From contig VGZG01000023.1 in assembly GCA_016872675.1 (NCBI GenBank), positions 1 to 46,055 of the forward strand: 46,055 nucleotides of DNA, given 5' to 3'. This document shows positions 1-46,055 of the stretch, piece by piece. The stretch is from Planctomycetota bacterium. GTDB taxonomy: Bacteria; Planctomycetota; UBA1135; UBA2386. How positions within the stretch are numbered: position 1 is the first letter of the stretch; each line of letters starts with the position of its first letter. The notes beneath the pieces were generated by a model that saw only the letters and a list, made by a program, of their open reading frames with translations, was not told the origin of the DNA and ran no database searches. The position numbers were made by a program, and so were the translations under genes.

Positions 1-386
1 CCGCTGCTCAGCAGCAGCAGATTGCTCGACGCCGCGCACAGCAGCGCGGTCGCAAACGCCACGCGCGCGCCGACGTGCCGGCGCAGCAGCCACCAGACCA
101 GCGGCGCGATCAGCGCGCCGAGCGCCACGAACAAGAGCCGCGCCGTCCACACCGAGCCGGGCGCGCCGTCCCACAGTTGCGCGACCAACCATTGCATGCC
201 CGGCGGCCGCAGCGGCAGCGCCAGCTGCTCGTCGGGCCGACCCGCGGCGACATTGGTCGCGATGCCTTGCCACACCGGCGCGTCGCCCTGGAAGCCGACG
301 TGCCAGCCGGGTCCGCCATCGGGCGTGGCGGCGACGAACAGCACGCGCAGCACGAGCGCGACGACGAAGAGCAGCAGGGCGGGCAC
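1..386 (-). CDS. membrane glycosyltransferase, GT39/ArnT-like (N-terminal part)
   Basis: This is the N-terminal ~128 residues of an integral membrane protein; the rest lies left of the window. The predicted start is GTG at 386, with an in-frame TAG four codons upstream, so no earlier start is possible. The first ~18 residues (PALLLFVVALVLRVLFVAA) form a membrane helix. A loop with GDAPVWQGIA and LRPPGMQWLVAQLW follows, then more hydrophobic helices. This layout is typical of polyprenyl-phosphate-sugar glycosyltransferases of the GT39/PMT/ArnT type, where an acidic residue in the first periplasmic loop is catalytic; the Asp of GDAP is a candidate. It is co-directional with the flagellar operon but separated from the acetyltransferase gene by 145 bp. 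Flagellar glycosylation is possible but unproven. Assignment is by topology and loop motif only. Confidence 0.6.
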   Translation of the reverse strand, partial: MPALLLFVVALVLRVLFVAATPDGGPGWHVGFQGDAPVWQGIATNVAAGRPDEQLALPLRPPGMQWLVAQLWDGAPGSVWTARLLFVALGALIAPLVWWLLRRHVGARVAFATALLCAASSNLLLLSS

Positions 387-531
387 GGCGGGATGCTACG
401 CAGGCAGCAGCGAAGTCACGACAGCGGCGTGTGACCCGCGCGACAGTCCGTTGGCGCCTTCGCGTCAGCGTCGGCCGCGGCCGCGACGGCTGCGCTGCCC
501 GTCGCCGCCGCGCGTCGGCGTTCCTCCGTCC

Positions 532-1509
532 CTACACCGAGTCGAGCCCGTCGATCCAGCACGCCGGCAGCGCCTCGCCGACCGACCGCTGCATCGGCCC
601 GGCGACCGCGACTTCGCCGACGACGCTGCGGCCGAGCGCCTTCTTCAGGCCAGTGCGCCACGGCGGTTGCAGCACGATCGCGTCGGTCTGGCCGAGGTGG
701 TGCATGCCGGCTTGCAGCAGCGCGGCGACATCGTCTTCGGCGCCGCCGAACTCGTGCCAGTGGCCCTGTAGGTCGGCGCCCTTGCCGCAGCAGGCGTAGG
801 CGACGAGCTGGCCGGCGCGTTCGAGGCCGAGCGCGGTCATGCCGGGCGTGGTCAGCAGCGCCGACATGGTCGGCAGGTCGCGGTCGACGCGCATCGACTT
901 CTGCTGGTGCAGCCGGTGCGCCGCGGCGTGATCGCCGACGACGAGCAGGCGCGCGCCATTGGTGGGCGGGTTTGGCCGCCGCGCGACGACGAGGCAGGTC
1001 TCGGCGGCCCCGGGCACGAAGCCCGCGCGCGTGTACAGGCCATCCTGTTCCGCCCACAGCAGCGTGTGCGCGGCGGCGGCGGCGTTGGCGGCGAGCGCGT
1101 GCTGCAGCACGGCGGACGCCAGGCCTTGGCCGCGGCGCTTCTGCGCAGTCGCGACCGAGCCGAGCAGGCACGCAGCGAACGGCTCGCCGGCGCCGTGCAC
1201 GGTGACAACGCGCGTGGCGCAGAAACTCAGCAGTTCGTCGCCGTCGACGATGGCGAAGAAGCGGCCCTCGCCGTCGCTGCGGTACAGCTGCGGCCAGGTG
1301 TGTTGAACGCCGTACATGGCGCTGCCTGGCAGCAACCAGCCGTCGAGCTGCGGCAGCCAGCGTTGCACGGTGGCGCGGTCGACTTCGCGCGGCGTTGGCG
1401 TTGCGGCGGCCGCGTGGCTGCGCGCCGACGCAAGAGTCGGCGTTGTCGCGTCGTCCGACGCGATCGACGTGACCGCCGGGACCGCGCCACCCGCCACGGG
1501 CGTCTTCAT
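532..1509 (-). CDS. GNAT-family N-acetyltransferase
   Basis: A 325-residue cytosolic protein. The acetyl-CoA-binding motif A is visible at about residues 110-165: a beta strand (AACLLGSVATA), the pyrophosphate-binding loop QKRRGQGLA (family Q/R-x-x-G-x-G/A), an Ala-rich helix and a strand ending in LYTRAGFVPG, where the Tyr is in the usual position of the general acid. The C-terminal ~150 residues look like a second, degenerate GNAT-like half without a clear loop. The N-terminal ~45 residues are low-complexity Ala/Thr. The start ATG overlaps the stop of the FliE-like gene by 4 nt (ATGA), so it is translationally coupled to the flagellar operon. The substrate is unknown; a flagellar protein or sugar is an inference from position alone. 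Confidence 0.75.
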   Translation of the reverse strand: MKTPVAGGAVPAVTSIASDDATTPTLASARSHAAAATPTPREVDRATVQRWLPQLDGWLLPGSAMYGVQHTWPQLYRSDGEGRFFAIVDGDELLSFCATRVVTVHGAGEPFAACLLGSVATAQKRRGQGLASAVLQHALAANAAAAAHTLLWAEQDGLYTRAGFVPGAAETCLVVARRPNPPTNGARLLVVGDHAAAHRLHQQKSMRVDRDLPTMSALLTTPGMTALGLERAGQLVAYACCGKGADLQGHWHEFGGAEDDVAALLQAGMHHLGQTDAIVLQPPWRTGLKKALGRSVVGEVAVAGPMQRSVGEALPACWIDGLDSV

Positions 1510-1775
1510 TGCAGCTGCTGCTTGAACGCTTCTTCCAGCTGCCGCCGCAGGTCCATCGCGGTGGTGAAGCTCGCGTCGGCGTCGGCGACTGCGTCGCGCA
1601 GGTCATCGGCGGTCTGCACCTGCTCGGGCGAGCGCGCGGGCGCGAGGTGGCGGCCGAGCTTGTCGAGCAGCGCCTCGAAGCCCGGGGCGACCGGCGCCTG
1701 CGGCGCGCGTTCGCCGTCGAGCGGCGTTGGCGCGGCGAGCGCGCCGAGTTGGTTGGTCGGCCCCACGGCGCTCAC
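1506..1775 (-). CDS. small FliE-like protein (possible MS-ring/rod junction protein)
   Basis: An 89-residue protein starting at GTG, which overlaps the flgL stop by 4 nt (GTGA), and ending in a 4-nt overlap with the acetyltransferase gene. The N-terminal ~30 residues are Pro/Ala-rich. The C-terminal ~45 residues form a predicted amphipathic helix, DADASFTTAMDLRRQLEEAF, which lines up with the FliE C-terminal signature (A-x-x-SF-x-x-x-V-x-VR-x-KL-x-EAY). An FEALL motif also matches the conserved FxxLL of FliE. FliE joins the MS ring to the proximal rod and is about 100 aa, usually encoded next to flgB-flgC; here it follows flgL. It could instead be an unrelated short coiled protein. The pattern is convincing by eye but the protein is short. 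Confidence 0.5.
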   Translation of the reverse strand: MSAVGPTNQLGALAAPTPLDGERAPQAPVAPGFEALLDKLGRHLAPARSPEQVQTADDLRDAVADADASFTTAMDLRRQLEEAFKQQLQ

Positions 1776-3199
1776 CGCAGGAAGCCCATCAGGCTGTTCT
1801 GAATGACCCTGGCGCTGATCTGCAGGGCAGCCTGGTAGCTCATGTCCTGCTGCTGCATCTCCAGGATCGCCGACGTGATGTCGGTGTCCTCGAGCCGCGA
1901 CAGCGACTCCTGGCGCGAGGCCTGCAGGTCTTCGACGCGGTTCTTCAGCGCGTCCATGCTGGAGCTGCGGAAGCCGATCTCGCGCAGGCCGTTGAGCACC
2001 GCCTCGTGCGCGCCGTCGACGGCGTCGAGCATGCGCGACACGCGCGCCTGCACCTCGCCGTCGGCGAGGCCTTCGTCGTTGCGCAGCAGATCGCGCAGCG
2101 TCGTCAGCGTGGTGAATGCGTCGAACGTGCCGACGTGCTCGATTTCCTCGACACCGGTGCGGGTGATGCCCCGCGCGTCGAAGTAGGTCGTCGAGTTATC
2201 GGTTGCGCTGCGCACGGCGACCGCGCTGAGCGAAAAATCGGTGACGGTGGTGAACGACACGCCGCCGTCGGTCGACAGCCGCGCCGCCGATGTGAACGTG
2301 CCGGTCAGCGTCGCCGGCACACCGGTGACGGTCAGCGAGATCGTGCGGTCGTCGGCGGTCGTGAACGTGCCGTTGGTGACCGGGATGCCGACCGCCGCGC
2401 CGCCGCCGATGCTGAGCGTGCCGGCGACCGGGTCGAAGGCGTAGCTGAGTTGGCCGAGCGCGGTGGTGGCGCCGTTGCCGGCGCTGACCGTCGCGGGGCG
2501 GTCGTTGGTCAGGCCGCCCCAGGTGACTTCGAGGCGCTGGCGGCCGACCGCGGTCGAGCCGCCGGTGGTCCCGAGCACGCCGGTCGCGGTGGTGCCGGGC
2601 ATCGGCGTGATCAACATGCTGCCGCGATTGCGCGCCAGGAAGACGCGGTCGCCGGCGACGTTGAGTTCGGTCTGCACGCCGGGCGCCACGTTGATCGACA
2701 GCGTCTCGCGATTGCCGCGGTAGCGCACCGAGGTGCGGCCGCCGACGGTGACGCTCTCAAATGGCGGTTGGTCGTCGTCGGTGCCGCCGAAGAGGTAGCG
2801 GCCGCCACGCTTGCTGTTGGCGATGCCGACGAGCTGGCCGAGCAGCTGGTCGACTTCGGCCGCGATGCTGGCGCGGTCGCCCTGGCTCAGCGTGCCGTTG
2901 CTGGCCTGGGTCGTCAGTTCGCGCACGCGCTGGAACAGCGTGCTGGCATCCTCGAGCGCCGAGGCGCCGGTGTTCAGCGTCTCGCGCGCGAGCGAGACGT
3001 TTTCGCTCATTCGCCGCAGGTCGGCGATGTCGCTGCGCAGCGGCGCCATCTGCAGCGTCGCGGCGGGATCGTCCGACGGGCGCAGAACGCGCCGGCCGGT
3101 GGCGATCTGCTGCTGCAGGACCGAACTGCGCGCGAGCCCGCGCTGCACGTCGGCGAGCGCGCGGCTGAACATCATGCCTTGCGTGATGCGGACACTCAT
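1772..3199 (-). CDS. flgL: flagellar hook-associated protein 3 (FlgL)
   Basis: FlgL is the second hook-filament junction protein, exported by the flagellar type III system and capped by filament. The N-terminus (MSVRITQGMMFSRALADVQR, then LQQQIATGRRVLRPSDDP) is the flagellin/FlgL D0-D1 helix, and RGGRYLFGGTDDDQPPF is the FlgL-typical Y-x-F-x-G motif ending D1. The C-terminal ~90 residues restore the D0/D1 coiled helices (RLEDTDITSAILEMQQQDMS, family pattern). At 475 residues it exceeds the usual ~320; the extra length is in the central beta-rich, Thr/Gly-rich outer domain. The Shine-Dalgarno AGGTGA overlaps the flgK stop, supporting this ATG. It lies 4 bp after flgK and overlaps the FliE-like gene by 4 nt. 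Confidence 0.95.
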   Translation of the reverse strand: MSVRITQGMMFSRALADVQRGLARSSVLQQQIATGRRVLRPSDDPAATLQMAPLRSDIADLRRMSENVSLARETLNTGASALEDASTLFQRVRELTTQASNGTLSQGDRASIAAEVDQLLGQLVGIANSKRGGRYLFGGTDDDQPPFESVTVGGRTSVRYRGNRETLSINVAPGVQTELNVAGDRVFLARNRGSMLITPMPGTTATGVLGTTGGSTAVGRQRLEVTWGGLTNDRPATVSAGNGATTALGQLSYAFDPVAGTLSIGGGAAVGIPVTNGTFTTADDRTISLTVTGVPATLTGTFTSAARLSTDGGVSFTTVTDFSLSAVAVRSATDNSTTYFDARGITRTGVEEIEHVGTFDAFTTLTTLRDLLRNDEGLADGEVQARVSRMLDAVDGAHEAVLNGLREIGFRSSSMDALKNRVEDLQASRQESLSRLEDTDITSAILEMQQQDMSYQAALQISARVIQNSLMGFLR

Positions 3200-3203
3200 G
3201 AGG

Positions 3204-3209
3204 TCACCT
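3204..3209 (-). promoter_or_regulatory. Shine-Dalgarno of flgL made from the flgK Arg-stop codons
   Basis: On the minus strand, flgK ends GGC-AGG-TGA, then CCTC and the flgL ATG. The hexamer AGGTGA, formed by the last sense codon and the stop, sits at ideal distance (AGG to ATG is 7 nt) and is the only ribosome-binding motif there. This implies termination-reinitiation coupling of flgK and flgL. Confidence 0.7.
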
Positions 3210-5570
3210 GCCGAGATTGATGAGGGTGTCGGTCATCTCCTGCGCCACGGCGAGGAAGCGGGCCGCCGCCTCGTAGGACTGCTGGAAACGCATCATGTCG
3301 ACCATCTCCTCGTCGATGTTGACGCCGGAGATCGACTCGCGTTCGGCGTTCAGCTGCGCCATCAGCGCCTCCTGCGACGCCAGCGCCGTGCCGGCGGCGG
3401 CGACGTCGAAGCCGACTTCGCCGACGAGGTCGGACCAGAAGTCTTCGATCGAGGTGCCGTCGAGCCCGTCGAGGTCGACGTCGCGCAGCGTCGCCAAGCG
3501 GGCGAGGTTGCCGGCGTCGCCGGCGGCGGCGCTGATGCCAGCCGCGACGCGGTCAGCGTTGGCGACGAGCTCCGGATTGACGGCGATGTCAGCGGCTGAC
3601 GTGCCGAGGAAGAATGAGTTGAGGCCGAGCGCGACCAGCACGTCGGTCGTGTCGCTGTCCGCCAGCGCGTCGACGGCGAAGACCTGGCCCTGGCTGCCGC
3701 TGATCTGGCCGGCGCCGAACGCCACCGTGATGCCATCCGCGACGGCGATCGATTCGCCCGGCTCGTAGCCGGCGCCGACGTCGATCGTGGTGACGAGGTT
3801 GCCTTCCTTGTCGAGCACGCGCATGCGCAGGTCCTGCGTCATGCCGATGGTGCCGTTGCCCTCGGGCACGAAGGTGAACTGCTGGTTTGCGGCGCCGGTG
3901 TAGGCGCCGCCGATGGTCACCTCGAGCGCCGCGTCGCGGCCGATCGCCGTCGTCGTCGGCAGACCGAGCGCGGCGAGCAGATCGCCTGGGCCAGTGCCAC
4001 TGGCCAGCGACAGCGTCGCGACCGATCCGTTCTGCGAGCCCTGCAGCACGAGCCGGCCGCCGACCACGAGGGCCGTGCCGTTGGGATCGAGCTGGCGGTT
4101 GATGGCAGTCGCCAGTTCGTCGGCGGTGGCGTTCTCGACGTCCTGGAAGGCCGTCGCCGCGATCATCACGGTCGTGCTGGTCGTGCCTGCCGCCGAACCG
4201 TTGTTGACGACGAGGCTGAGCGGGAACGTCTGATCCGACAGGTCGTACGGGCCCGGTTGGCTGCTGCCGAGCACCGGCTGCATGCCGCCGAAGGTGCCGC
4301 GTGTGTCCGGCGCGGTGTCGAGCCGCGGCGAGAAGTCGAAGCCATAGCGATCGGCGGCGTTGAGGCGCAGCCGGCCGGTCGGATCGACGGTCGCCGTTAG
4401 GTTGGGGATGTCATTGAGCGCGGTCGCGAGGTCGTCGAGCGACATCGTCGCCGGATCGATCGCGATGCGCGTGCGCTCTATCGCGCCCGTCGCAATGTCA
4501 GTGACGTTGACGTAGAGCTCGCCCTTGCTGATGTCGAATGGCAGGCCCGCCTGCGACAGCAGTTCGTCGCCACGGTTGCCGTCGCCGTCGTTGTCCTGCG
4601 CGCCGTAAGCGCTGGTCAGCGAGCGAAGCGGACCCGACGCCGGCATGCCGGTCGTGTGGGCGCGGTTCCACTCGAGGATCGTGTTGCGCGCCAGCTGGTC
4701 GATGCGGGACTGCAGTCCGGGCACGCCGGCCTTCTCTTGCGCCAGCAGCGCACCGATGCGGCCACCCTTGAGCGACGCGCTGGCGTCGGCCTTGCCGACC
4801 AGCAGCTTGGTCGAGTCGGCGGCGTCCTTGCCGACGGCGAGCGCAGTCGTGCGGTCGCCGGCGACGAGCTGATGGCCGCCGACCAGCAGGTCGAGGCTGC
4901 CGTTGGCGCGCTCCAGGGCGCGCACGTCGATCAGCTTGCCGAGTTCCTTCACCTGCTGCGCGCGTGTGTCGCGCAGGTCGTTGGCGCTGGCGCCGGTCGC
5001 CTCGGCCGCGGTGATCTGCTGGTTGAGCGACGCGATCACGGCGGCGCGGTCGTTGACCTGGCGCACGAGCCCGCGGACTTCGTCGAACGTGGTGCCCGAG
5101 AGGTCGCTGAGGCGCGAGGCCATCATGCGGAACTCCTGGCTCAGCGCGCCGCCGGCCTGCACGAGGCCGCCGCGCAGCGCGCGGTCGCCCGGATCGGTGC
5201 GCAACTGGTCGAGCGCGCCGAACAGATCAGTCAACGACGCGCTCAAACCGCCCTCGGGATCGCCGAGGATGCCTTCGATCTCGCGCATGCGGGACAGGTC
5301 GACCTGAGCGGCGCCGACCATGCCCATTTGCAGCTGGATCCGGCGCTCGATGCCTTCGTCGACGAGGCGGGTGATGCTGCGGATGTCGACGCCGGCGCCG
5401 ATCTGCATGGTGCCGCCGACGCCGAATGGGTAGGCGGCGGCTAGTTCGACGCGCTGGCGCGTGTAGCCCGCCGTGTTGGCGTTGGCGACGTTGTTACCGG
5501 CCGTCTGCATGCCGTAGCGCGCCGCTTGCAGCGCGCGGAGGCCTGCGTCGAGTCCAAAGCCGAAGGTCAT
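3204..5570 (-). CDS. flgK: flagellar hook-associated protein 1 (FlgK)
   Basis: FlgK is the first hook-filament junction protein, secreted through the flagellar export gate. The N-terminus (MTFGFGLDAGLRALQAARYG followed by NNVANANTAGYTRQRV) is the flagellar rod/hook N-domain with the conserved NN-x-ANA-x-T-x-GYTRQ motif. The C-terminus has GVNIDEEMVDMMRFQQSYEA, the conserved FlgK end (NxDEEmxxMxxfQQaYxAaAr). Its 788 residues are well above the typical 450-630; the expansion is a beta-rich Thr/Gly region between about residues 330 and 680. AAGGAG lies 7 nt upstream of the ATG. It follows the chaperone gene flgN by 36 bp, matching FlgN's role as FlgK/FlgL chaperone. Confidence 0.96.
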   Translation of the reverse strand: MTFGFGLDAGLRALQAARYGMQTAGNNVANANTAGYTRQRVELAAAYPFGVGGTMQIGAGVDIRSITRLVDEGIERRIQLQMGMVGAAQVDLSRMREIEGILGDPEGGLSASLTDLFGALDQLRTDPGDRALRGGLVQAGGALSQEFRMMASRLSDLSGTTFDEVRGLVRQVNDRAAVIASLNQQITAAEATGASANDLRDTRAQQVKELGKLIDVRALERANGSLDLLVGGHQLVAGDRTTALAVGKDAADSTKLLVGKADASASLKGGRIGALLAQEKAGVPGLQSRIDQLARNTILEWNRAHTTGMPASGPLRSLTSAYGAQDNDGDGNRGDELLSQAGLPFDISKGELYVNVTDIATGAIERTRIAIDPATMSLDDLATALNDIPNLTATVDPTGRLRLNAADRYGFDFSPRLDTAPDTRGTFGGMQPVLGSSQPGPYDLSDQTFPLSLVVNNGSAAGTTSTTVMIAATAFQDVENATADELATAINRQLDPNGTALVVGGRLVLQGSQNGSVATLSLASGTGPGDLLAALGLPTTTAIGRDAALEVTIGGAYTGAANQQFTFVPEGNGTIGMTQDLRMRVLDKEGNLVTTIDVGAGYEPGESIAVADGITVAFGAGQISGSQGQVFAVDALADSDTTDVLVALGLNSFFLGTSAADIAVNPELVANADRVAAGISAAAGDAGNLARLATLRDVDLDGLDGTSIEDFWSDLVGEVGFDVAAAGTALASQEALMAQLNAERESISGVNIDEEMVDMMRFQQSYEAAARFLAVAQEMTDTLINLGR

Positions 5571-5606
5571 GGGGGTTCTCCTTTGCCTATCCTTTCGCCA
5601 ACCAAC

Positions 5607-6122
5607 TCACGCCTTGCCGTCGAGCAGCGCGCCAGCGGCGTTGCCGGCGTGCAGCACGCGCGCCGACCGGTCGTATCCCGGGACGGTCGCGCGACCGGCC
5701 GGGGCCGGCACGCGCAGCGCGTCTTGCGCATATCGGACGAGACGCTGTCCGAGCGTTACTTCCGTTCGCACCGACCTTGCGAGTTGCGTGACCCGGTCCG
5801 CCGCGTCGCGCAGGCTGCATGACTCGGCGGCAGGCAGGGCGCCCGCGATCTTGGTGACGTTGACGTGCAGCGAGCCGGGGGCGTTGCCGAGCGGCGCTGG
5901 CAGGGCCTGGCGGATGCGGGCGACCAACTCGTCGCGGCTGGCCTCCTCGCACACCAGTTCCTGGGCGAGCTGCTCCAACTCTGGCTCCGGCGCGAGCTTG
6001 CTGGCGCGCGCCGAGACCCACGACTGACGGCGGGCCTGCAGGCCGGCCAGCAGCTTCTCGAGTCGCTCGGCGGAGCGCGTGAACGACTGCTGCAGAAGTC
6101 GACAGTCCTCAGAGAACGACAT
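5607..6122 (-). CDS. flgN: FlgN-like export chaperone for FlgK/FlgL
   Basis: A 171-residue, mostly helical, charged cytosolic protein. Residues ~1-75 resemble the FlgN family: a long helix with LEKLLAGLQARRQSWVSARA, then EQLAQELVCEEASRDELVAR, close to the pattern where residues after R-x-x-L scan E-x-x-R pairs. FlgN binds FlgK and FlgL and delivers them to the export apparatus. The ATG at 6122 is chosen because a strong AAGGGAGG lies 6 nt upstream inside flgJ; longer in-frame extensions would be read out of frame through flgJ. It overlaps the end of flgJ by 14 nt and sits directly before flgK, the expected client. FlgN proteins diverge strongly, so part of the call rests on position. Confidence 0.7.
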   Translation of the reverse strand: MSFSEDCRLLQQSFTRSAERLEKLLAGLQARRQSWVSARASKLAPEPELEQLAQELVCEEASRDELVARIRQALPAPLGNAPGSLHVNVTKIAGALPAAESCSLRDAADRVTQLARSVRTEVTLGQRLVRYAQDALRVPAPAGRATVPGYDRSARVLHAGNAAGALLDGKA

Positions 6123-6504
6123 TGCAGCCTCCCTTCGCGTCAGTGGCGCGCAGGCTCGCGGTCTCGGCGGCCTTGCGGGCGGCTTGCGCCTTGATGTCGA
6201 GGTCCTTGGGGATCTGGCCGTGCCGCTCGAGGTCGGCCAGCAGTTTGTCCTTGATGCCGATCTTGCTCGTGCGCGAGATCCGCTCGGACAGGTTCTGGTC
6301 GAACCAGTCCGCGAACGTGTCGGCGCCCGGGCCGTCGCCGAACATGCCGCCGCCATCGCCACCGATCGAGGCGCTCGAGCGCAGCGTGCTGACCATCGAA
6401 CGGATGAAGATCTGCTCGAACTGCGCCGCCGTCTTCTCGGCCCGCGCGCGCTCCGGATCGGCCTGCGGCCCATTCGTCATGCGGTTGATGCGCGCGACGT
6501 CCAT
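6109..6504 (-). CDS. flgJ: rod-binding protein FlgJ, N-domain only
   Basis: A 131-residue protein equal to the rod-binding N-terminal half of FlgJ. It shows AAQFEQIFIRSMVSTLRSSA (family A-x-x-FE-x-x-F-x-x-x-M-x-x-x-R), then FADWFDQNLSERIS and the conserved IGIKDKLLADL. In enteric bacteria FlgJ has a second, muramidase domain that opens peptidoglycan for the rod; it is absent here, as in many other phyla, so a separate lytic enzyme must do that job. The start ATG overlaps the flgI stop by 1 nt (TGATG), with GGAGGTG upstream inside flgI. The last residues are encoded within the start of flgN. Confidence 0.88.
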   Translation of the reverse strand: MDVARINRMTNGPQADPERARAEKTAAQFEQIFIRSMVSTLRSSASIGGDGGGMFGDGPGADTFADWFDQNLSERISRTSKIGIKDKLLADLERHGQIPKDLDIKAQAARKAAETASLRATDAKGGCNVVL

Positions 6505-7745
6505 CAGCGCACCTCCAGCGTGGCGTGCAGGAAGCCGCCTTGCTCGAGCGCCTGGAACACCTGGATCAGCTGCGCTGGCGTCAGGCCGAGCGTCTTCAGG
6601 TTGGTCAGCAAGTCGGAGACGGAGGCGCCGCCGCCCATCTTCTTGAGCTCGGTGTGCGTCTGCGCCGCCTCGATGCGGGTGCGGGCGACCTTCTCGGTCT
6701 GGCCATGGCCGAACGGCAGCGGCTGCGAGACCTGCTCCTCCTCGACGATGGTGATCGTCAGATCGGACAGGCCGACGACGCACGGGCTGATCAGCACGCC
6801 TTCGCCGGCGAGCACGGTGCCGCTGGCCTGGTCGATCATGACCTTGGCCGGGTTCTCAACCTGCACGCGCATGGCGCCGACGAGGTTGAGCAGGCGGATG
6901 GCGTTCTCGTTGGTGCGGTCGGCCTCCGGCAGATCGATGCGGACGAGGCTCGGGTCGATGGCCGAGACCTTGGCCGACGTGCCCTCCAGCGCCGTGGTCA
7001 CGCCGTTGGCGATCGACATGGCGTTGAACGGGCTCGGGTTGAGCACCTGCAGCTCGAGCGCGCCGGACTCGCTGAAGAACTTGGTGTTCTCTTCGCGGAT
7101 CACGACGCCGCCGTTGGTGACCCAGCCGGTGAGGCTAGGGTTGTTCTTGAGCGACGCGGCGTTGCCGTCGGCGGAGAAGCCGGGGATGACCAGGCCGCCC
7201 TGCGCGACGACGTAGGCCTGGCCGTCGACGCCCTTGAGCTCGGCGCGCAGCAGTTCGCCGCCGCGCAACGACGAGCAATCGCTGATCGCCTCGATCTTGA
7301 CGTCGAGGATCTGGCCCTGCTTGGCGAACGGCGGCAGCGAACAGCTGATGCTGACGAGCGCCGTCGAGCCGCCGACGACGTCGCTGATCGTCAGGTTGAG
7401 TCCGAGTTGGCGGATGACGTTGAGGATCGCCTGGCGCGTGCCGCGGTCGCTCGAGCCGGTCTTGGCGAGGCCGGTGACTACGCCGATGCCAACCAGCTGG
7501 TGCGGCATGCTGTTGTGCAGGCGCGTGACGCTGCGGATGCGCGGCGTCAGGATGGTCTCGCCTTCGCCGCCCTGGCGAACGGCGATCTCCTGGCGCTGGA
7601 TCGGCGGGACGCTGACTTCGCCCTGCTGGGCGGCGTCGGGGCCTTCCGCGGCGCCGCGCGTGGACGTGGCGCTGGCGGCGTTGGCTGCCGGCTGCTGCGC
7701 CAGCAGCGCCGAGGCGAACGCGAGGACGATGAGGACGGTGCGCAT
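6504..7745 (-). CDS. flgI: flagellar P-ring protein FlgI
   Basis: FlgI forms the periplasmic P ring around the rod. The 413-residue protein begins with a Sec signal peptide (MRTVLIVLAFASALLAQQ). The conserved core follows: QLVGIGVVTGLAKTGSSDRG near residue 75, then KQGQILDVKIEAISDCSSLR with GGELL, matching the FlgI family (G-x-GLVVGLxGTGD, G-x-x-D-V-x-v-ssigDAxSLxGG). The length is slightly above the usual ~365 because of a ~45-residue linker after the signal peptide. The order flgA-flgH-flgI-flgJ groups ring chaperone, L ring, P ring and rod cap. It starts 8 bp after flgH with no good Shine-Dalgarno, so translation may be coupled. Confidence 0.96.
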   Translation of the reverse strand: MRTVLIVLAFASALLAQQPAANAASATSTRGAAEGPDAAQQGEVSVPPIQRQEIAVRQGGEGETILTPRIRSVTRLHNSMPHQLVGIGVVTGLAKTGSSDRGTRQAILNVIRQLGLNLTISDVVGGSTALVSISCSLPPFAKQGQILDVKIEAISDCSSLRGGELLRAELKGVDGQAYVVAQGGLVIPGFSADGNAASLKNNPSLTGWVTNGGVVIREENTKFFSESGALELQVLNPSPFNAMSIANGVTTALEGTSAKVSAIDPSLVRIDLPEADRTNENAIRLLNLVGAMRVQVENPAKVMIDQASGTVLAGEGVLISPCVVGLSDLTITIVEEEQVSQPLPFGHGQTEKVARTRIEAAQTHTELKKMGGGASVSDLLTNLKTLGLTPAQLIQVFQALEQGGFLHATLEVR

Positions 7746-7753
7746 GGGATGTC

Positions 7754-8377
7754 TCAGAAGGGCCAGCAGGCCCAGACCAGGGTGTCGAAGAACTGGCCGA
7801 CGGGGCCGCGCGAGACCTGCCGCGTGCCGCCGCCCTCGCCGAGGATGGCGACGCGCGCGTCCGCGACCTCGGCGCTGTTGACCGTGTTGTTCGGCGTCAC
7901 GTCGAGGGCGCGCACAAGGCCGCTGATGCGGAGCGTGCGGGTTTCGTCGTTGACGGTGACGGTGCGCGCGCCGGCGATCACGAGATTGCCGTTGGGCTGG
8001 ACGTCGATGACGACGACCGCGACGCTGGCGCGGACGGTGCTGCCCGTGTTCTGCATCGACTCGCCGAGGAAGTCGCTCTCCTTGCGGATGTCGATGCGCG
8101 GCAGGTCGCTCGACTTGAAGGTGTCCTCGCTGAGCGAGTAGGACTCCAGGCGCGCGGCGAGCGACGTGTCGTTGCGGCGCTCGACCTTGTCCTGGTTGCT
8201 GACGCTGTGCTGTTCCCGGACAATGACCGTCAAGATGTCGCCGACGTTGCGGGCGCGGAGGTCGGCGACGACGCCGAGGTTGGCGCCGGCGCGCACGTAC
8301 GGGTTCTGGGCCGCGGCGGGCGCGGCCAGGACGGCGAGCAGGCAGAGGCTGCGGATGGCGTTCATGGTCGTGTTCAT
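7754..8377 (-). CDS. flgH: flagellar L-ring protein FlgH
   Basis: FlgH builds the outer-membrane L ring. The 207-residue protein shows the family core: VGDILTVIVREQHSVSNQDK (family GD-x-l-T-V-x-i-x-E), VVVIDVQPNGNLVIAGAR and NDETRTLRISGLVR with a following D. The N-terminus is a Sec signal (LCLLAVLAAPAAAQ) ending in an AxA-Q site. The only Cys in it is in the hydrophobic core rather than after an L-x-x lipobox, whereas FlgH of Proteobacteria is a lipoprotein. The ATG overlaps the flgA stop by 4 nt; a second in-frame ATG four codons later is an alternative start that keeps the signal peptide. Confidence 0.94.
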   Translation of the reverse strand: MNTTMNAIRSLCLLAVLAAPAAAQNPYVRAGANLGVVADLRARNVGDILTVIVREQHSVSNQDKVERRNDTSLAARLESYSLSEDTFKSSDLPRIDIRKESDFLGESMQNTGSTVRASVAVVVIDVQPNGNLVIAGARTVTVNDETRTLRISGLVRALDVTPNNTVNSAEVADARVAILGEGGGTRQVSRGPVGQFFDTLVWACWPF

Positions 8378-9339
8378 TGCGGCACCACCACGAGGCCCTG
8401 CCCCTGGACGATGCCGGTGAGGGTCGAGCGGGACTGGACGTTGGTCAGCGTGATGCGGCCGCCGAGCGGCGCGTCGTGGTTGGCGAGCGCCTTGGCGGTC
8501 ACCTTGACGCGGCCGCGGGTCAGCACGACCGTCACGAGGTCGCCGCGCTGGATCACCGCCGGCTGCGCGCAGTCGCCGATGGTGACGCGCTGGTTGGGCT
8601 GCAGGTTGCGCGCCGCGACCAGGCCTTCGACGAGGTCCATGCGGTCGAGGTAGAGCGCGGTCTGCTGGTCCATCGGCTCGCGCACGAGCGCGAGCGTCTC
8701 CGGGCCGAGCGGCGTGCCAGCGCGCACTGCGCCGAGCGTCTTCAGCGCCTGCTGGAAGCGCTGCAGCTTGAAGGTCACCGGGATCTTGCGGAACGACGTC
8801 CCGTCGACGAGCACGTCGACCTCGACGACCGCGGTGTTGATGCCGGTGCGGGCGCCGCGCAGGCGGGCGCTGAGTTCCTGGCTCTGGCGGCCGGGCGGTG
8901 CGTGCAGGATGCGGGGCTTGTTCGGCGCGTCGAACTCGACGTCACCGCCCTCGACGCCGAGCTGCGCCTGCAGCGTCGTCGTCGCGGCGTCCATCAGTTC
9001 GTCGGCGCTGATCTCGACGTAGACGGCCTGCACGATGGTCTCGTCGGCGCCCTCGACCTTGACGGTCGCGAGGTCGACGCCGGCGGCGGCCAGCGACTGC
9101 ACGACGTCGGCACGCGACACCGTGCGGGTGAAGCCCTGGTTGGGCGCGGGGCCGAAGCGGATGCGGGCGATGGCGGCGCCGGCGGCGTCGCCGGGCAGTT
9201 CGCACAGTTCGCCGAGATTGACGTCGAGGCCGCGGACGGCGGTGGTGGGGCGCAGCTTGACCGGGGTCACGGCCTTGCCCTTCTCGTCGCCGCCGCCGAT
9301 CGCGGCGGCGAACATGCACAGGAACGCGAGCAGCTTCAT
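8374..9339 (-). CDS. flgA: flagellar P-ring assembly chaperone FlgA
   Basis: FlgA is the periplasmic chaperone needed for P-ring polymerisation. The 321-residue protein has an N-terminal signal (MKLLAFLCMFAAAIGG). The C-terminal ~120 residues hold the SAF/FlgA domain: LKTLGAVRAGTPLGPETLAL, LVEGLVAARNLQPNQRVTIG and QRGDLVTVVLTRGRVKVTAK, then GGRITLTNVQSRSTLTGIV, all family landmarks. The upstream half carries two less conserved domains, making it longer than E. coli FlgA (~220 aa). A 61-bp spacer, the largest within flgG-flgI, separates it from flgG and carries a strong AGGAGAGAGG just before the ATG. I saw no promoter in that spacer. Confidence 0.93.
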   Translation of the reverse strand: MKLLAFLCMFAAAIGGGDEKGKAVTPVKLRPTTAVRGLDVNLGELCELPGDAAGAAIARIRFGPAPNQGFTRTVSRADVVQSLAAAGVDLATVKVEGADETIVQAVYVEISADELMDAATTTLQAQLGVEGGDVEFDAPNKPRILHAPPGRQSQELSARLRGARTGINTAVVEVDVLVDGTSFRKIPVTFKLQRFQQALKTLGAVRAGTPLGPETLALVREPMDQQTALYLDRMDLVEGLVAARNLQPNQRVTIGDCAQPAVIQRGDLVTVVLTRGRVKVTAKALANHDAPLGGRITLTNVQSRSTLTGIVQGQGLVVVPQ

Positions 9340-9400
9340 GGTCCTGTTCCTCTCTCCTTCGATCCTTGGGGGGTGGTTCGTGGCGTGGTGGCGCTGTCGG

Positions 9401-10195
9401 TCAGCGACCGATGTTGGTCGCCGTCGACAGCATCTGGTCGCTGGCCTGGATCGCGCGGCTGTTCACCTCGTACGCGCGCTGCGCGACGATCAGGTTGACC
9501 AGCTCGTTGACGATCTGGACGTTGCTGCGCTCGAGGAAACCCGAGCGCAGCGAGCCGAGGCCGATCTGGCCCGGATTGCCGGTGATCGGCTGACCAGACG
9601 CCTCGGTCGGGCGCAGCACGTTGCTGCCGACTGCGAGCATGCCGCTCGGGTTGACGAAGCGGTGCAGCTGCAGCTGGCCGAGCTGCGTCGTCGTCTCCGG
9701 GCTGCCGGCCGTCCGCACGTTGACGCGGCCCTCGGGGTCGACCGAGACCTCCATCACGTCTTGTGGCAGCGTGATCTCGGGCATCAGCACGTTGCCGTTG
9801 CCGGTGACCAGCTTGCCGACGGCGTTGACCTGGAAGTTGCCGTCGCGCGTGTACGCCAACGAGCCGTCCGGCATCAGCACCTGGAAGAAGCCGTCGCCGT
9901 CGATCGCCACGTCGAGCGGGCGGTCAGTGCCTTCGAGCGTGCCGGTCGAGTAGATCTTGGTCGTGCCGTTGAGGCGCGTGCCGGAGCCGATCTGCGTGCC
10001 GATCGGCACGGCGTCGGCGCCGGTGCCGCGGGCGAGGCCGGGCGACTGCGGCGTGACGTACAGCAGGTCCTCGAACGAGGCCTGCGACTTCTTGAACCCG
10101 GTCGTGTTCACGTTCGCGATGTTGTTCGCGATCATGTCGACCATGGTCTGTTGGGCGCGCATGCCCGTGGCGGTCGTGTAGAGGCTCTTTAGCAT
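9401..10195 (-). CDS. flgG: distal rod protein FlgG
   Basis: FlgG forms the distal rod. At 264 residues it has the standard length. The N-terminus MLKSLYTTATGMRAQQTMVD with NNIANVNTTGFKKSQASFED is the FlgG rod signature. A central DRPLDVAIDGDGFFQV and LAYTRDGNFQVNAVGKLV is the family's D1 motif. The C-terminus SNVQIVNELVNLIVAQRAYE with NSRAIQASDQMLSTATNI is diagnostic. It starts 5 bp after flgF; the Shine-Dalgarno is AGG from the flgF C-terminal Arg codon. Together with FlgF it bridges the proximal rod (encoded elsewhere) to the hook. Confidence 0.97.
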   Translation of the reverse strand: MLKSLYTTATGMRAQQTMVDMIANNIANVNTTGFKKSQASFEDLLYVTPQSPGLARGTGADAVPIGTQIGSGTRLNGTTKIYSTGTLEGTDRPLDVAIDGDGFFQVLMPDGSLAYTRDGNFQVNAVGKLVTGNGNVLMPEITLPQDVMEVSVDPEGRVNVRTAGSPETTTQLGQLQLHRFVNPSGMLAVGSNVLRPTEASGQPITGNPGQIGLGSLRSGFLERSNVQIVNELVNLIVAQRAYEVNSRAIQASDQMLSTATNIGR

Positions 10196-10200
10196 GTTCG

Positions 10201-10206
10201 TTACCT
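10201..10206 (-). promoter_or_regulatory. Shine-Dalgarno of flgG made from the flgF Arg-stop codons
   Basis: On the minus strand flgF ends CTT-AGG-TAA, then CGAAC and the flgG ATG. The AGG(TAA) element is the only purine-rich motif at a workable distance (8 nt from AGG to ATG). Confidence 0.55.
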
Positions 10207-10938
10207 AAGGATGTTGGTGATCAGGTTGTCCTGGATGCGACCGATGCCCGTCAGGGCCTTCTGTGTCGCGGCGAAGCTGCGCTCGACGGTGATCATCGCG
10301 ACGAGCTCTTGCAGGCTGTCGACGTTGCTGCCCTCGAGATAACCCTGCTGGACGCCGTCGGCGGCCTGCGTGGTCGGTTGGTTCTTGGTGTCGCGGTAGA
10401 GGCCCTTGCCGACCGGCGCGAGCGCCTCCTGGTCGGGGAACGAAACCACCGCGAGCGGGCCCCAGATCTGGCCGTTGACCGGATTGCTGATGGTCCCGTT
10501 CGGCGAGATGCGGATCTCCGACGGCACGTCCTCGGCGTTGCCGAGCGAGATCGCCTGGCCGTTGGCGTCAAGCACGTTGAAGCCGTCGCGCGTCTGCACG
10601 AAGCCGTTGTTGCCGATGCGCAGCTCGCCGTTGCGCGTGTACATCGGTTTGCCGCCGGCGCCTTCGACGCGCAGCCACTGGCCCTGGGCCAGCAACACGT
10701 CCATGAGATTGCCGGTCTCGCGCACGACGCCGGCTTGGCGGTCGGTGCGCTCCGTGTACGAGACGGCGTCGAGCTCGCGGTCGAGCAGGGAGTCGAAGCC
10801 CTGCTGCGGCGCGGCGACGCCGATGCGGCGTTTGAAGCTTGCGGTGTCGACGTTCGCCAGGTTGTTGGCGATCGACGCTTGCTTCTCGGCGAGGAACGAC
10901 AGTCCCCGGACCAGCGCGGTTTCTCCGTAGTTGCCCAT
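10201..10938 (-). CDS. flgF: proximal/distal rod protein FlgF
   Basis: FlgF is a flagellar rod protein related to FlgG and FlgE. The 245-residue product has an N-terminal rod domain (GLSFLAEKQASIANNLANVD then TASFKRRIG) with the NNLANV-x-T-x-x-FK motif. It has a central YTRNGELRIGNNGFVQTRDG motif and a C-terminal domain (GSNVDSLQELVAMITVERSF). An in-frame GTG at 10944 would give two more residues, but GAGGTGA is placed 5 nt before the ATG at 10938, so that ATG is chosen. It begins 2 bp after flgE. The call of FlgF over a second FlgG rests on order (E-F-G) and a weaker C-terminal motif. Confidence 0.92.
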   Translation of the reverse strand: MGNYGETALVRGLSFLAEKQASIANNLANVDTASFKRRIGVAAPQQGFDSLLDRELDAVSYTERTDRQAGVVRETGNLMDVLLAQGQWLRVEGAGGKPMYTRNGELRIGNNGFVQTRDGFNVLDANGQAISLGNAEDVPSEIRISPNGTISNPVNGQIWGPLAVVSFPDQEALAPVGKGLYRDTKNQPTTQAADGVQQGYLEGSNVDSLQELVAMITVERSFAATQKALTGIGRIQDNLITNILR

Positions 10939-10940
10939 GA

Positions 10941-10947
10941 TCACCTC
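10941..10947 (-). promoter_or_regulatory. Shine-Dalgarno of flgF made from the flgE Arg-stop codons
   Basis: On the minus strand flgE ends GTG-AGG-TGA, then TC and the flgF ATG. GAGGTGA is a near-perfect anti-Shine-Dalgarno complement and decides the flgF start at 10938 over the GTG at 10944. Confidence 0.75.
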
Positions 10948-12908
10948 ACGATGTTCATGAGTTCGGCCAGGATCTCGTCAGTCGTCGTGATGACGCGCGA
11001 GTTGGCCTGGAAGCCGCGCTGGGCCTCGATCAGGTTGACGAACTCGCGCGAGATGTCGACGTTGCTGTTCTCGAGCGTGCCGGCGCGGACCATGCCGGCG
11101 CCGCCGGCGTTGGCGACCGTCGTGATCGCGTCGTCCGAGTTGGGCGAAGCGGTGAACATCGTGTCGCCGACGCGCTGCAGGCCGCCTTCGTTGCTGAACA
11201 TGGTGATACGCAGACGCGCGATCTCCTCGTTCTGGCCGTTGCTGTAGAAGCCAACGAGGCGCCCCTCAGCGTCGAAGCCGACGTTGAGCAGCGTGCCCGA
11301 CTGGTAGCCGTCCTGGTCGACGGCCGCGATGGTGGGCGCGCTGCCGAGTTGCGCGACGCCGTCGAAGGTGCCCGAGGTGCCGAGGTCGATCTGCACGTCC
11401 TGGCGCTCGGTGATGCCGGCCCACTGGAACTGCAGCGAGTTGGTGCCGCCGCCGATCACGTTGAACGAGCCGTTGTCGTTGAAGCGGATCTGCCCGATCG
11501 AGTCCTGGGTGATCTGGCTGTTCGGTTCCTCGGTGGTCGCGACCATGTCCCACACCTGCGGGTTGGCCGCCGAGCGCGTGAACGTCAGCGTCACCGGGTG
11601 CGTGCGGCCCATCGTGTCGACGACGTCGATCGAGGTGGTCGCCGTGTCCGGGCCAGTGCCCTGCTGCGAGACGACGAAGTTGGACCAGTTGGAGCTGCCG
11701 GTATTGCCGCTGATATCGCCGATGAACAAGCTGAGTTCGGCCTCGCCCCTCTCGTCGGCGCTGAGGCGGATCTTGCCGTCGGCGGTCAGCGTGGCGGTCG
11801 CCTGGTCGGGGTCGATCGTCGCGTTGATGAAGGCGAGTAGGTCATCGAGCGTGGTGCCGTCGTTGCCGACGCCGAAGACGAACGTGTCGGAGAACGCCGT
11901 GCCGTCTGGGTTGGTGCCGCGCACGGAGATCTGATCGCCCGACACATAGCCGGTGATGCGCGAGGTCATGGAACCGATTTCGGTCATGCCGACGGCCGTC
12001 GTCTCCGTGCCGCTGACGAGTTGAGCGTTGAGACCCATCGCCTGCAGCAGGCCGTTGGCTTGCGGGCCGTCGTCGAACTTCAGCGACGCCGCGGCGCCCA
12101 GGCGCACGGTGTCGAATTGGATCGTGCCGGCGCCGTCGTTGGCGATGACTTGCAGGCCGGCGACCGAGAAGGCCGCGGCGACCGTCGAGGCCGGCACCGG
12201 GCCGGCGCCGAACGTCGCCGACGGGAAGGTCACCGTCTGCTGCGCGCCGCCGTTGACCGACACGAGCACGCTCTTGCCGGCGAACGCGGTGAGGTCGAAT
12301 TGCGGCGCCGACGTGCCCGCGGCGGTCGCCGTCTTGGTGGCGGCATTGCCGGCCTTCAGGCCGTTGGCGGCCTCGATGACCTCGGCCAGCGGGCCGCTGA
12401 CGGTCGCCGGCAGGTTGCCCTGGAACTGGATGCGCGACGTCTGCTGTGCTGGCAGCGTGCCGCTCGCCGGCACCGAGATCGCAGCGCCCGAGCTGTTCAG
12501 GACGCGCATGCCGTTGCGCAGGTCGACGAGGTTGCGGTTGCCGTCGATGCCAAAGCTGCCGACGCGGCTGTAGTAGGTCTGGTTGCCGTCGGTGAGCGTG
12601 AAGAAGCCGCGGCCCTGCAGCGCCAGGTCGAGCGATCGCCCCGTGTCCTGCAGCGTGCCCTGGTTGGTGTTCATGTCGATCGAGGCCATCAACGTGCCCG
12701 TGCCGATCTGCATCGGGTTCTGGCCGCCGTACGCGCCGTTGGGGGCGCTGCCGGAGCGGACGTTGAAGCTCAGGATGTCGCTGAAGGTCGCGCGCGAGCC
12801 GCGGAAGCCCGGTGTGCTGACGTTGGCGAGGTTGTTGCCGATGACATCGATGTAGGTCTGGTGGGCCCGAAGACCCGACAGGCCGGTGTAGAGCGAAGTG
12901 CTGACCAT
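10941..12908 (-). CDS. flgE: flagellar hook protein FlgE
   Basis: FlgE polymerises into the hook. The N-terminus MVSTSLYTGLSGLRAHQTYI with GNNLANVSTPGFRGSRATF is the classical rod/hook domain. The C-terminus GTLENSNVDISREFVNLIEA with QRGFQANSRVITTTDEIL is diagnostic of FlgE. It has 655 residues, against ~400 in E. coli. The additional ~250 residues are Thr/Ser/Gly-rich, beta-type surface domain sequence between about residues 150 and 420. Helicobacter and Campylobacter hooks are also enlarged, so size alone is not unique. AGGAG lies 8 nt upstream of the ATG. It sits between flgD (hook cap) and flgF. Confidence 0.96.
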   Translation of the reverse strand: MVSTSLYTGLSGLRAHQTYIDVIGNNLANVSTPGFRGSRATFSDILSFNVRSGSAPNGAYGGQNPMQIGTGTLMASIDMNTNQGTLQDTGRSLDLALQGRGFFTLTDGNQTYYSRVGSFGIDGNRNLVDLRNGMRVLNSSGAAISVPASGTLPAQQTSRIQFQGNLPATVSGPLAEVIEAANGLKAGNAATKTATAAGTSAPQFDLTAFAGKSVLVSVNGGAQQTVTFPSATFGAGPVPASTVAAAFSVAGLQVIANDGAGTIQFDTVRLGAAASLKFDDGPQANGLLQAMGLNAQLVSGTETTAVGMTEIGSMTSRITGYVSGDQISVRGTNPDGTAFSDTFVFGVGNDGTTLDDLLAFINATIDPDQATATLTADGKIRLSADERGEAELSLFIGDISGNTGSSNWSNFVVSQQGTGPDTATTSIDVVDTMGRTHPVTLTFTRSAANPQVWDMVATTEEPNSQITQDSIGQIRFNDNGSFNVIGGGTNSLQFQWAGITERQDVQIDLGTSGTFDGVAQLGSAPTIAAVDQDGYQSGTLLNVGFDAEGRLVGFYSNGQNEEIARLRITMFSNEGGLQRVGDTMFTASPNSDDAITTVANAGGAGMVRAGTLENSNVDISREFVNLIEAQRGFQANSRVITTTDEILAELMNIVR

Positions 12909-12949
12909 GATTCGTGCTCCTATTTGTTGCCGCTGGTTGCGGGTCCGGG

Positions 12950-13582
12950 TCAGTTGCCAGTGAAGGCAGCGGCGGCGTTCTGCACGGCGTCGGCAGCCTC
13001 GGCGATGGTGGTGATGGCGTTGGCGCCCGTGCCGGTCGGACCCGTGCCGCCGGTGGTCGTCGAGCCGGTGTTGGCTGCGTTCGACGCGCTGTTGTTCGAC
13101 GCGCTATTCGACGCGTTCGTGTTGCTTGTGGTGGATGCCGGCGTTCCGACGTCGCGGATGCCGAGCACTGCGCGCAGGTCGATCTCCGCGCCGCCCTCGA
13201 GCCTCAGCTTGACATCGCCGGTCTCGGCGACGAACACCGACTCGACCTTGCCGCGAGCCTCCGTGCCACCCTCGCCGACGTAGCTGACCTCCTTGCCGAG
13301 CAGCGCGCTGCCCTGACTGAGGCCCTGCATGCGCGCGAGCACGCCCTGGTAGTCGAGCAGCTTGAGCAGGTTGCTGTTGAGGTCGCGCTGCTCCTGCATC
13401 GTGGTGTAGCTCGCCATCTGGTTCATGAAGCTTTCGTTGTCGACGGGCTCCAGCGGCGTCTGGTTGCGCAGCTGGGTCGTCAGCAGCGTCAGGAACTGGT
13501 TGTCGCCCATGGTCGCGGCGCGCGTGCCCATGACGGCGTTGCCGTTGCTGGTCGAGAGAGAGTTGATGCCGGTTGTGGTCAT
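12950..13582 (-). CDS. flgD: hook-capping scaffold protein FlgD
   Basis: FlgD caps the growing hook and is lost when hook assembly ends. The 210-residue product has the conserved N-terminal export/cap region: DNQFLTLLTTQLRNQTPLEP with a following MASYTTMQEQRDLN. It then has LLGKEVSYVGEGGTEARGKV, matching the FlgD beta-domain (lGk-x-v-x). The C-terminal ~65 residues are unusual: an Asn/Ser/Thr/Gly-rich low-complexity segment and a short helix replace the usual FlgD tandem Fn3/tudor repeats. The ATG at 13582 is chosen because AAGGAAA lies 8 nt upstream, starting in the fliK stop codon; the much longer open frame upstream overlaps fliK and is not coding. Confidence 0.93.
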   Translation of the reverse strand: MTTTGINSLSTSNGNAVMGTRAATMGDNQFLTLLTTQLRNQTPLEPVDNESFMNQMASYTTMQEQRDLNSNLLKLLDYQGVLARMQGLSQGSALLGKEVSYVGEGGTEARGKVESVFVAETGDVKLRLEGGAEIDLRAVLGIRDVGTPASTTSNTNASNSASNNSASNAANTGSTTTGGTGPTGTGANAITTIAEAADAVQNAAAAFTGN

Positions 13583-13593
13583 GTCGGTTTCCT

Positions 13594-14652
13594 TCAGGCC
13601 CAGAAGTCGAGGCCGTTGGCGCGGACGAAGCTGCGCCGGCGGCCGGTGGTCGGTTGGATCTCCTGCTCCGCGGCGGCGGCGCCGCCCTGCGGCTGCGCGT
13701 CGCGCTCGCGCTGCTCGCGCTCGAACTCGCCGCGCGTCTGCACTTCCGCGCCAGCGACCTCGAGGCCGGCCTGCTGCAGGGAGTGCTTGAGCTCGTCGAG
13801 GTGGCGCTGCAGCAGGTGCGCCATGTCCTGGCGCTCGGCAGCGATCGTGAGGTTGAGGCGGTTGGACTGGTCCATCACCAGCCGCAGGTCGAGCTCGCCG
13901 AGGTCGGCGGGCTGCAGCTTGAGCCGCATCTCGCCGCCTTCGCCGGTCAGCTTGACCAGGATCTGCTTGAACACCGAGTCGCGCGCCTGCTCGATCAGCT
14001 CGGCGCTCGCGGCGTTGTTCGTGCGCAGCGAACCGGCGGCCGCAGGCGTCGCCAGCGGCGTGTTCGGCCGCGCGAGCGCGGCGGCGGGACCGGGGGCCGC
14101 GGCGGCGACGCCGCGCGCGGCGCCGATCGCGCCGACGTTGTTCTCCGTGCCGGCAGCGACGGGCGCCGTGGCCGCAGCCTGAGCGGCCATCGGATTGAGC
14201 GTGGCGGCCAGCAGCGGCTCGGCCGAAGGCTTGCCCGCTGGGCGGGTCGGCTCGCCGGTCGTCGAGTTGCCGGCGTCGCCGCGCGGGGCTGTCGGACGGT
14301 CCGCCAGGCTCGCATCGGCGACATTGCCATCGTCCTGCGCGTGCGTCGCGGTGGCTTGCCCACTGGCTTCGAACGCCTGCGCGTCGGTCGGCAGCGTGGC
14401 GAGTTCGCCTCGCTCCTGGCGCGATAGCTCGTCGGCCGCCGGCGCCTGGATCTCGTCGGCCTCGACCTCGGCGTCGACGTCGTCGACGCGGCGGTCCTCG
14501 ACGTGGCGGGCGTCGACGCGTTGGCGCGCCGGCTCGCCGTCGATCGCTGCGTCGAGCACGGACGCGAATGCGTCGCCCGCGTCGGCCGGGTTGGCCGCCT
14601 GCGGGAACGCCATCGGGTCCGCTTCGATCCGTCCGTGGATGCTGGTCAACAT
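13594..14652 (-). CDS. fliK: hook-length control protein FliK
   Basis: FliK measures hook length and switches export specificity. The 352-residue protein is disordered and Ala/Pro-rich over its first ~220 residues, as in the family. It ends in a Flg_hook-type C-domain: GGEMRLKLQPADLGELDLRL, then LNLTIAAERQDMAHLLQRHL and ELKHSLQQAGLEVAGAEVQT, the L-x-P-x-x-LG-x-l-x-v switch motif. The start at 14652 has AGAGGA 7 nt upstream and a sigma-54 promoter placed immediately before it; a longer open frame to 14925 would run across the promoter and is rejected. It is the first gene of the operon. Confidence 0.9.
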   Translation of the reverse strand: MLTSIHGRIEADPMAFPQAANPADAGDAFASVLDAAIDGEPARQRVDARHVEDRRVDDVDAEVEADEIQAPAADELSRQERGELATLPTDAQAFEASGQATATHAQDDGNVADASLADRPTAPRGDAGNSTTGEPTRPAGKPSAEPLLAATLNPMAAQAAATAPVAAGTENNVGAIGAARGVAAAAPGPAAALARPNTPLATPAAAGSLRTNNAASAELIEQARDSVFKQILVKLTGEGGEMRLKLQPADLGELDLRLVMDQSNRLNLTIAAERQDMAHLLQRHLDELKHSLQQAGLEVAGAEVQTRGEFEREQRERDAQPQGGAAAAEQEIQPTTGRRRSFVRANGLDFWA

Positions 14653-14681
14653 GACTTCGATCCTCTGCCCTGCCCGACGGG

Positions 14682-14697
14682 AGCACCGCGCGTGCCA
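14682..14697 (-). promoter_or_regulatory. sigma-54 (RpoN) promoter of the fliK-flgL operon
   Basis: Reading the minus strand from 14697 to 14682 gives TGGCACG-CGCG-GTGCT. The RpoN consensus is TGGCACG-N4-TTGCW, so 11 of 12 fixed positions match and the GG (-24)/GC (-12) spacing is exact. The predicted start is near 14671, leaving a ~19-nt leader that contains the fliK Shine-Dalgarno AGAGGA. Sigma-54 control of hook and rod operons is established in several phyla. Confidence 0.75.
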
Positions 14698-14764
14698 TCC
14701 GTCCGTCTTCCGGTTCCGCCTGGGGGGCGGCGCCGTCTCGGCCGGGGGCACGCAGGAGCTGGTC

Positions 14765-14818
14765 GGCAGGACCTGCCGGCGGGCTATCGGCAGGAAGTGC
14801 CACCCGGCATGAGTTGCC
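14765..14818. promoter_or_regulatory. three GGCA-N5-TGCC dyads, candidate activator sites
   Basis: Three dyads with identical half-sites and spacer length lie at 14765-14777, 14789-14801 and 14806-14818. The first is perfect (GGCAGG-A-CCTGCC). Their centres are about 100, 124 and 141 bp upstream of the predicted sigma-54 start at 14671, the usual distance of enhancer sites for RpoN activators (FleQ/FlrC/FlgR type). The binding protein is not in this window. Confidence 0.5.
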
Positions 14819-14831
14819 ACTGCCGGTGGCA
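14815..14831. promoter_or_regulatory. inverted repeat TGCCAC-N5-GTGGCA
   Basis: A perfect 6-bp inverted repeat with a 5-bp spacer, partly overlapping the third GGCA-N5-TGCC dyad. It lies about 42 bp upstream of the sigma-28 element of the flgM-like gene, so it could be an operator for either direction or a small hairpin. Confidence 0.35.
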
Positions 14832-14872
14832 GCGGGATTTCGTCGAATTGGCCGGATTTTTCGCCCTGGCTC

Positions 14873-14899
14873 TCAAGCGGAGACGGGATCTGCCGATGA
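14873..14899 (+). promoter_or_regulatory. sigma-28 (FliA-type) promoter of the flgM-like gene
   Basis: TCAA at 14873-14876, then exactly 15 bp, then GCCGATGA at 14892-14899. The sigma-28 consensus is TAAA-N15-GCCGATAA, so spacing is exact and only one base in each element differs. The predicted start is about 14906, 22 nt before the ATG, which is preceded by AGAGG. Class-3 control of flgM is the known arrangement in model flagellates. Confidence 0.65.
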
Positions 14900-14927
14900 A
14901 CGAGGCACCAACCCGCAGAGGTCACCG

Positions 14928-15236
14928 ATGGACATCCGCACCGTAGGCAGTAGGGGCAGCATCGAACGCGCCAGCGACCGGTCTAAGAAGGCCGACGCGC
15001 AGCGCGATGTGCTGATCCCTGCCGCGACGCGGGACAGCGCGCAGATCAGCAGCGCGAGCCGCGCCAGCGCGGCGGCCGTCGAGGGCCTCGCCGAGCGCGC
15101 CCGCAGCGCGGGCGGCGACCGCAGCCAGATCGTGGCCGACGCGATGAAGAAGCTGCTCGGCGGCGAACTCGACAGCCGGGCGGCGATCGAATCGGCCGCG
15201 CGCGCGATGCTGGACCGCGGCTTCAAGACGGTCTGA
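14928..15236 (+). CDS. flgM: FlgM-like anti-sigma-28 factor
   Basis: A 102-residue, hydrophilic protein, divergent from the flagellar operon. The N-terminal half is disordered and rich in Arg/Ser; the C-terminal ~60 residues form two predicted helices with the FlgM pattern. These are DSAQISSASRASAAAVEGLA (family D-x-V-x-iS-x-x-A), then GDRSQIVADAMKKLLGGELD and an Ala-rich last helix ending LDRGF. FlgM binds and inhibits FliA until it is exported through the completed hook, releasing late gene expression. The ATG at 14928 is chosen for AGAGG 10 nt upstream; a longer open frame would cross the sigma-28 promoter. FlgM proteins are short and divergent; the promoter and location support the call. 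Confidence 0.68.
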   Translation: MDIRTVGSRGSIERASDRSKKADAQRDVLIPAATRDSAQISSASRASAAAVEGLAERARSAGGDRSQIVADAMKKLLGGELDSRAAIESAARAMLDRGFKTV

Positions 15237-15347
15237 CGTCAGGGTTCGACCGCGGCGACCGCAGCCCGCCGCCCCGACGATGCCAAGTGCCTCCGGGCCT
15301 GCATCCATTCTGGGAAGCGGCTAAAACCTCGGACCTTGCCCGGTCCC

Positions 15348-17363
15348 GTGTTCCGCCTTCGCACCGCCCTCTGCTGCCTGCTCGCCACCCTGGCCGCCGC
15401 TATTGCGCCGGCGCAGGTGCTCGACCTCGTGCATGATCCGGCCGAGAAGGCCAACAAGGCGATCGCCGACTACGAGGCGCTGAAGGGCGATCCCAAGAAG
15501 GCGATCCAGCGCCAGAAGGCCATCGTCTGGCTCGGTGAGATCGACCATCCGGCGGCGGCGGAGTTCCTGTGCACAGAACTGGCGGCCGCCGCCGACGGCG
15601 CGTTCCTGGTGTTCGTCGTCGAGGCGATTGGCAAGGTTGCGCGGCCGGACCTGCGCCCCGACCTGACCGCCGTGCTCGAGCGCGAGAAGGCGCCGATGCC
15701 GGCGCGCGTCGCCGCCGCCGGCGCGATCGCGCGTCAGGGCGATCGGCCGATGGACAACCTGATCGAGCGTGTTGGCCTGCCGCCTGAGCAACTGCCCGAG
15801 GCCCAGCGCGACGCGATCGTCATGGCGTTGGTGCAGAGCAAGAGCGACCGCGCCGCCCGCGGCCTCGCGCCGTCATTGCTGAAGGGCCCGATGCCCCAGC
15901 GGCTGCGGCTGCTGCGCCAGATGGACGCGGTTCGTGGCGTGCCGCCAGTGAGCGCGGCGCGGGTGCAACTCGTGCGCGGCGAAGGCGACCTCGAGACCGC
16001 GGCGGTGGCGTGGCGCCAGCTGTGCGTCGAAGAGCACGACGGCGCCAAAGGCCTCGCCATCGACATGCTCGAGCGCATCGTCGGCGATCCGCGGCCGACC
16101 GTCGCCGCCGAGTTGATCGGCGGCCTCGTGCGCTGCCGCGACGACGATCTGTACCCCGTCCTGATCCGCTTCGGTGGCATCGGCGGCGACGTCGTGCGCA
16201 AGGCGCTGAAGGCCGCCGCGTCCGAAGCGGCCAAGGATCCGGCGCTGCTCAAGTACCTCGTCACCACGGGGCTCGACGAGGGTTCGCCATCGTCGCGCGA
16301 GGCCGCGCGCCTGCTGCTGCTGGCCGCGCCGCCCGAAGCCGTGAAGCCGCTGGTCGACCGCATCCGCGCCGACCTGCGCGCTGGCAAGAAGCGCGCGATC
16401 GAACTGGCCGCCAACCTGCACGAGATCCTCGCCAAGGACCCGTCGTGGCGGGAGGACCTAGCCAAGCTGGCTTCCGGCGCCGACTTGGAAGAGCGCCTGC
16501 TCGGCCTGCAACTGCTGCTGGAGCTCGGCTCTGACGCCGGCATCGGCGCCGCCCAGAACTGCGTCGGCCACAAGCAGTGGGAAGCGCGTTCGCTCGCCTT
16601 CCGCTACCTCACCAAGCACCGCGACGTGGCCTCGATCCCGCTGTTGATCGGCCGCTACGGCAAGGAGGACGGTCGGCTCGGCGAAGAGCTCGACCAGGCG
16701 CTGTTCGCGCACACCGCGACACGGTGCTTCGCGAAGAAGGAGTGGGACACGTGGTGGCAGAAGAACGGCGTCGGCTTCGCGCTGCCGCACGTCGACACCA
16801 TCAAGGCCGGCGGCACGTCGGGCGGTGGCAATACCATCGCGTACCACGACATCCCCGTCGTCAGCAACCGTATCGCGTTCCTCGTCGACCGCAGCGGCTC
16901 GATGGGCTCCAAGATCGGCACCGACCAGAAGCGCACGCGCCTCGACGAGGCGAAGGCGCAGCTCACGCGCGTCGTGAATGCGCTGCCAGAGCAGCACCGC
17001 GTCAACGTCATCAGCTACGGCAGCGAGGTGCACCCGCTATGGGACGCGCTGCGGCCGCTCAACGCCGAGAACCGCGACGAGCTGCTCGAGAAGGTGCGCA
17101 AGTTCAACATGGCCGGCAGCACCAACATCTTCGACACCATCGAGCGTGCGTTCGCCGACCCGGACGTCGACACGATCTACCTGCTGACTGACGGCGATCC
17201 GTCCGCCGGGCGCGTCAAGGACGTCGACGGCATCGCCGAGGAGGTGCGGCGCTGGAACCGCACCCGTCAGCTGGTCATCCACTGCATCGGCATCGGCATC
17301 GACAGCTCGCTGCTCAAGCGCCTCGCTGCCGACAACGGCGGCGCCTACAAGTTCGTGCGCTGA
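15348..17363 (+). CDS. secreted HEAT-repeat / von Willebrand factor A protein
   Basis: A ~671-residue exported protein. A signal peptide (FRLRTALCCLLATLAAAIAPAQ region) leads into ~470 residues of Ala/Leu-rich helical repeats, read as HEAT/ARM-like, with units such as AVLEREKAPMPARVAAAGAI. The C-terminal ~165 residues are a vWA domain with an intact MIDAS: IAFLVDRSGSMGSK (D-x-S-x-S), a Thr in MAGSTNIFDTIERA and an Asp in IYLLTDGDPSAG. vWA domains bind metal-dependent ligands. The substrate is unknown. The start is either GTG at 15348 or TTG at 15336; GTG gives a normal signal peptide, and neither has a clear Shine-Dalgarno. It follows the flgM-like gene by 111 bp and precedes the next gene by 9 bp. 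Confidence 0.8.
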   Translation: MFRLRTALCCLLATLAAAIAPAQVLDLVHDPAEKANKAIADYEALKGDPKKAIQRQKAIVWLGEIDHPAAAEFLCTELAAAADGAFLVFVVEAIGKVARPDLRPDLTAVLEREKAPMPARVAAAGAIARQGDRPMDNLIERVGLPPEQLPEAQRDAIVMALVQSKSDRAARGLAPSLLKGPMPQRLRLLRQMDAVRGVPPVSAARVQLVRGEGDLETAAVAWRQLCVEEHDGAKGLAIDMLERIVGDPRPTVAAELIGGLVRCRDDDLYPVLIRFGGIGGDVVRKALKAAASEAAKDPALLKYLVTTGLDEGSPSSREAARLLLLAAPPEAVKPLVDRIRADLRAGKKRAIELAANLHEILAKDPSWREDLAKLASGADLEERLLGLQLLLELGSDAGIGAAQNCVGHKQWEARSLAFRYLTKHRDVASIPLLIGRYGKEDGRLGEELDQALFAHTATRCFAKKEWDTWWQKNGVGFALPHVDTIKAGGTSGGGNTIAYHDIPVVSNRIAFLVDRSGSMGSKIGTDQKRTRLDEAKAQLTRVVNALPEQHRVNVISYGSEVHPLWDALRPLNAENRDELLEKVRKFNMAGSTNIFDTIERAFADPDVDTIYLLTDGDPSAGRVKDVDGIAEEVRRWNRTRQLVIHCIGIGIDSSLLKRLAADNGGAYKFVR

Positions 17364-17372
17364 GCGCCCGGT

Positions 17373-17855
17373 ATGGCCGCCGCTCCCGCCGCCACCACGT
17401 CGCCGTCCCGCCGACGTGCGCCGCGCGGGCCGTGCATGTCGCGCGCGCGCCTCGTCGCCTGCGTCGCAACGATGGTCGGCGCCGGCGCGGTGACGCTGGC
17501 GACGCACTTCGCGGCTTGGCCGTGGCCGCTGCAGCAAGCGATGCGTGACTGGGCGATGCACTCCGGCGGCTTGGTGGCGACGACGCTTGCCACCGGGCTG
17601 ATGCTCGGCGTCAGCCGCCAGCCCGACGGCGCGGAGCGCGACGCCTTGCTGCGCATCGCGCTCGGCGTGCCGCTCGCGATCACGCTGCTGCACGAACTCG
17701 GCCAGTGGATCTGGCCCGACGGCGCGCGCGACGGCTTCGACGCGCTGCGCGACTGCGCCCTCAACGTGGTCGGCGCGCTGCTCGCCGTCCGCCTGCTGCG
17801 CGGTCAGCGGCCGGCGTCCGCGCCGGCGTCGCCGCCGGCCGGCTGGAACGGGTAG
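17373..17855 (+). CDS. small VanZ-like membrane protein
   Basis: A 160-residue protein with a basic N-terminus and about three to four hydrophobic segments (VACVATMVGAGAVTLATHFA; GGLVATTLATGLMLGV; LLRIALGVPLAITLLHELGQ; a last one ending LNVVGALLAVRLL). The motif HELGQWIWPDGARDGFDALR followed by D-x-x-x-N-x-x-G resembles the VanZ-like pattern E-x-x-Q-x-x-x-x-x-R-x-x-x-x-x-D-x-x-x-N-x-x-G. No enzyme activity is known for that fold. It begins 9 bp after the vWA gene, probably co-transcribed. Its 3' end overlaps the convergent lipoprotein gene by 52 bp, unusual here, so the last ~17 residues are less certain. Confidence 0.6.
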   Translation: MAAAPAATTSPSRRRAPRGPCMSRARLVACVATMVGAGAVTLATHFAAWPWPLQQAMRDWAMHSGGLVATTLATGLMLGVSRQPDGAERDALLRIALGVPLAITLLHELGQWIWPDGARDGFDALRDCALNVVGALLAVRLLRGQRPASAPASPPAGWNG

Positions 17856-18808
17856 CGCGCCGTCGCCAGCGGCCCCTCGTCGCTGAGCAGCACGCTCAGC
17901 TTGGGGTCGGCGAGCACGGCGTCGACCGTCGTCGGCTGGCCGTCGAGCAGCGCGGCGCGCGCGATCAGCCTGACGCCGTGGCTGTAGTCGACGTGCGCCG
18001 TCGTGTGCGCCTTGGACTTGGGCTGGATGGCGGCGCCGTCGCGCCGATGCCAGCCGTAGATCACGACCCGATCCGGCCACGCCTGCAGCAGCGTCGACAG
18101 CACGACGTCCTTCTTGTGTCCGGCGACGAGCGCGTCTGGTCGTTCGCGGCAGGTCTGCGCGTCGACCATGCGGTCGTGCATGGCGAAGATCTGCAGCGAC
18201 GCGATGTCGTGGTCCTTGGGGCTGATCGGCTGTGGGATGACCTTGGCCTTGGCTTGCAGCCAGATGCGGTCGACGAGGCGCGGCGTCGGCAGCACGCAGT
18301 CGAGCTGGTCGCACAGCCACTGCGCCGTCTGCGGCGACAGCGGCATACGCAGGTCGTCCGTGTCGGTGCCGATAGCGAAGTAATCCGGCGCGCACCAGAC
18401 GGTGATCGTGCGCCATTCGCCGTCGATCTCTTCGGAGACGGTCACCGGCGCGAGCGCGGCGAGGCGGTCCGGCACGTTGCCGGCGGCGAACTGCGACTTG
18501 ACCCGCAGTTCGCGCTCGGCGAGCGGCAGCGCGCGCCACTGCGCGGCGAGCGCCGTGCCGGAGACGGACGTCAGCCGCGTCGGGAAGCGCAGCCGCGGCG
18601 GCGAGAACGGGGCGGGTTCGGCGACGGGTTCGACGGCCGTCGGCGTCGCCGCCGGTGCGGCGCCAGGCGCGGGCTCGGCGACGGGCGCTGCGGGCTCGCT
18701 GCGCGCGGCGTCGATTTGGGGCGCAGGCGGAACCGGCGGCGCGCTGCCGCACGCAGCGAACCAGACGGCGAACGGCAGCAGCAGCGAGCGGACGTTCATG
18801 GCGCTCAT
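17804..18808 (-). CDS. predicted lipoprotein with HxDYSHG motif, function unknown
   Basis: A 334-residue protein with a lipoprotein signal (LLLPFAVWFAAC, Cys after AA). An Ala/Pro/Glu-rich linker of ~55 residues follows, then a compact ~235-residue domain. That domain contains CAPDYFAIGTDTDDLRMPLS, the segment VAGHKKDVVL, YGWHRRDGAAIQPKSKAHTT and HVDYSHGVRLIARAAL. The His/Asp-rich HxDYSHG-x-R element looks like an active or binding site. I believe a widespread uncharacterised family shares it but cannot name it. The ATG overlaps the aminotransferase stop by 4 nt (ATGA); a second ATG three codons in also keeps the lipobox. Its start is coupled to a DegT-family aminotransferase. Confidence 0.65.
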   Translation of the reverse strand: MSAMNVRSLLLPFAVWFAACGSAPPVPPAPQIDAARSEPAAPVAEPAPGAAPAATPTAVEPVAEPAPFSPPRLRFPTRLTSVSGTALAAQWRALPLAERELRVKSQFAAGNVPDRLAALAPVTVSEEIDGEWRTITVWCAPDYFAIGTDTDDLRMPLSPQTAQWLCDQLDCVLPTPRLVDRIWLQAKAKVIPQPISPKDHDIASLQIFAMHDRMVDAQTCRERPDALVAGHKKDVVLSTLLQAWPDRVVIYGWHRRDGAAIQPKSKAHTTAHVDYSHGVRLIARAALLDGQPTTVDAVLADPKLSVLLSDEGPLATARYPFQPAGGDAGADAGR

Positions 18809-19923
18809 GCGCGAACGAACTTCTTCAGCGCGCCGACGACGTCGATCTGCTCGGCCTCGGTCAGGCCCTGGAAGATCGGCAGCGCCAGCGCTTCGGCGGC
18901 CGCCTGCTCGGCGACCGGGAAGTCCGCCGCCTTGGCGCCGAGGTACTCAAAGCACGGCTGGCGGTGGAACGGGATCGGGTAGTACACGGCGCAGCCGATG
19001 CCCTGCTGGCGCAGGTGCGCGATCGCCGGGTCGCGCTGCGCCTTCGGCACGCGCAGCACGAACTGGTGGTAGGCGTGCCGGTCGGTGTCGACCGGCAGCT
19101 TGCACCACTCCAGCAACTGCGCCTCGGCGAACAGCTTGCGGTAGCGCTCGGCGTTCTCGCGGCGCTGCAAGGTCACCTGCTCCATGCCGCGCAGCTTGAC
19201 GCGCAGCGCGGCCGCCTGGATCGCGTCCATGCGGAAGTTGCCGCCGATCTTGTGGTGCTTGTAGAGCTCGGCCTGACCGTGGTTGCGCAGCAGCTTGCAG
19301 GTCGCGGCGAAGTCGTCGTCGTTGGTGGTCAGGAAGCCGCCGTCGCCGATGCCGCCCATGTTCTTGGTCGGGAACGTCGACCAGCCGGCGCACAGGCCGT
19401 CGCCGCCGGCCATGCGGCCCTGGTGCTTGGCGCCGATCGCCTGCGCCGCGTCCTCGATCAGCGGCGTCGAGAACTTGCGGCAGACGGCGAGCACGGCGTC
19501 GACGTCGAACGCGGCGCCGAACAGGTGCACCGCCATCACGGCCTTGGGCCGCTTGCAGCGCTGCAGCGCCGCTTCGAGCTTCTGCACGTCGACGTTGAGC
19601 CACGTCGGCTCGACATCGACGAACACCGGCGTCGCGCCGACGCGCGCGACCACGCCGGCGGTGGCGAAGAAGCTGTACGTCGGCAGCACGACCTCGTCGC
19701 CCGGGCCGATGCCGAGCGCCATCAGCGGCGCCAGCAACGCGTCGGTGCCGGACGACATGGTCAGCGCGTGCTTGCAGCCGAGGTACTGCTGCAACTCACG
19801 TTCGAGGTTCTCGACCTCGGGTCCGAGGATGTACTGACCGCTGCGGACGACGCGGACGACGGCGGCTTCGACTTCGGCGAGCAGCGCCTTGTCGCGCGTC
19901 AGGTCGATGAGGGGAACGGGCAT
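18805..19923 (-). CDS. DegT/DnrJ/EryC1/StrS-family sugar aminotransferase
   Basis: A 372-residue PLP enzyme of standard family length that aminates keto-sugar nucleotides for surface polysaccharides or antibiotics. Visible landmarks: MPVPLIDLTRDKALLAEVEA; SGQYILGPEVENLERELQQY; SSGTDALLAPLMALGIGPGD (cofactor loop); PTYSFFATAG; IEDAAQAIGA (PLP-binding Asp); STFPTKNMGGIGDGGFLTTN with the Schiff-base Lys; and YYPIPFHRQPCF near the C-terminus. The closest named type by eye is the WbpE/VioA-like group, but specificity cannot be read. It is upstream of and coupled to the lipoprotein gene. The ATG is at the beginning of the family-conserved N-terminus. Confidence 0.9.
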   Translation of the reverse strand: MPVPLIDLTRDKALLAEVEAAVVRVVRSGQYILGPEVENLERELQQYLGCKHALTMSSGTDALLAPLMALGIGPGDEVVLPTYSFFATAGVVARVGATPVFVDVEPTWLNVDVQKLEAALQRCKRPKAVMAVHLFGAAFDVDAVLAVCRKFSTPLIEDAAQAIGAKHQGRMAGGDGLCAGWSTFPTKNMGGIGDGGFLTTNDDDFAATCKLLRNHGQAELYKHHKIGGNFRMDAIQAAALRVKLRGMEQVTLQRRENAERYRKLFAEAQLLEWCKLPVDTDRHAYHQFVLRVPKAQRDPAIAHLRQQGIGCAVYYPIPFHRQPCFEYLGAKAADFPVAEQAAAEALALPIFQGLTEAEQIDVVGALKKFVRA

Positions 19924-20059
19924 CGGGGCGGAGAGGATAGGGTCCGGCCCGGCGCGGAAAAGGGCGCGGGCCGCCGGATCGTCGACCCGGCGGCTCGCGG
20001 CGGCGTCCCGTGCTGTCAGGCCCGCCCGCCGGCGCGTTGCGCCGCGGTGGACGGTGCGG

Positions 20060-20237
20060 CTACTTGCCCTTGGCGGCGGCGAACGCCTCGGCGCCCTTCT
20101 TCAACTCGGCCGGGAAGTCGACCGAGGCCTTCCGGCCGCCGTCTTGTGCACGGCATTGGCTCGTTGTCGCCCCTGCGCATGTACGCGGCCTTGGCCGTCA
20201 GCTTGGCGCCGCCGAGCGTGAACGCGCCGTCGACCGG
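20060..20237 (-). pseudogene. frameshifted C-terminal gene remnant
   Basis: The 367-bp gap between the aminotransferase and GlmS-like genes holds two protein-like stretches in different minus-strand frames. One follows an in-frame TAG at 20238-20240 and reads PVDGAFTLGGAKLTAKAAYM then RRGDNEP. The other reads DGGRKASVDFPAELKKGAEA then FAAAKGK and a stop at 20060. Joining them needs a shift near 20140-20150, and there is no start codon. The amino-acid composition is that of a secreted-protein C-terminus. The family is not recognised. The rest of the gap shows nothing. Confidence 0.4.
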
Positions 20238-20290
20238 CTAGCCGCGTTCGCCGCCGGGCGTTTGCCGCGCGCCCGAACCGCACTAGCCCG

Positions 20291-23200
20291 TCAGGATCGT
20301 TCGCGTTTGCGCGCGCCGTCGCGCCAGCGGTCCGCCAGCGTGTTGATCGGCTCGCACAGCAGGTCGACGACCGGGATCTCCGCCAGCTTCGCCTCGTCGA
20401 ACGTCGCCTCGGTCTCGGTCACGGCGTCGACCAGCGCGGCGTGGCGGTGGCGGTAGCTGGCGAGCACGGAACGCAGCGTGGCGGCGTCGAGCCGGTCGCG
20501 GAAACGCACATGCAGCAGGGTCAGGCCAACGGCCTTGTTCTGCTCGACTTCGGGCACCATGACGACGGTGCGGTCGTCGCTGCGGCCGCGGGCGAGGAAG
20601 CACTGCTTCTCGACGGCGACGAGGTGCTTGGTGCCGCGCAGCGGCGGGTTGCCGGCCGTGCGTGAACGCATGCCGGCGGCGATGCCGCGCTGGTCGATGG
20701 CCTCGATGCGCGCCGTGCCGGCCTCGGCGTCGCCGTCGATGCGGTAGCGCGTGCTGCCGAGCACTTCGGCGACCGCCGGGTCGAGCCCGGCGAGCGCGCG
20801 CAGGTCGCGATAGCCGACGCGGTCGCGCGGCGCGCCAGCGGCGAGCAGCGCTTGCACGAGCGGCGCTCGCAGCACCTCTTCGTCGGTGCGCGAGATGCCG
20901 ACGGTCACGGTCTTGGCTTGGTGCTTGATGGCGTCGACCGGCCGCGTCAGTTGGTCGATCGCGCGCGTCAGTTCCTCGGTCAGGCGATCGACGACCACGC
21001 CGGGGCCGCCGCTCTCGCCGAGCGTCGTCGGCAGCGCATCGAGCGGCACGAAGCCGAGCGCGTGGCTGCACAACGCCACGAGGCGCGCGGCGGTGCGCGC
21101 TTCGAGCGCGCCGTCGTAACGGCCGGCGTCGAGCTGTCGCTGGAACTCGGCCCACGCCGGGAGCAGATGTGGTCGCAGCGTCACCTGCCAGTCGACGTTC
21201 GGCGTGCCGGCGCCGAACGTCGCCTCGATCGCGCCGCGCATGCGCCGCAGCGGCAGCGCCGTGCCGTCGATCGCCAGCGCCGCGCGGTAGCCGAACAGGT
21301 GCCCGGCCATCGTCGACAGCAGGAACGCGTGCGCTGGGTGCACGGCGGGCACGTGGATCGTCGCGGCCGCGGCGGCAAAGCGCGCTTCGCCGGCGGTCGC
21401 GATCACGATCGGACAGCCCTTGTGCGCCTTGAAGATCGCCACCTCCTTGGCGACGTCGTCGGCGGTCGAGCCGCCGAGCCCGGCGGCGCAGACGAGCACC
21501 AGCGGCTCGGTCGACAGGTCGACGTGCTTCTTGTCCTCGGTCGCGTCGCAGGCGATCGACTTGTAGCAGAGCTCGCTGAGCTTGATGCGCACCTCGGCGG
21601 CGGCGACGCGGTTGTTGCCGTTGCCGACCAGCGCCCAAGAACGGCGCTGCGGCGCGTGCGCTTCGGCGATCGCGGTGATCGCTTCGTCCTGCGCCAGCAC
21701 GGCGCGCATCGCCGTCGGCAGCGCGCGCAGCGCCAGTAGCTGTTCGTGTTCGCGCGCGTCGTCGGCGACGCCGACCGCGCGCGCGAGCGTCAGCGCGAGC
21801 AGCTGCCCGGCCGCGCACTGCGCGTAGAAGGCCTTGGTGCTGGCGACGCTCATCTCGACGTCACGGCCATCGCTCGTGTAGAGCACGCCGTCGGCCTTGT
21901 CGGTGAGGTCGCTGCCGCGGCGGTTGACGATCGCGAGCACGCGGGCGCCGCGCGCGCGCACGAGGTCGACGGTGCGGTTGGTGTCGGTGGTGGTGCCCGA
22001 CTGCGACACCGCGATCACCAGCGTGTCGCGCATGTCGTCGCGCAGCTGGAAGCCGCTGAGTTCGGTCGCCGGCAGCGCCTCGACCGCGATCGTCGCCTTG
22101 GCGAGCGCGTCGGCGACGAAGCCGGCGACCGCTTGGCCGGCGACTGCCGCGGTGCCCTGGCCGATCACCAACACGCGGCGGATGCCGCCGGCGGTGAGCG
22201 CCTGGCGCACGACCGGCGGCAGCGAGCTGTCGGGCAGCGCGGCGCGCAGTCGACCGCCGTGGACGACGATGCGGCCGCGCAGCGTCTTGCGCAGCGACTG
22301 CGGCGCCTCGCCGATCTCCTTGTGCAGGAAGTGACGAAACATCCCGCGGTCGATGTCGCGCGTGGTGACCTCGGCGGTCGCCAACAGCTTGTTGGCGACC
22401 GGCTGCGGCGTGCCGTCGTACGACTGGCGCGCGATGCCAGCGACCTCGCCGGCGCGGGCGCGGTCGAGCACGACCACCTGCCCGCGCGACGCGGCGGGAT
22501 TCTGCGGATTGCCGGGCGTCTCGCCGTCGAGGCGCAGGTAGCGGCCGCACTCCTCGACGACGCCATACGGCTCGCTGGCGACGACGAATGTGTCCTCGGC
22601 GCAGCCGACGTACAGCGCCTGTCCCGAGCCGCGCAGCGCGAGCGCCAGCCGGTGCGGCTCGCGGGTCGACGCGGCGGCGATCGCCACCGAGCCGGTGAAC
22701 GTCGCCACCGTGCGGCGGAACGCATCGGCCAGCGGCTTGTCGCCGCGCATCTGCCGTGAGACCAGCACGGGTATCACCTTGGCGTCGGTGGTGATCGCTT
22801 CGTGCAGGCGCAGACCTTCGCTGCGCACGAGGTCATGGTGGTTGTCGACGTCGCCGTTGAGCGCGCCGAGCACGAGCGGGCCGGCGCTGCCGGCGAGCTC
22901 TTCGTGCGTCAGCGGATGCGCGTTGGCTTCGCTGATGATGCCGACGCTGGCCCAGCGGGTGTGGCCGAGCACGAGCGCTTCGGCGCCAGGCTGGCGCATG
23001 GCCGCGCGCAGCAGTCGGTCGGCGGTGATCGACGCGCGCAGCGCCTTGACGTTGTCGCCGAGCTCGCCGATCTCGGCGGCGTGCTTGTAGACGAACACGA
23101 GGCAGCCGTCGGCCGCGCGCACCGAGCCGTCCTGGAACAGCGGGTCGTTGTCGCGCGCGGTGCGCAGTGAGCGCAGCGCTGGCGCGTCGGGTTCGATGCC

Positions 23201-23737
23201 GCTGACGAGGATCGACACGCCGGCGGAGTCGCGGCCACGAACCTCCAGGCGATCGAGCGCGTCGAGCGCGAGCTGCAGGCTCGACCAAGCTGCCGCGGCG
23301 CCGGCCGCCTGTGCGTCGTCGCCGGCTAGGCCGCGCACGCCGGCGGCGTGCGGCAGGCGATCGCGGCGCACGGCCCACAGCGCGTCCTTGAGCCGCACGA
23401 GCGCGCGGTTGTGCTCTTCGACGCGCGAGTCGGCGCTGGCGGCCGCGGCGTCGCCGTCGATGGCCGCCTCGTGCTGCACGAGCCAGCCGGCGAGCGCCTG
23501 AGCGCGCCCAGCGAGCTCGTCGGCGAGCGCGCGGTCGGCGAGCAGGGTCCGTAGGCCGGGCACGCCGCGCAGCGCCGTGTCGAGCGTGCCGAGCGCGCCG
23601 GCGGCGCGATCGAGCGCCGCGACATCGACGGCGCCGGCGAGCGCCGCCTCAGCCGCGGCCATGGCGGCGCGCAGGGACGCGGACGTCGGGGCCGGACGCG
23701 CCGAGGCGCGCCGCAGCACGGCGATGATGCCACACAT
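20291..23737 (-). CDS. giant GlmS-like glutamine amidotransferase / double SIS protein
   Basis: A 1148-residue relative of glucosamine-6-phosphate synthase, which makes GlcN-6-P from fructose-6-P and Gln (usually ~610 aa). MCGIIAVL at residue 1 supplies the class-II amidotransferase Cys nucleophile. RGRDSAG (~168) and LGHTRWASVG (~257) are conserved, but an Ala-rich helical insert of ~145 residues separates MCGI from RGRDSAG. FRHFLHKEIGEAP (~468) opens the isomerase half. The first SIS has VSQSGTTTDTNR (~577) and the second VGNGNNRVAAAEVRIKLSEL (~704). The usual C-terminus becomes RPVDAIKHQAKTVTVG (~932), followed by ~200 unassigned residues. The second SIS has DKKHVDLS where GlmS has ELKHGP, so substrate may differ. 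The start is ATG at 23737, 19 bp after the preceding gene. Confidence 0.85.
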   Translation of the reverse strand: MCGIIAVLRRASARPAPTSASLRAAMAAAEAALAGAVDVAALDRAAGALGTLDTALRGVPGLRTLLADRALADELAGRAQALAGWLVQHEAAIDGDAAAASADSRVEEHNRALVRLKDALWAVRRDRLPHAAGVRGLAGDDAQAAGAAAAWSSLQLALDALDRLEVRGRDSAGVSILVSGIEPDAPALRSLRTARDNDPLFQDGSVRAADGCLVFVYKHAAEIGELGDNVKALRASITADRLLRAAMRQPGAEALVLGHTRWASVGIISEANAHPLTHEELAGSAGPLVLGALNGDVDNHHDLVRSEGLRLHEAITTDAKVIPVLVSRQMRGDKPLADAFRRTVATFTGSVAIAAASTREPHRLALALRGSGQALYVGCAEDTFVVASEPYGVVEECGRYLRLDGETPGNPQNPAASRGQVVVLDRARAGEVAGIARQSYDGTPQPVANKLLATAEVTTRDIDRGMFRHFLHKEIGEAPQSLRKTLRGRIVVHGGRLRAALPDSSLPPVVRQALTAGGIRRVLVIGQGTAAVAGQAVAGFVADALAKATIAVEALPATELSGFQLRDDMRDTLVIAVSQSGTTTDTNRTVDLVRARGARVLAIVNRRGSDLTDKADGVLYTSDGRDVEMSVASTKAFYAQCAAGQLLALTLARAVGVADDAREHEQLLALRALPTAMRAVLAQDEAITAIAEAHAPQRRSWALVGNGNNRVAAAEVRIKLSELCYKSIACDATEDKKHVDLSTEPLVLVCAAGLGGSTADDVAKEVAIFKAHKGCPIVIATAGEARFAAAAATIHVPAVHPAHAFLLSTMAGHLFGYRAALAIDGTALPLRRMRGAIEATFGAGTPNVDWQVTLRPHLLPAWAEFQRQLDAGRYDGALEARTAARLVALCSHALGFVPLDALPTTLGESGGPGVVVDRLTEELTRAIDQLTRPVDAIKHQAKTVTVGISRTDEEVLRAPLVQALLAAGAPRDRVGYRDLRALAGLDPAVAEVLGSTRYRIDGDAEAGTARIEAIDQRGIAAGMRSRTAGNPPLRGTKHLVAVEKQCFLARGRSDDRTVVMVPEVEQNKAVGLTLLHVRFRDRLDAATLRSVLASYRHRHAALVDAVTETEATFDEAKLAEIPVVDLLCEPINTLADRWRDGARKRERS

Positions 23738-23756
23738 GGTTGGGGTTGGTGCTCCG

Positions 23757-24935
23757 CTAGCGGCTGGCGAACTGCTCGAGGCCGGCGCGCAGGTCCGCCG
23801 CCGCCTTGGCATCGCCCGTATCTTCGATAGCCTGAGCCAGCCGCTTGAGCCAGTTCGTGGCGTCGGCGGGCAGGCTCGCGGGGGCGGCCTTGCCGTGCGT
23901 CTGCGGCGCGGCCCAACGCAGCCGGATGCTGTCGCAAACCACCGCACCCATGGCGTTCGGCAGGCGTAGCGCCGTCCGATCTTTCGACACTTCGGCCCAT
24001 GCCGCAGCCGGCACGGTGAGTTCGCGCGCGGCGTCGACGCCGAGGAACACGCGGCCATCGTCGGTCCACTGCACGAACTGGTCACCGTTCTTGCACGACA
24101 GCAGCTCGACGCCGCCGGCGAGCGTGACGTCGCGGTCGCGCGCGACCTGCGGCAGCGTCAGCGCCTGCCCGCTCTTCTTGCTGCATGCGGCTTGCATCGC
24201 GGCGAGCGCCTGCGCGGTGTCGGCGAACGCGCCGCCCTTGGCGAGCGGATGGTCGTCGCCGAGCCAGGCCTTGAGCGTCTTGTGCGTTTCGATGGCCGCC
24301 TGCTGGCCCCAAGGCGTCTCCTGGAACGTGCGCTCGTCGCCGAGCGCGTCGAGCAGCGGCTGCAGCGGCGGCAACTTGCCTTGCTGCAGCAGCAACAGCG
24401 GCAGGCGCGCGCGCGCCCGCGGGTCGCTCTCAGGCAGCGCCATCGCGCCGTCGTCGCCGCCGAGGGCGAGGCCAAAGCGCGCGTGCGTGCGCGCCAGCCA
24501 CGCTGGGTCGTCGGCGTGCGCCTTGCACAGCTTGAGGATCGCGACGCGGCGGTAGCCGGCCGTGCGAACGCGCAGAGCCAGTCCGCGCAGCGCCGACGCG
24601 CGCCAGTAGAAGTCGCGGTCCGCGGCCCACATGGTCAGCAGATCGAGCACCGGCGCCTCGGTCGTCGCCGCGTCGGCGATTGCGTCGACCAGCGTCTGCG
24701 GCAGCGCGTTGCGGCCGTTCTTGTCGGCCCAGGCGACGACTGCTGGCACGGCGGCGCTTCCGCCATTGGCGACCTTGCGCGCGGCGGCGAGCCGCAGGCC
24801 GTAGCGCGGCGACGCGCACGCGCGCTCAACCTCCTTCGGCCAGTCGTCCACCGGGCCCTGGATCAGCGGCAGCAGCGCGAGCAGCGGCGAAGCGACGGCG
24901 AGCACCAACAGGACGTGCAAGGCGTTGACCCTCAC
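23757..24935 (-). CDS. exported helical-repeat protein, function unknown
   Basis: A 392-residue protein with an N-terminal signal or anchor (ALHVLLVLAVASPLLALLPL). Helical repeat units follow (for example YGLRLAAARKVANGGSAAVP and YWRASALRGLALRVR), suggesting a HEAT-like solenoid over residues ~30-230, then a mixed C-terminal domain with LLSCKNGDQFVQWTDDGRVF. No family is recognised. It starts at GTG, overlapping the stop of the DUF3299-like gene by 4 nt (GTGA), and ends 19 bp before the GlmS-like gene. The three genes form one leftward operon, so a role near cell-envelope amino-sugar supply is conceivable but not shown. Confidence 0.65.
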   Translation of the reverse strand: MRVNALHVLLVLAVASPLLALLPLIQGPVDDWPKEVERACASPRYGLRLAAARKVANGGSAAVPAVVAWADKNGRNALPQTLVDAIADAATTEAPVLDLLTMWAADRDFYWRASALRGLALRVRTAGYRRVAILKLCKAHADDPAWLARTHARFGLALGGDDGAMALPESDPRARARLPLLLLQQGKLPPLQPLLDALGDERTFQETPWGQQAAIETHKTLKAWLGDDHPLAKGGAFADTAQALAAMQAACSKKSGQALTLPQVARDRDVTLAGGVELLSCKNGDQFVQWTDDGRVFLGVDAARELTVPAAAWAEVSKDRTALRLPNAMGAVVCDSIRLRWAAPQTHGKAAPASLPADATNWLKRLAQAIEDTGDAKAAADLRAGLEQFASR

Positions 24936-25333
24936 TTCACCGTGTCCGCATCGAGCTGGTAGATCATGATCACCACGTCGTCTTCATTCTCCTCGCCGAC
25001 GTACAGCTTGCCGGAGACGGTCACTACGCCCGGCTTGATGTCGGTGGTCACGCCGTCGGGCAGCGTGCAGAAGACGATCTCGTTGAGCTTCGGCGTGCCG
25101 TTGCAGCCGCAAGCGTCATTGATCAGCAGGAATGAGTTCACCGGCTCGCTGCCCGGCACCTCGCGCTGCATGAAACCGCGGATCTCGACCAGCTTTTCGT
25201 CGAGGTCAGTCACTTCCTTTGGCAGCGTCATGCCTTCCTGGTAGTCGAAGCTGGCGAGCTTCGCGAAGCCGACCTTGAGCGGGTCGTCGGCCGCGAGCAG
25301 CAGCAGGGCTGGAAGCAGGAGGCGGAGCGCCAT
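24932..25333 (-). CDS. DUF3299-like secreted protein
   Basis: A 133-residue exported protein with a short hydrophobic leader (LRLLLPALLLLAADDP). The core matches DUF3299: LDEKLVEIRGFMQREVPGSE (family l-x-Gk-x-VxIxGFM), then NSFLLINDACGCNGTPKLNE and IVFCTLP. The family pattern is fLLv-x-d-x-x-aCC-x-G-x-x-P-x-x-n-x-iv. The two Cys in ACGC sit where DUF3299 has its Cys pair, so metal or disulfide chemistry is possible. No function is known. It is the first gene of the operon with the solenoid protein and GlmS-like genes. The ATG is supported by the leader; no clear Shine-Dalgarno was seen. Confidence 0.7.
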   Translation of the reverse strand: MALRLLLPALLLLAADDPLKVGFAKLASFDYQEGMTLPKEVTDLDEKLVEIRGFMQREVPGSEPVNSFLLINDACGCNGTPKLNEIVFCTLPDGVTTDIKPGVVTVSGKLYVGEENEDDVVIMIYQLDADTVK

Positions 25334-25360
25334 GCGGACCGAGCAGGATAGCAGGCGAAG

Positions 25361-25410
25361 GGCGCTGGCGGCACGGTGTCGGAGTGGCGGGTGGTGGGCG
25401 CTGGCGGCAC
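25361..25410. repeat. 14-bp direct repeat GGCGCTGGCGGCAC, two copies
   Basis: Identical copies at 25361-25374 and 25397-25410, period 36 bp, in the 265-bp gap between the DUF3299-like gene and the NDH-2 fusion gene. The gap has no supported gene and no promoter I could recognise. The repeat may be a short duplication. Confidence 0.4.
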
Positions 25411-25598
25411 TGATCGTTACGGGGGGCAGGCGAGGGAGCAGGTCGATCCGCGGGAGCGGACTCTTGGCCGCGCCGCGGGTGTGGCGCCGGCAGGGTGCCG
25501 GTCGCCGTCGTCGGGTTCCCCCCAGGGCGCAGAATGGGGGTGTCGGAGCGCGTGTCCGGGCGGGCTGGGCAGGCGCGCCAGCGATGGTCGCCGCCCTC

Positions 25599-27656
25599 TC
25601 ACCTCGTCGCTGCCGCGCCCGCCACCAACCGCAGCACGTCCTTGATCGACACGACGCCGACCACGCGCTGGCTGCCGTCGACCACGACCACGTGCTTCAC
25701 GTCGCGGCGGCGCATGATCTCGACGGCGCGTTCGATCGGCGTCGTTGGCGCGATGCACTGCACGTCGCGCGTGGCGAGTTGCAGCAGCGGCTGTTGCAGG
25801 TCGGAGTCGGCGCGCAGCGCGGCGAAGACGTCGGTGCTGGTGACAAGGCCGGCGAGGCGGCCGTTGGCGTCGACGATCGGGAAGGCGTTGATGCGCTGGT
25901 CCAGCAGCGTTTGGATGCACTCGCGCAGGCAGGTGTCGGCGGCCATCACGACGACATTGCGGCTCATGATGGTGGCGATCGGCGCGCGCAGTTGTTCCGC
26001 CGGCACCCACTTCGGCAGGATCGCATTCGCCGGCTGGAAGCGCCGCGAGGTCGCGTCCAGCAGCTTGCGCAGGCCGCGGAAGCTGTGGGTCAGCACGCGG
26101 AACTCCGCCGCCGGAAACGCCAGCACGCGCGTCGGCTCGACTGCCGTCGCCGTGGTCGTGCGCACGCCCTGCCGAAGCAGCGAGCCTTCGCCGAAGTGCT
26201 CGCCCGGCCCGAGCACGTCGCTCGCCGCTTCGCAGCCGTTGGCGTCGCAGCGCGTCAGCCGGATCGAGCCGCGGTCGACGACGTAGAAGGCGCCACTCGG
26301 ATCGCCCTGCGCGAACAACTGTTCGCCGGCTTCCAGGTGAATGGTGCCGTGGCGCGCCGTCGGCTTCATCGCCAGCGCGTTGAGGTCGCGCGGGAAGAAC
26401 AGGTTGAGCGTCCAGTCGATGACGACGCGCAGCTTGCGGTCGAAGCGCGGCAGCTTCATCAAGTAGATCGTTCGCCACAGCCACCACGCCAGGAAGCCGG
26501 TGATCTTGAGGTTGCCGACAGCGGCGACGGCGTTGCGGTGGCCGAGCGTCGCCAGTTGGCCGAGGCTCTTGTGGCGGAACGGCTGCGGCGGCTTGCCGCG
26601 CAGCGCCGCGGCGATGTTGGCGGCGGCGACGTCGCCCTGGCGCGACGCGAACTGCGCCGTCGGCGGCGACATGCCGCCGTGGCCGTCGGGGTTGGCAGCG
26701 CAGTCGCCCAGCGCCCAGACGCGCTCGCTGCCCTGCAGTCGCAGGAACGCGTCCGTCGGCAAGCGCCCGCTGCCCGCAGGCGCGATTGCCTTGAGCATTG
26801 GATGCGGCGCGTTGCCAACCGTGCAGACGACCGTGCGCGCGTGCACGATCGTGCCGTCCTGCAAGTACACGCCTTCGCGCGAGGCGGCGCGGGTCATGGC
26901 GTTGAGGCGGAACTCGACGCCGCGCTCTTGCAGCACCTTCAGCGCGTGCGCGCCCAGTCGCTTGTCGAGCTCGGGCAGGATCTGGTCGCGGCCGTGGATG
27001 ACGATGACGCGCATCGGCGCGCTGTGCAGCGACGGAAAGAAGCGCGCGGCGCTGCGCACGAGGTCGTTGATCTCGGCGGCCGTCTCGACGCCGGAGAAGC
27101 CGCCGCCGACGACTGCGAAGGTCAGCAGGGCGCGCCGCTCGGCCGGGTCTGACTCCAGCACCGCGAGCTCGAGCCGCGTGATGATCGCGTGGCGCAGCGC
27201 CAGCGCGTCGGCGACGTTCTTCATCGGCAGCGAGTGCTCGGCCATGCCGGGCATGCGGCTCGTGTCGACGACCGAACCTAGCGCGAGCACGAGGTGCGCG
27301 GGCGCGTAGACCGCGGTCTCGCCGCCGCCTTCGGCGACCACCGTAACGCGGCCGGCCGCGGCGCCGCCCTCGGCGGCGTTCGCCGCCAGCTCGATGGCGG
27401 TGACCTCGCCGCGCACGACCTCGGTGCGGCGCAGCAGGTGGCGCAGCGGGCTGATCACGTGCTCCGGCGACAGGCTGGCGCCGACGACCTCGGGCAGCAG
27501 CGGCTGGAAGACGAAGTAGTTCTCGCTGCTGACGAGCGTGATGCGCGCGGCCTTCGGCAGCAGGCGCTCGAGGCGGCGGGCGCAGCCGGCGCCGGCGAAG
27601 CCGCCGCCCAGGATCAGGACATCGGTCGGGCGGACGGGCGGGTCTTGGTGGTTCAC
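25599..27656 (-). CDS. NDH-2-type NADH dehydrogenase fused to cNMP-binding and two CBS domains
   Basis: A 685-residue three-part fusion. Residues ~1-430 are a type II NADH:quinone oxidoreductase: VLILGGGFAGAGCARRL (FAD), ENYFVFQPLLPEVVG, FAVVGGGFSGVETAAEINDL (NADH) and VWALGDCAANPD (second FAD motif), ending in amphipathic WWLWRTIYLMKLP for membrane binding. Residues ~430-530 are a cyclic-nucleotide-binding domain (LEAGEQLFAQGDPSGAFYVV; FGEGSLLRQGVRTTTATA, the phosphate cassette). Residues ~550-685 hold two CBS domains (TIMSRNVVVM... and TTPIERAVEIMRRRDVKHVV). The GTG at 27656 is preferred because NHQDPPVRPTDVL leads straight into the FAD motif; the longer frame from 27719 adds a non-homologous leader. 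It would feed electrons to the quinone pool under nucleotide control. Quinone-site details cannot be read. Confidence 0.88.
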   Translation of the reverse strand: MNHQDPPVRPTDVLILGGGFAGAGCARRLERLLPKAARITLVSSENYFVFQPLLPEVVGASLSPEHVISPLRHLLRRTEVVRGEVTAIELAANAAEGGAAAGRVTVVAEGGGETAVYAPAHLVLALGSVVDTSRMPGMAEHSLPMKNVADALALRHAIITRLELAVLESDPAERRALLTFAVVGGGFSGVETAAEINDLVRSAARFFPSLHSAPMRVIVIHGRDQILPELDKRLGAHALKVLQERGVEFRLNAMTRAASREGVYLQDGTIVHARTVVCTVGNAPHPMLKAIAPAGSGRLPTDAFLRLQGSERVWALGDCAANPDGHGGMSPPTAQFASRQGDVAAANIAAALRGKPPQPFRHKSLGQLATLGHRNAVAAVGNLKITGFLAWWLWRTIYLMKLPRFDRKLRVVIDWTLNLFFPRDLNALAMKPTARHGTIHLEAGEQLFAQGDPSGAFYVVDRGSIRLTRCDANGCEAASDVLGPGEHFGEGSLLRQGVRTTTATAVEPTRVLAFPAAEFRVLTHSFRGLRKLLDATSRRFQPANAILPKWVPAEQLRAPIATIMSRNVVVMAADTCLRECIQTLLDQRINAFPIVDANGRLAGLVTSTDVFAALRADSDLQQPLLQLATRDVQCIAPTTPIERAVEIMRRRDVKHVVVVDGSQRVVGVVSIKDVLRLVAGAAATR

Positions 27657-27720
27657 GCAGGCGGCAGCGTAGCGGCGAGGCGGAACGGACGCGGCGGAAG
27701 TGACGCCCCGCCCCCTCACG

Positions 27721-28071
27721 TCACCTGCAGCCCTCGATCCCCGGATCGCCGTCCGGCAGCTTCAGGTCCATCGGCGTCGGCCGCTTCTAGCACGCGACCT
27801 TGACGCCCTGCGGGTTCACGCCGTCGAAGACGCTGCGGATCGTGCCGTCCTTGCCGCCGGCGGCGAGCGCCTGCAGCACGACGAGCAGCCGGCGCTTGCC
27901 CTGCGCGTAGAGGGCTTCCTGCAGTTTCTCCAGCTGCGCGTTGAGCTGGCGCAGCCGCGCCCTGCCCGCCTCCTTGTCGCCGTCGAAGCTCGGCGTGCCG
28001 CGCGGGTCGCGGTCGGCGAGCTGCAGCTCCTTCCCAGGCCGCACGCACAGCCGGTCGGCGAACGTCGTCAT
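27721..28071 (-). pseudogene. truncated polyphosphate kinase 2 (PPK2) remnant
   Basis: The first 94 residues match the PPK2 N-terminus: RLCVRPGKELQLADRDPRGT, helix ARLRQLNAQLEKLQEALYAQ, and the Walker A region LLVVLQALAAGGKDGTIRSV, then FDGVNPQGVKVAC. A TAG at 27787-27789 then interrupts the frame. Reading on gives KRPTPMDL, as in PPK2 (FK-x-PT-x-x-EL, the stop replacing F), then unrelated residues to TGA at 27721. About 180 residues, including Walker B, are gone. The Walker A residue usually D is A (ALAAGGK). PPK2 uses polyphosphate to make nucleotides; this copy cannot. Confidence 0.75.
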
Positions 28072-28134
28072 GCGCGCAGGCTAGCGGCTCGCGATCGCGC
28101 TTGGTCGCGCCGTCTAGTGCGTAGCCGCCCGCCG

Positions 28135-28959
28135 TCACTTCCCGCCGGCCTTCTTGCCGGCCTTGCCTTCCTCTCCGCCCGTGCTCGCCGCCCCGTCCTT
28201 CGGCGCGACGGTGATCCACGTGCGCAGGATCGCGACCTTCTCCGGCAGCGGGTCGCCGTCCTTGTCGACGCCCTTCTCCTCGAGCTTCTTCAACGTCGTC
28301 TCCACGCCTTCGGTGACGAAGCCGTGCACGGTGTGCTTGCCGTCGAGGTGCGGCGTCGGCACGAACGTCAGGAAGAACTGCGAGCCCTCGTTGTCCGGGT
28401 TGCCGTCGTTGGCCGAGCTCAGCGCGCCGGGCTTGTCGTGCTTCTGGCCGCTCTTCAGCTCGCCGTCGAGCTTGTAGCCGGCGTCGCCGGCCTGCGTGTT
28501 GTCGGGGCTGCCGCCCTGCGCCATGAAGCCCTTGAGCACGCGCGGGAACTGCAGGCCGTCGTAGAAGCCGCAGCGCGACAGGTAGACGACGCTGCTGCAG
28601 TGCATCGGCGCCGCTTCGGGCAGCAGCGTGACGACGAGCGGGCCGACGCTGGTCTCGAGGTGCCAGCGGTACGCGCGCGCCGCGTCGAACGGCAACTGCG
28701 GGGGCTTGGGCAGCGCCTTCCTCCAGTCGACCGACTTCGTGCTGACCTTGGCCTTGCGGAACTTGTCGATCGCGACGATCGCCGGTTCCTTGGCGGTCAG
28801 CGCGTCGTCCTTCGGCGCCGCGGCGACGGCTTTGTCCTTCTCCTTGCCCGCCTTGTCCTTGCCGGCCTTGCCCTGCGCCGGCAGGGCCAGCGGAGCGGCG
28901 AGCAGGGCGACGACGGCGAGCAGCGCGGACGGCGGCGGCAGGCGGCGGGGGTGGGCCAT
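28135..28959 (-). CDS. secreted cyclophilin-type peptidyl-prolyl isomerase
   Basis: A 274-residue exported enzyme catalysing Xaa-Pro isomerisation outside the cytosol. The signal peptide (PSALLAVVALLAAPLALPAQ) precedes a Lys/Ala-rich linker (~25-55), then a cyclophilin domain: VGPLVVTLLPEAAPMHCSSV, YDGLQFPRVLKGFMAQGGSP (with the catalytic Arg and Gln) and NEGSQFFLTFVPTPHLDGKH, then VHGFVTEGVET. Position Trp121 of human CypA is His here, as usual in bacteria. The C-terminal ~25 residues are Lys/Gly/Glu-rich. The ATG at 28959 gives a normal leader; the longer frame to 29001 is unlikely. It stands alone. Confidence 0.92.
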   Translation of the reverse strand: MAHPRRLPPPSALLAVVALLAAPLALPAQGKAGKDKAGKEKDKAVAAAPKDDALTAKEPAIVAIDKFRKAKVSTKSVDWRKALPKPPQLPFDAARAYRWHLETSVGPLVVTLLPEAAPMHCSSVVYLSRCGFYDGLQFPRVLKGFMAQGGSPDNTQAGDAGYKLDGELKSGQKHDKPGALSSANDGNPDNEGSQFFLTFVPTPHLDGKHTVHGFVTEGVETTLKKLEEKGVDKDGDPLPEKVAILRTWITVAPKDGAASTGGEEGKAGKKAGGK

Positions 28960-29095
28960 CACCGCACGATAGCCGTTCGACGACGCGCGCTGTTGCGCCA
29001 AGGCGACCGGGTCGCCGCGCGCGCTGTTGTCGGCGCCGGCGAACGTGCCGGCGGGCGCGTTCCTGGCCGGTCCGGTCAGCGTCCGACCTTCGCGC

Positions 29096-30364
29096 TCACA
29101 GCACGCGGTACTCGATCGCGTGCGCCTTGCCGTCGATCAGCAGTTCGACCATGAGCTTGCGCGGCGGCCTACCCGCCTGCAGCAGCTGCGTCAGCGTCGC
29201 CAGCAGCGACGCGGCGTCGCGCACACCGACGCCGTTGACCGACATGATCACTGCGCCCGCCGGGATGGCCAGCGGTTTCAGCGTGTCCGGCACGGTGACA
29301 ACGCGCACGCCGCGCGCGACCGCGCCGTCCTTGGCCTTGCCAACCCACGGATCGACAACCGACGACTTCTGTAGCGCCGTCAGGCCGGCGGCGGCGACGG
29401 CGTCGCGTTCGCGGCCGGGATGCAATTGCACGATCGCGTCGTTGAGGTTGCGCAGCGGCGGGAACAGCGCCTTCGCGGCTTCGTCGGCCCAGGCCGTCAG
29501 CGCCGCATGGTCCTCGGGCGGGGCAGGCAGGTCCTTCGGCCCGATCGCCTGGAACAGGCCGACCGCCTCGGCGCGCGTCTTTGCTTCGGGCGAGACCAGC
29601 AGTTCCTTCACGCGCGGCAGCGACGGCTCGAGCCACGCCAGCGCGAGGTCGGGCCGCACCAGCGACGCTTCCTTCACGAACCACAGCGCCTGCGCCTGGT
29701 CGATCGGCTCCGGCAAGTCGAACATCTGCAGGAACGGCACCAGGCGCAGCTTGTGCAGATGGTCTTCAGGGATCGGGCCGCGCACGATCCCGGCCGCGCG
29801 CGCCGGCGCGCTGCCGGGCGCAGGCAGCGTCGCCTTCAGCTCGGCCTGCTTCTCGGGCGCGAGGTCGCCGAAGCGCCGGCCGGCGTTGGCGCGCAGGAAT
29901 GCGATCGCGAGCGGAAAGGCGCGCTCGCGGATCGTGCGCAGCGGCTCGCCGGGCACGTGGGCGATCAGCTCGAACACGTCATCGACGCGGGCGACGTGGA
30001 AGATCGCGTAGAACGCGGTCGCTCGGTCGGCGGCGTTCTTGTTGTTGCGGACGATCTGCGCGAGGTAGCCGGCGTCGAGGCCGTTGGGCAGCTTGAGCAG
30101 GTCCTCGCGCGCTTGCCGCCAGCGCGGGTCGTCGACGACCTCGCGGCCGTCGATGTCGAAGCGCTTTTGCGCCGACGCCGATTCCGCCAATGCCTCCATC
30201 ATCCGCAGCAGGCGGAAGGCCTCGTCCGGCGGCGCGTAGGCGTCGGTCGGCGACCGGAACGGCGACAGTGCGTCGCGGTCGGGGTAGGCGGCGAACTTCG
30301 TCGGGCCGCCCTGCGCGGCGGCGGCGGCGGCGAGCAGCAGCGGGGCGAGCGAGCGGGCCTTCAT
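29096..30364 (-). CDS. secreted HEAT-like protein with C-terminal PDZ-like domain
   Basis: A 422-residue exported protein with a short signal peptide (LAPLLLAAAAAAQ). The middle is helical, with ~100 residues of HEAT-like turns (ADRATAFYAIFHVARVDDVF). The last ~90 residues resemble a PDZ domain: GVRVVTVPDTLKPLAIPAGA, IMSVNGVGVRDAASLLATLT and the final strand KLMVELLIDGKAHAIEYRVL. There is no visible serine-protease triad, so this is not a DegP-type enzyme. PDZ domains bind C-terminal peptides. It stands alone between the cyclophilin and DUF445 genes. The function is unknown. Confidence 0.6.
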   Translation of the reverse strand: MKARSLAPLLLAAAAAAQGGPTKFAAYPDRDALSPFRSPTDAYAPPDEAFRLLRMMEALAESASAQKRFDIDGREVVDDPRWRQAREDLLKLPNGLDAGYLAQIVRNNKNAADRATAFYAIFHVARVDDVFELIAHVPGEPLRTIRERAFPLAIAFLRANAGRRFGDLAPEKQAELKATLPAPGSAPARAAGIVRGPIPEDHLHKLRLVPFLQMFDLPEPIDQAQALWFVKEASLVRPDLALAWLEPSLPRVKELLVSPEAKTRAEAVGLFQAIGPKDLPAPPEDHAALTAWADEAAKALFPPLRNLNDAIVQLHPGRERDAVAAAGLTALQKSSVVDPWVGKAKDGAVARGVRVVTVPDTLKPLAIPAGAVIMSVNGVGVRDAASLLATLTQLLQAGRPPRKLMVELLIDGKAHAIEYRVL

Positions 30365-30410
30365 GGCGATGCGGACGGGTCTAGTCGCGGCGAGTTGGCG
30401 GCGTAACGGC

Positions 30411-31031
30411 TCACGCGGGCTGGCCGTGCCAGGCGAGGAAGCCGACCTGCGCGAGCCCGATCAGCGCGCCGAGCACGCCGCCGAGTATCTCGATCGCGCG
30501 CAGCTCGCGGCTGGCGACCTCGAGAATCATCGCCTCGAGCTTCTCGATGGCGAAGCCGGCGACCTTTTTCTCGACCAGCGTTGGCACGTCGAGGCCCTTG
30601 GCGAGGCCCTTCTCGACCTCCTCGAGCACGGTCGCCTTGTGTTCCATCACGCCGGCGACGATCGCGTCGCGGATGCCCTGCACACGCTCCTCGGTGAGGA
30701 AACCGCCGATCAGCGGCAGGCCGCGCAGTTCCTGCACCTTCGGCGCGAGGCCCTTGTTGAGGACGGCGGCGAGCACGCCGCTGAAGTCCAGGTGGTCGAG
30801 GCCGCGCACGATGTCGGTGTGCTCGACGAGGTGGGTGCCGACGACGCGGCCGATGGCCTTGGCGAGGTCCTGCTGGCGGCGACCGATCAGGCCCTGCACC
30901 TTGAAGAACAAAATGCGTCGCGGCTTGATCGGCCGGAAGATCATCTTCACGGCCAGCCAGTTGGTGCTCCAACCGATCAGACCGCCGATCGCGGGAATGG
31001 TGATCCAGGTCCAGAGGTCGGGCGCTGCCAT
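30411..31031 (-). CDS. DUF445 family membrane protein
   Basis: A 206-residue protein with an N-terminal membrane helix (WITIPAIGGLIGWSTNWLAV). It carries the family signature: GWSTNWLAVKMIFRPIKPR (family G-x-x-TN-x-lA-v-k-m-lF-rP), then GLIGRRQQDLAKAIGRVVGT and a C-terminal hydrophobic helix (GGVLGALIGLAQVGFLAW). Most DUF445 proteins are ~200-400 aa; this is at the short end. No function is established. The start at 31031 (MAAPDLW) puts the helix near the N-terminus; a longer frame from 31052 adds MILRAPT. It ends 46 bp before the HEAT/PDZ gene. Confidence 0.85.
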   Translation of the reverse strand: MAAPDLWTWITIPAIGGLIGWSTNWLAVKMIFRPIKPRRILFFKVQGLIGRRQQDLAKAIGRVVGTHLVEHTDIVRGLDHLDFSGVLAAVLNKGLAPKVQELRGLPLIGGFLTEERVQGIRDAIVAGVMEHKATVLEEVEKGLAKGLDVPTLVEKKVAGFAIEKLEAMILEVASRELRAIEILGGVLGALIGLAQVGFLAWHGQPA

Positions 31032-31137
31032 TGTGGGGGCGCGGAGTATCACGGCGGGGCACGCTCATGTCCAAGCGCCGGGAAGGATGGTTGGCAACGC
31101 GCGCGGCGCCGGCAGGGCCGGCGACTGGCTGTCCAGG

Positions 31138-31344
31138 TCAGATGCTGCCCAGCATGCCGGCGACGCCGTTGTTGGTGAGCGCGCCGAACGCGTCTTGCGC
31201 CGGGAACTGGCAGGTGGCCGACTGCGAGAAGAGCTGGAAGCCGACCAGCGCCGGGTTGCTCGGGATCGCCAGGCTGAACGCGTGGTTCGCGCCGGCCGGT
31301 AACCAGGCGGTCAGCGCGTCCAGCGACGCGCGCAGGGTTCCGTT
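31138..31344 (-). pseudogene. orphan C-terminal fragment of a secreted protein
   Basis: The last ~68 codons before the stop at 31138 read like the C-terminal domain of large exported planctomycete proteins: LPAGANHAFSLAIPSNPALV, GFQLFSQSATCQFPAQDAFG and ALTNNGVAGMLGSI. The pattern is f-s-l-x-IP-x-x-PALvGl-x-l-x-x-Q, ending with N-G-v. No start codon, signal peptide or upstream domain precedes it; the sequence upstream is Arg-rich frame noise. It is most simply the tail of a gene whose front was deleted. I base the family recognition on memory. Confidence 0.45.
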
Positions 31345-31659
31345 TCGCGCCGGCGAGCCGCATCGCGCGGAGCGGCGCGGACTCCTCCGTCCGCCGGCGC
31401 CATCGCGGCGATGCGTGCGGCGGCGGGGCCCGGCGCGCAATTTCGCCTTGGCGCTGGGCCTCGCGCTACGGCCCGCCGCTCCCTCGTAATGCGGTCGCAC
31501 ACGCTTGTTCTGCGGGTTCGCCGCGGTCCCGGGCGTGGCCCCGGGCGCAGCTGGCGTCGCAATGGTCGATGCCGCTGCGGCTCGGTTGCGGTCGGTCGGC
31601 CCCGGTCGGGCGCCGATGCCTGCGTGCAGGTTTCGGGGCCGCCGCGGCATGATGCGCGC
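31345..31659. other. intergenic, no recognisable content
   Basis: 315 bp between the fragment and the hydroxyproline epimerase gene. Open frames here are Arg/Pro-rich and look like composition noise. No promoter or RNA structure stood out. Confidence 0.5.
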
Positions 31660-32664
31660 ATGCTGCAGTTCTCTCAGGTGATCCAGGGCGTTGACTCGCA
31701 CACGGCCGGCGAACCGACGCGCATCGTGACCAGCGGCCTGCCGCCGATCCCCGGCGCGACGATGGCCGAGAAGCGCGCCGCGCTGCAACGCGACTTCGAC
31801 CACCTGCGGCGCGCGCTCGTGCGCGAGCCGCGCGGCCACGACGCGATCGTGCTGGCCTACCTGCTGCCGCCGTGCGCGCCCGGCGCGAGCCTCGGCGTGG
31901 TCTTCGCCAACGATGCCGGCTATCTCGGCATGTGCGGCCACGGCGCCATCGGCGTCGCCACCGTCGCGGTCGCGATGGGCATGGTCCCCGCCGTCGAGCC
32001 GGTGACCGACATCCGGCTCGACACGCCTGCGGGCGTAGTGACTTGCAAGGTCGCGGTGCAAGGCGGCAGGCCGGTCAGCGTCACGATCACCAACGTGCCG
32101 TCGTTCCTGCTCCGCCAGCGCGTCGTCGTGCCGGTGCACGGCTTCGGCAAGGTCGCGGCCGACATCGCCTACGGCGGCAACTGGTTTGCGTTCGTCGAGG
32201 CCGACCAGATGGGCCTGACCGTCGACAAGGCGGCGCTGCCGGTGCTGATGCAGGCGGCGACGGCGGTGCGCGAGGCGCTGGTGCGCGAAGGCGTGCGCGG
32301 CCGCCATCCCGCGCACGACGCCGACGAGATCGTCGACCACGTCAAGCTGTTCGAGGCGATCGACGGCGTCGAACCCGGCAGCCGCGCGCTGACGCTGTGC
32401 CCTGGCGCGGCCTACGACCGCTCGCCGTGCGGCACCGGCACCTCGGCCAAGCTCGCTGTGCTGCACGGCAAGGGCGAGATCGAGGTCGGTCAGTGGTTTC
32501 GCAGCGAGAGCGTGCTGAAGACCGCGTTCCGCGCGCGCATCGTCGGCGAGACCAAGGTCGGCTCACACGCGGCGATCGTGCCGGAGATCGAGGGCTCGGC
32601 GTGGATCACCGGCTTCCCGACCTTCGTGATCGACCCGAGCGATCCCTGTCGCTTCGGCATCTGA
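31660..32664 (+). CDS. proline racemase / 4-hydroxyproline 2-epimerase family
   Basis: A 334-residue enzyme of standard length. It carries both catalytic Cys: the first in YLGMCGHGAIGV, the second in YDRSPCGTGTSA. Paired Cys marks a racemase/epimerase; the related dehydratase has Thr for one. Further motifs are VIQGVDSHTAGEPTRIVTSG at the N-terminus and GHDAIVLAYLLPPC. 4-hydroxyproline 2-epimerase converts trans-4-hydroxy-L-proline to cis-4-hydroxy-D-proline in hydroxyproline use. The remaining pathway genes are not seen nearby, so proline racemase cannot be excluded. The ATG is at 31660; no strong Shine-Dalgarno was seen. Confidence 0.85.
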   Translation: MLQFSQVIQGVDSHTAGEPTRIVTSGLPPIPGATMAEKRAALQRDFDHLRRALVREPRGHDAIVLAYLLPPCAPGASLGVVFANDAGYLGMCGHGAIGVATVAVAMGMVPAVEPVTDIRLDTPAGVVTCKVAVQGGRPVSVTITNVPSFLLRQRVVVPVHGFGKVAADIAYGGNWFAFVEADQMGLTVDKAALPVLMQAATAVREALVREGVRGRHPAHDADEIVDHVKLFEAIDGVEPGSRALTLCPGAAYDRSPCGTGTSAKLAVLHGKGEIEVGQWFRSESVLKTAFRARIVGETKVGSHAAIVPEIEGSAWITGFPTFVIDPSDPCRFGI

Positions 32665-32833
32665 GCGCGCTAGCGTCGCAGAACTGGCTGCGCGCGCGTG
32701 CCCAGCGCATTTCGGCCCGGCGAAGTAGGCGTTGAGCGGCGAACTGCAGCAGTCCTGAGGCCGACTGCGGATCGACCGCGCAAATCCTGATCAAGGCACG
32801 TCGGCTCCGCCGCCGGCCGGTATGGTGTGCGCC

Positions 32834-33622
32834 ATGCGGGCGGTCGCATGGTTCCTCGTCCTGGCCGCGGGTTGCGTCAGTGGCAGTCCGGGGGGCGTCC
32901 AAAAACGTTGGCGTGGCCAGCCGGCCAATGCCGGCGCGTCGCGCGCCGAAGCCGTCGCCGTCGCCGTGCCACAACCGCCGACTTGGCGCGCGATCGGCAA
33001 GAGCGTCGAGGGCCGGCCGCTGCGCGTGCTGCGCCTTGGCCATGGCCCGCGCAAGGCGCTGTGGGTCGGCGGCATCCACGGCGACGAGCGCGAGGGCGCG
33101 ATCGCGACTGCGGAGCTGCCGGCGGCGTTCCTCGCCACGCCCGGAGCCGTCGACAAGGTCACGCTGACGATCCTCGAGGACGCCAACCCCGACGGCTCGG
33201 TCGCCGGCACGCGCGCCAACAGGAACGGCGTCGACCTCAACCGCAACTATCCGGCGAAGAACTACCTGCCCGGTCAGGGCCGCGGTGACAAGCCGCTCGA
33301 CCAGCCCGAGGCCAAGGCGCTGCACGATCTCGTGCTGGCCGTGAGGCCCGACGTGATGGTCGTCGCGCACGCATGGCGCGGCGACACGTTCATCAACTTC
33401 GACGGCCCGGCGGAGCGGCTTGCCGAGCGCTTTGGCCGCGCGTCGGGCCTGCGGGTCAAGCCGTCCGACAAGATCGCGCCGACGCCGGGCTCGCTCGGCT
33501 CGTGGGTCGGGCACACGCTGCGCTGGCCGATCCTGACGCTGGAATACCTGCGCGGCTCCGGCCAGCAGGAGAACTGGCAGAAGACCAAGGCGGCGATCCT
33601 CGCCGTGCTCGTCGGCGACTGA
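32834..33622 (+). CDS. M14-family zinc carboxypeptidase lipoprotein (MpaA-like)
   Basis: A 262-residue protein with a lipoprotein signal (AVAWFLVLAAGC). The M14 domain shows zinc ligands His and Glu in WVGGIHGDEREGAIATAE, the NPDGSVAGTRANRNGVDLNR signature, a His in VVAHAWRGD as the likely third ligand, and LTLEYLRG with the catalytic Glu. This pattern is close to murein peptide amidase MpaA, which removes amino acids from peptides of peptidoglycan. ATG 32834 is chosen; another ATG lies at 32822, and both keep the lipobox. It is 3 bp before the permease genes, so it is likely to work with peptide uptake. Confidence 0.85.
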   Translation: MRAVAWFLVLAAGCVSGSPGGVQKRWRGQPANAGASRAEAVAVAVPQPPTWRAIGKSVEGRPLRVLRLGHGPRKALWVGGIHGDEREGAIATAELPAAFLATPGAVDKVTLTILEDANPDGSVAGTRANRNGVDLNRNYPAKNYLPGQGRGDKPLDQPEAKALHDLVLAVRPDVMVVAHAWRGDTFINFDGPAERLAERFGRASGLRVKPSDKIAPTPGSLGSWVGHTLRWPILTLEYLRGSGQQENWQKTKAAILAVLVGD

Positions 33623-33625
33623 CGC

Positions 33626-34639
33626 ATGCTGCGCCTCCTACGACGGCTGCTGTGGCTGTGCGGCATGCTGCTCGGCGTCAGCTTCGCGACCTTCGCGGTC
33701 GTCGACCTCGCGCCGGTCGACCGCGCCGAGCTGGCGATCGCGCGCGCCGCCGGCGACCGCGCCTTCGCCGACCTCGACGCGCGCGAACGCGCGATCCTGC
33801 AACTGCGCGCGCAGTTCGGCATGGTCGATCCGGTCACTTTGCAGCCGGCGCCGCTGGGAACGCGCTACCTGCAGTGGCTTGGCAACGCCGCGCGGCTGCG
33901 CTTCGCCGGTCCGAACGGCGATCACGACGCGCTGTGGCGGCGCATCGCGCAGGCCTGGCCGACGACGGCGCTGCTTGGCGGGCTCGCGCTGCTGCTGGCG
34001 TTCGGGGTTGGCGTGCCGCTCGGCGCGCGGCTCGGCATGGCTGCCGGCACGGCGCGCGAGGGCGTGGCTTCGGCGCTCTTGCTCGCGTTCGCGGCGCTGC
34101 CGGAGTTCCTCGTCGCGACGCTGCTGCTGCTCGCCTTCGGCGCCGCCGGCCTGCAGTGGCTGCCGGTCTCGGGCCTGCGCTCGCCGGACGCCACGACGTG
34201 GCCGGCGTGGCAACAGGCGCTCGACAGCGCGCGCCATCTCGTCCTGCCGGTCGCCGTCATCGGCGTCGGCCCGCTGGCGCTGGTCGCGCGCTTTGTCCGC
34301 GACGCGGTGGCGCGCGCCGACCGCTCGCCGTGGGTCGAGACGATGCGTGCGCTCGGCGCCGAGCCCGCGGTGCTGCGCCGTCGCCTGCGTCGCCACGGCG
34401 CGCTGCCGGCGGCGACGCTGGCGGGCAGCCTGCTGCCGATGCTCGTCGGCGGCTCGGTCGTTGCCGAGAACGCATTCGCGCTCGACGGGCTGGGCCATCT
34501 CGCCTTCACCGCCGCGAGCGAACAGGACCAGCCGCTGTTGCTCGCGCTGGTCACGCTTGGCGCGATCGCGACGCTGCTCGCATTCGCCTTCGCTGACTGG
34601 CTGCACGCGCGCCTTGACCGCCGCGCAGGAGCAGCGTGA
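33626..34639 (+). CDS. ABC transporter permease, DppB/OppB-like
   Basis: A 337-residue inner-membrane permease of the dipeptide/oligopeptide/nickel type. The N-terminal helix (RRLLWLCGMLLGVSFATFAV) is followed by a periplasmic domain (~30-110), then five helices. FALDGLGHLAF sits near the family's EAA-loop area, and the EAA-like coupling motif is ETMRALGAEPAVLRRRLRRH, consistent with family e-A-x-x-x-G-x-x-x-x-x-i. No ATPase or binding-protein gene is in the cluster. It is overlapped 4 nt (GTGA) by the second permease gene. Substrate is unknown; peptide is inferred from the adjacent M14 peptidase. Confidence 0.8.
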   Translation: MLRLLRRLLWLCGMLLGVSFATFAVVDLAPVDRAELAIARAAGDRAFADLDARERAILQLRAQFGMVDPVTLQPAPLGTRYLQWLGNAARLRFAGPNGDHDALWRRIAQAWPTTALLGGLALLLAFGVGVPLGARLGMAAGTAREGVASALLLAFAALPEFLVATLLLLAFGAAGLQWLPVSGLRSPDATTWPAWQQALDSARHLVLPVAVIGVGPLALVARFVRDAVARADRSPWVETMRALGAEPAVLRRRLRRHGALPAATLAGSLLPMLVGGSVVAENAFALDGLGHLAFTAASEQDQPLLLALVTLGAIATLLAFAFADWLHARLDRRAGAA

Positions 34640-35607
34640 AGCCGCCGCGCGCGCCGGTCCGCCTGCTGCGCGCGCCGTCGCTTTGGCTCGCGCTCGCGCT
34701 GGTCGCGCTCGGCGCGCTTGCGCCGGTCGTCGCCAACGACGCGCCTTTGGCGCTGCGGCGCGATGGCGCATGGTCGTTCCCGGCGTTCGCCGAACTCGTC
34801 GGTCGCGCGGCCGTCGCGCCCGATGGCGGCGGCTGGCGCGACTGGCTGGCGCTGTCGCGACCCGACGTCGTCGTCTGGATGCCACCGGTGCCGCACGGAC
34901 CGCTCGCCACCGACGCGGCGCTGGCCGGCGTCGGCCCGTCGAAGGCGCACTGGCTCGGCTGCGACGAGCTGGGTCGCGACCTGCTGGCGCGTATCGTGCA
35001 CGGCGCCTCGGCGCTGTCGTCGCTGGCCGCGCCGGCCGTAGCGCTGGCGCTTGTCGTCGGCGCGTTGCTCGGCACATGGGCCGGTCTGCGGCGCGGTTGG
35101 TTCGAGGCCTGCGTGCTGCGGCTCGTCGAACTGACCGCGTGCCTGCCGCTGCTGCTGTTCCTGATGTTCGCGGCGGCCTTCCTCGGCGACTCGGCGACGG
35201 TGGCGCGGCTCGCGCTCGCGGCGCTGCTATGGCCGAGCTTCGCGCGCATCGCCCGCGCCGAGGCGCTGGCGCTCGCCCAGCGCGAGTTCGTGCGCACGGC
35301 GAGGGGGCTCGGCGTGTCGGAGGCACGCTTGCTGTTCGCTCATGTGCTGCCGCAGATGAAGGGTCCGCTGGCGACGACGGCAGCGTTCTGCGTCGCCGCT
35401 GCCGTCGTCGCCGAGGCGACGCTGGCGTTCCTCGGGCTCGCGACCGGCAGCGCGTCGACGTCGTGGGGCGAGATGCTGCGCAGCGGCGTCGAGCGCGCGG
35501 CGCTCGGTGAGTGGCGGCCGTGGGCGGCGCCGGCGGCGGCGCTGACGCTGGTCGTGCTCGCATGCCATCGCGTCGCCGAGCGCTTTCGCGACGATCCGGC
35601 GCGCTGA
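34636..35607 (+). CDS. ABC transporter permease, DppC/OppC-like
   Basis: A 323-residue inner-membrane permease. The first helix (SLWLALALVALGALAPVVAN) precedes a ~100-residue periplasmic part. The DppC signature HWLGCDELGRDLLARIVHGA (family lGTD-x-lGRDvlSRii-G-a) is present, and the EAA loop reads EFVRTARGLGVSEARLLFAH with LP following. It starts at GTG overlapping the DppB-like stop. It pairs with the DppB-like protein as a heterodimeric pore. ATPases and a solute-binding protein must be encoded elsewhere, or the system is degraded. Length is typical. Confidence 0.85.
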   Translation: MKPPRAPVRLLRAPSLWLALALVALGALAPVVANDAPLALRRDGAWSFPAFAELVGRAAVAPDGGGWRDWLALSRPDVVVWMPPVPHGPLATDAALAGVGPSKAHWLGCDELGRDLLARIVHGASALSSLAAPAVALALVVGALLGTWAGLRRGWFEACVLRLVELTACLPLLLFLMFAAAFLGDSATVARLALAALLWPSFARIARAEALALAQREFVRTARGLGVSEARLLFAHVLPQMKGPLATTAAFCVAAAVVAEATLAFLGLATGSASTSWGEMLRSGVERAALGEWRPWAAPAAALTLVVLACHRVAERFRDDPAR

Positions 35608-35640
35608 CAGGGCCTTGCGGCGTGGCTGTGGCGCGCGCGA

Positions 35641-36666
35641 TCAGCCGCCGCGCGTGTGCATCTCCAGGTGCGGTTGCTGCCGCAGCGTCGCCGCGGCCGC
35701 GAGCGGAGCGCGATCGGGCAGGCCGGCGCGGACCTCGGCGCCGCGGTCGCCGCGCGCCTGCCATGTCGCCGTGATCGCCGTGCGCAGCGTCGCGTCGTCG
35801 GCGCCGCCGCGCAGCAGTCGGCGCAGATCGGCGCCGGTCGCCGCGTACAGGCAGGTGAACCACGTGCCGTCGGCGGTGAGTCGCGCACGGTCGCACGTGC
35901 CGCAGAACGGTTGCGTCACCGACGCGATGATCCCGAAGGTCGTGCCGTCGCCGAGTTCGAAGCGCTCGGCCGGGGCGCTGTCGGCGCGCGGGAGCGCGCG
36001 GATCGGTCCGAACGCGCGCTGCAGCCGTTCGAGCATCTGCGTGCGCGTGACGACGCGGTCGAGCTGCCAGCGCGTCGCGCCACCGACGTCCATGTACTCG
36101 ATGAAGCGGATCTCGGCGCCGACGTCGCGCGCGAAGTCGACGAGCGCCGGCAGTTCGCCGTCGTTGACGCCGGCGATGACGACGGTGTCGAGTTTGAGCC
36201 GCGAGAAGCCGGCGTCGCGGGCCGCCTGCACGCCGGCGAGCACGCGCGGCAGGTCGTCGCGCCGCGACAGCAGGCGGAAGGTCTCGCGGGCGAGCGTGTC
36301 GAGGCTGATCGTCACGCGCTTCATGCCGGCGTCCTTCAGCGCCTGCGCGTGCTCTGCCAGCAGCACGCCGTTGGTCGTGATCGCGAGGTCGCGCAGGGCC
36401 GGCCGCGCCGCCAGCGCGCGCACCAGCGTGGTCAGCCCCTGGCGCAGCAGCGGCTCGCCGCCGGTCACGCGCGCTTCGTCGACGCCGAGCGACGTGAACA
36501 CGTCGACCAGCCGCAGGATCTCCTCGAACGTCAGCACGTCTGACTTCGGCAGCCAGACGTACTCCTCCTCCGGCATGCAGTACTGGCAGCGCAGGTTGCA
36601 GCGATCGGTCACCGACAGGCGCAGGTTGCGCAGCGGGCGGCCGAAGCGATCGGGGAGCGCGGTCAT
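35641..36666 (-). CDS. moaA: GTP 3',8-cyclase MoaA (molybdenum cofactor biosynthesis)
   Basis: A 341-residue radical SAM enzyme making the pterin precursor of molybdopterin from GTP. LSVTDRCNLRCQYCMP carries the radical-SAM CxxxCxxC cluster motif; VTGGEPLLRQGL is the SAM-binding GGE motif. The second cluster is formed by CGTCDRARLTADGTWFTC. The C-terminus ends HTRGG, consistent with the family's GG tail. The ATG at 36666 (MTALPDRFGRPL) is at the family-typical N-terminus. The convergent stop lies 34 bp from the DppC-like gene's end. No other moa/moe genes are here. Confidence 0.95.
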   Translation of the reverse strand: MTALPDRFGRPLRNLRLSVTDRCNLRCQYCMPEEEYVWLPKSDVLTFEEILRLVDVFTSLGVDEARVTGGEPLLRQGLTTLVRALAARPALRDLAITTNGVLLAEHAQALKDAGMKRVTISLDTLARETFRLLSRRDDLPRVLAGVQAARDAGFSRLKLDTVVIAGVNDGELPALVDFARDVGAEIRFIEYMDVGGATRWQLDRVVTRTQMLERLQRAFGPIRALPRADSAPAERFELGDGTTFGIIASVTQPFCGTCDRARLTADGTWFTCLYAATGADLRRLLRGGADDATLRTAITATWQARGDRGAEVRAGLPDRAPLAAAATLRQQPHLEMHTRGG

Positions 36667-36804
36667 TGCGGGGGCGGAGCACGATAGCGCGCGCTGGCGG
36701 CGGGGGGAGCGCGCTGTTCGCGCGGTCGCGCATGCGGCCCGGCGGACGCGCGCGGAAGCCGCCGCGTCGTTGCCAAGCCGCCGCCGGGCGGCGACCATCC
36801 GCGC

Positions 36805-37491
36805 GTGAGCCTCAAGATCATCGGCGGCGAGTACGGCGGTCGCGTGCTGAAGGCTGTGCGCGGGCTTGGCACCCGGCCGCTGCTCGGCCAGGTCCGGGAA
36901 GCGCTGTTCAACATCGTTCAGGACCGCGTCGAGGGCGCCTACGTCTGGGATTTGTTCGCCGGCACCGGCGCGTCGGGCATGGAGGCGCTTTCCCGCGCCG
37001 CCGCCCGCGTGCTGTTCGTCGAGAAAAACAACAAGGCGCTCGAGGTGCTGCGCGGCAACCTGCAGTTGCTCGGGCCGGACGCGGTCGGCCGCGCCTGCAT
37101 CCAGCGCGCCGACGCGTGGGATCCGCCGCCGATGACGCCAGCGGTGTTCGGCGCCGGCCACCGCGACGACGCGAAGGCCGTCGACGCCGAGGTTGCGCCC
37201 GACCTGGTGTTCCTCGACCCGCCGTACGCGCTGGTCGCCGAGGATCCGGTCAAGTGCCTCGCCAAGGCCCGCAAGCTGCTCGAGCGCACGGCGCCGCACG
37301 GCTGCGTGCTGTTCCACTTCGAGGCCGGCGTGCTCGACGACGACGACTTCGGCGACGACCTCGACGTCGACCTGCGCGAGTGGGGGTCGACGGCCATCGT
37401 GCTGATGTGGCGCGCGGGCGAGGCGCCGGAGCGCCTGCGGCGCCGCAAGGAGAAGGAGCGCGAACGGGAGCGCGAGCGCGGCGACGACTGA
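36805..37491 (+). CDS. rsmD: 16S rRNA (guanine966-N2)-methyltransferase RsmD
   Basis: A 228-residue SAM-dependent methyltransferase acting on the small ribosomal subunit. It shows LKIIGGEYGGRVLKAVRG and RPLLGQVREALFNIVQDRVE (family RP-x-x-x-x-vReaLFNil), the SAM loop VWDLFAGTGASGMEALSRAA and the catalytic VFLDPPYAL. A short insertion (~residues 110-132) and a Glu/Arg-rich C-terminal tail lengthen it over the usual ~185. It starts at GTG, with no obvious Shine-Dalgarno. It diverges from moaA across a 138-bp gap. Confidence 0.93.
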   Translation: MSLKIIGGEYGGRVLKAVRGLGTRPLLGQVREALFNIVQDRVEGAYVWDLFAGTGASGMEALSRAAARVLFVEKNNKALEVLRGNLQLLGPDAVGRACIQRADAWDPPPMTPAVFGAGHRDDAKAVDAEVAPDLVFLDPPYALVAEDPVKCLAKARKLLERTAPHGCVLFHFEAGVLDDDDFGDDLDVDLREWGSTAIVLMWRAGEAPERLRRRKEKERERERERGDD

Positions 37492-37500
37492 TCGCCGCGC
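37476..37500. terminator. 9-bp perfect hairpin over the rsmD stop codon
   Basis: GCGCGGCGA at 37476-37484 and TCGCCGCGC at 37492-37500 are exact complements with a 7-nt loop containing the TGA stop. It lies between convergent genes, 18 bp before the stop of the outer-membrane barrel gene. There is no U tract on either side, so it is a candidate for bidirectional termination or mRNA 3'-end protection rather than a classical terminator. Confidence 0.45.
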
Positions 37501-37518
37501 GCCAGCGCGCCGGGCCGA

Positions 37519-38700
37519 TCAGAACGTCAGCCCGAGCTGCGCGACCGCGCCGTAGCTGTTGTCGCTGACGTACGTGCCGGCGATGTCGATGTGCAGCACG
37601 TCGAACGGCGACAGGCCGAGGCCCGCGCTGATCGCGTCGTCGAGCGTGTTCTCCAGGTCGGTCTGGTAGCCGACGCGCAGCTGCAGCCAGCGCCACAGGT
37701 CCAGCTCGGCGCCGGCGCGGGCGAGGCGCACGTTGTCGTCGCCCAGGCCGCCCTCGGTGCCGAAGCGCTCGGCGATGATCACGTCGACGTCGCCGGTGAG
37801 CGTCAGTATGCCATGCTGCCACGCCGCGCCGACGGCGGCCGTCGGGTTGAGGTCGTAGACGAAGGCCTGGCCGAGCGTGTCGACCGTCGTGTAGGTCTGG
37901 TCGATCAGGTTGCGGCCGACGGCGCCTAGCGTGATGCCGTTCTCGATCTCCCAGGCGACACCGAGGTCGAGGTTGAAGGCGCTGTCGTCGTTGCGGTACT
38001 GGTCGTCGTCGAACTCGCCGTTGTCGAAGCTGTCGACATTGACGCCGTAGTTGATCGTGTCGACCTGCTGCAGCTTCGGCGTGACGCCGAACGAGATCCG
38101 CGACGAGTCGTCGCCGAACGAGGTCGCGAGCGACACGCCGACCTCGGTGATGGCGACGCCGACGATGCGCGCCTCGCTGAGGAAGGTCGGCGACGAACCG
38201 ATCGAGCCCGGGTTGTTGAGCGCGTTGACGTCGGCCGGATCGACGTCCACGAAGGCCTGCAGGTCGGCGAACGTCTTGGCGTGCAGCGCGAAGCCGAAGC
38301 GGCGCGACGGGATGGCCAGCATGAGGCCGAGCCCGAGCGTGCCGGTCACTTGGCGGTTGTCGAGCCCCGTGAGACGGTCGGCGAGGTCGATCAGCTCGGG
38401 CTGCGTGTACGTGCCGGCGGCGTCGACGCGGTCGACGGCGTCGACGAAGTCGTTGATGTCGTCGACCAGGCCGTCCTTGTCGTACGTCGTGGCGCCGATG
38501 CTTGGCAGGATCACGCCGAAGTCGTCGCTCGCGCGGCTGCGCGTCAGCAGCGCCGGGTTGGCCCAGCCGGCGGCGAGGTAGTGGGACGAGGCCGTGCCGA
38601 CGCCGCCCATGCCGGCGTTGCGGGCTTCGTAGTACTGGGCGGTGGCCGCGCCGGCGAGCAGCAGGGACGCGACGGGGAACGAGAACGAGAGGGTGCGCAT
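37519..38700 (-). CDS. outer-membrane beta-barrel of the TraF_2 type
   Basis: A 393-residue exported protein. The signal peptide (LSFSFPVASLLLAGAATAQ) is followed by YYEARNAGMGGVGTASSHYL and AAGWANPALLTR, the opening motif of the TraF_2/conjugal-transfer TraF-like family, which otherwise resembles FadL-type barrels. Alternating strands such as RISFGVTPKLQQVDTINYGV and QLRVGYQTDLENTLDDAISA support a beta-barrel, and the protein ends on F (AQLGLTF) like many outer-membrane proteins. No other conjugation gene is present, so the family name should not be taken as function. Transport of hydrophobic compounds or a structural role is possible. Confidence 0.75.
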   Translation of the reverse strand: MRTLSFSFPVASLLLAGAATAQYYEARNAGMGGVGTASSHYLAAGWANPALLTRSRASDDFGVILPSIGATTYDKDGLVDDINDFVDAVDRVDAAGTYTQPELIDLADRLTGLDNRQVTGTLGLGLMLAIPSRRFGFALHAKTFADLQAFVDVDPADVNALNNPGSIGSSPTFLSEARIVGVAITEVGVSLATSFGDDSSRISFGVTPKLQQVDTINYGVNVDSFDNGEFDDDQYRNDDSAFNLDLGVAWEIENGITLGAVGRNLIDQTYTTVDTLGQAFVYDLNPTAAVGAAWQHGILTLTGDVDVIIAERFGTEGGLGDDNVRLARAGAELDLWRWLQLRVGYQTDLENTLDDAISAGLGLSPFDVLHIDIAGTYVSDNSYGAVAQLGLTF

Positions 38701-39089
38701 GATTCGAGGTGTTGGCGGCGGTCGGCCGTCAATGGACGGCGCCGCCCGATAGCCGCATCGTGACCTGCGCGAAGGCGTCATACCAGCGCGGACTTGTGCT
38801 CGCCGGCGCGGATGGCGCGCGCCACCGGAGTGGCCGTATCAAGCCGCGCCGCCGCGCGCGCCGATACCTCGATGCGCCACGGGCAACCGTGCGCGCGTCC
38901 GGACCAAGCACGTGTCCGGGGCCGAAGCTCCGTTCAGCGAGCGCTTCGTCGCAGTGTCGCCGCCGCGCGGCCGGAAACGGTTGCGCGGGCCCGACGCCGG
39001 CGCGATGCGCCCGGGATCGGCGCCGAGGCTCCGGGCGCGGCGCCGGACCGGACGTTCGCTCCGAGCCACTGGAACCAGTCGAGACTGCC
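38701..39089. other. divergent intergenic region, 389 bp
   Basis: Gap between the barrel gene and the TPR-like gene, which are divergent. Open frames here are Arg/Ala-rich noise. Promoters for both genes must lie here but no clear elements were seen. Confidence 0.5.
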
Positions 39090-39899
39090 ATGAGAAGCGC
39101 CTTGTTCGTGCCCTTCCTGCTCGCCGTCGCCGCGCTGCCGGCGCAGGACCATGAGTTCGGCAATCGCGTCGCGACCACGCTGACGCAGGTCCGCAAGGAT
39201 CCCGAGGCGTTCAAGAACGTAAAAGTCAACTTCACGGTCCAGTTCGCGTCGCTCGGCGTCATCGCCAATCCGCTCTTCACCAAGTTCACGCCGACGGAGT
39301 TCGCCAATTTCTACGCGTGGGCCGACGAGCAGCCGATCTGGCAGGAGAAGGCCTACAACGACGTCTTCGGCCTGCTCTTCCTGAGCAAGTCGAGCGCCAG
39401 ACTGGAGACGCTCTACGGCCTCGATCTGTACCAGCGCGTCAACGTCACCGGCGTGGTGCGAAACACGTTCCAGAACAAGCCGTGGATCGAGGTAACCGAT
39501 TTCACCGTCGTGAAGGGCCAACTCGACACGCCGACGATCACGCACCTCTATCGCGGCGAGAAGTTCATGGAGCAGCGCCAGTGGCAGCGCGCCGTCGCTG
39601 AGCTGTCGCTCGCGAACGTCGCCGAACTGCCGCCGACGGCCGCGCGCTTGACACACAAGAACCTCGGCATCTGCAACCTCAAGCTGGGCGAGGCCAACGC
39701 AGCGATCGCGCACCTCGAGGTGGCCAACGCGCTCGGCAAGGACGTCGAGGTCAAGACGCTACTGTGCACGGCGACGCGGCAGCCAACGCTGGCGCTCGAC
39801 CGCGCGGTCGACATCGCGACGATCAAGGACAGCGAGCGCCCGATCTGGGAGGCGTTCGGCAACGACTCCCGCGGCGCGCCGGCGCGTCCGGCCCGCTGA
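39090..39899 (+). CDS. secreted protein with TPR-like C-terminus, function unknown
   Basis: A 269-residue exported protein. The signal peptide (LFVPFLLAVAALPAQ) leads to an N-terminal domain (~20-150) containing FTVQFASLGVIANPLFTKFT and LYQRVNVTGVVRNTFQNKPW, which read like an OB-fold or beta-sandwich. The C-terminal part has TPR-like helices (EQRQWQRAVAELSLANVAEL; KNLGICNLKLGEANAAIAHL). No named family is recognised. The ATG at 39090 is chosen because it opens the signal peptide; the frame continues far upstream as noise. It lies 123 bp upstream of ctaA in the same direction. Confidence 0.65.
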   Translation: MRSALFVPFLLAVAALPAQDHEFGNRVATTLTQVRKDPEAFKNVKVNFTVQFASLGVIANPLFTKFTPTEFANFYAWADEQPIWQEKAYNDVFGLLFLSKSSARLETLYGLDLYQRVNVTGVVRNTFQNKPWIEVTDFTVVKGQLDTPTITHLYRGEKFMEQRQWQRAVAELSLANVAELPPTAARLTHKNLGICNLKLGEANAAIAHLEVANALGKDVEVKTLLCTATRQPTLALDRAVDIATIKDSERPIWEAFGNDSRGAPARPAR

Positions 39900-40022
39900 G
39901 CCGCTCGGACGGCTGCATCCGGCGTGCGAATCGCTGCGGCGAGGCCGTGGCGCGCCGCCGGCGCCGCCTGCGCGGCTGAAAATCGCGGGCCAGGGGGGCA
40001 TTGTCTGTGGGCCCGCCATCTC

Positions 40023-40964
40023 ATGACCTCCGCGCCCGCCACCCCGCCGTCGTCCCTAGGCTCCTGCCGCGGGCCGTTCCGGCTGTGCCTCGCGCTGCTG
40101 GTCACGGCGGCGATCACCGTGCTCAAGGGCGCGCTGACTACGAGCACCGGCTCGGGCATGGCTTACCCCGACTGGCCGTTGTCCGACGGGCAGGTGATGC
40201 CGGCGTCGAGCTACACGACGCTGCCCGGCTTCTTCGAGCACTTTCACCGCGTCGCGGCGTCGGCGACCGGCCTGCTCGCCCTGGCGCTGGCGCTGTGGCT
40301 GCACTTCGGTCGGCTCGGCTCGCCGCGCGCGCGCGCGACTGCGTGGCTCGGCGGCTGCCTCGTGCTGACGCAGGGCGTCGTCGGCGGCCTCGGCGTGCTG
40401 AAGAACCTGCCGGCGGTCACGTCGGTGACGCACGGCACGCTCGCGCAACTGACGTTCGCGACGTTCGGCTGGCTCGCGTACCAGCTGTCGGACCGCCACC
40501 GCGCCACCGCGCCGGTGACGAGCGTGCCCCCCGGCAGCGGCCGCGGGCTCGCGCTGTTCGCGCTGGGGATGCTCGTCGCGCAGACGATCGTCGGCGCGAT
40601 CGCGCGCCACACCAACAGCCCACACGCGTTGTGGACGCACGTTGGCAACGCGCTGGTGGTGTTCCTCGTCGCGACGATCGCGACGGCGTTCGCTGTCGGC
40701 CGGCTCGGCGAAGCGCCGGGCATCAAGGGCCTCGCGCGAGCCATCATCGGCCTGATGATCGCGCAGATCGCGCTTGGTTTCGTCGCGCTCGCCGTGCGCA
40801 ACCCCGACGGCAAGCGCCCTGAGAACGTCGAGCAGCTCGGCGCCGCGACCGCGATCTCGGTGCACGTGCTGATCGGCGCGCTGCTGACCGTGCTGATGGC
40901 GACGCTCGCCGCGCACGTCTTCCGCGCCACGCGCCGCCCCGATGGCGCGCAGGCCGTCGCATGA
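40023..40964 (+). CDS. ctaA: heme A synthase (CtaA/COX15)
   Basis: CtaA oxidises heme O to heme A for aa3-type oxidases. The 313-residue protein has about eight membrane helices. Conserved His appear in FFEHFHRVAA (helix 2), TSVTHGTLAQ, NSPHALWTHVGNALV and SVHVLIGAL; the first two heme-binding pairs match the family layout. GALTTSTGSGMAYPDWPL matches the family's GalvRltgSGLs-x-pdWP motif. The ATG overlaps nothing upstream; the ctaB gene overlaps its 3' end by 4 nt (ATGA). No oxidase subunit genes are in the window. Confidence 0.93.
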   Translation: MTSAPATPPSSLGSCRGPFRLCLALLVTAAITVLKGALTTSTGSGMAYPDWPLSDGQVMPASSYTTLPGFFEHFHRVAASATGLLALALALWLHFGRLGSPRARATAWLGGCLVLTQGVVGGLGVLKNLPAVTSVTHGTLAQLTFATFGWLAYQLSDRHRATAPVTSVPPGSGRGLALFALGMLVAQTIVGAIARHTNSPHALWTHVGNALVVFLVATIATAFAVGRLGEAPGIKGLARAIIGLMIAQIALGFVALAVRNPDGKRPENVEQLGAATAISVHVLIGALLTVLMATLAAHVFRATRRPDGAQAVA

Positions 40965-41890
40965 CCGCCGTCACTACGCCCGCTGGCGGCAAGCTGTCCG
41001 CCTACTGGGAGCTCGGCAAGCCGCGCCTATCGGCGCTCGCCGTGTTCGCCGTCGTCGCCGGCGCCTACATGGGCTGGCCGGCGAAGGGCAGTCATCCGCC
41101 GCTCGATCTGCTGATCGCGGTCACCGTCGGCACGTTCCTCGCCGCCGTCGGCGCCGCCGCGCTCAACATGCACCGTGAGCGGCACCTCGATACGCTGATG
41201 GTGCGCACCCAGCAGCGACCGCTGCCGACCGGGCGTTTGTCGCCCGCGGAAGTGCTCGCGTTCGGCCTTGCGACGTCGATCGCCGGCGTCCTGCTCGTGC
41301 TGGTGTTCGCTTCGCCGATGGCGCCGAACGGCTCGCGGCCGTCGGGCCAGTGGAACTGGACGGCGGGCTCGCTGTGCGCGGCGATCGTCGTCAGCTACGT
41401 GCTGGTCTATACGCCGATGAAGACGCGCACGTGGCTCAACACCCTGGTCGGCGCGATCCCCGGCGCGCTGCCGCCTGTGGTCGGCCACGCCGCCGTCGTC
41501 GGTGAGCTGGCGATGCCGCAGGCGGTGCTGTTCGCGATCCTCTTCTGCTGGCAAATCCCGCACTTCCTGGCGATCGCCTGGCGCTACCGCGAGGACTACG
41601 CGCGCGCCGGCATGCAGATGCTGCCGACGCTCGACCCGAGCGGCCACCGCACATCGCTGACGATGTTGCTGTACGTCGCCGGCCTCGGCATCGCCAGCTT
41701 CGTGCCGTACTACACGCGCATGGTCGACGACCGCTACGCGGCGGTGACCATCTGGCTCGACCTGCTGTTCTTCGTTCCGACCGCGATCGCCGCGCTGACG
41801 CGGCGTGACACGGCGATGCGCATGACCTTCCTGACGTCGATCGTCTACCTGCCGCTGCTGTTCACGACGATGGTGCTCACGCGCCAGTGA
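40961..41890 (+). CDS. ctaB: protoheme IX farnesyltransferase (CtaB/CyoE)
   Basis: A 309-residue membrane prenyltransferase adding a farnesyl chain to heme B to give heme O. LNMHRERHLDTLMVRTQQRP is the catalytic N-x-x-x-E-x-x-x-D-x-x-M-x-RT-x-x-RP motif, and YTPMKTRTWLNTLVGAIPGA and WQIPHFLAIAWRYREDYARA are the other two family signatures (YT-x-l-KR-x-x-x-nt-x-iG-x-x-pGalPp; W-x-x-PHF-x-a-x-ay-x-x-DY). It is coupled to ctaA by a 4-nt overlap and followed after 4 bp by the DUF420 gene. It acts immediately before CtaA. Confidence 0.96.
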   Translation: MTAVTTPAGGKLSAYWELGKPRLSALAVFAVVAGAYMGWPAKGSHPPLDLLIAVTVGTFLAAVGAAALNMHRERHLDTLMVRTQQRPLPTGRLSPAEVLAFGLATSIAGVLLVLVFASPMAPNGSRPSGQWNWTAGSLCAAIVVSYVLVYTPMKTRTWLNTLVGAIPGALPPVVGHAAVVGELAMPQAVLFAILFCWQIPHFLAIAWRYREDYARAGMQMLPTLDPSGHRTSLTMLLYVAGLGIASFVPYYTRMVDDRYAAVTIWLDLLFFVPTAIAALTRRDTAMRMTFLTSIVYLPLLFTTMVLTRQ

Positions 41891-41894
41891 CCCC

Positions 41895-42329
41895 ATGCTC
41901 GCCGCCTTCGACACTGCCATTCTGGTCCACGTCGACGCCGTCCTCAACGCCTGCGCGTTCGTGTTCCTCGTCGGCGCGCTCATTGCGATCAAGCGCGGCA
42001 ACGTCGAGCTGCACAAGAAGCTGATCTTCGTCGCGCTCGGTTTCTCGGCGGCGTTCCTCGTCTGCTACCTCGTGTACCACTTCTCAGGCAACGAGAAGCA
42101 GTTCCCGCACCAGGGCTGGATCCGGCCGGTGTACTTCGTGCTGCTGATCTCGCACGTCGTGCTCGCGGTCGTGCAGGTGCCGCTGATCCTGCGCACGGCG
42201 TGGCTCGGGCTGAAGGACCGGCGCGAGCAGCACCGCAAGTGGGCGAAGGTCACGGCGCCGATCTGGCTGTACGTGTCGGTGACCGGCGTCGTGGTGTACT
42301 GGCTGCTGTACCACTACCAGCCGAACTGA
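41895..42329 (+). CDS. DUF420 family protein (CtaM-like)
   Basis: A 144-residue membrane protein with four helices. It matches DUF420: HVDAVLNACAFVFLVGALIA (family p-x-lNa-x-La), GNVELHKKLIFVALGFSAAF, VYHFSG and RPVYFVLLISHVVLAVVQVP, with conserved His in LHKK and SHV. In Staphylococcus the DUF420 protein CtaM is needed for active heme-copper oxidase. Position right after ctaA-ctaB fits an oxidase-maturation role. The stop is TGA at 42327. Confidence 0.9.
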   Translation: MLAAFDTAILVHVDAVLNACAFVFLVGALIAIKRGNVELHKKLIFVALGFSAAFLVCYLVYHFSGNEKQFPHQGWIRPVYFVLLISHVVLAVVQVPLILRTAWLGLKDRREQHRKWAKVTAPIWLYVSVTGVVVYWLLYHYQPN

Positions 42330-42600
42330 CGGCGGCGGGTCGCGGCCGGGCGCGCGTGTGCGGTGCCGCGGTCGCGTGATCGCGTGATCGCGGCCAGCGG
42401 CGGCGCGTTGGCAGCCTGCGCCACAGGACTGCCGCTGAACCGGTGCGTGCATTCGTGACTGGCGCGAAGCCGACGACCGCAGGCGAATCGGCGCATTCGC
42501 CGAGCAGTGAATCCGCGGACGGTGGCCGGCGAGCCTCCGGGCGCGAAGACGCGTATCGGGCGGCGTGGCCTTCCGTGACGCGGACTCCTAGGCTGCGCGA
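42330..42600. other. intergenic with an 8-bp tandem duplication
   Basis: Nothing coding is supported. The octamer TCGCGTGA occurs twice in tandem (42372-42379 and 42380-42387). Confidence 0.4.
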
Positions 42601-42617
42601 TCGGCCGCGCCCGCGCG

Positions 42618-42807
42618 GACTGCTCCCGCCGCGAACTGCTGCGCCAGTGTTCCAACGGCTTCGGCCTACTGGCGGCGTCGTCGCTGCTGCCGCGCGCGCT
42701 CGCCGCTGCTCGGCCTCGATCACGAGCGCCTGACGTTCTTCGCCGGCGGGCGCCACCAGCGCCTCACCGACGTCCATGGCACGGTGATGCGCGACCTGAT
42801 CGCGTGA
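42618..42807 (+). pseudogene. internally deleted DUF1501 gene remnant
   Basis: Two ends of a DUF1501 protein are joined within 190 bp. The first frame gives CSRRELLRQCSNGFGLLAAS with SLLPRALA, a DUF1501-type Tat-like leader. The second, shifted by one, gives LLGLDHERLTFFAGGRHQRL and TDVHGTVMRDLIA, then TGA at 42805. The intact DUF1501 protein in this window ends LGIDHERFTFRHQGLDDRLT with VVRALLA, aligned to this tail. About 400 residues of the middle are missing. This is a deletion scar. Confidence 0.7.
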
Positions 42808-42889
42808 CGCGGCGGATGCGTGCGGCACGGCATGGCGGCGCCGCAGCGCACGTCGCACGCCGCGCATGAGCCGCGGATCGGCGCCGCAA

Positions 42890-42909
42890 CGATGCATCGA
42901 CGCATCGAC
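42890..42909. repeat. palindrome plus 8-bp tandem repeat
   Basis: CGATGCATCG at 42890-42899 is a perfect palindrome. It merges with two tandem copies of GCATCGAC (42894-42901 and 42902-42909). It is ~145 bp upstream of the oxidoreductase start, so it could be an operator. Confidence 0.4.
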
Positions 42910-43053
42910 GCGCCGGCGCATGAACGAACCGATGCGCCGCGACACGGACGCATCCCGCGCCACGGCGCCGCCACACCGCCGCCGCCTGTACCACCTCTGC
43001 CGCACCGACATCGCGCGCTTGCCGCGGTCGCGCCGGCGCGCGACCGTGCGCCG

Positions 43054-44379
43054 ATGCCTCGTCCGTCCCGCCGCGACTTCGTCCGTTCCGCCGCCGTCGC
43101 CGCTGCCGGTGGCGCCGCGCTCTCCGCCTGCGCCACCGGTCCAGCCGCTGCGCCGGCCCCGCTGCCGCGCGACCTGCCGCCGCGCGCGCCCGGCGACGGC
43201 GCGATCCGCGTCGGCATCGTCGGCTTCGGCGTGCGTGCGCGCGAACTGGTCGGCCAGTTCCTCGCCGACCCTAAGTGCGAGATCGTCGCCGTCGCCGACG
43301 TGGTCGCGGCGCGCGCCGCGGAGGGCGCGCGCATCGTCAACGAGCGGCGCAAGCGCGCCGTCTGCAGCGTCGTCACCGATTGGCGCGCCATCGTCGCCGA
43401 TCGCGAAGTCGACGCGATCCTCAACGCGACGCCCGACCACTGGCACGCCGAGCCGTCGATCGCCGCGGCACTGGCCGGCAAGCACGTCTACTGCGAGAAG
43501 CCGCTGACGCTGACCATCGCCGAGGGCCGCGCCATCGCCGCCGCCGTCGCCGCGACGGGCGTGTGCTTCCAGACCGGCTCGCAGCAGCGCAGCGAGTTCG
43601 GCCACCACTTCGTGCGCGCCGCCGAAGCCGTGCGCAACGGCCGCATCGGCAAGGTCCGCCGCATCACCATCCACACCGGCGATCCGGCGATCGCGTGCGA
43701 CCTGCCGGAGCAGCCGCTGCCGGCGGGCATCGACTGGGACGGCTGGCTCGGGCAGGCGCCGATGCGGCCGTTCCACGCCGACCTGTGTCCGATCGGCATG
43801 CACGGCCACTTCCCGGCGTGGCGCAAGTACCGCGAGTACGCCAACGGCGGCCTCGCCGACATGGGCGCGCACCACTTCGACATCGCGCAGTGGGCGCTCG
43901 GCATGGACCACAGCGGCCCGGTGCGCGTGATCCCGCCGGCCGATCGCGCGGCCACGCGCGGCCTCGTGCTCGTCTACGCCGACGGCTGCGAGATGGTCCA
44001 CGGCGGCCCGACCGACTGCACGTTCGAGGGCGAACTCGGCACGATCGAGTGCTCGCGCGGGCACAGCCGCGCGTTCCGCGGGACCGACCGCAGCGCGCCG
44101 GACGCGCCGGATCTGCTGGCCGAGCCGAAGGACGGCGAACTGCGCTTCCCGCGCAACGCGGGCCACGTCGCCGACTTCCTCGCCGCCATCCGCGAGGGCC
44201 GCGAGCCGATCTGCACCGCCGAGATCGGCCACCGCACTGCGACCGTCTGCCAGCTCGCGTCGATCGGCTACCGCCTCGGCCTGCCGCTGCAGTGGGACCC
44301 GGTCGCCGAGCGCTTCGTCGGCGACAACGCCGACGCCGGCAACGCACTGCGGGTCGCGCCGGTGCGCCCGCACGCCTGA
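43054..44379 (+). CDS. Tat-exported Gfo/Idh/MocA family oxidoreductase
   Basis: A 441-residue NAD(P)-dependent oxidoreductase of sugars or sugar-like compounds. The N-terminus has a Tat signal (SRRDFVRSAAVAAAGGAALS) with a Cys-Ala lipobox-like site. Then come the Rossmann motif IRVGIVGFGVRARELVGQFL, NATPDHWHAEPSIAAALAGK and the catalytic YCEKPLTLTI (family EKP), all typical. NGGLADMGAHHFDIAQWALG is the family's C-terminal motif, here with HHFD as possible catalytic His. The family is greatly expanded in planctomycetes, usually with Tat leaders. The ATG at 43054 opens the signal peptide; a longer frame upstream is noise. Its stop is 29 bp from the convergent DUF1501 stop. Confidence 0.92.
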   Translation: MPRPSRRDFVRSAAVAAAGGAALSACATGPAAAPAPLPRDLPPRAPGDGAIRVGIVGFGVRARELVGQFLADPKCEIVAVADVVAARAAEGARIVNERRKRAVCSVVTDWRAIVADREVDAILNATPDHWHAEPSIAAALAGKHVYCEKPLTLTIAEGRAIAAAVAATGVCFQTGSQQRSEFGHHFVRAAEAVRNGRIGKVRRITIHTGDPAIACDLPEQPLPAGIDWDGWLGQAPMRPFHADLCPIGMHGHFPAWRKYREYANGGLADMGAHHFDIAQWALGMDHSGPVRVIPPADRAATRGLVLVYADGCEMVHGGPTDCTFEGELGTIECSRGHSRAFRGTDRSAPDAPDLLAEPKDGELRFPRNAGHVADFLAAIREGREPICTAEIGHRTATVCQLASIGYRLGLPLQWDPVAERFVGDNADAGNALRVAPVRPHA

Positions 44380-44408
44380 GCAGCCGACACGCCGCGTCGC
44401 GCCGCGCG

Positions 44409-45827
44409 CTACGCCAGCAGCGCGCGCACGACCTTGGCCGGTTCGACGCCGGTCAGCCGGTCGTCGAGGCCCTGGTGGCGGAAGGTGAAGCGCTCGTGGT
44501 CGATGCCGAGCTGATGCAGCAGCGTCGCGTGCACGTCGTGCACCGACACGCGATCCTGCACGGCGCGGTAGCCGAAGTCGTCGGTGGCGCCGTGCGCGTG
44601 GCCGGCGCGGAAGCCGCCGCCGGCGAACCACATGGTGAACGCCTGCATGTGGTGGTCGCGGCCGTCGCCCTGCGCCATCGGCGTGCGGCCGAACTCCGAG
44701 CCGAACACGACGATGGTGTCGTCGAGCATGCCGCGCTGCTGCAGGTCGGTGAGCAGCGCCGCCGCGCCCTGGTCGACCTCGCGCGCGGTGCCGGCCGAAT
44801 GCTCCTTCACCGCGCCGTGGTGGTCCCAGTCGCGGTGGTAGAGCTGCACGAAGCGCACGCCGCGCTCGAGCAGGCGGCGCGCCAGCAGGCAGTTGCTGGC
44901 GAACGAACCGTCGCCGGGCGCAGCGCCGTAGAGGTCGAGCACGCGCTGCGGCTCGCCGCGCAGGTCGGTGAGTTCGGGCACGCTGGCCTGCATGCGGAAC
45001 GCCAGCTCGTACTGGCGCAGGCGCGCGCCGATGTCCGGATCGCCGAGCCGCGCTTGGGCATGGCCGTCGAGCCGGCGCACCGCGTCAACCACGTCGCGCT
45101 GGCGCGCGCCGTCGACGCCGGCCGGCGACTGCGCGTACAGCACCGGCTCGCCGCCGCCGCGGAACAGCACGCCCTGGTGCTGGCCCGGCAGGAAGCCGGA
45201 GTGCCACTGCCGCGCCGCGATCGGCTGCTTCTGGCCGTAGGCGCCGGTCGACACCATCACCACGAACGCCGGCAGGTCGCTGGCCTCGGCGCCGAGACCG
45301 TACGACAGCCACGAGCCCATCGCCGGCCGGCCCTGGTTCATGGTGCCGGTGTTCATGAACGTGTGCGCCGGATCGTGATTGATCGCGTCGGTGTGCAGCG
45401 AGCGCACGATGCACAGCTCGTCGGCGCACTGGCCCAGGCGCGGCCAGATCGTCGCCATCGACTGGCCCGAGCGGCCGCGTCGCGCAAACGGATGCTGCGG
45501 CGCCAGCACGCGCAGCGCCTGGCCCTGCAGCTGCGCGATCTGCTGGCCCTTGGTCAGCGACTCCGGCATCGGCTCGCCGTCGCGCCGGCGCAGCTCCGGC
45601 TTGTCGTCGAACGTGTCGAGGTGCGTCATGCCGCCGGCCATGTAGAGCCAGACGATGCGCTTGGCGCGCGGCGCGAAGTCCGGCAGCCGGCGCGCGCGCG
45701 CCGGGTCCTGCGCCGAAGCGCGGCCAGCGAGCGCCGACAGCGCCATCGCGCCGAGGCCGACGCCGGAGCGGCGCAGGAAGGCGCGGCGCGCCAGCAGCAG
45801 CGGCAGTTCGTGCGGGCGGACGTTCAT
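44409..45827 (-). CDS. DUF1501 family protein
   Basis: A 472-residue exported protein with a Tat-like leader (LARRAFLRRSGVGLGAMALS, ending GRASAQ). The family is related to sulfatases and alkaline phosphatases. It shows VWLYMAGGMTHLDTFDDKPE, RPAMGSWLSYGLGAEASDLP, then YGAAPGDGSFASNCLLARRL and VFGSEFGRTPMAQGDGRDHH. Family members occur by the dozen in planctomycetes, paired with DUF1549/DUF1553 proteins. The start at 45827 (MNVRPHELPLLL) overlaps the DUF1553-type stop by 4 nt (ATGA), so the pair is coupled. The function is unproven; polysaccharide-related work is the usual proposal. Confidence 0.9.
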   Translation of the reverse strand: MNVRPHELPLLLARRAFLRRSGVGLGAMALSALAGRASAQDPARARRLPDFAPRAKRIVWLYMAGGMTHLDTFDDKPELRRRDGEPMPESLTKGQQIAQLQGQALRVLAPQHPFARRGRSGQSMATIWPRLGQCADELCIVRSLHTDAINHDPAHTFMNTGTMNQGRPAMGSWLSYGLGAEASDLPAFVVMVSTGAYGQKQPIAARQWHSGFLPGQHQGVLFRGGGEPVLYAQSPAGVDGARQRDVVDAVRRLDGHAQARLGDPDIGARLRQYELAFRMQASVPELTDLRGEPQRVLDLYGAAPGDGSFASNCLLARRLLERGVRFVQLYHRDWDHHGAVKEHSAGTAREVDQGAAALLTDLQQRGMLDDTIVVFGSEFGRTPMAQGDGRDHHMQAFTMWFAGGGFRAGHAHGATDDFGYRAVQDRVSVHDVHATLLHQLGIDHERFTFRHQGLDDRLTGVEPAKVVRALLA

Positions 45828-46055
45828 GGCCGGGTGATCGTCTCGTGCAGGTTGAGCACGACGCGCGCGACGCTGGTCCACGCCGCGAGCTCGGCGGGCT
45901 CGACGTCGGCGGGGCGCGGCGCGCTGCCGACGGCCAGCAGCGCGTCGGCGGCGGCGCGGTCGGCGGCGAAGTGGGCGCGATGCGCCGTGAGCAGTTCGAC
46001 GAGCGCGGTCAGTTCGTCGGCCAGCGCCGGCCGGCCGGTCGCCGCCTGCAGCGCC
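45824..46055 (-). CDS. DUF1549/DUF1553-type protein, C-terminal end
   Basis: The last ~76 codons of a gene that starts beyond the right edge. The C-terminus VARVVLNLHETITRP matches the conserved end of planctomycete DUF1553 proteins (W-x-x-v-a-r-x-lLN-x-dEf-x-x-R). Such proteins carry an N-terminal cytochrome-c-like PSD1 domain followed by DUF1549 and DUF1553, usually 700-1100 residues. The gene overlaps the DUF1501 start by 4 nt. The Ala-rich helix before the tail (ALADELTALVELLTAHRAHF) is consistent with the domain end. Only the tail is seen, so the call rests on the motif and the well-known pairing. Confidence 0.75.
   Translation of the reverse strand, partial: ALQAATGRPALADELTALVELLTAHRAHFAADRAAADALLAVGSAPRPADVEPAELAAWTSVARVVLNLHETITRP

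Follow-up and report, generated by a model that had tools for sequence, protein, structure and literature searches.

Late flagellar genes are governed by sigma-28 and FlgM in the systems built around FlrBC in Vibrio, FleSR in Pseudomonas and FlgSR in Campylobacter. In these polar flagellates, a kinase and an NtrC-type regulator act together with sigma-54 on the rod and hook genes and provide a rod-hook checkpoint (PMC7064773). Caulobacter crescentus also uses sigma-54 promoters for hook and rod genes, under FlbD and its ftr elements. The FlbD site is given as CCCGGCAxxxxxTGCCGGG in work on D. vulgaris (PMC3333781), and ftr elements serve divergent units such as flaN-flbG according to a title cited in PMC3096577. 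Caulobacter does without FliA (PMC3930126), and no cognate kinase is paired with its FlbD (PMC7064773). The Desulfovibrio FlbD homologue DVU1063 is a flagellar sigma-54 regulator with GGCA/TGCC dyads; its motif is given as GGCA-N4-TGCC, and the available portion of the report describes no tandem of three (PMC3333781). For Planctomycetia, sigma-54 enrichment at motility genes has been computed (PMC12316311). Beyond this, our literature search, which had partial coverage, returned no description of planctomycete flagellar promoters; the initial annotation had held that few were described.

We detected a comparable arrangement in an uncultured planctomycete, in the 275-letter gap (14653-14927) between fliK and an flgM-like gene of the window (the whole 46,055-nucleotide stretch analysed; Table 1). 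Like Caulobacter, it combines the dyad core GGCA-N5-TGCC with a predicted sigma-54 promoter for hook and rod genes and a divergent gene pair. Unlike Caulobacter, the genome encodes FliA and the flgM-like protein, and the candidate regulator, encoded on contig C44 (L149:14510-15898), has an adjacent histidine kinase and a canonical receiver motif. Kinase, NtrC-type regulator and sigma-54 are shared with the FlrBC, FleSR and FlgSR systems, but the dyad matches FlbD, and we identified no master regulator of the FleQ/FlrA kind.

With a probability of roughly 80%, we read the gap as a divergent flagellar control region, in which the C44 regulator and sigma-54 would serve the fliK operon and FliA would serve flgM. 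The reading draws on the sites, their conservation and spacing, gene content and co-occurrence; from these we infer dyad binding by the regulator, promoter activity, the checkpoint signal and the action of FlgM. The kinase would activate the FlrC/FlbD-type regulator, which would bind the ftr-like dyads, all three of them (centres near -100, -124 and -141), and reach the promoter by DNA looping, so that the sigma-54 promoter would drive the rod and hook operon fliK-flgD-E-F-G-A-H-I-J-N-K-L. On the other side FliA would transcribe flgM, whose product would hold FliA until the hook is finished, leaving motAB and probably fliC to be expressed last.

Table 1. Predicted elements and genes of the control region (coordinates in the window) and the related dyads of sister families
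Feature	Position	Strand	Remarks
Rest of putative operon	1772..13582	-	flgD, flgE, flgF-like, flgG, flgA, flgH, flgI, flgJ-like, flgN-like, flgK, flgL/flagellin-like
fliK, hook-length control	13594..14652	-	first operon gene; PF02120 E 6e-16
Predicted sigma-54 (RpoN) promoter	14682..14697	-	TGGCACG-CGCG-GTGCT; fliK operon; kept in relatives
Dyad 1, ftr-like putative activator site	14765..14777		GGCAGGACCTGCC; core as in the Caulobacter FlbD site (PMC3333781)
Dyad 2	14789..14801		GGCAGGAAGTGCC; 23-25 bp from dyad 1 in all family members
Dyad 3	14806..14818		GGCATGAGTTGCC; 17-19 bp from dyad 2
Predicted sigma-28 (FliA) promoter	14873..14899	+	TCAA-N15-GCCGATGA; would serve the flgM-like gene
flgM-like gene, 102 aa	14928..15236	+	orthologues adjoin fliK in 20 relatives; FlgM Pfam matches in 5 of the 20
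GGAA-N5-TTCC loci of sister families	about 1580-2120, window orientation		L057, L059, L063, L064, L066, L067, L198; upstream of fliK

Operon genes were named by Pfam (flgD, E, F/G, A, H, I, K and the flagellin-like gene), except for the small flgJ-like and flgN-like genes, which were named from position and size alone. The sigma-54-like site before fliK lies exactly where the initial annotation had placed it. It has the required GG-N10-GC spacing, with GG at -24 and GC at -12, and agrees with TGGCACG-N4-TTGCA in 10 of 12 letters, or in 11 when either A or T is accepted at the last position. The main deviation lies in the -12 element, where the first T of TTGC is replaced by G. TGGCACG-N4-KTGCW has this site as its sole match in the 3.58 Mb genome, and 0.04 matches per window are expected of the form with GTGCW. 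Judged from the motif, transcription of the fliK operon would start near 14671, with a leader of about 20 nt. The dyad centres given above are counted from this start and fall in the range of about -80 to -150 where upstream activator sites are sought.

The three dyads were likewise confirmed at the positions first reported. Their GGCA-N5-TGCC core is exact, and the outer bases often read CGG...CCG, as in ftr sites of the CCCGGCA-N5-TGCCGGG type. Dinucleotide shuffling of the gap (100,000 shuffles) gave a mean of 0.011 dyads, at least two in a fraction of 6e-5 and three in none. A genome-wide search for the dyad, which the initial annotation had suggested, had a divided outcome: closely spaced pairs were found in this gap only, and single dyads showed no enrichment (108, where the reversed control gave 167). 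Even with one mismatch allowed, none was found upstream of fliA, motA or the fliP cluster of this genome, and fliC is preceded by a single one-mismatch match. Tandem dyads outside the family were set aside as chance in five f8 genomes (one match each, with the reversed control similar at 3) and in G052, where the match falls inside a coding sequence.

The initial annotation had named the dyads and promoter elements from one sequence, and both are conserved in the family. Using flgD as anchor, we collected upstream DNA from 36 genomes of uncultured Planctomycetota and compared 21 same-family gaps, the window's included, from end to end. All 21 contain a sigma-54-like site [TC]GGCAY-N-GTGCW and a T[CA]AA-N15-[GT]CCGA site, and, when one mismatch per dyad is tolerated, all have three dyads except for one gap with two; dyad 3 shows one-base decay in several distant members and is missing in one. 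Two further genomes (G017 and G023) have the same sigma-54 and dyad layout, G017 together with TAAA-N15-GCCGATAA. With these and G021, described below, a sigma-54 site accompanied by two or three dyads is present in 24 of 24 assessable same-family genomes; three other members, whose sequence stops at a contig end, fall outside this count.

The spacing between dyads is rigid in family members (Table 1). Activator sites span -76 to -174 across relatives. Dyad 1 stands at a variable distance from the sigma-54 site, between 50 and 104, and this distance clusters at 50, ~71, ~82 and ~92, in steps of about one helical turn (Rayleigh p about 0.007 for 11 unique values, uncorrected for kinship). Such clustering is as expected of a protein-bound enhancer acting on one helix face.

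G021 has fliK and flgD on separate contigs (L156:4144-5313 and L049). Both genes keep a TGGCA...GTGCT sigma-54 site together with a pair of dyads spaced by 18 bp; neither is accompanied by flgM. Two genomes of genus g18 have an extra dyad pair before another gene, with TGGCACC-N4-TTGCT or TGGCAGC-N4-TTGCT. This gene (L154:4599-5248, L155:499-1132), of unassigned function, adjoins a helicase gene. The split in G021 and the extra pairs in g18 indicate that the dyads go with sigma-54 promoters, which makes control of flgM less plausible as their purpose.

Searching the genome for the regulators that the initial annotation had called for, rpoN, fliA and flagellar activator genes, we found all of them: two rpoN genes, 12 strong sigma-54 activator domains and two FliA/WhiG-family genes above the cut-off, one of them in an export-gene cluster with fliP. 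Order-wide, most flgD-bearing genomes have two rpoN genes, and outside the window's family a single copy prevails among genomes that lack flgD; a second copy as a flagella-only feature was rejected, the trend not being strict. On contig C49, a sigma-54-like palindromic TGGCACATCATGTGCT (L151:9895-9910) lies just before the gene preceding fliP, with no dyads nearby.

On contig C44, motAB follow a sigma-28 site; the contig also encodes two kinase and activator pairs and the flagellin gene fliC, which has a weaker CTCAAG...GCCG element upstream. The first activator is the NtrC-type response regulator introduced above. Its DNA-binding tail scored 54 bits against the NCBIfam FlbD profile, compared with at most 31 for nine other activator tails (10 of the 12 were compared, L073 and L075 being left out). 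Against the FlbD equivalog NF050807 the regulator reached 370 bits, far below the curated cut-off of 750, which makes it FlbD/FlrC-like and not FlbD sensu stricto. Orthologues (E at most 1e-16) are present in 27 of 27 family genomes with flgD and in 2 of 7 without (hypergeometric p about 8e-5). Most retain the receiver acceptor-aspartate motif, and in nearly all with enough upstream sequence a kinase G-box precedes the receiver motif by ~300 bp. With its FlbD-like tail, kinase partner and co-occurrence with flagella, the protein has the features of an FlbD/FlrC-type flagellar regulator. The initial expectation of a FleQ/FlrC-like activator at the dyads fits in its FlrC half, with an FlrC/FlbD-type candidate and the FlbD ftr core; no FleQ assignment was obtained. 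The two genomes with an orthologue in which no flgD was found (G025 and G032) may have a gap in the assembly or may have lost their flagella recently. Plasmid relatives were considered for supplying a named FlbD and discarded: the neighbourhoods of two unnamed top matches were not flagellar, and FleR of P. aeruginosa was found.

The sigma-28-like promoter also occupies exactly the position first assigned to it and is kept in all 21 comparable gaps. No match to TCAA-N15-GCCGATGA is expected per window (0), and the looser TMAA-N15-GCCGATNA occurs three times genome-wide, once in the gap and once directly upstream of motAB. A site resembling TAAA-N15-GCCGATAA and a fliA gene in the same genome are both consistent with a sigma-28 promoter. 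The gene behind it is called flgM-like, an identity taken from its orthologues and not from the window's own protein, which gave no direct match to PF04316 (none above the Pfam cut-off) or to NCBIfam FlgM. PF04316 matches among the aligned orthologues have E up to 1, the best being 5e-5. A profile search against PDB chains returned no FlgM match. In a low-confidence model of the protein, the N-terminus is disordered and the C-terminal part forms three helices, as expected of FlgM.

The initial annotation had suggested that the activator might control both directions. The dyads would then be shared, the regulator activating the sigma-54 operon and also activating or repressing flgM. Caulobacter FlbD does both through ftr sites (PMC3930126), and the distance from dyad 3 to the sigma-28 -35 element, 60-66 bp in most gaps, varies less in these gaps than that from the dyads to the sigma-54 site. 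However, it is ~127 bp in two relatives and 52 or 77 in others, the dyads of G021 stay with fliK and flgD and not with flgM, and no dyad accompanies the sigma-28-like site of motAB even when one mismatch is allowed (fliC has its single one-mismatch match). We consider shared control unlikely. The dyads might instead be bound by the second activator of contig C44 (L150:4048-5469), which has its own kinase and adjoins the flagellin gene fliC; its tail matches FlbD weakly (22 vs 54 bits), which makes it an improbable candidate beside the first regulator.

It is also conceivable that 14682-14697 is a palindromic operator, GCAC-N5-GTGC, and no promoter, the operon being read from elsewhere. The variant G makes the site near-palindromic, and on C49 a perfect GCACATCATGTGC palindrome stands ahead of the gene that comes before fliP. 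We regard this as highly improbable: the site is asymmetric in its conserved TGGCAC, present on one side, and canonical TTGC versions (TGGCACGGCCATTGCT) occur before fliK in more distant families. Sigma-54 activation of the fliK operon by the C44 regulator, with FliA acting on flgM, motAB and probably fliC, remains our preferred reading.

Sister families have a related dyad, GGAA-N5-TTCC, which was found by inspection and counted on the same loci: eight occurrences in 13 loci (74.7 kb), all upstream of fliK, compared with one each for the N3, N4, N6 and N7 spacer controls. Several of these loci also have a sigma-54 site before fliK. The recognition helix reads V-T/S-A/P-RTL in the best-matching sister-family regulators, taken as putative orthologues, vs IGVRTL in the window's family. 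Activator specificity may have changed from GGCA to GGAA between neighbouring families of the same order, in step with the helix, a suggestion to which we give slightly less than even odds.

What sets this predicted divergent sigma-54/sigma-28 flagellar region apart is mainly its phylum and the pairing of a kinase-linked regulator with the FlbD code. It presents the textbook layout of a flagellar assembly checkpoint, here in Planctomycetota, with cis sites and a candidate regulator that are named and directly testable. As far as the sequences tell, the ftr code of FlbD would be in use outside Proteobacteria and Desulfovibrio, and if the switch from GGCA to GGAA is true, these families would offer a natural series for the joint change of an enhancer-binding protein and its sites.
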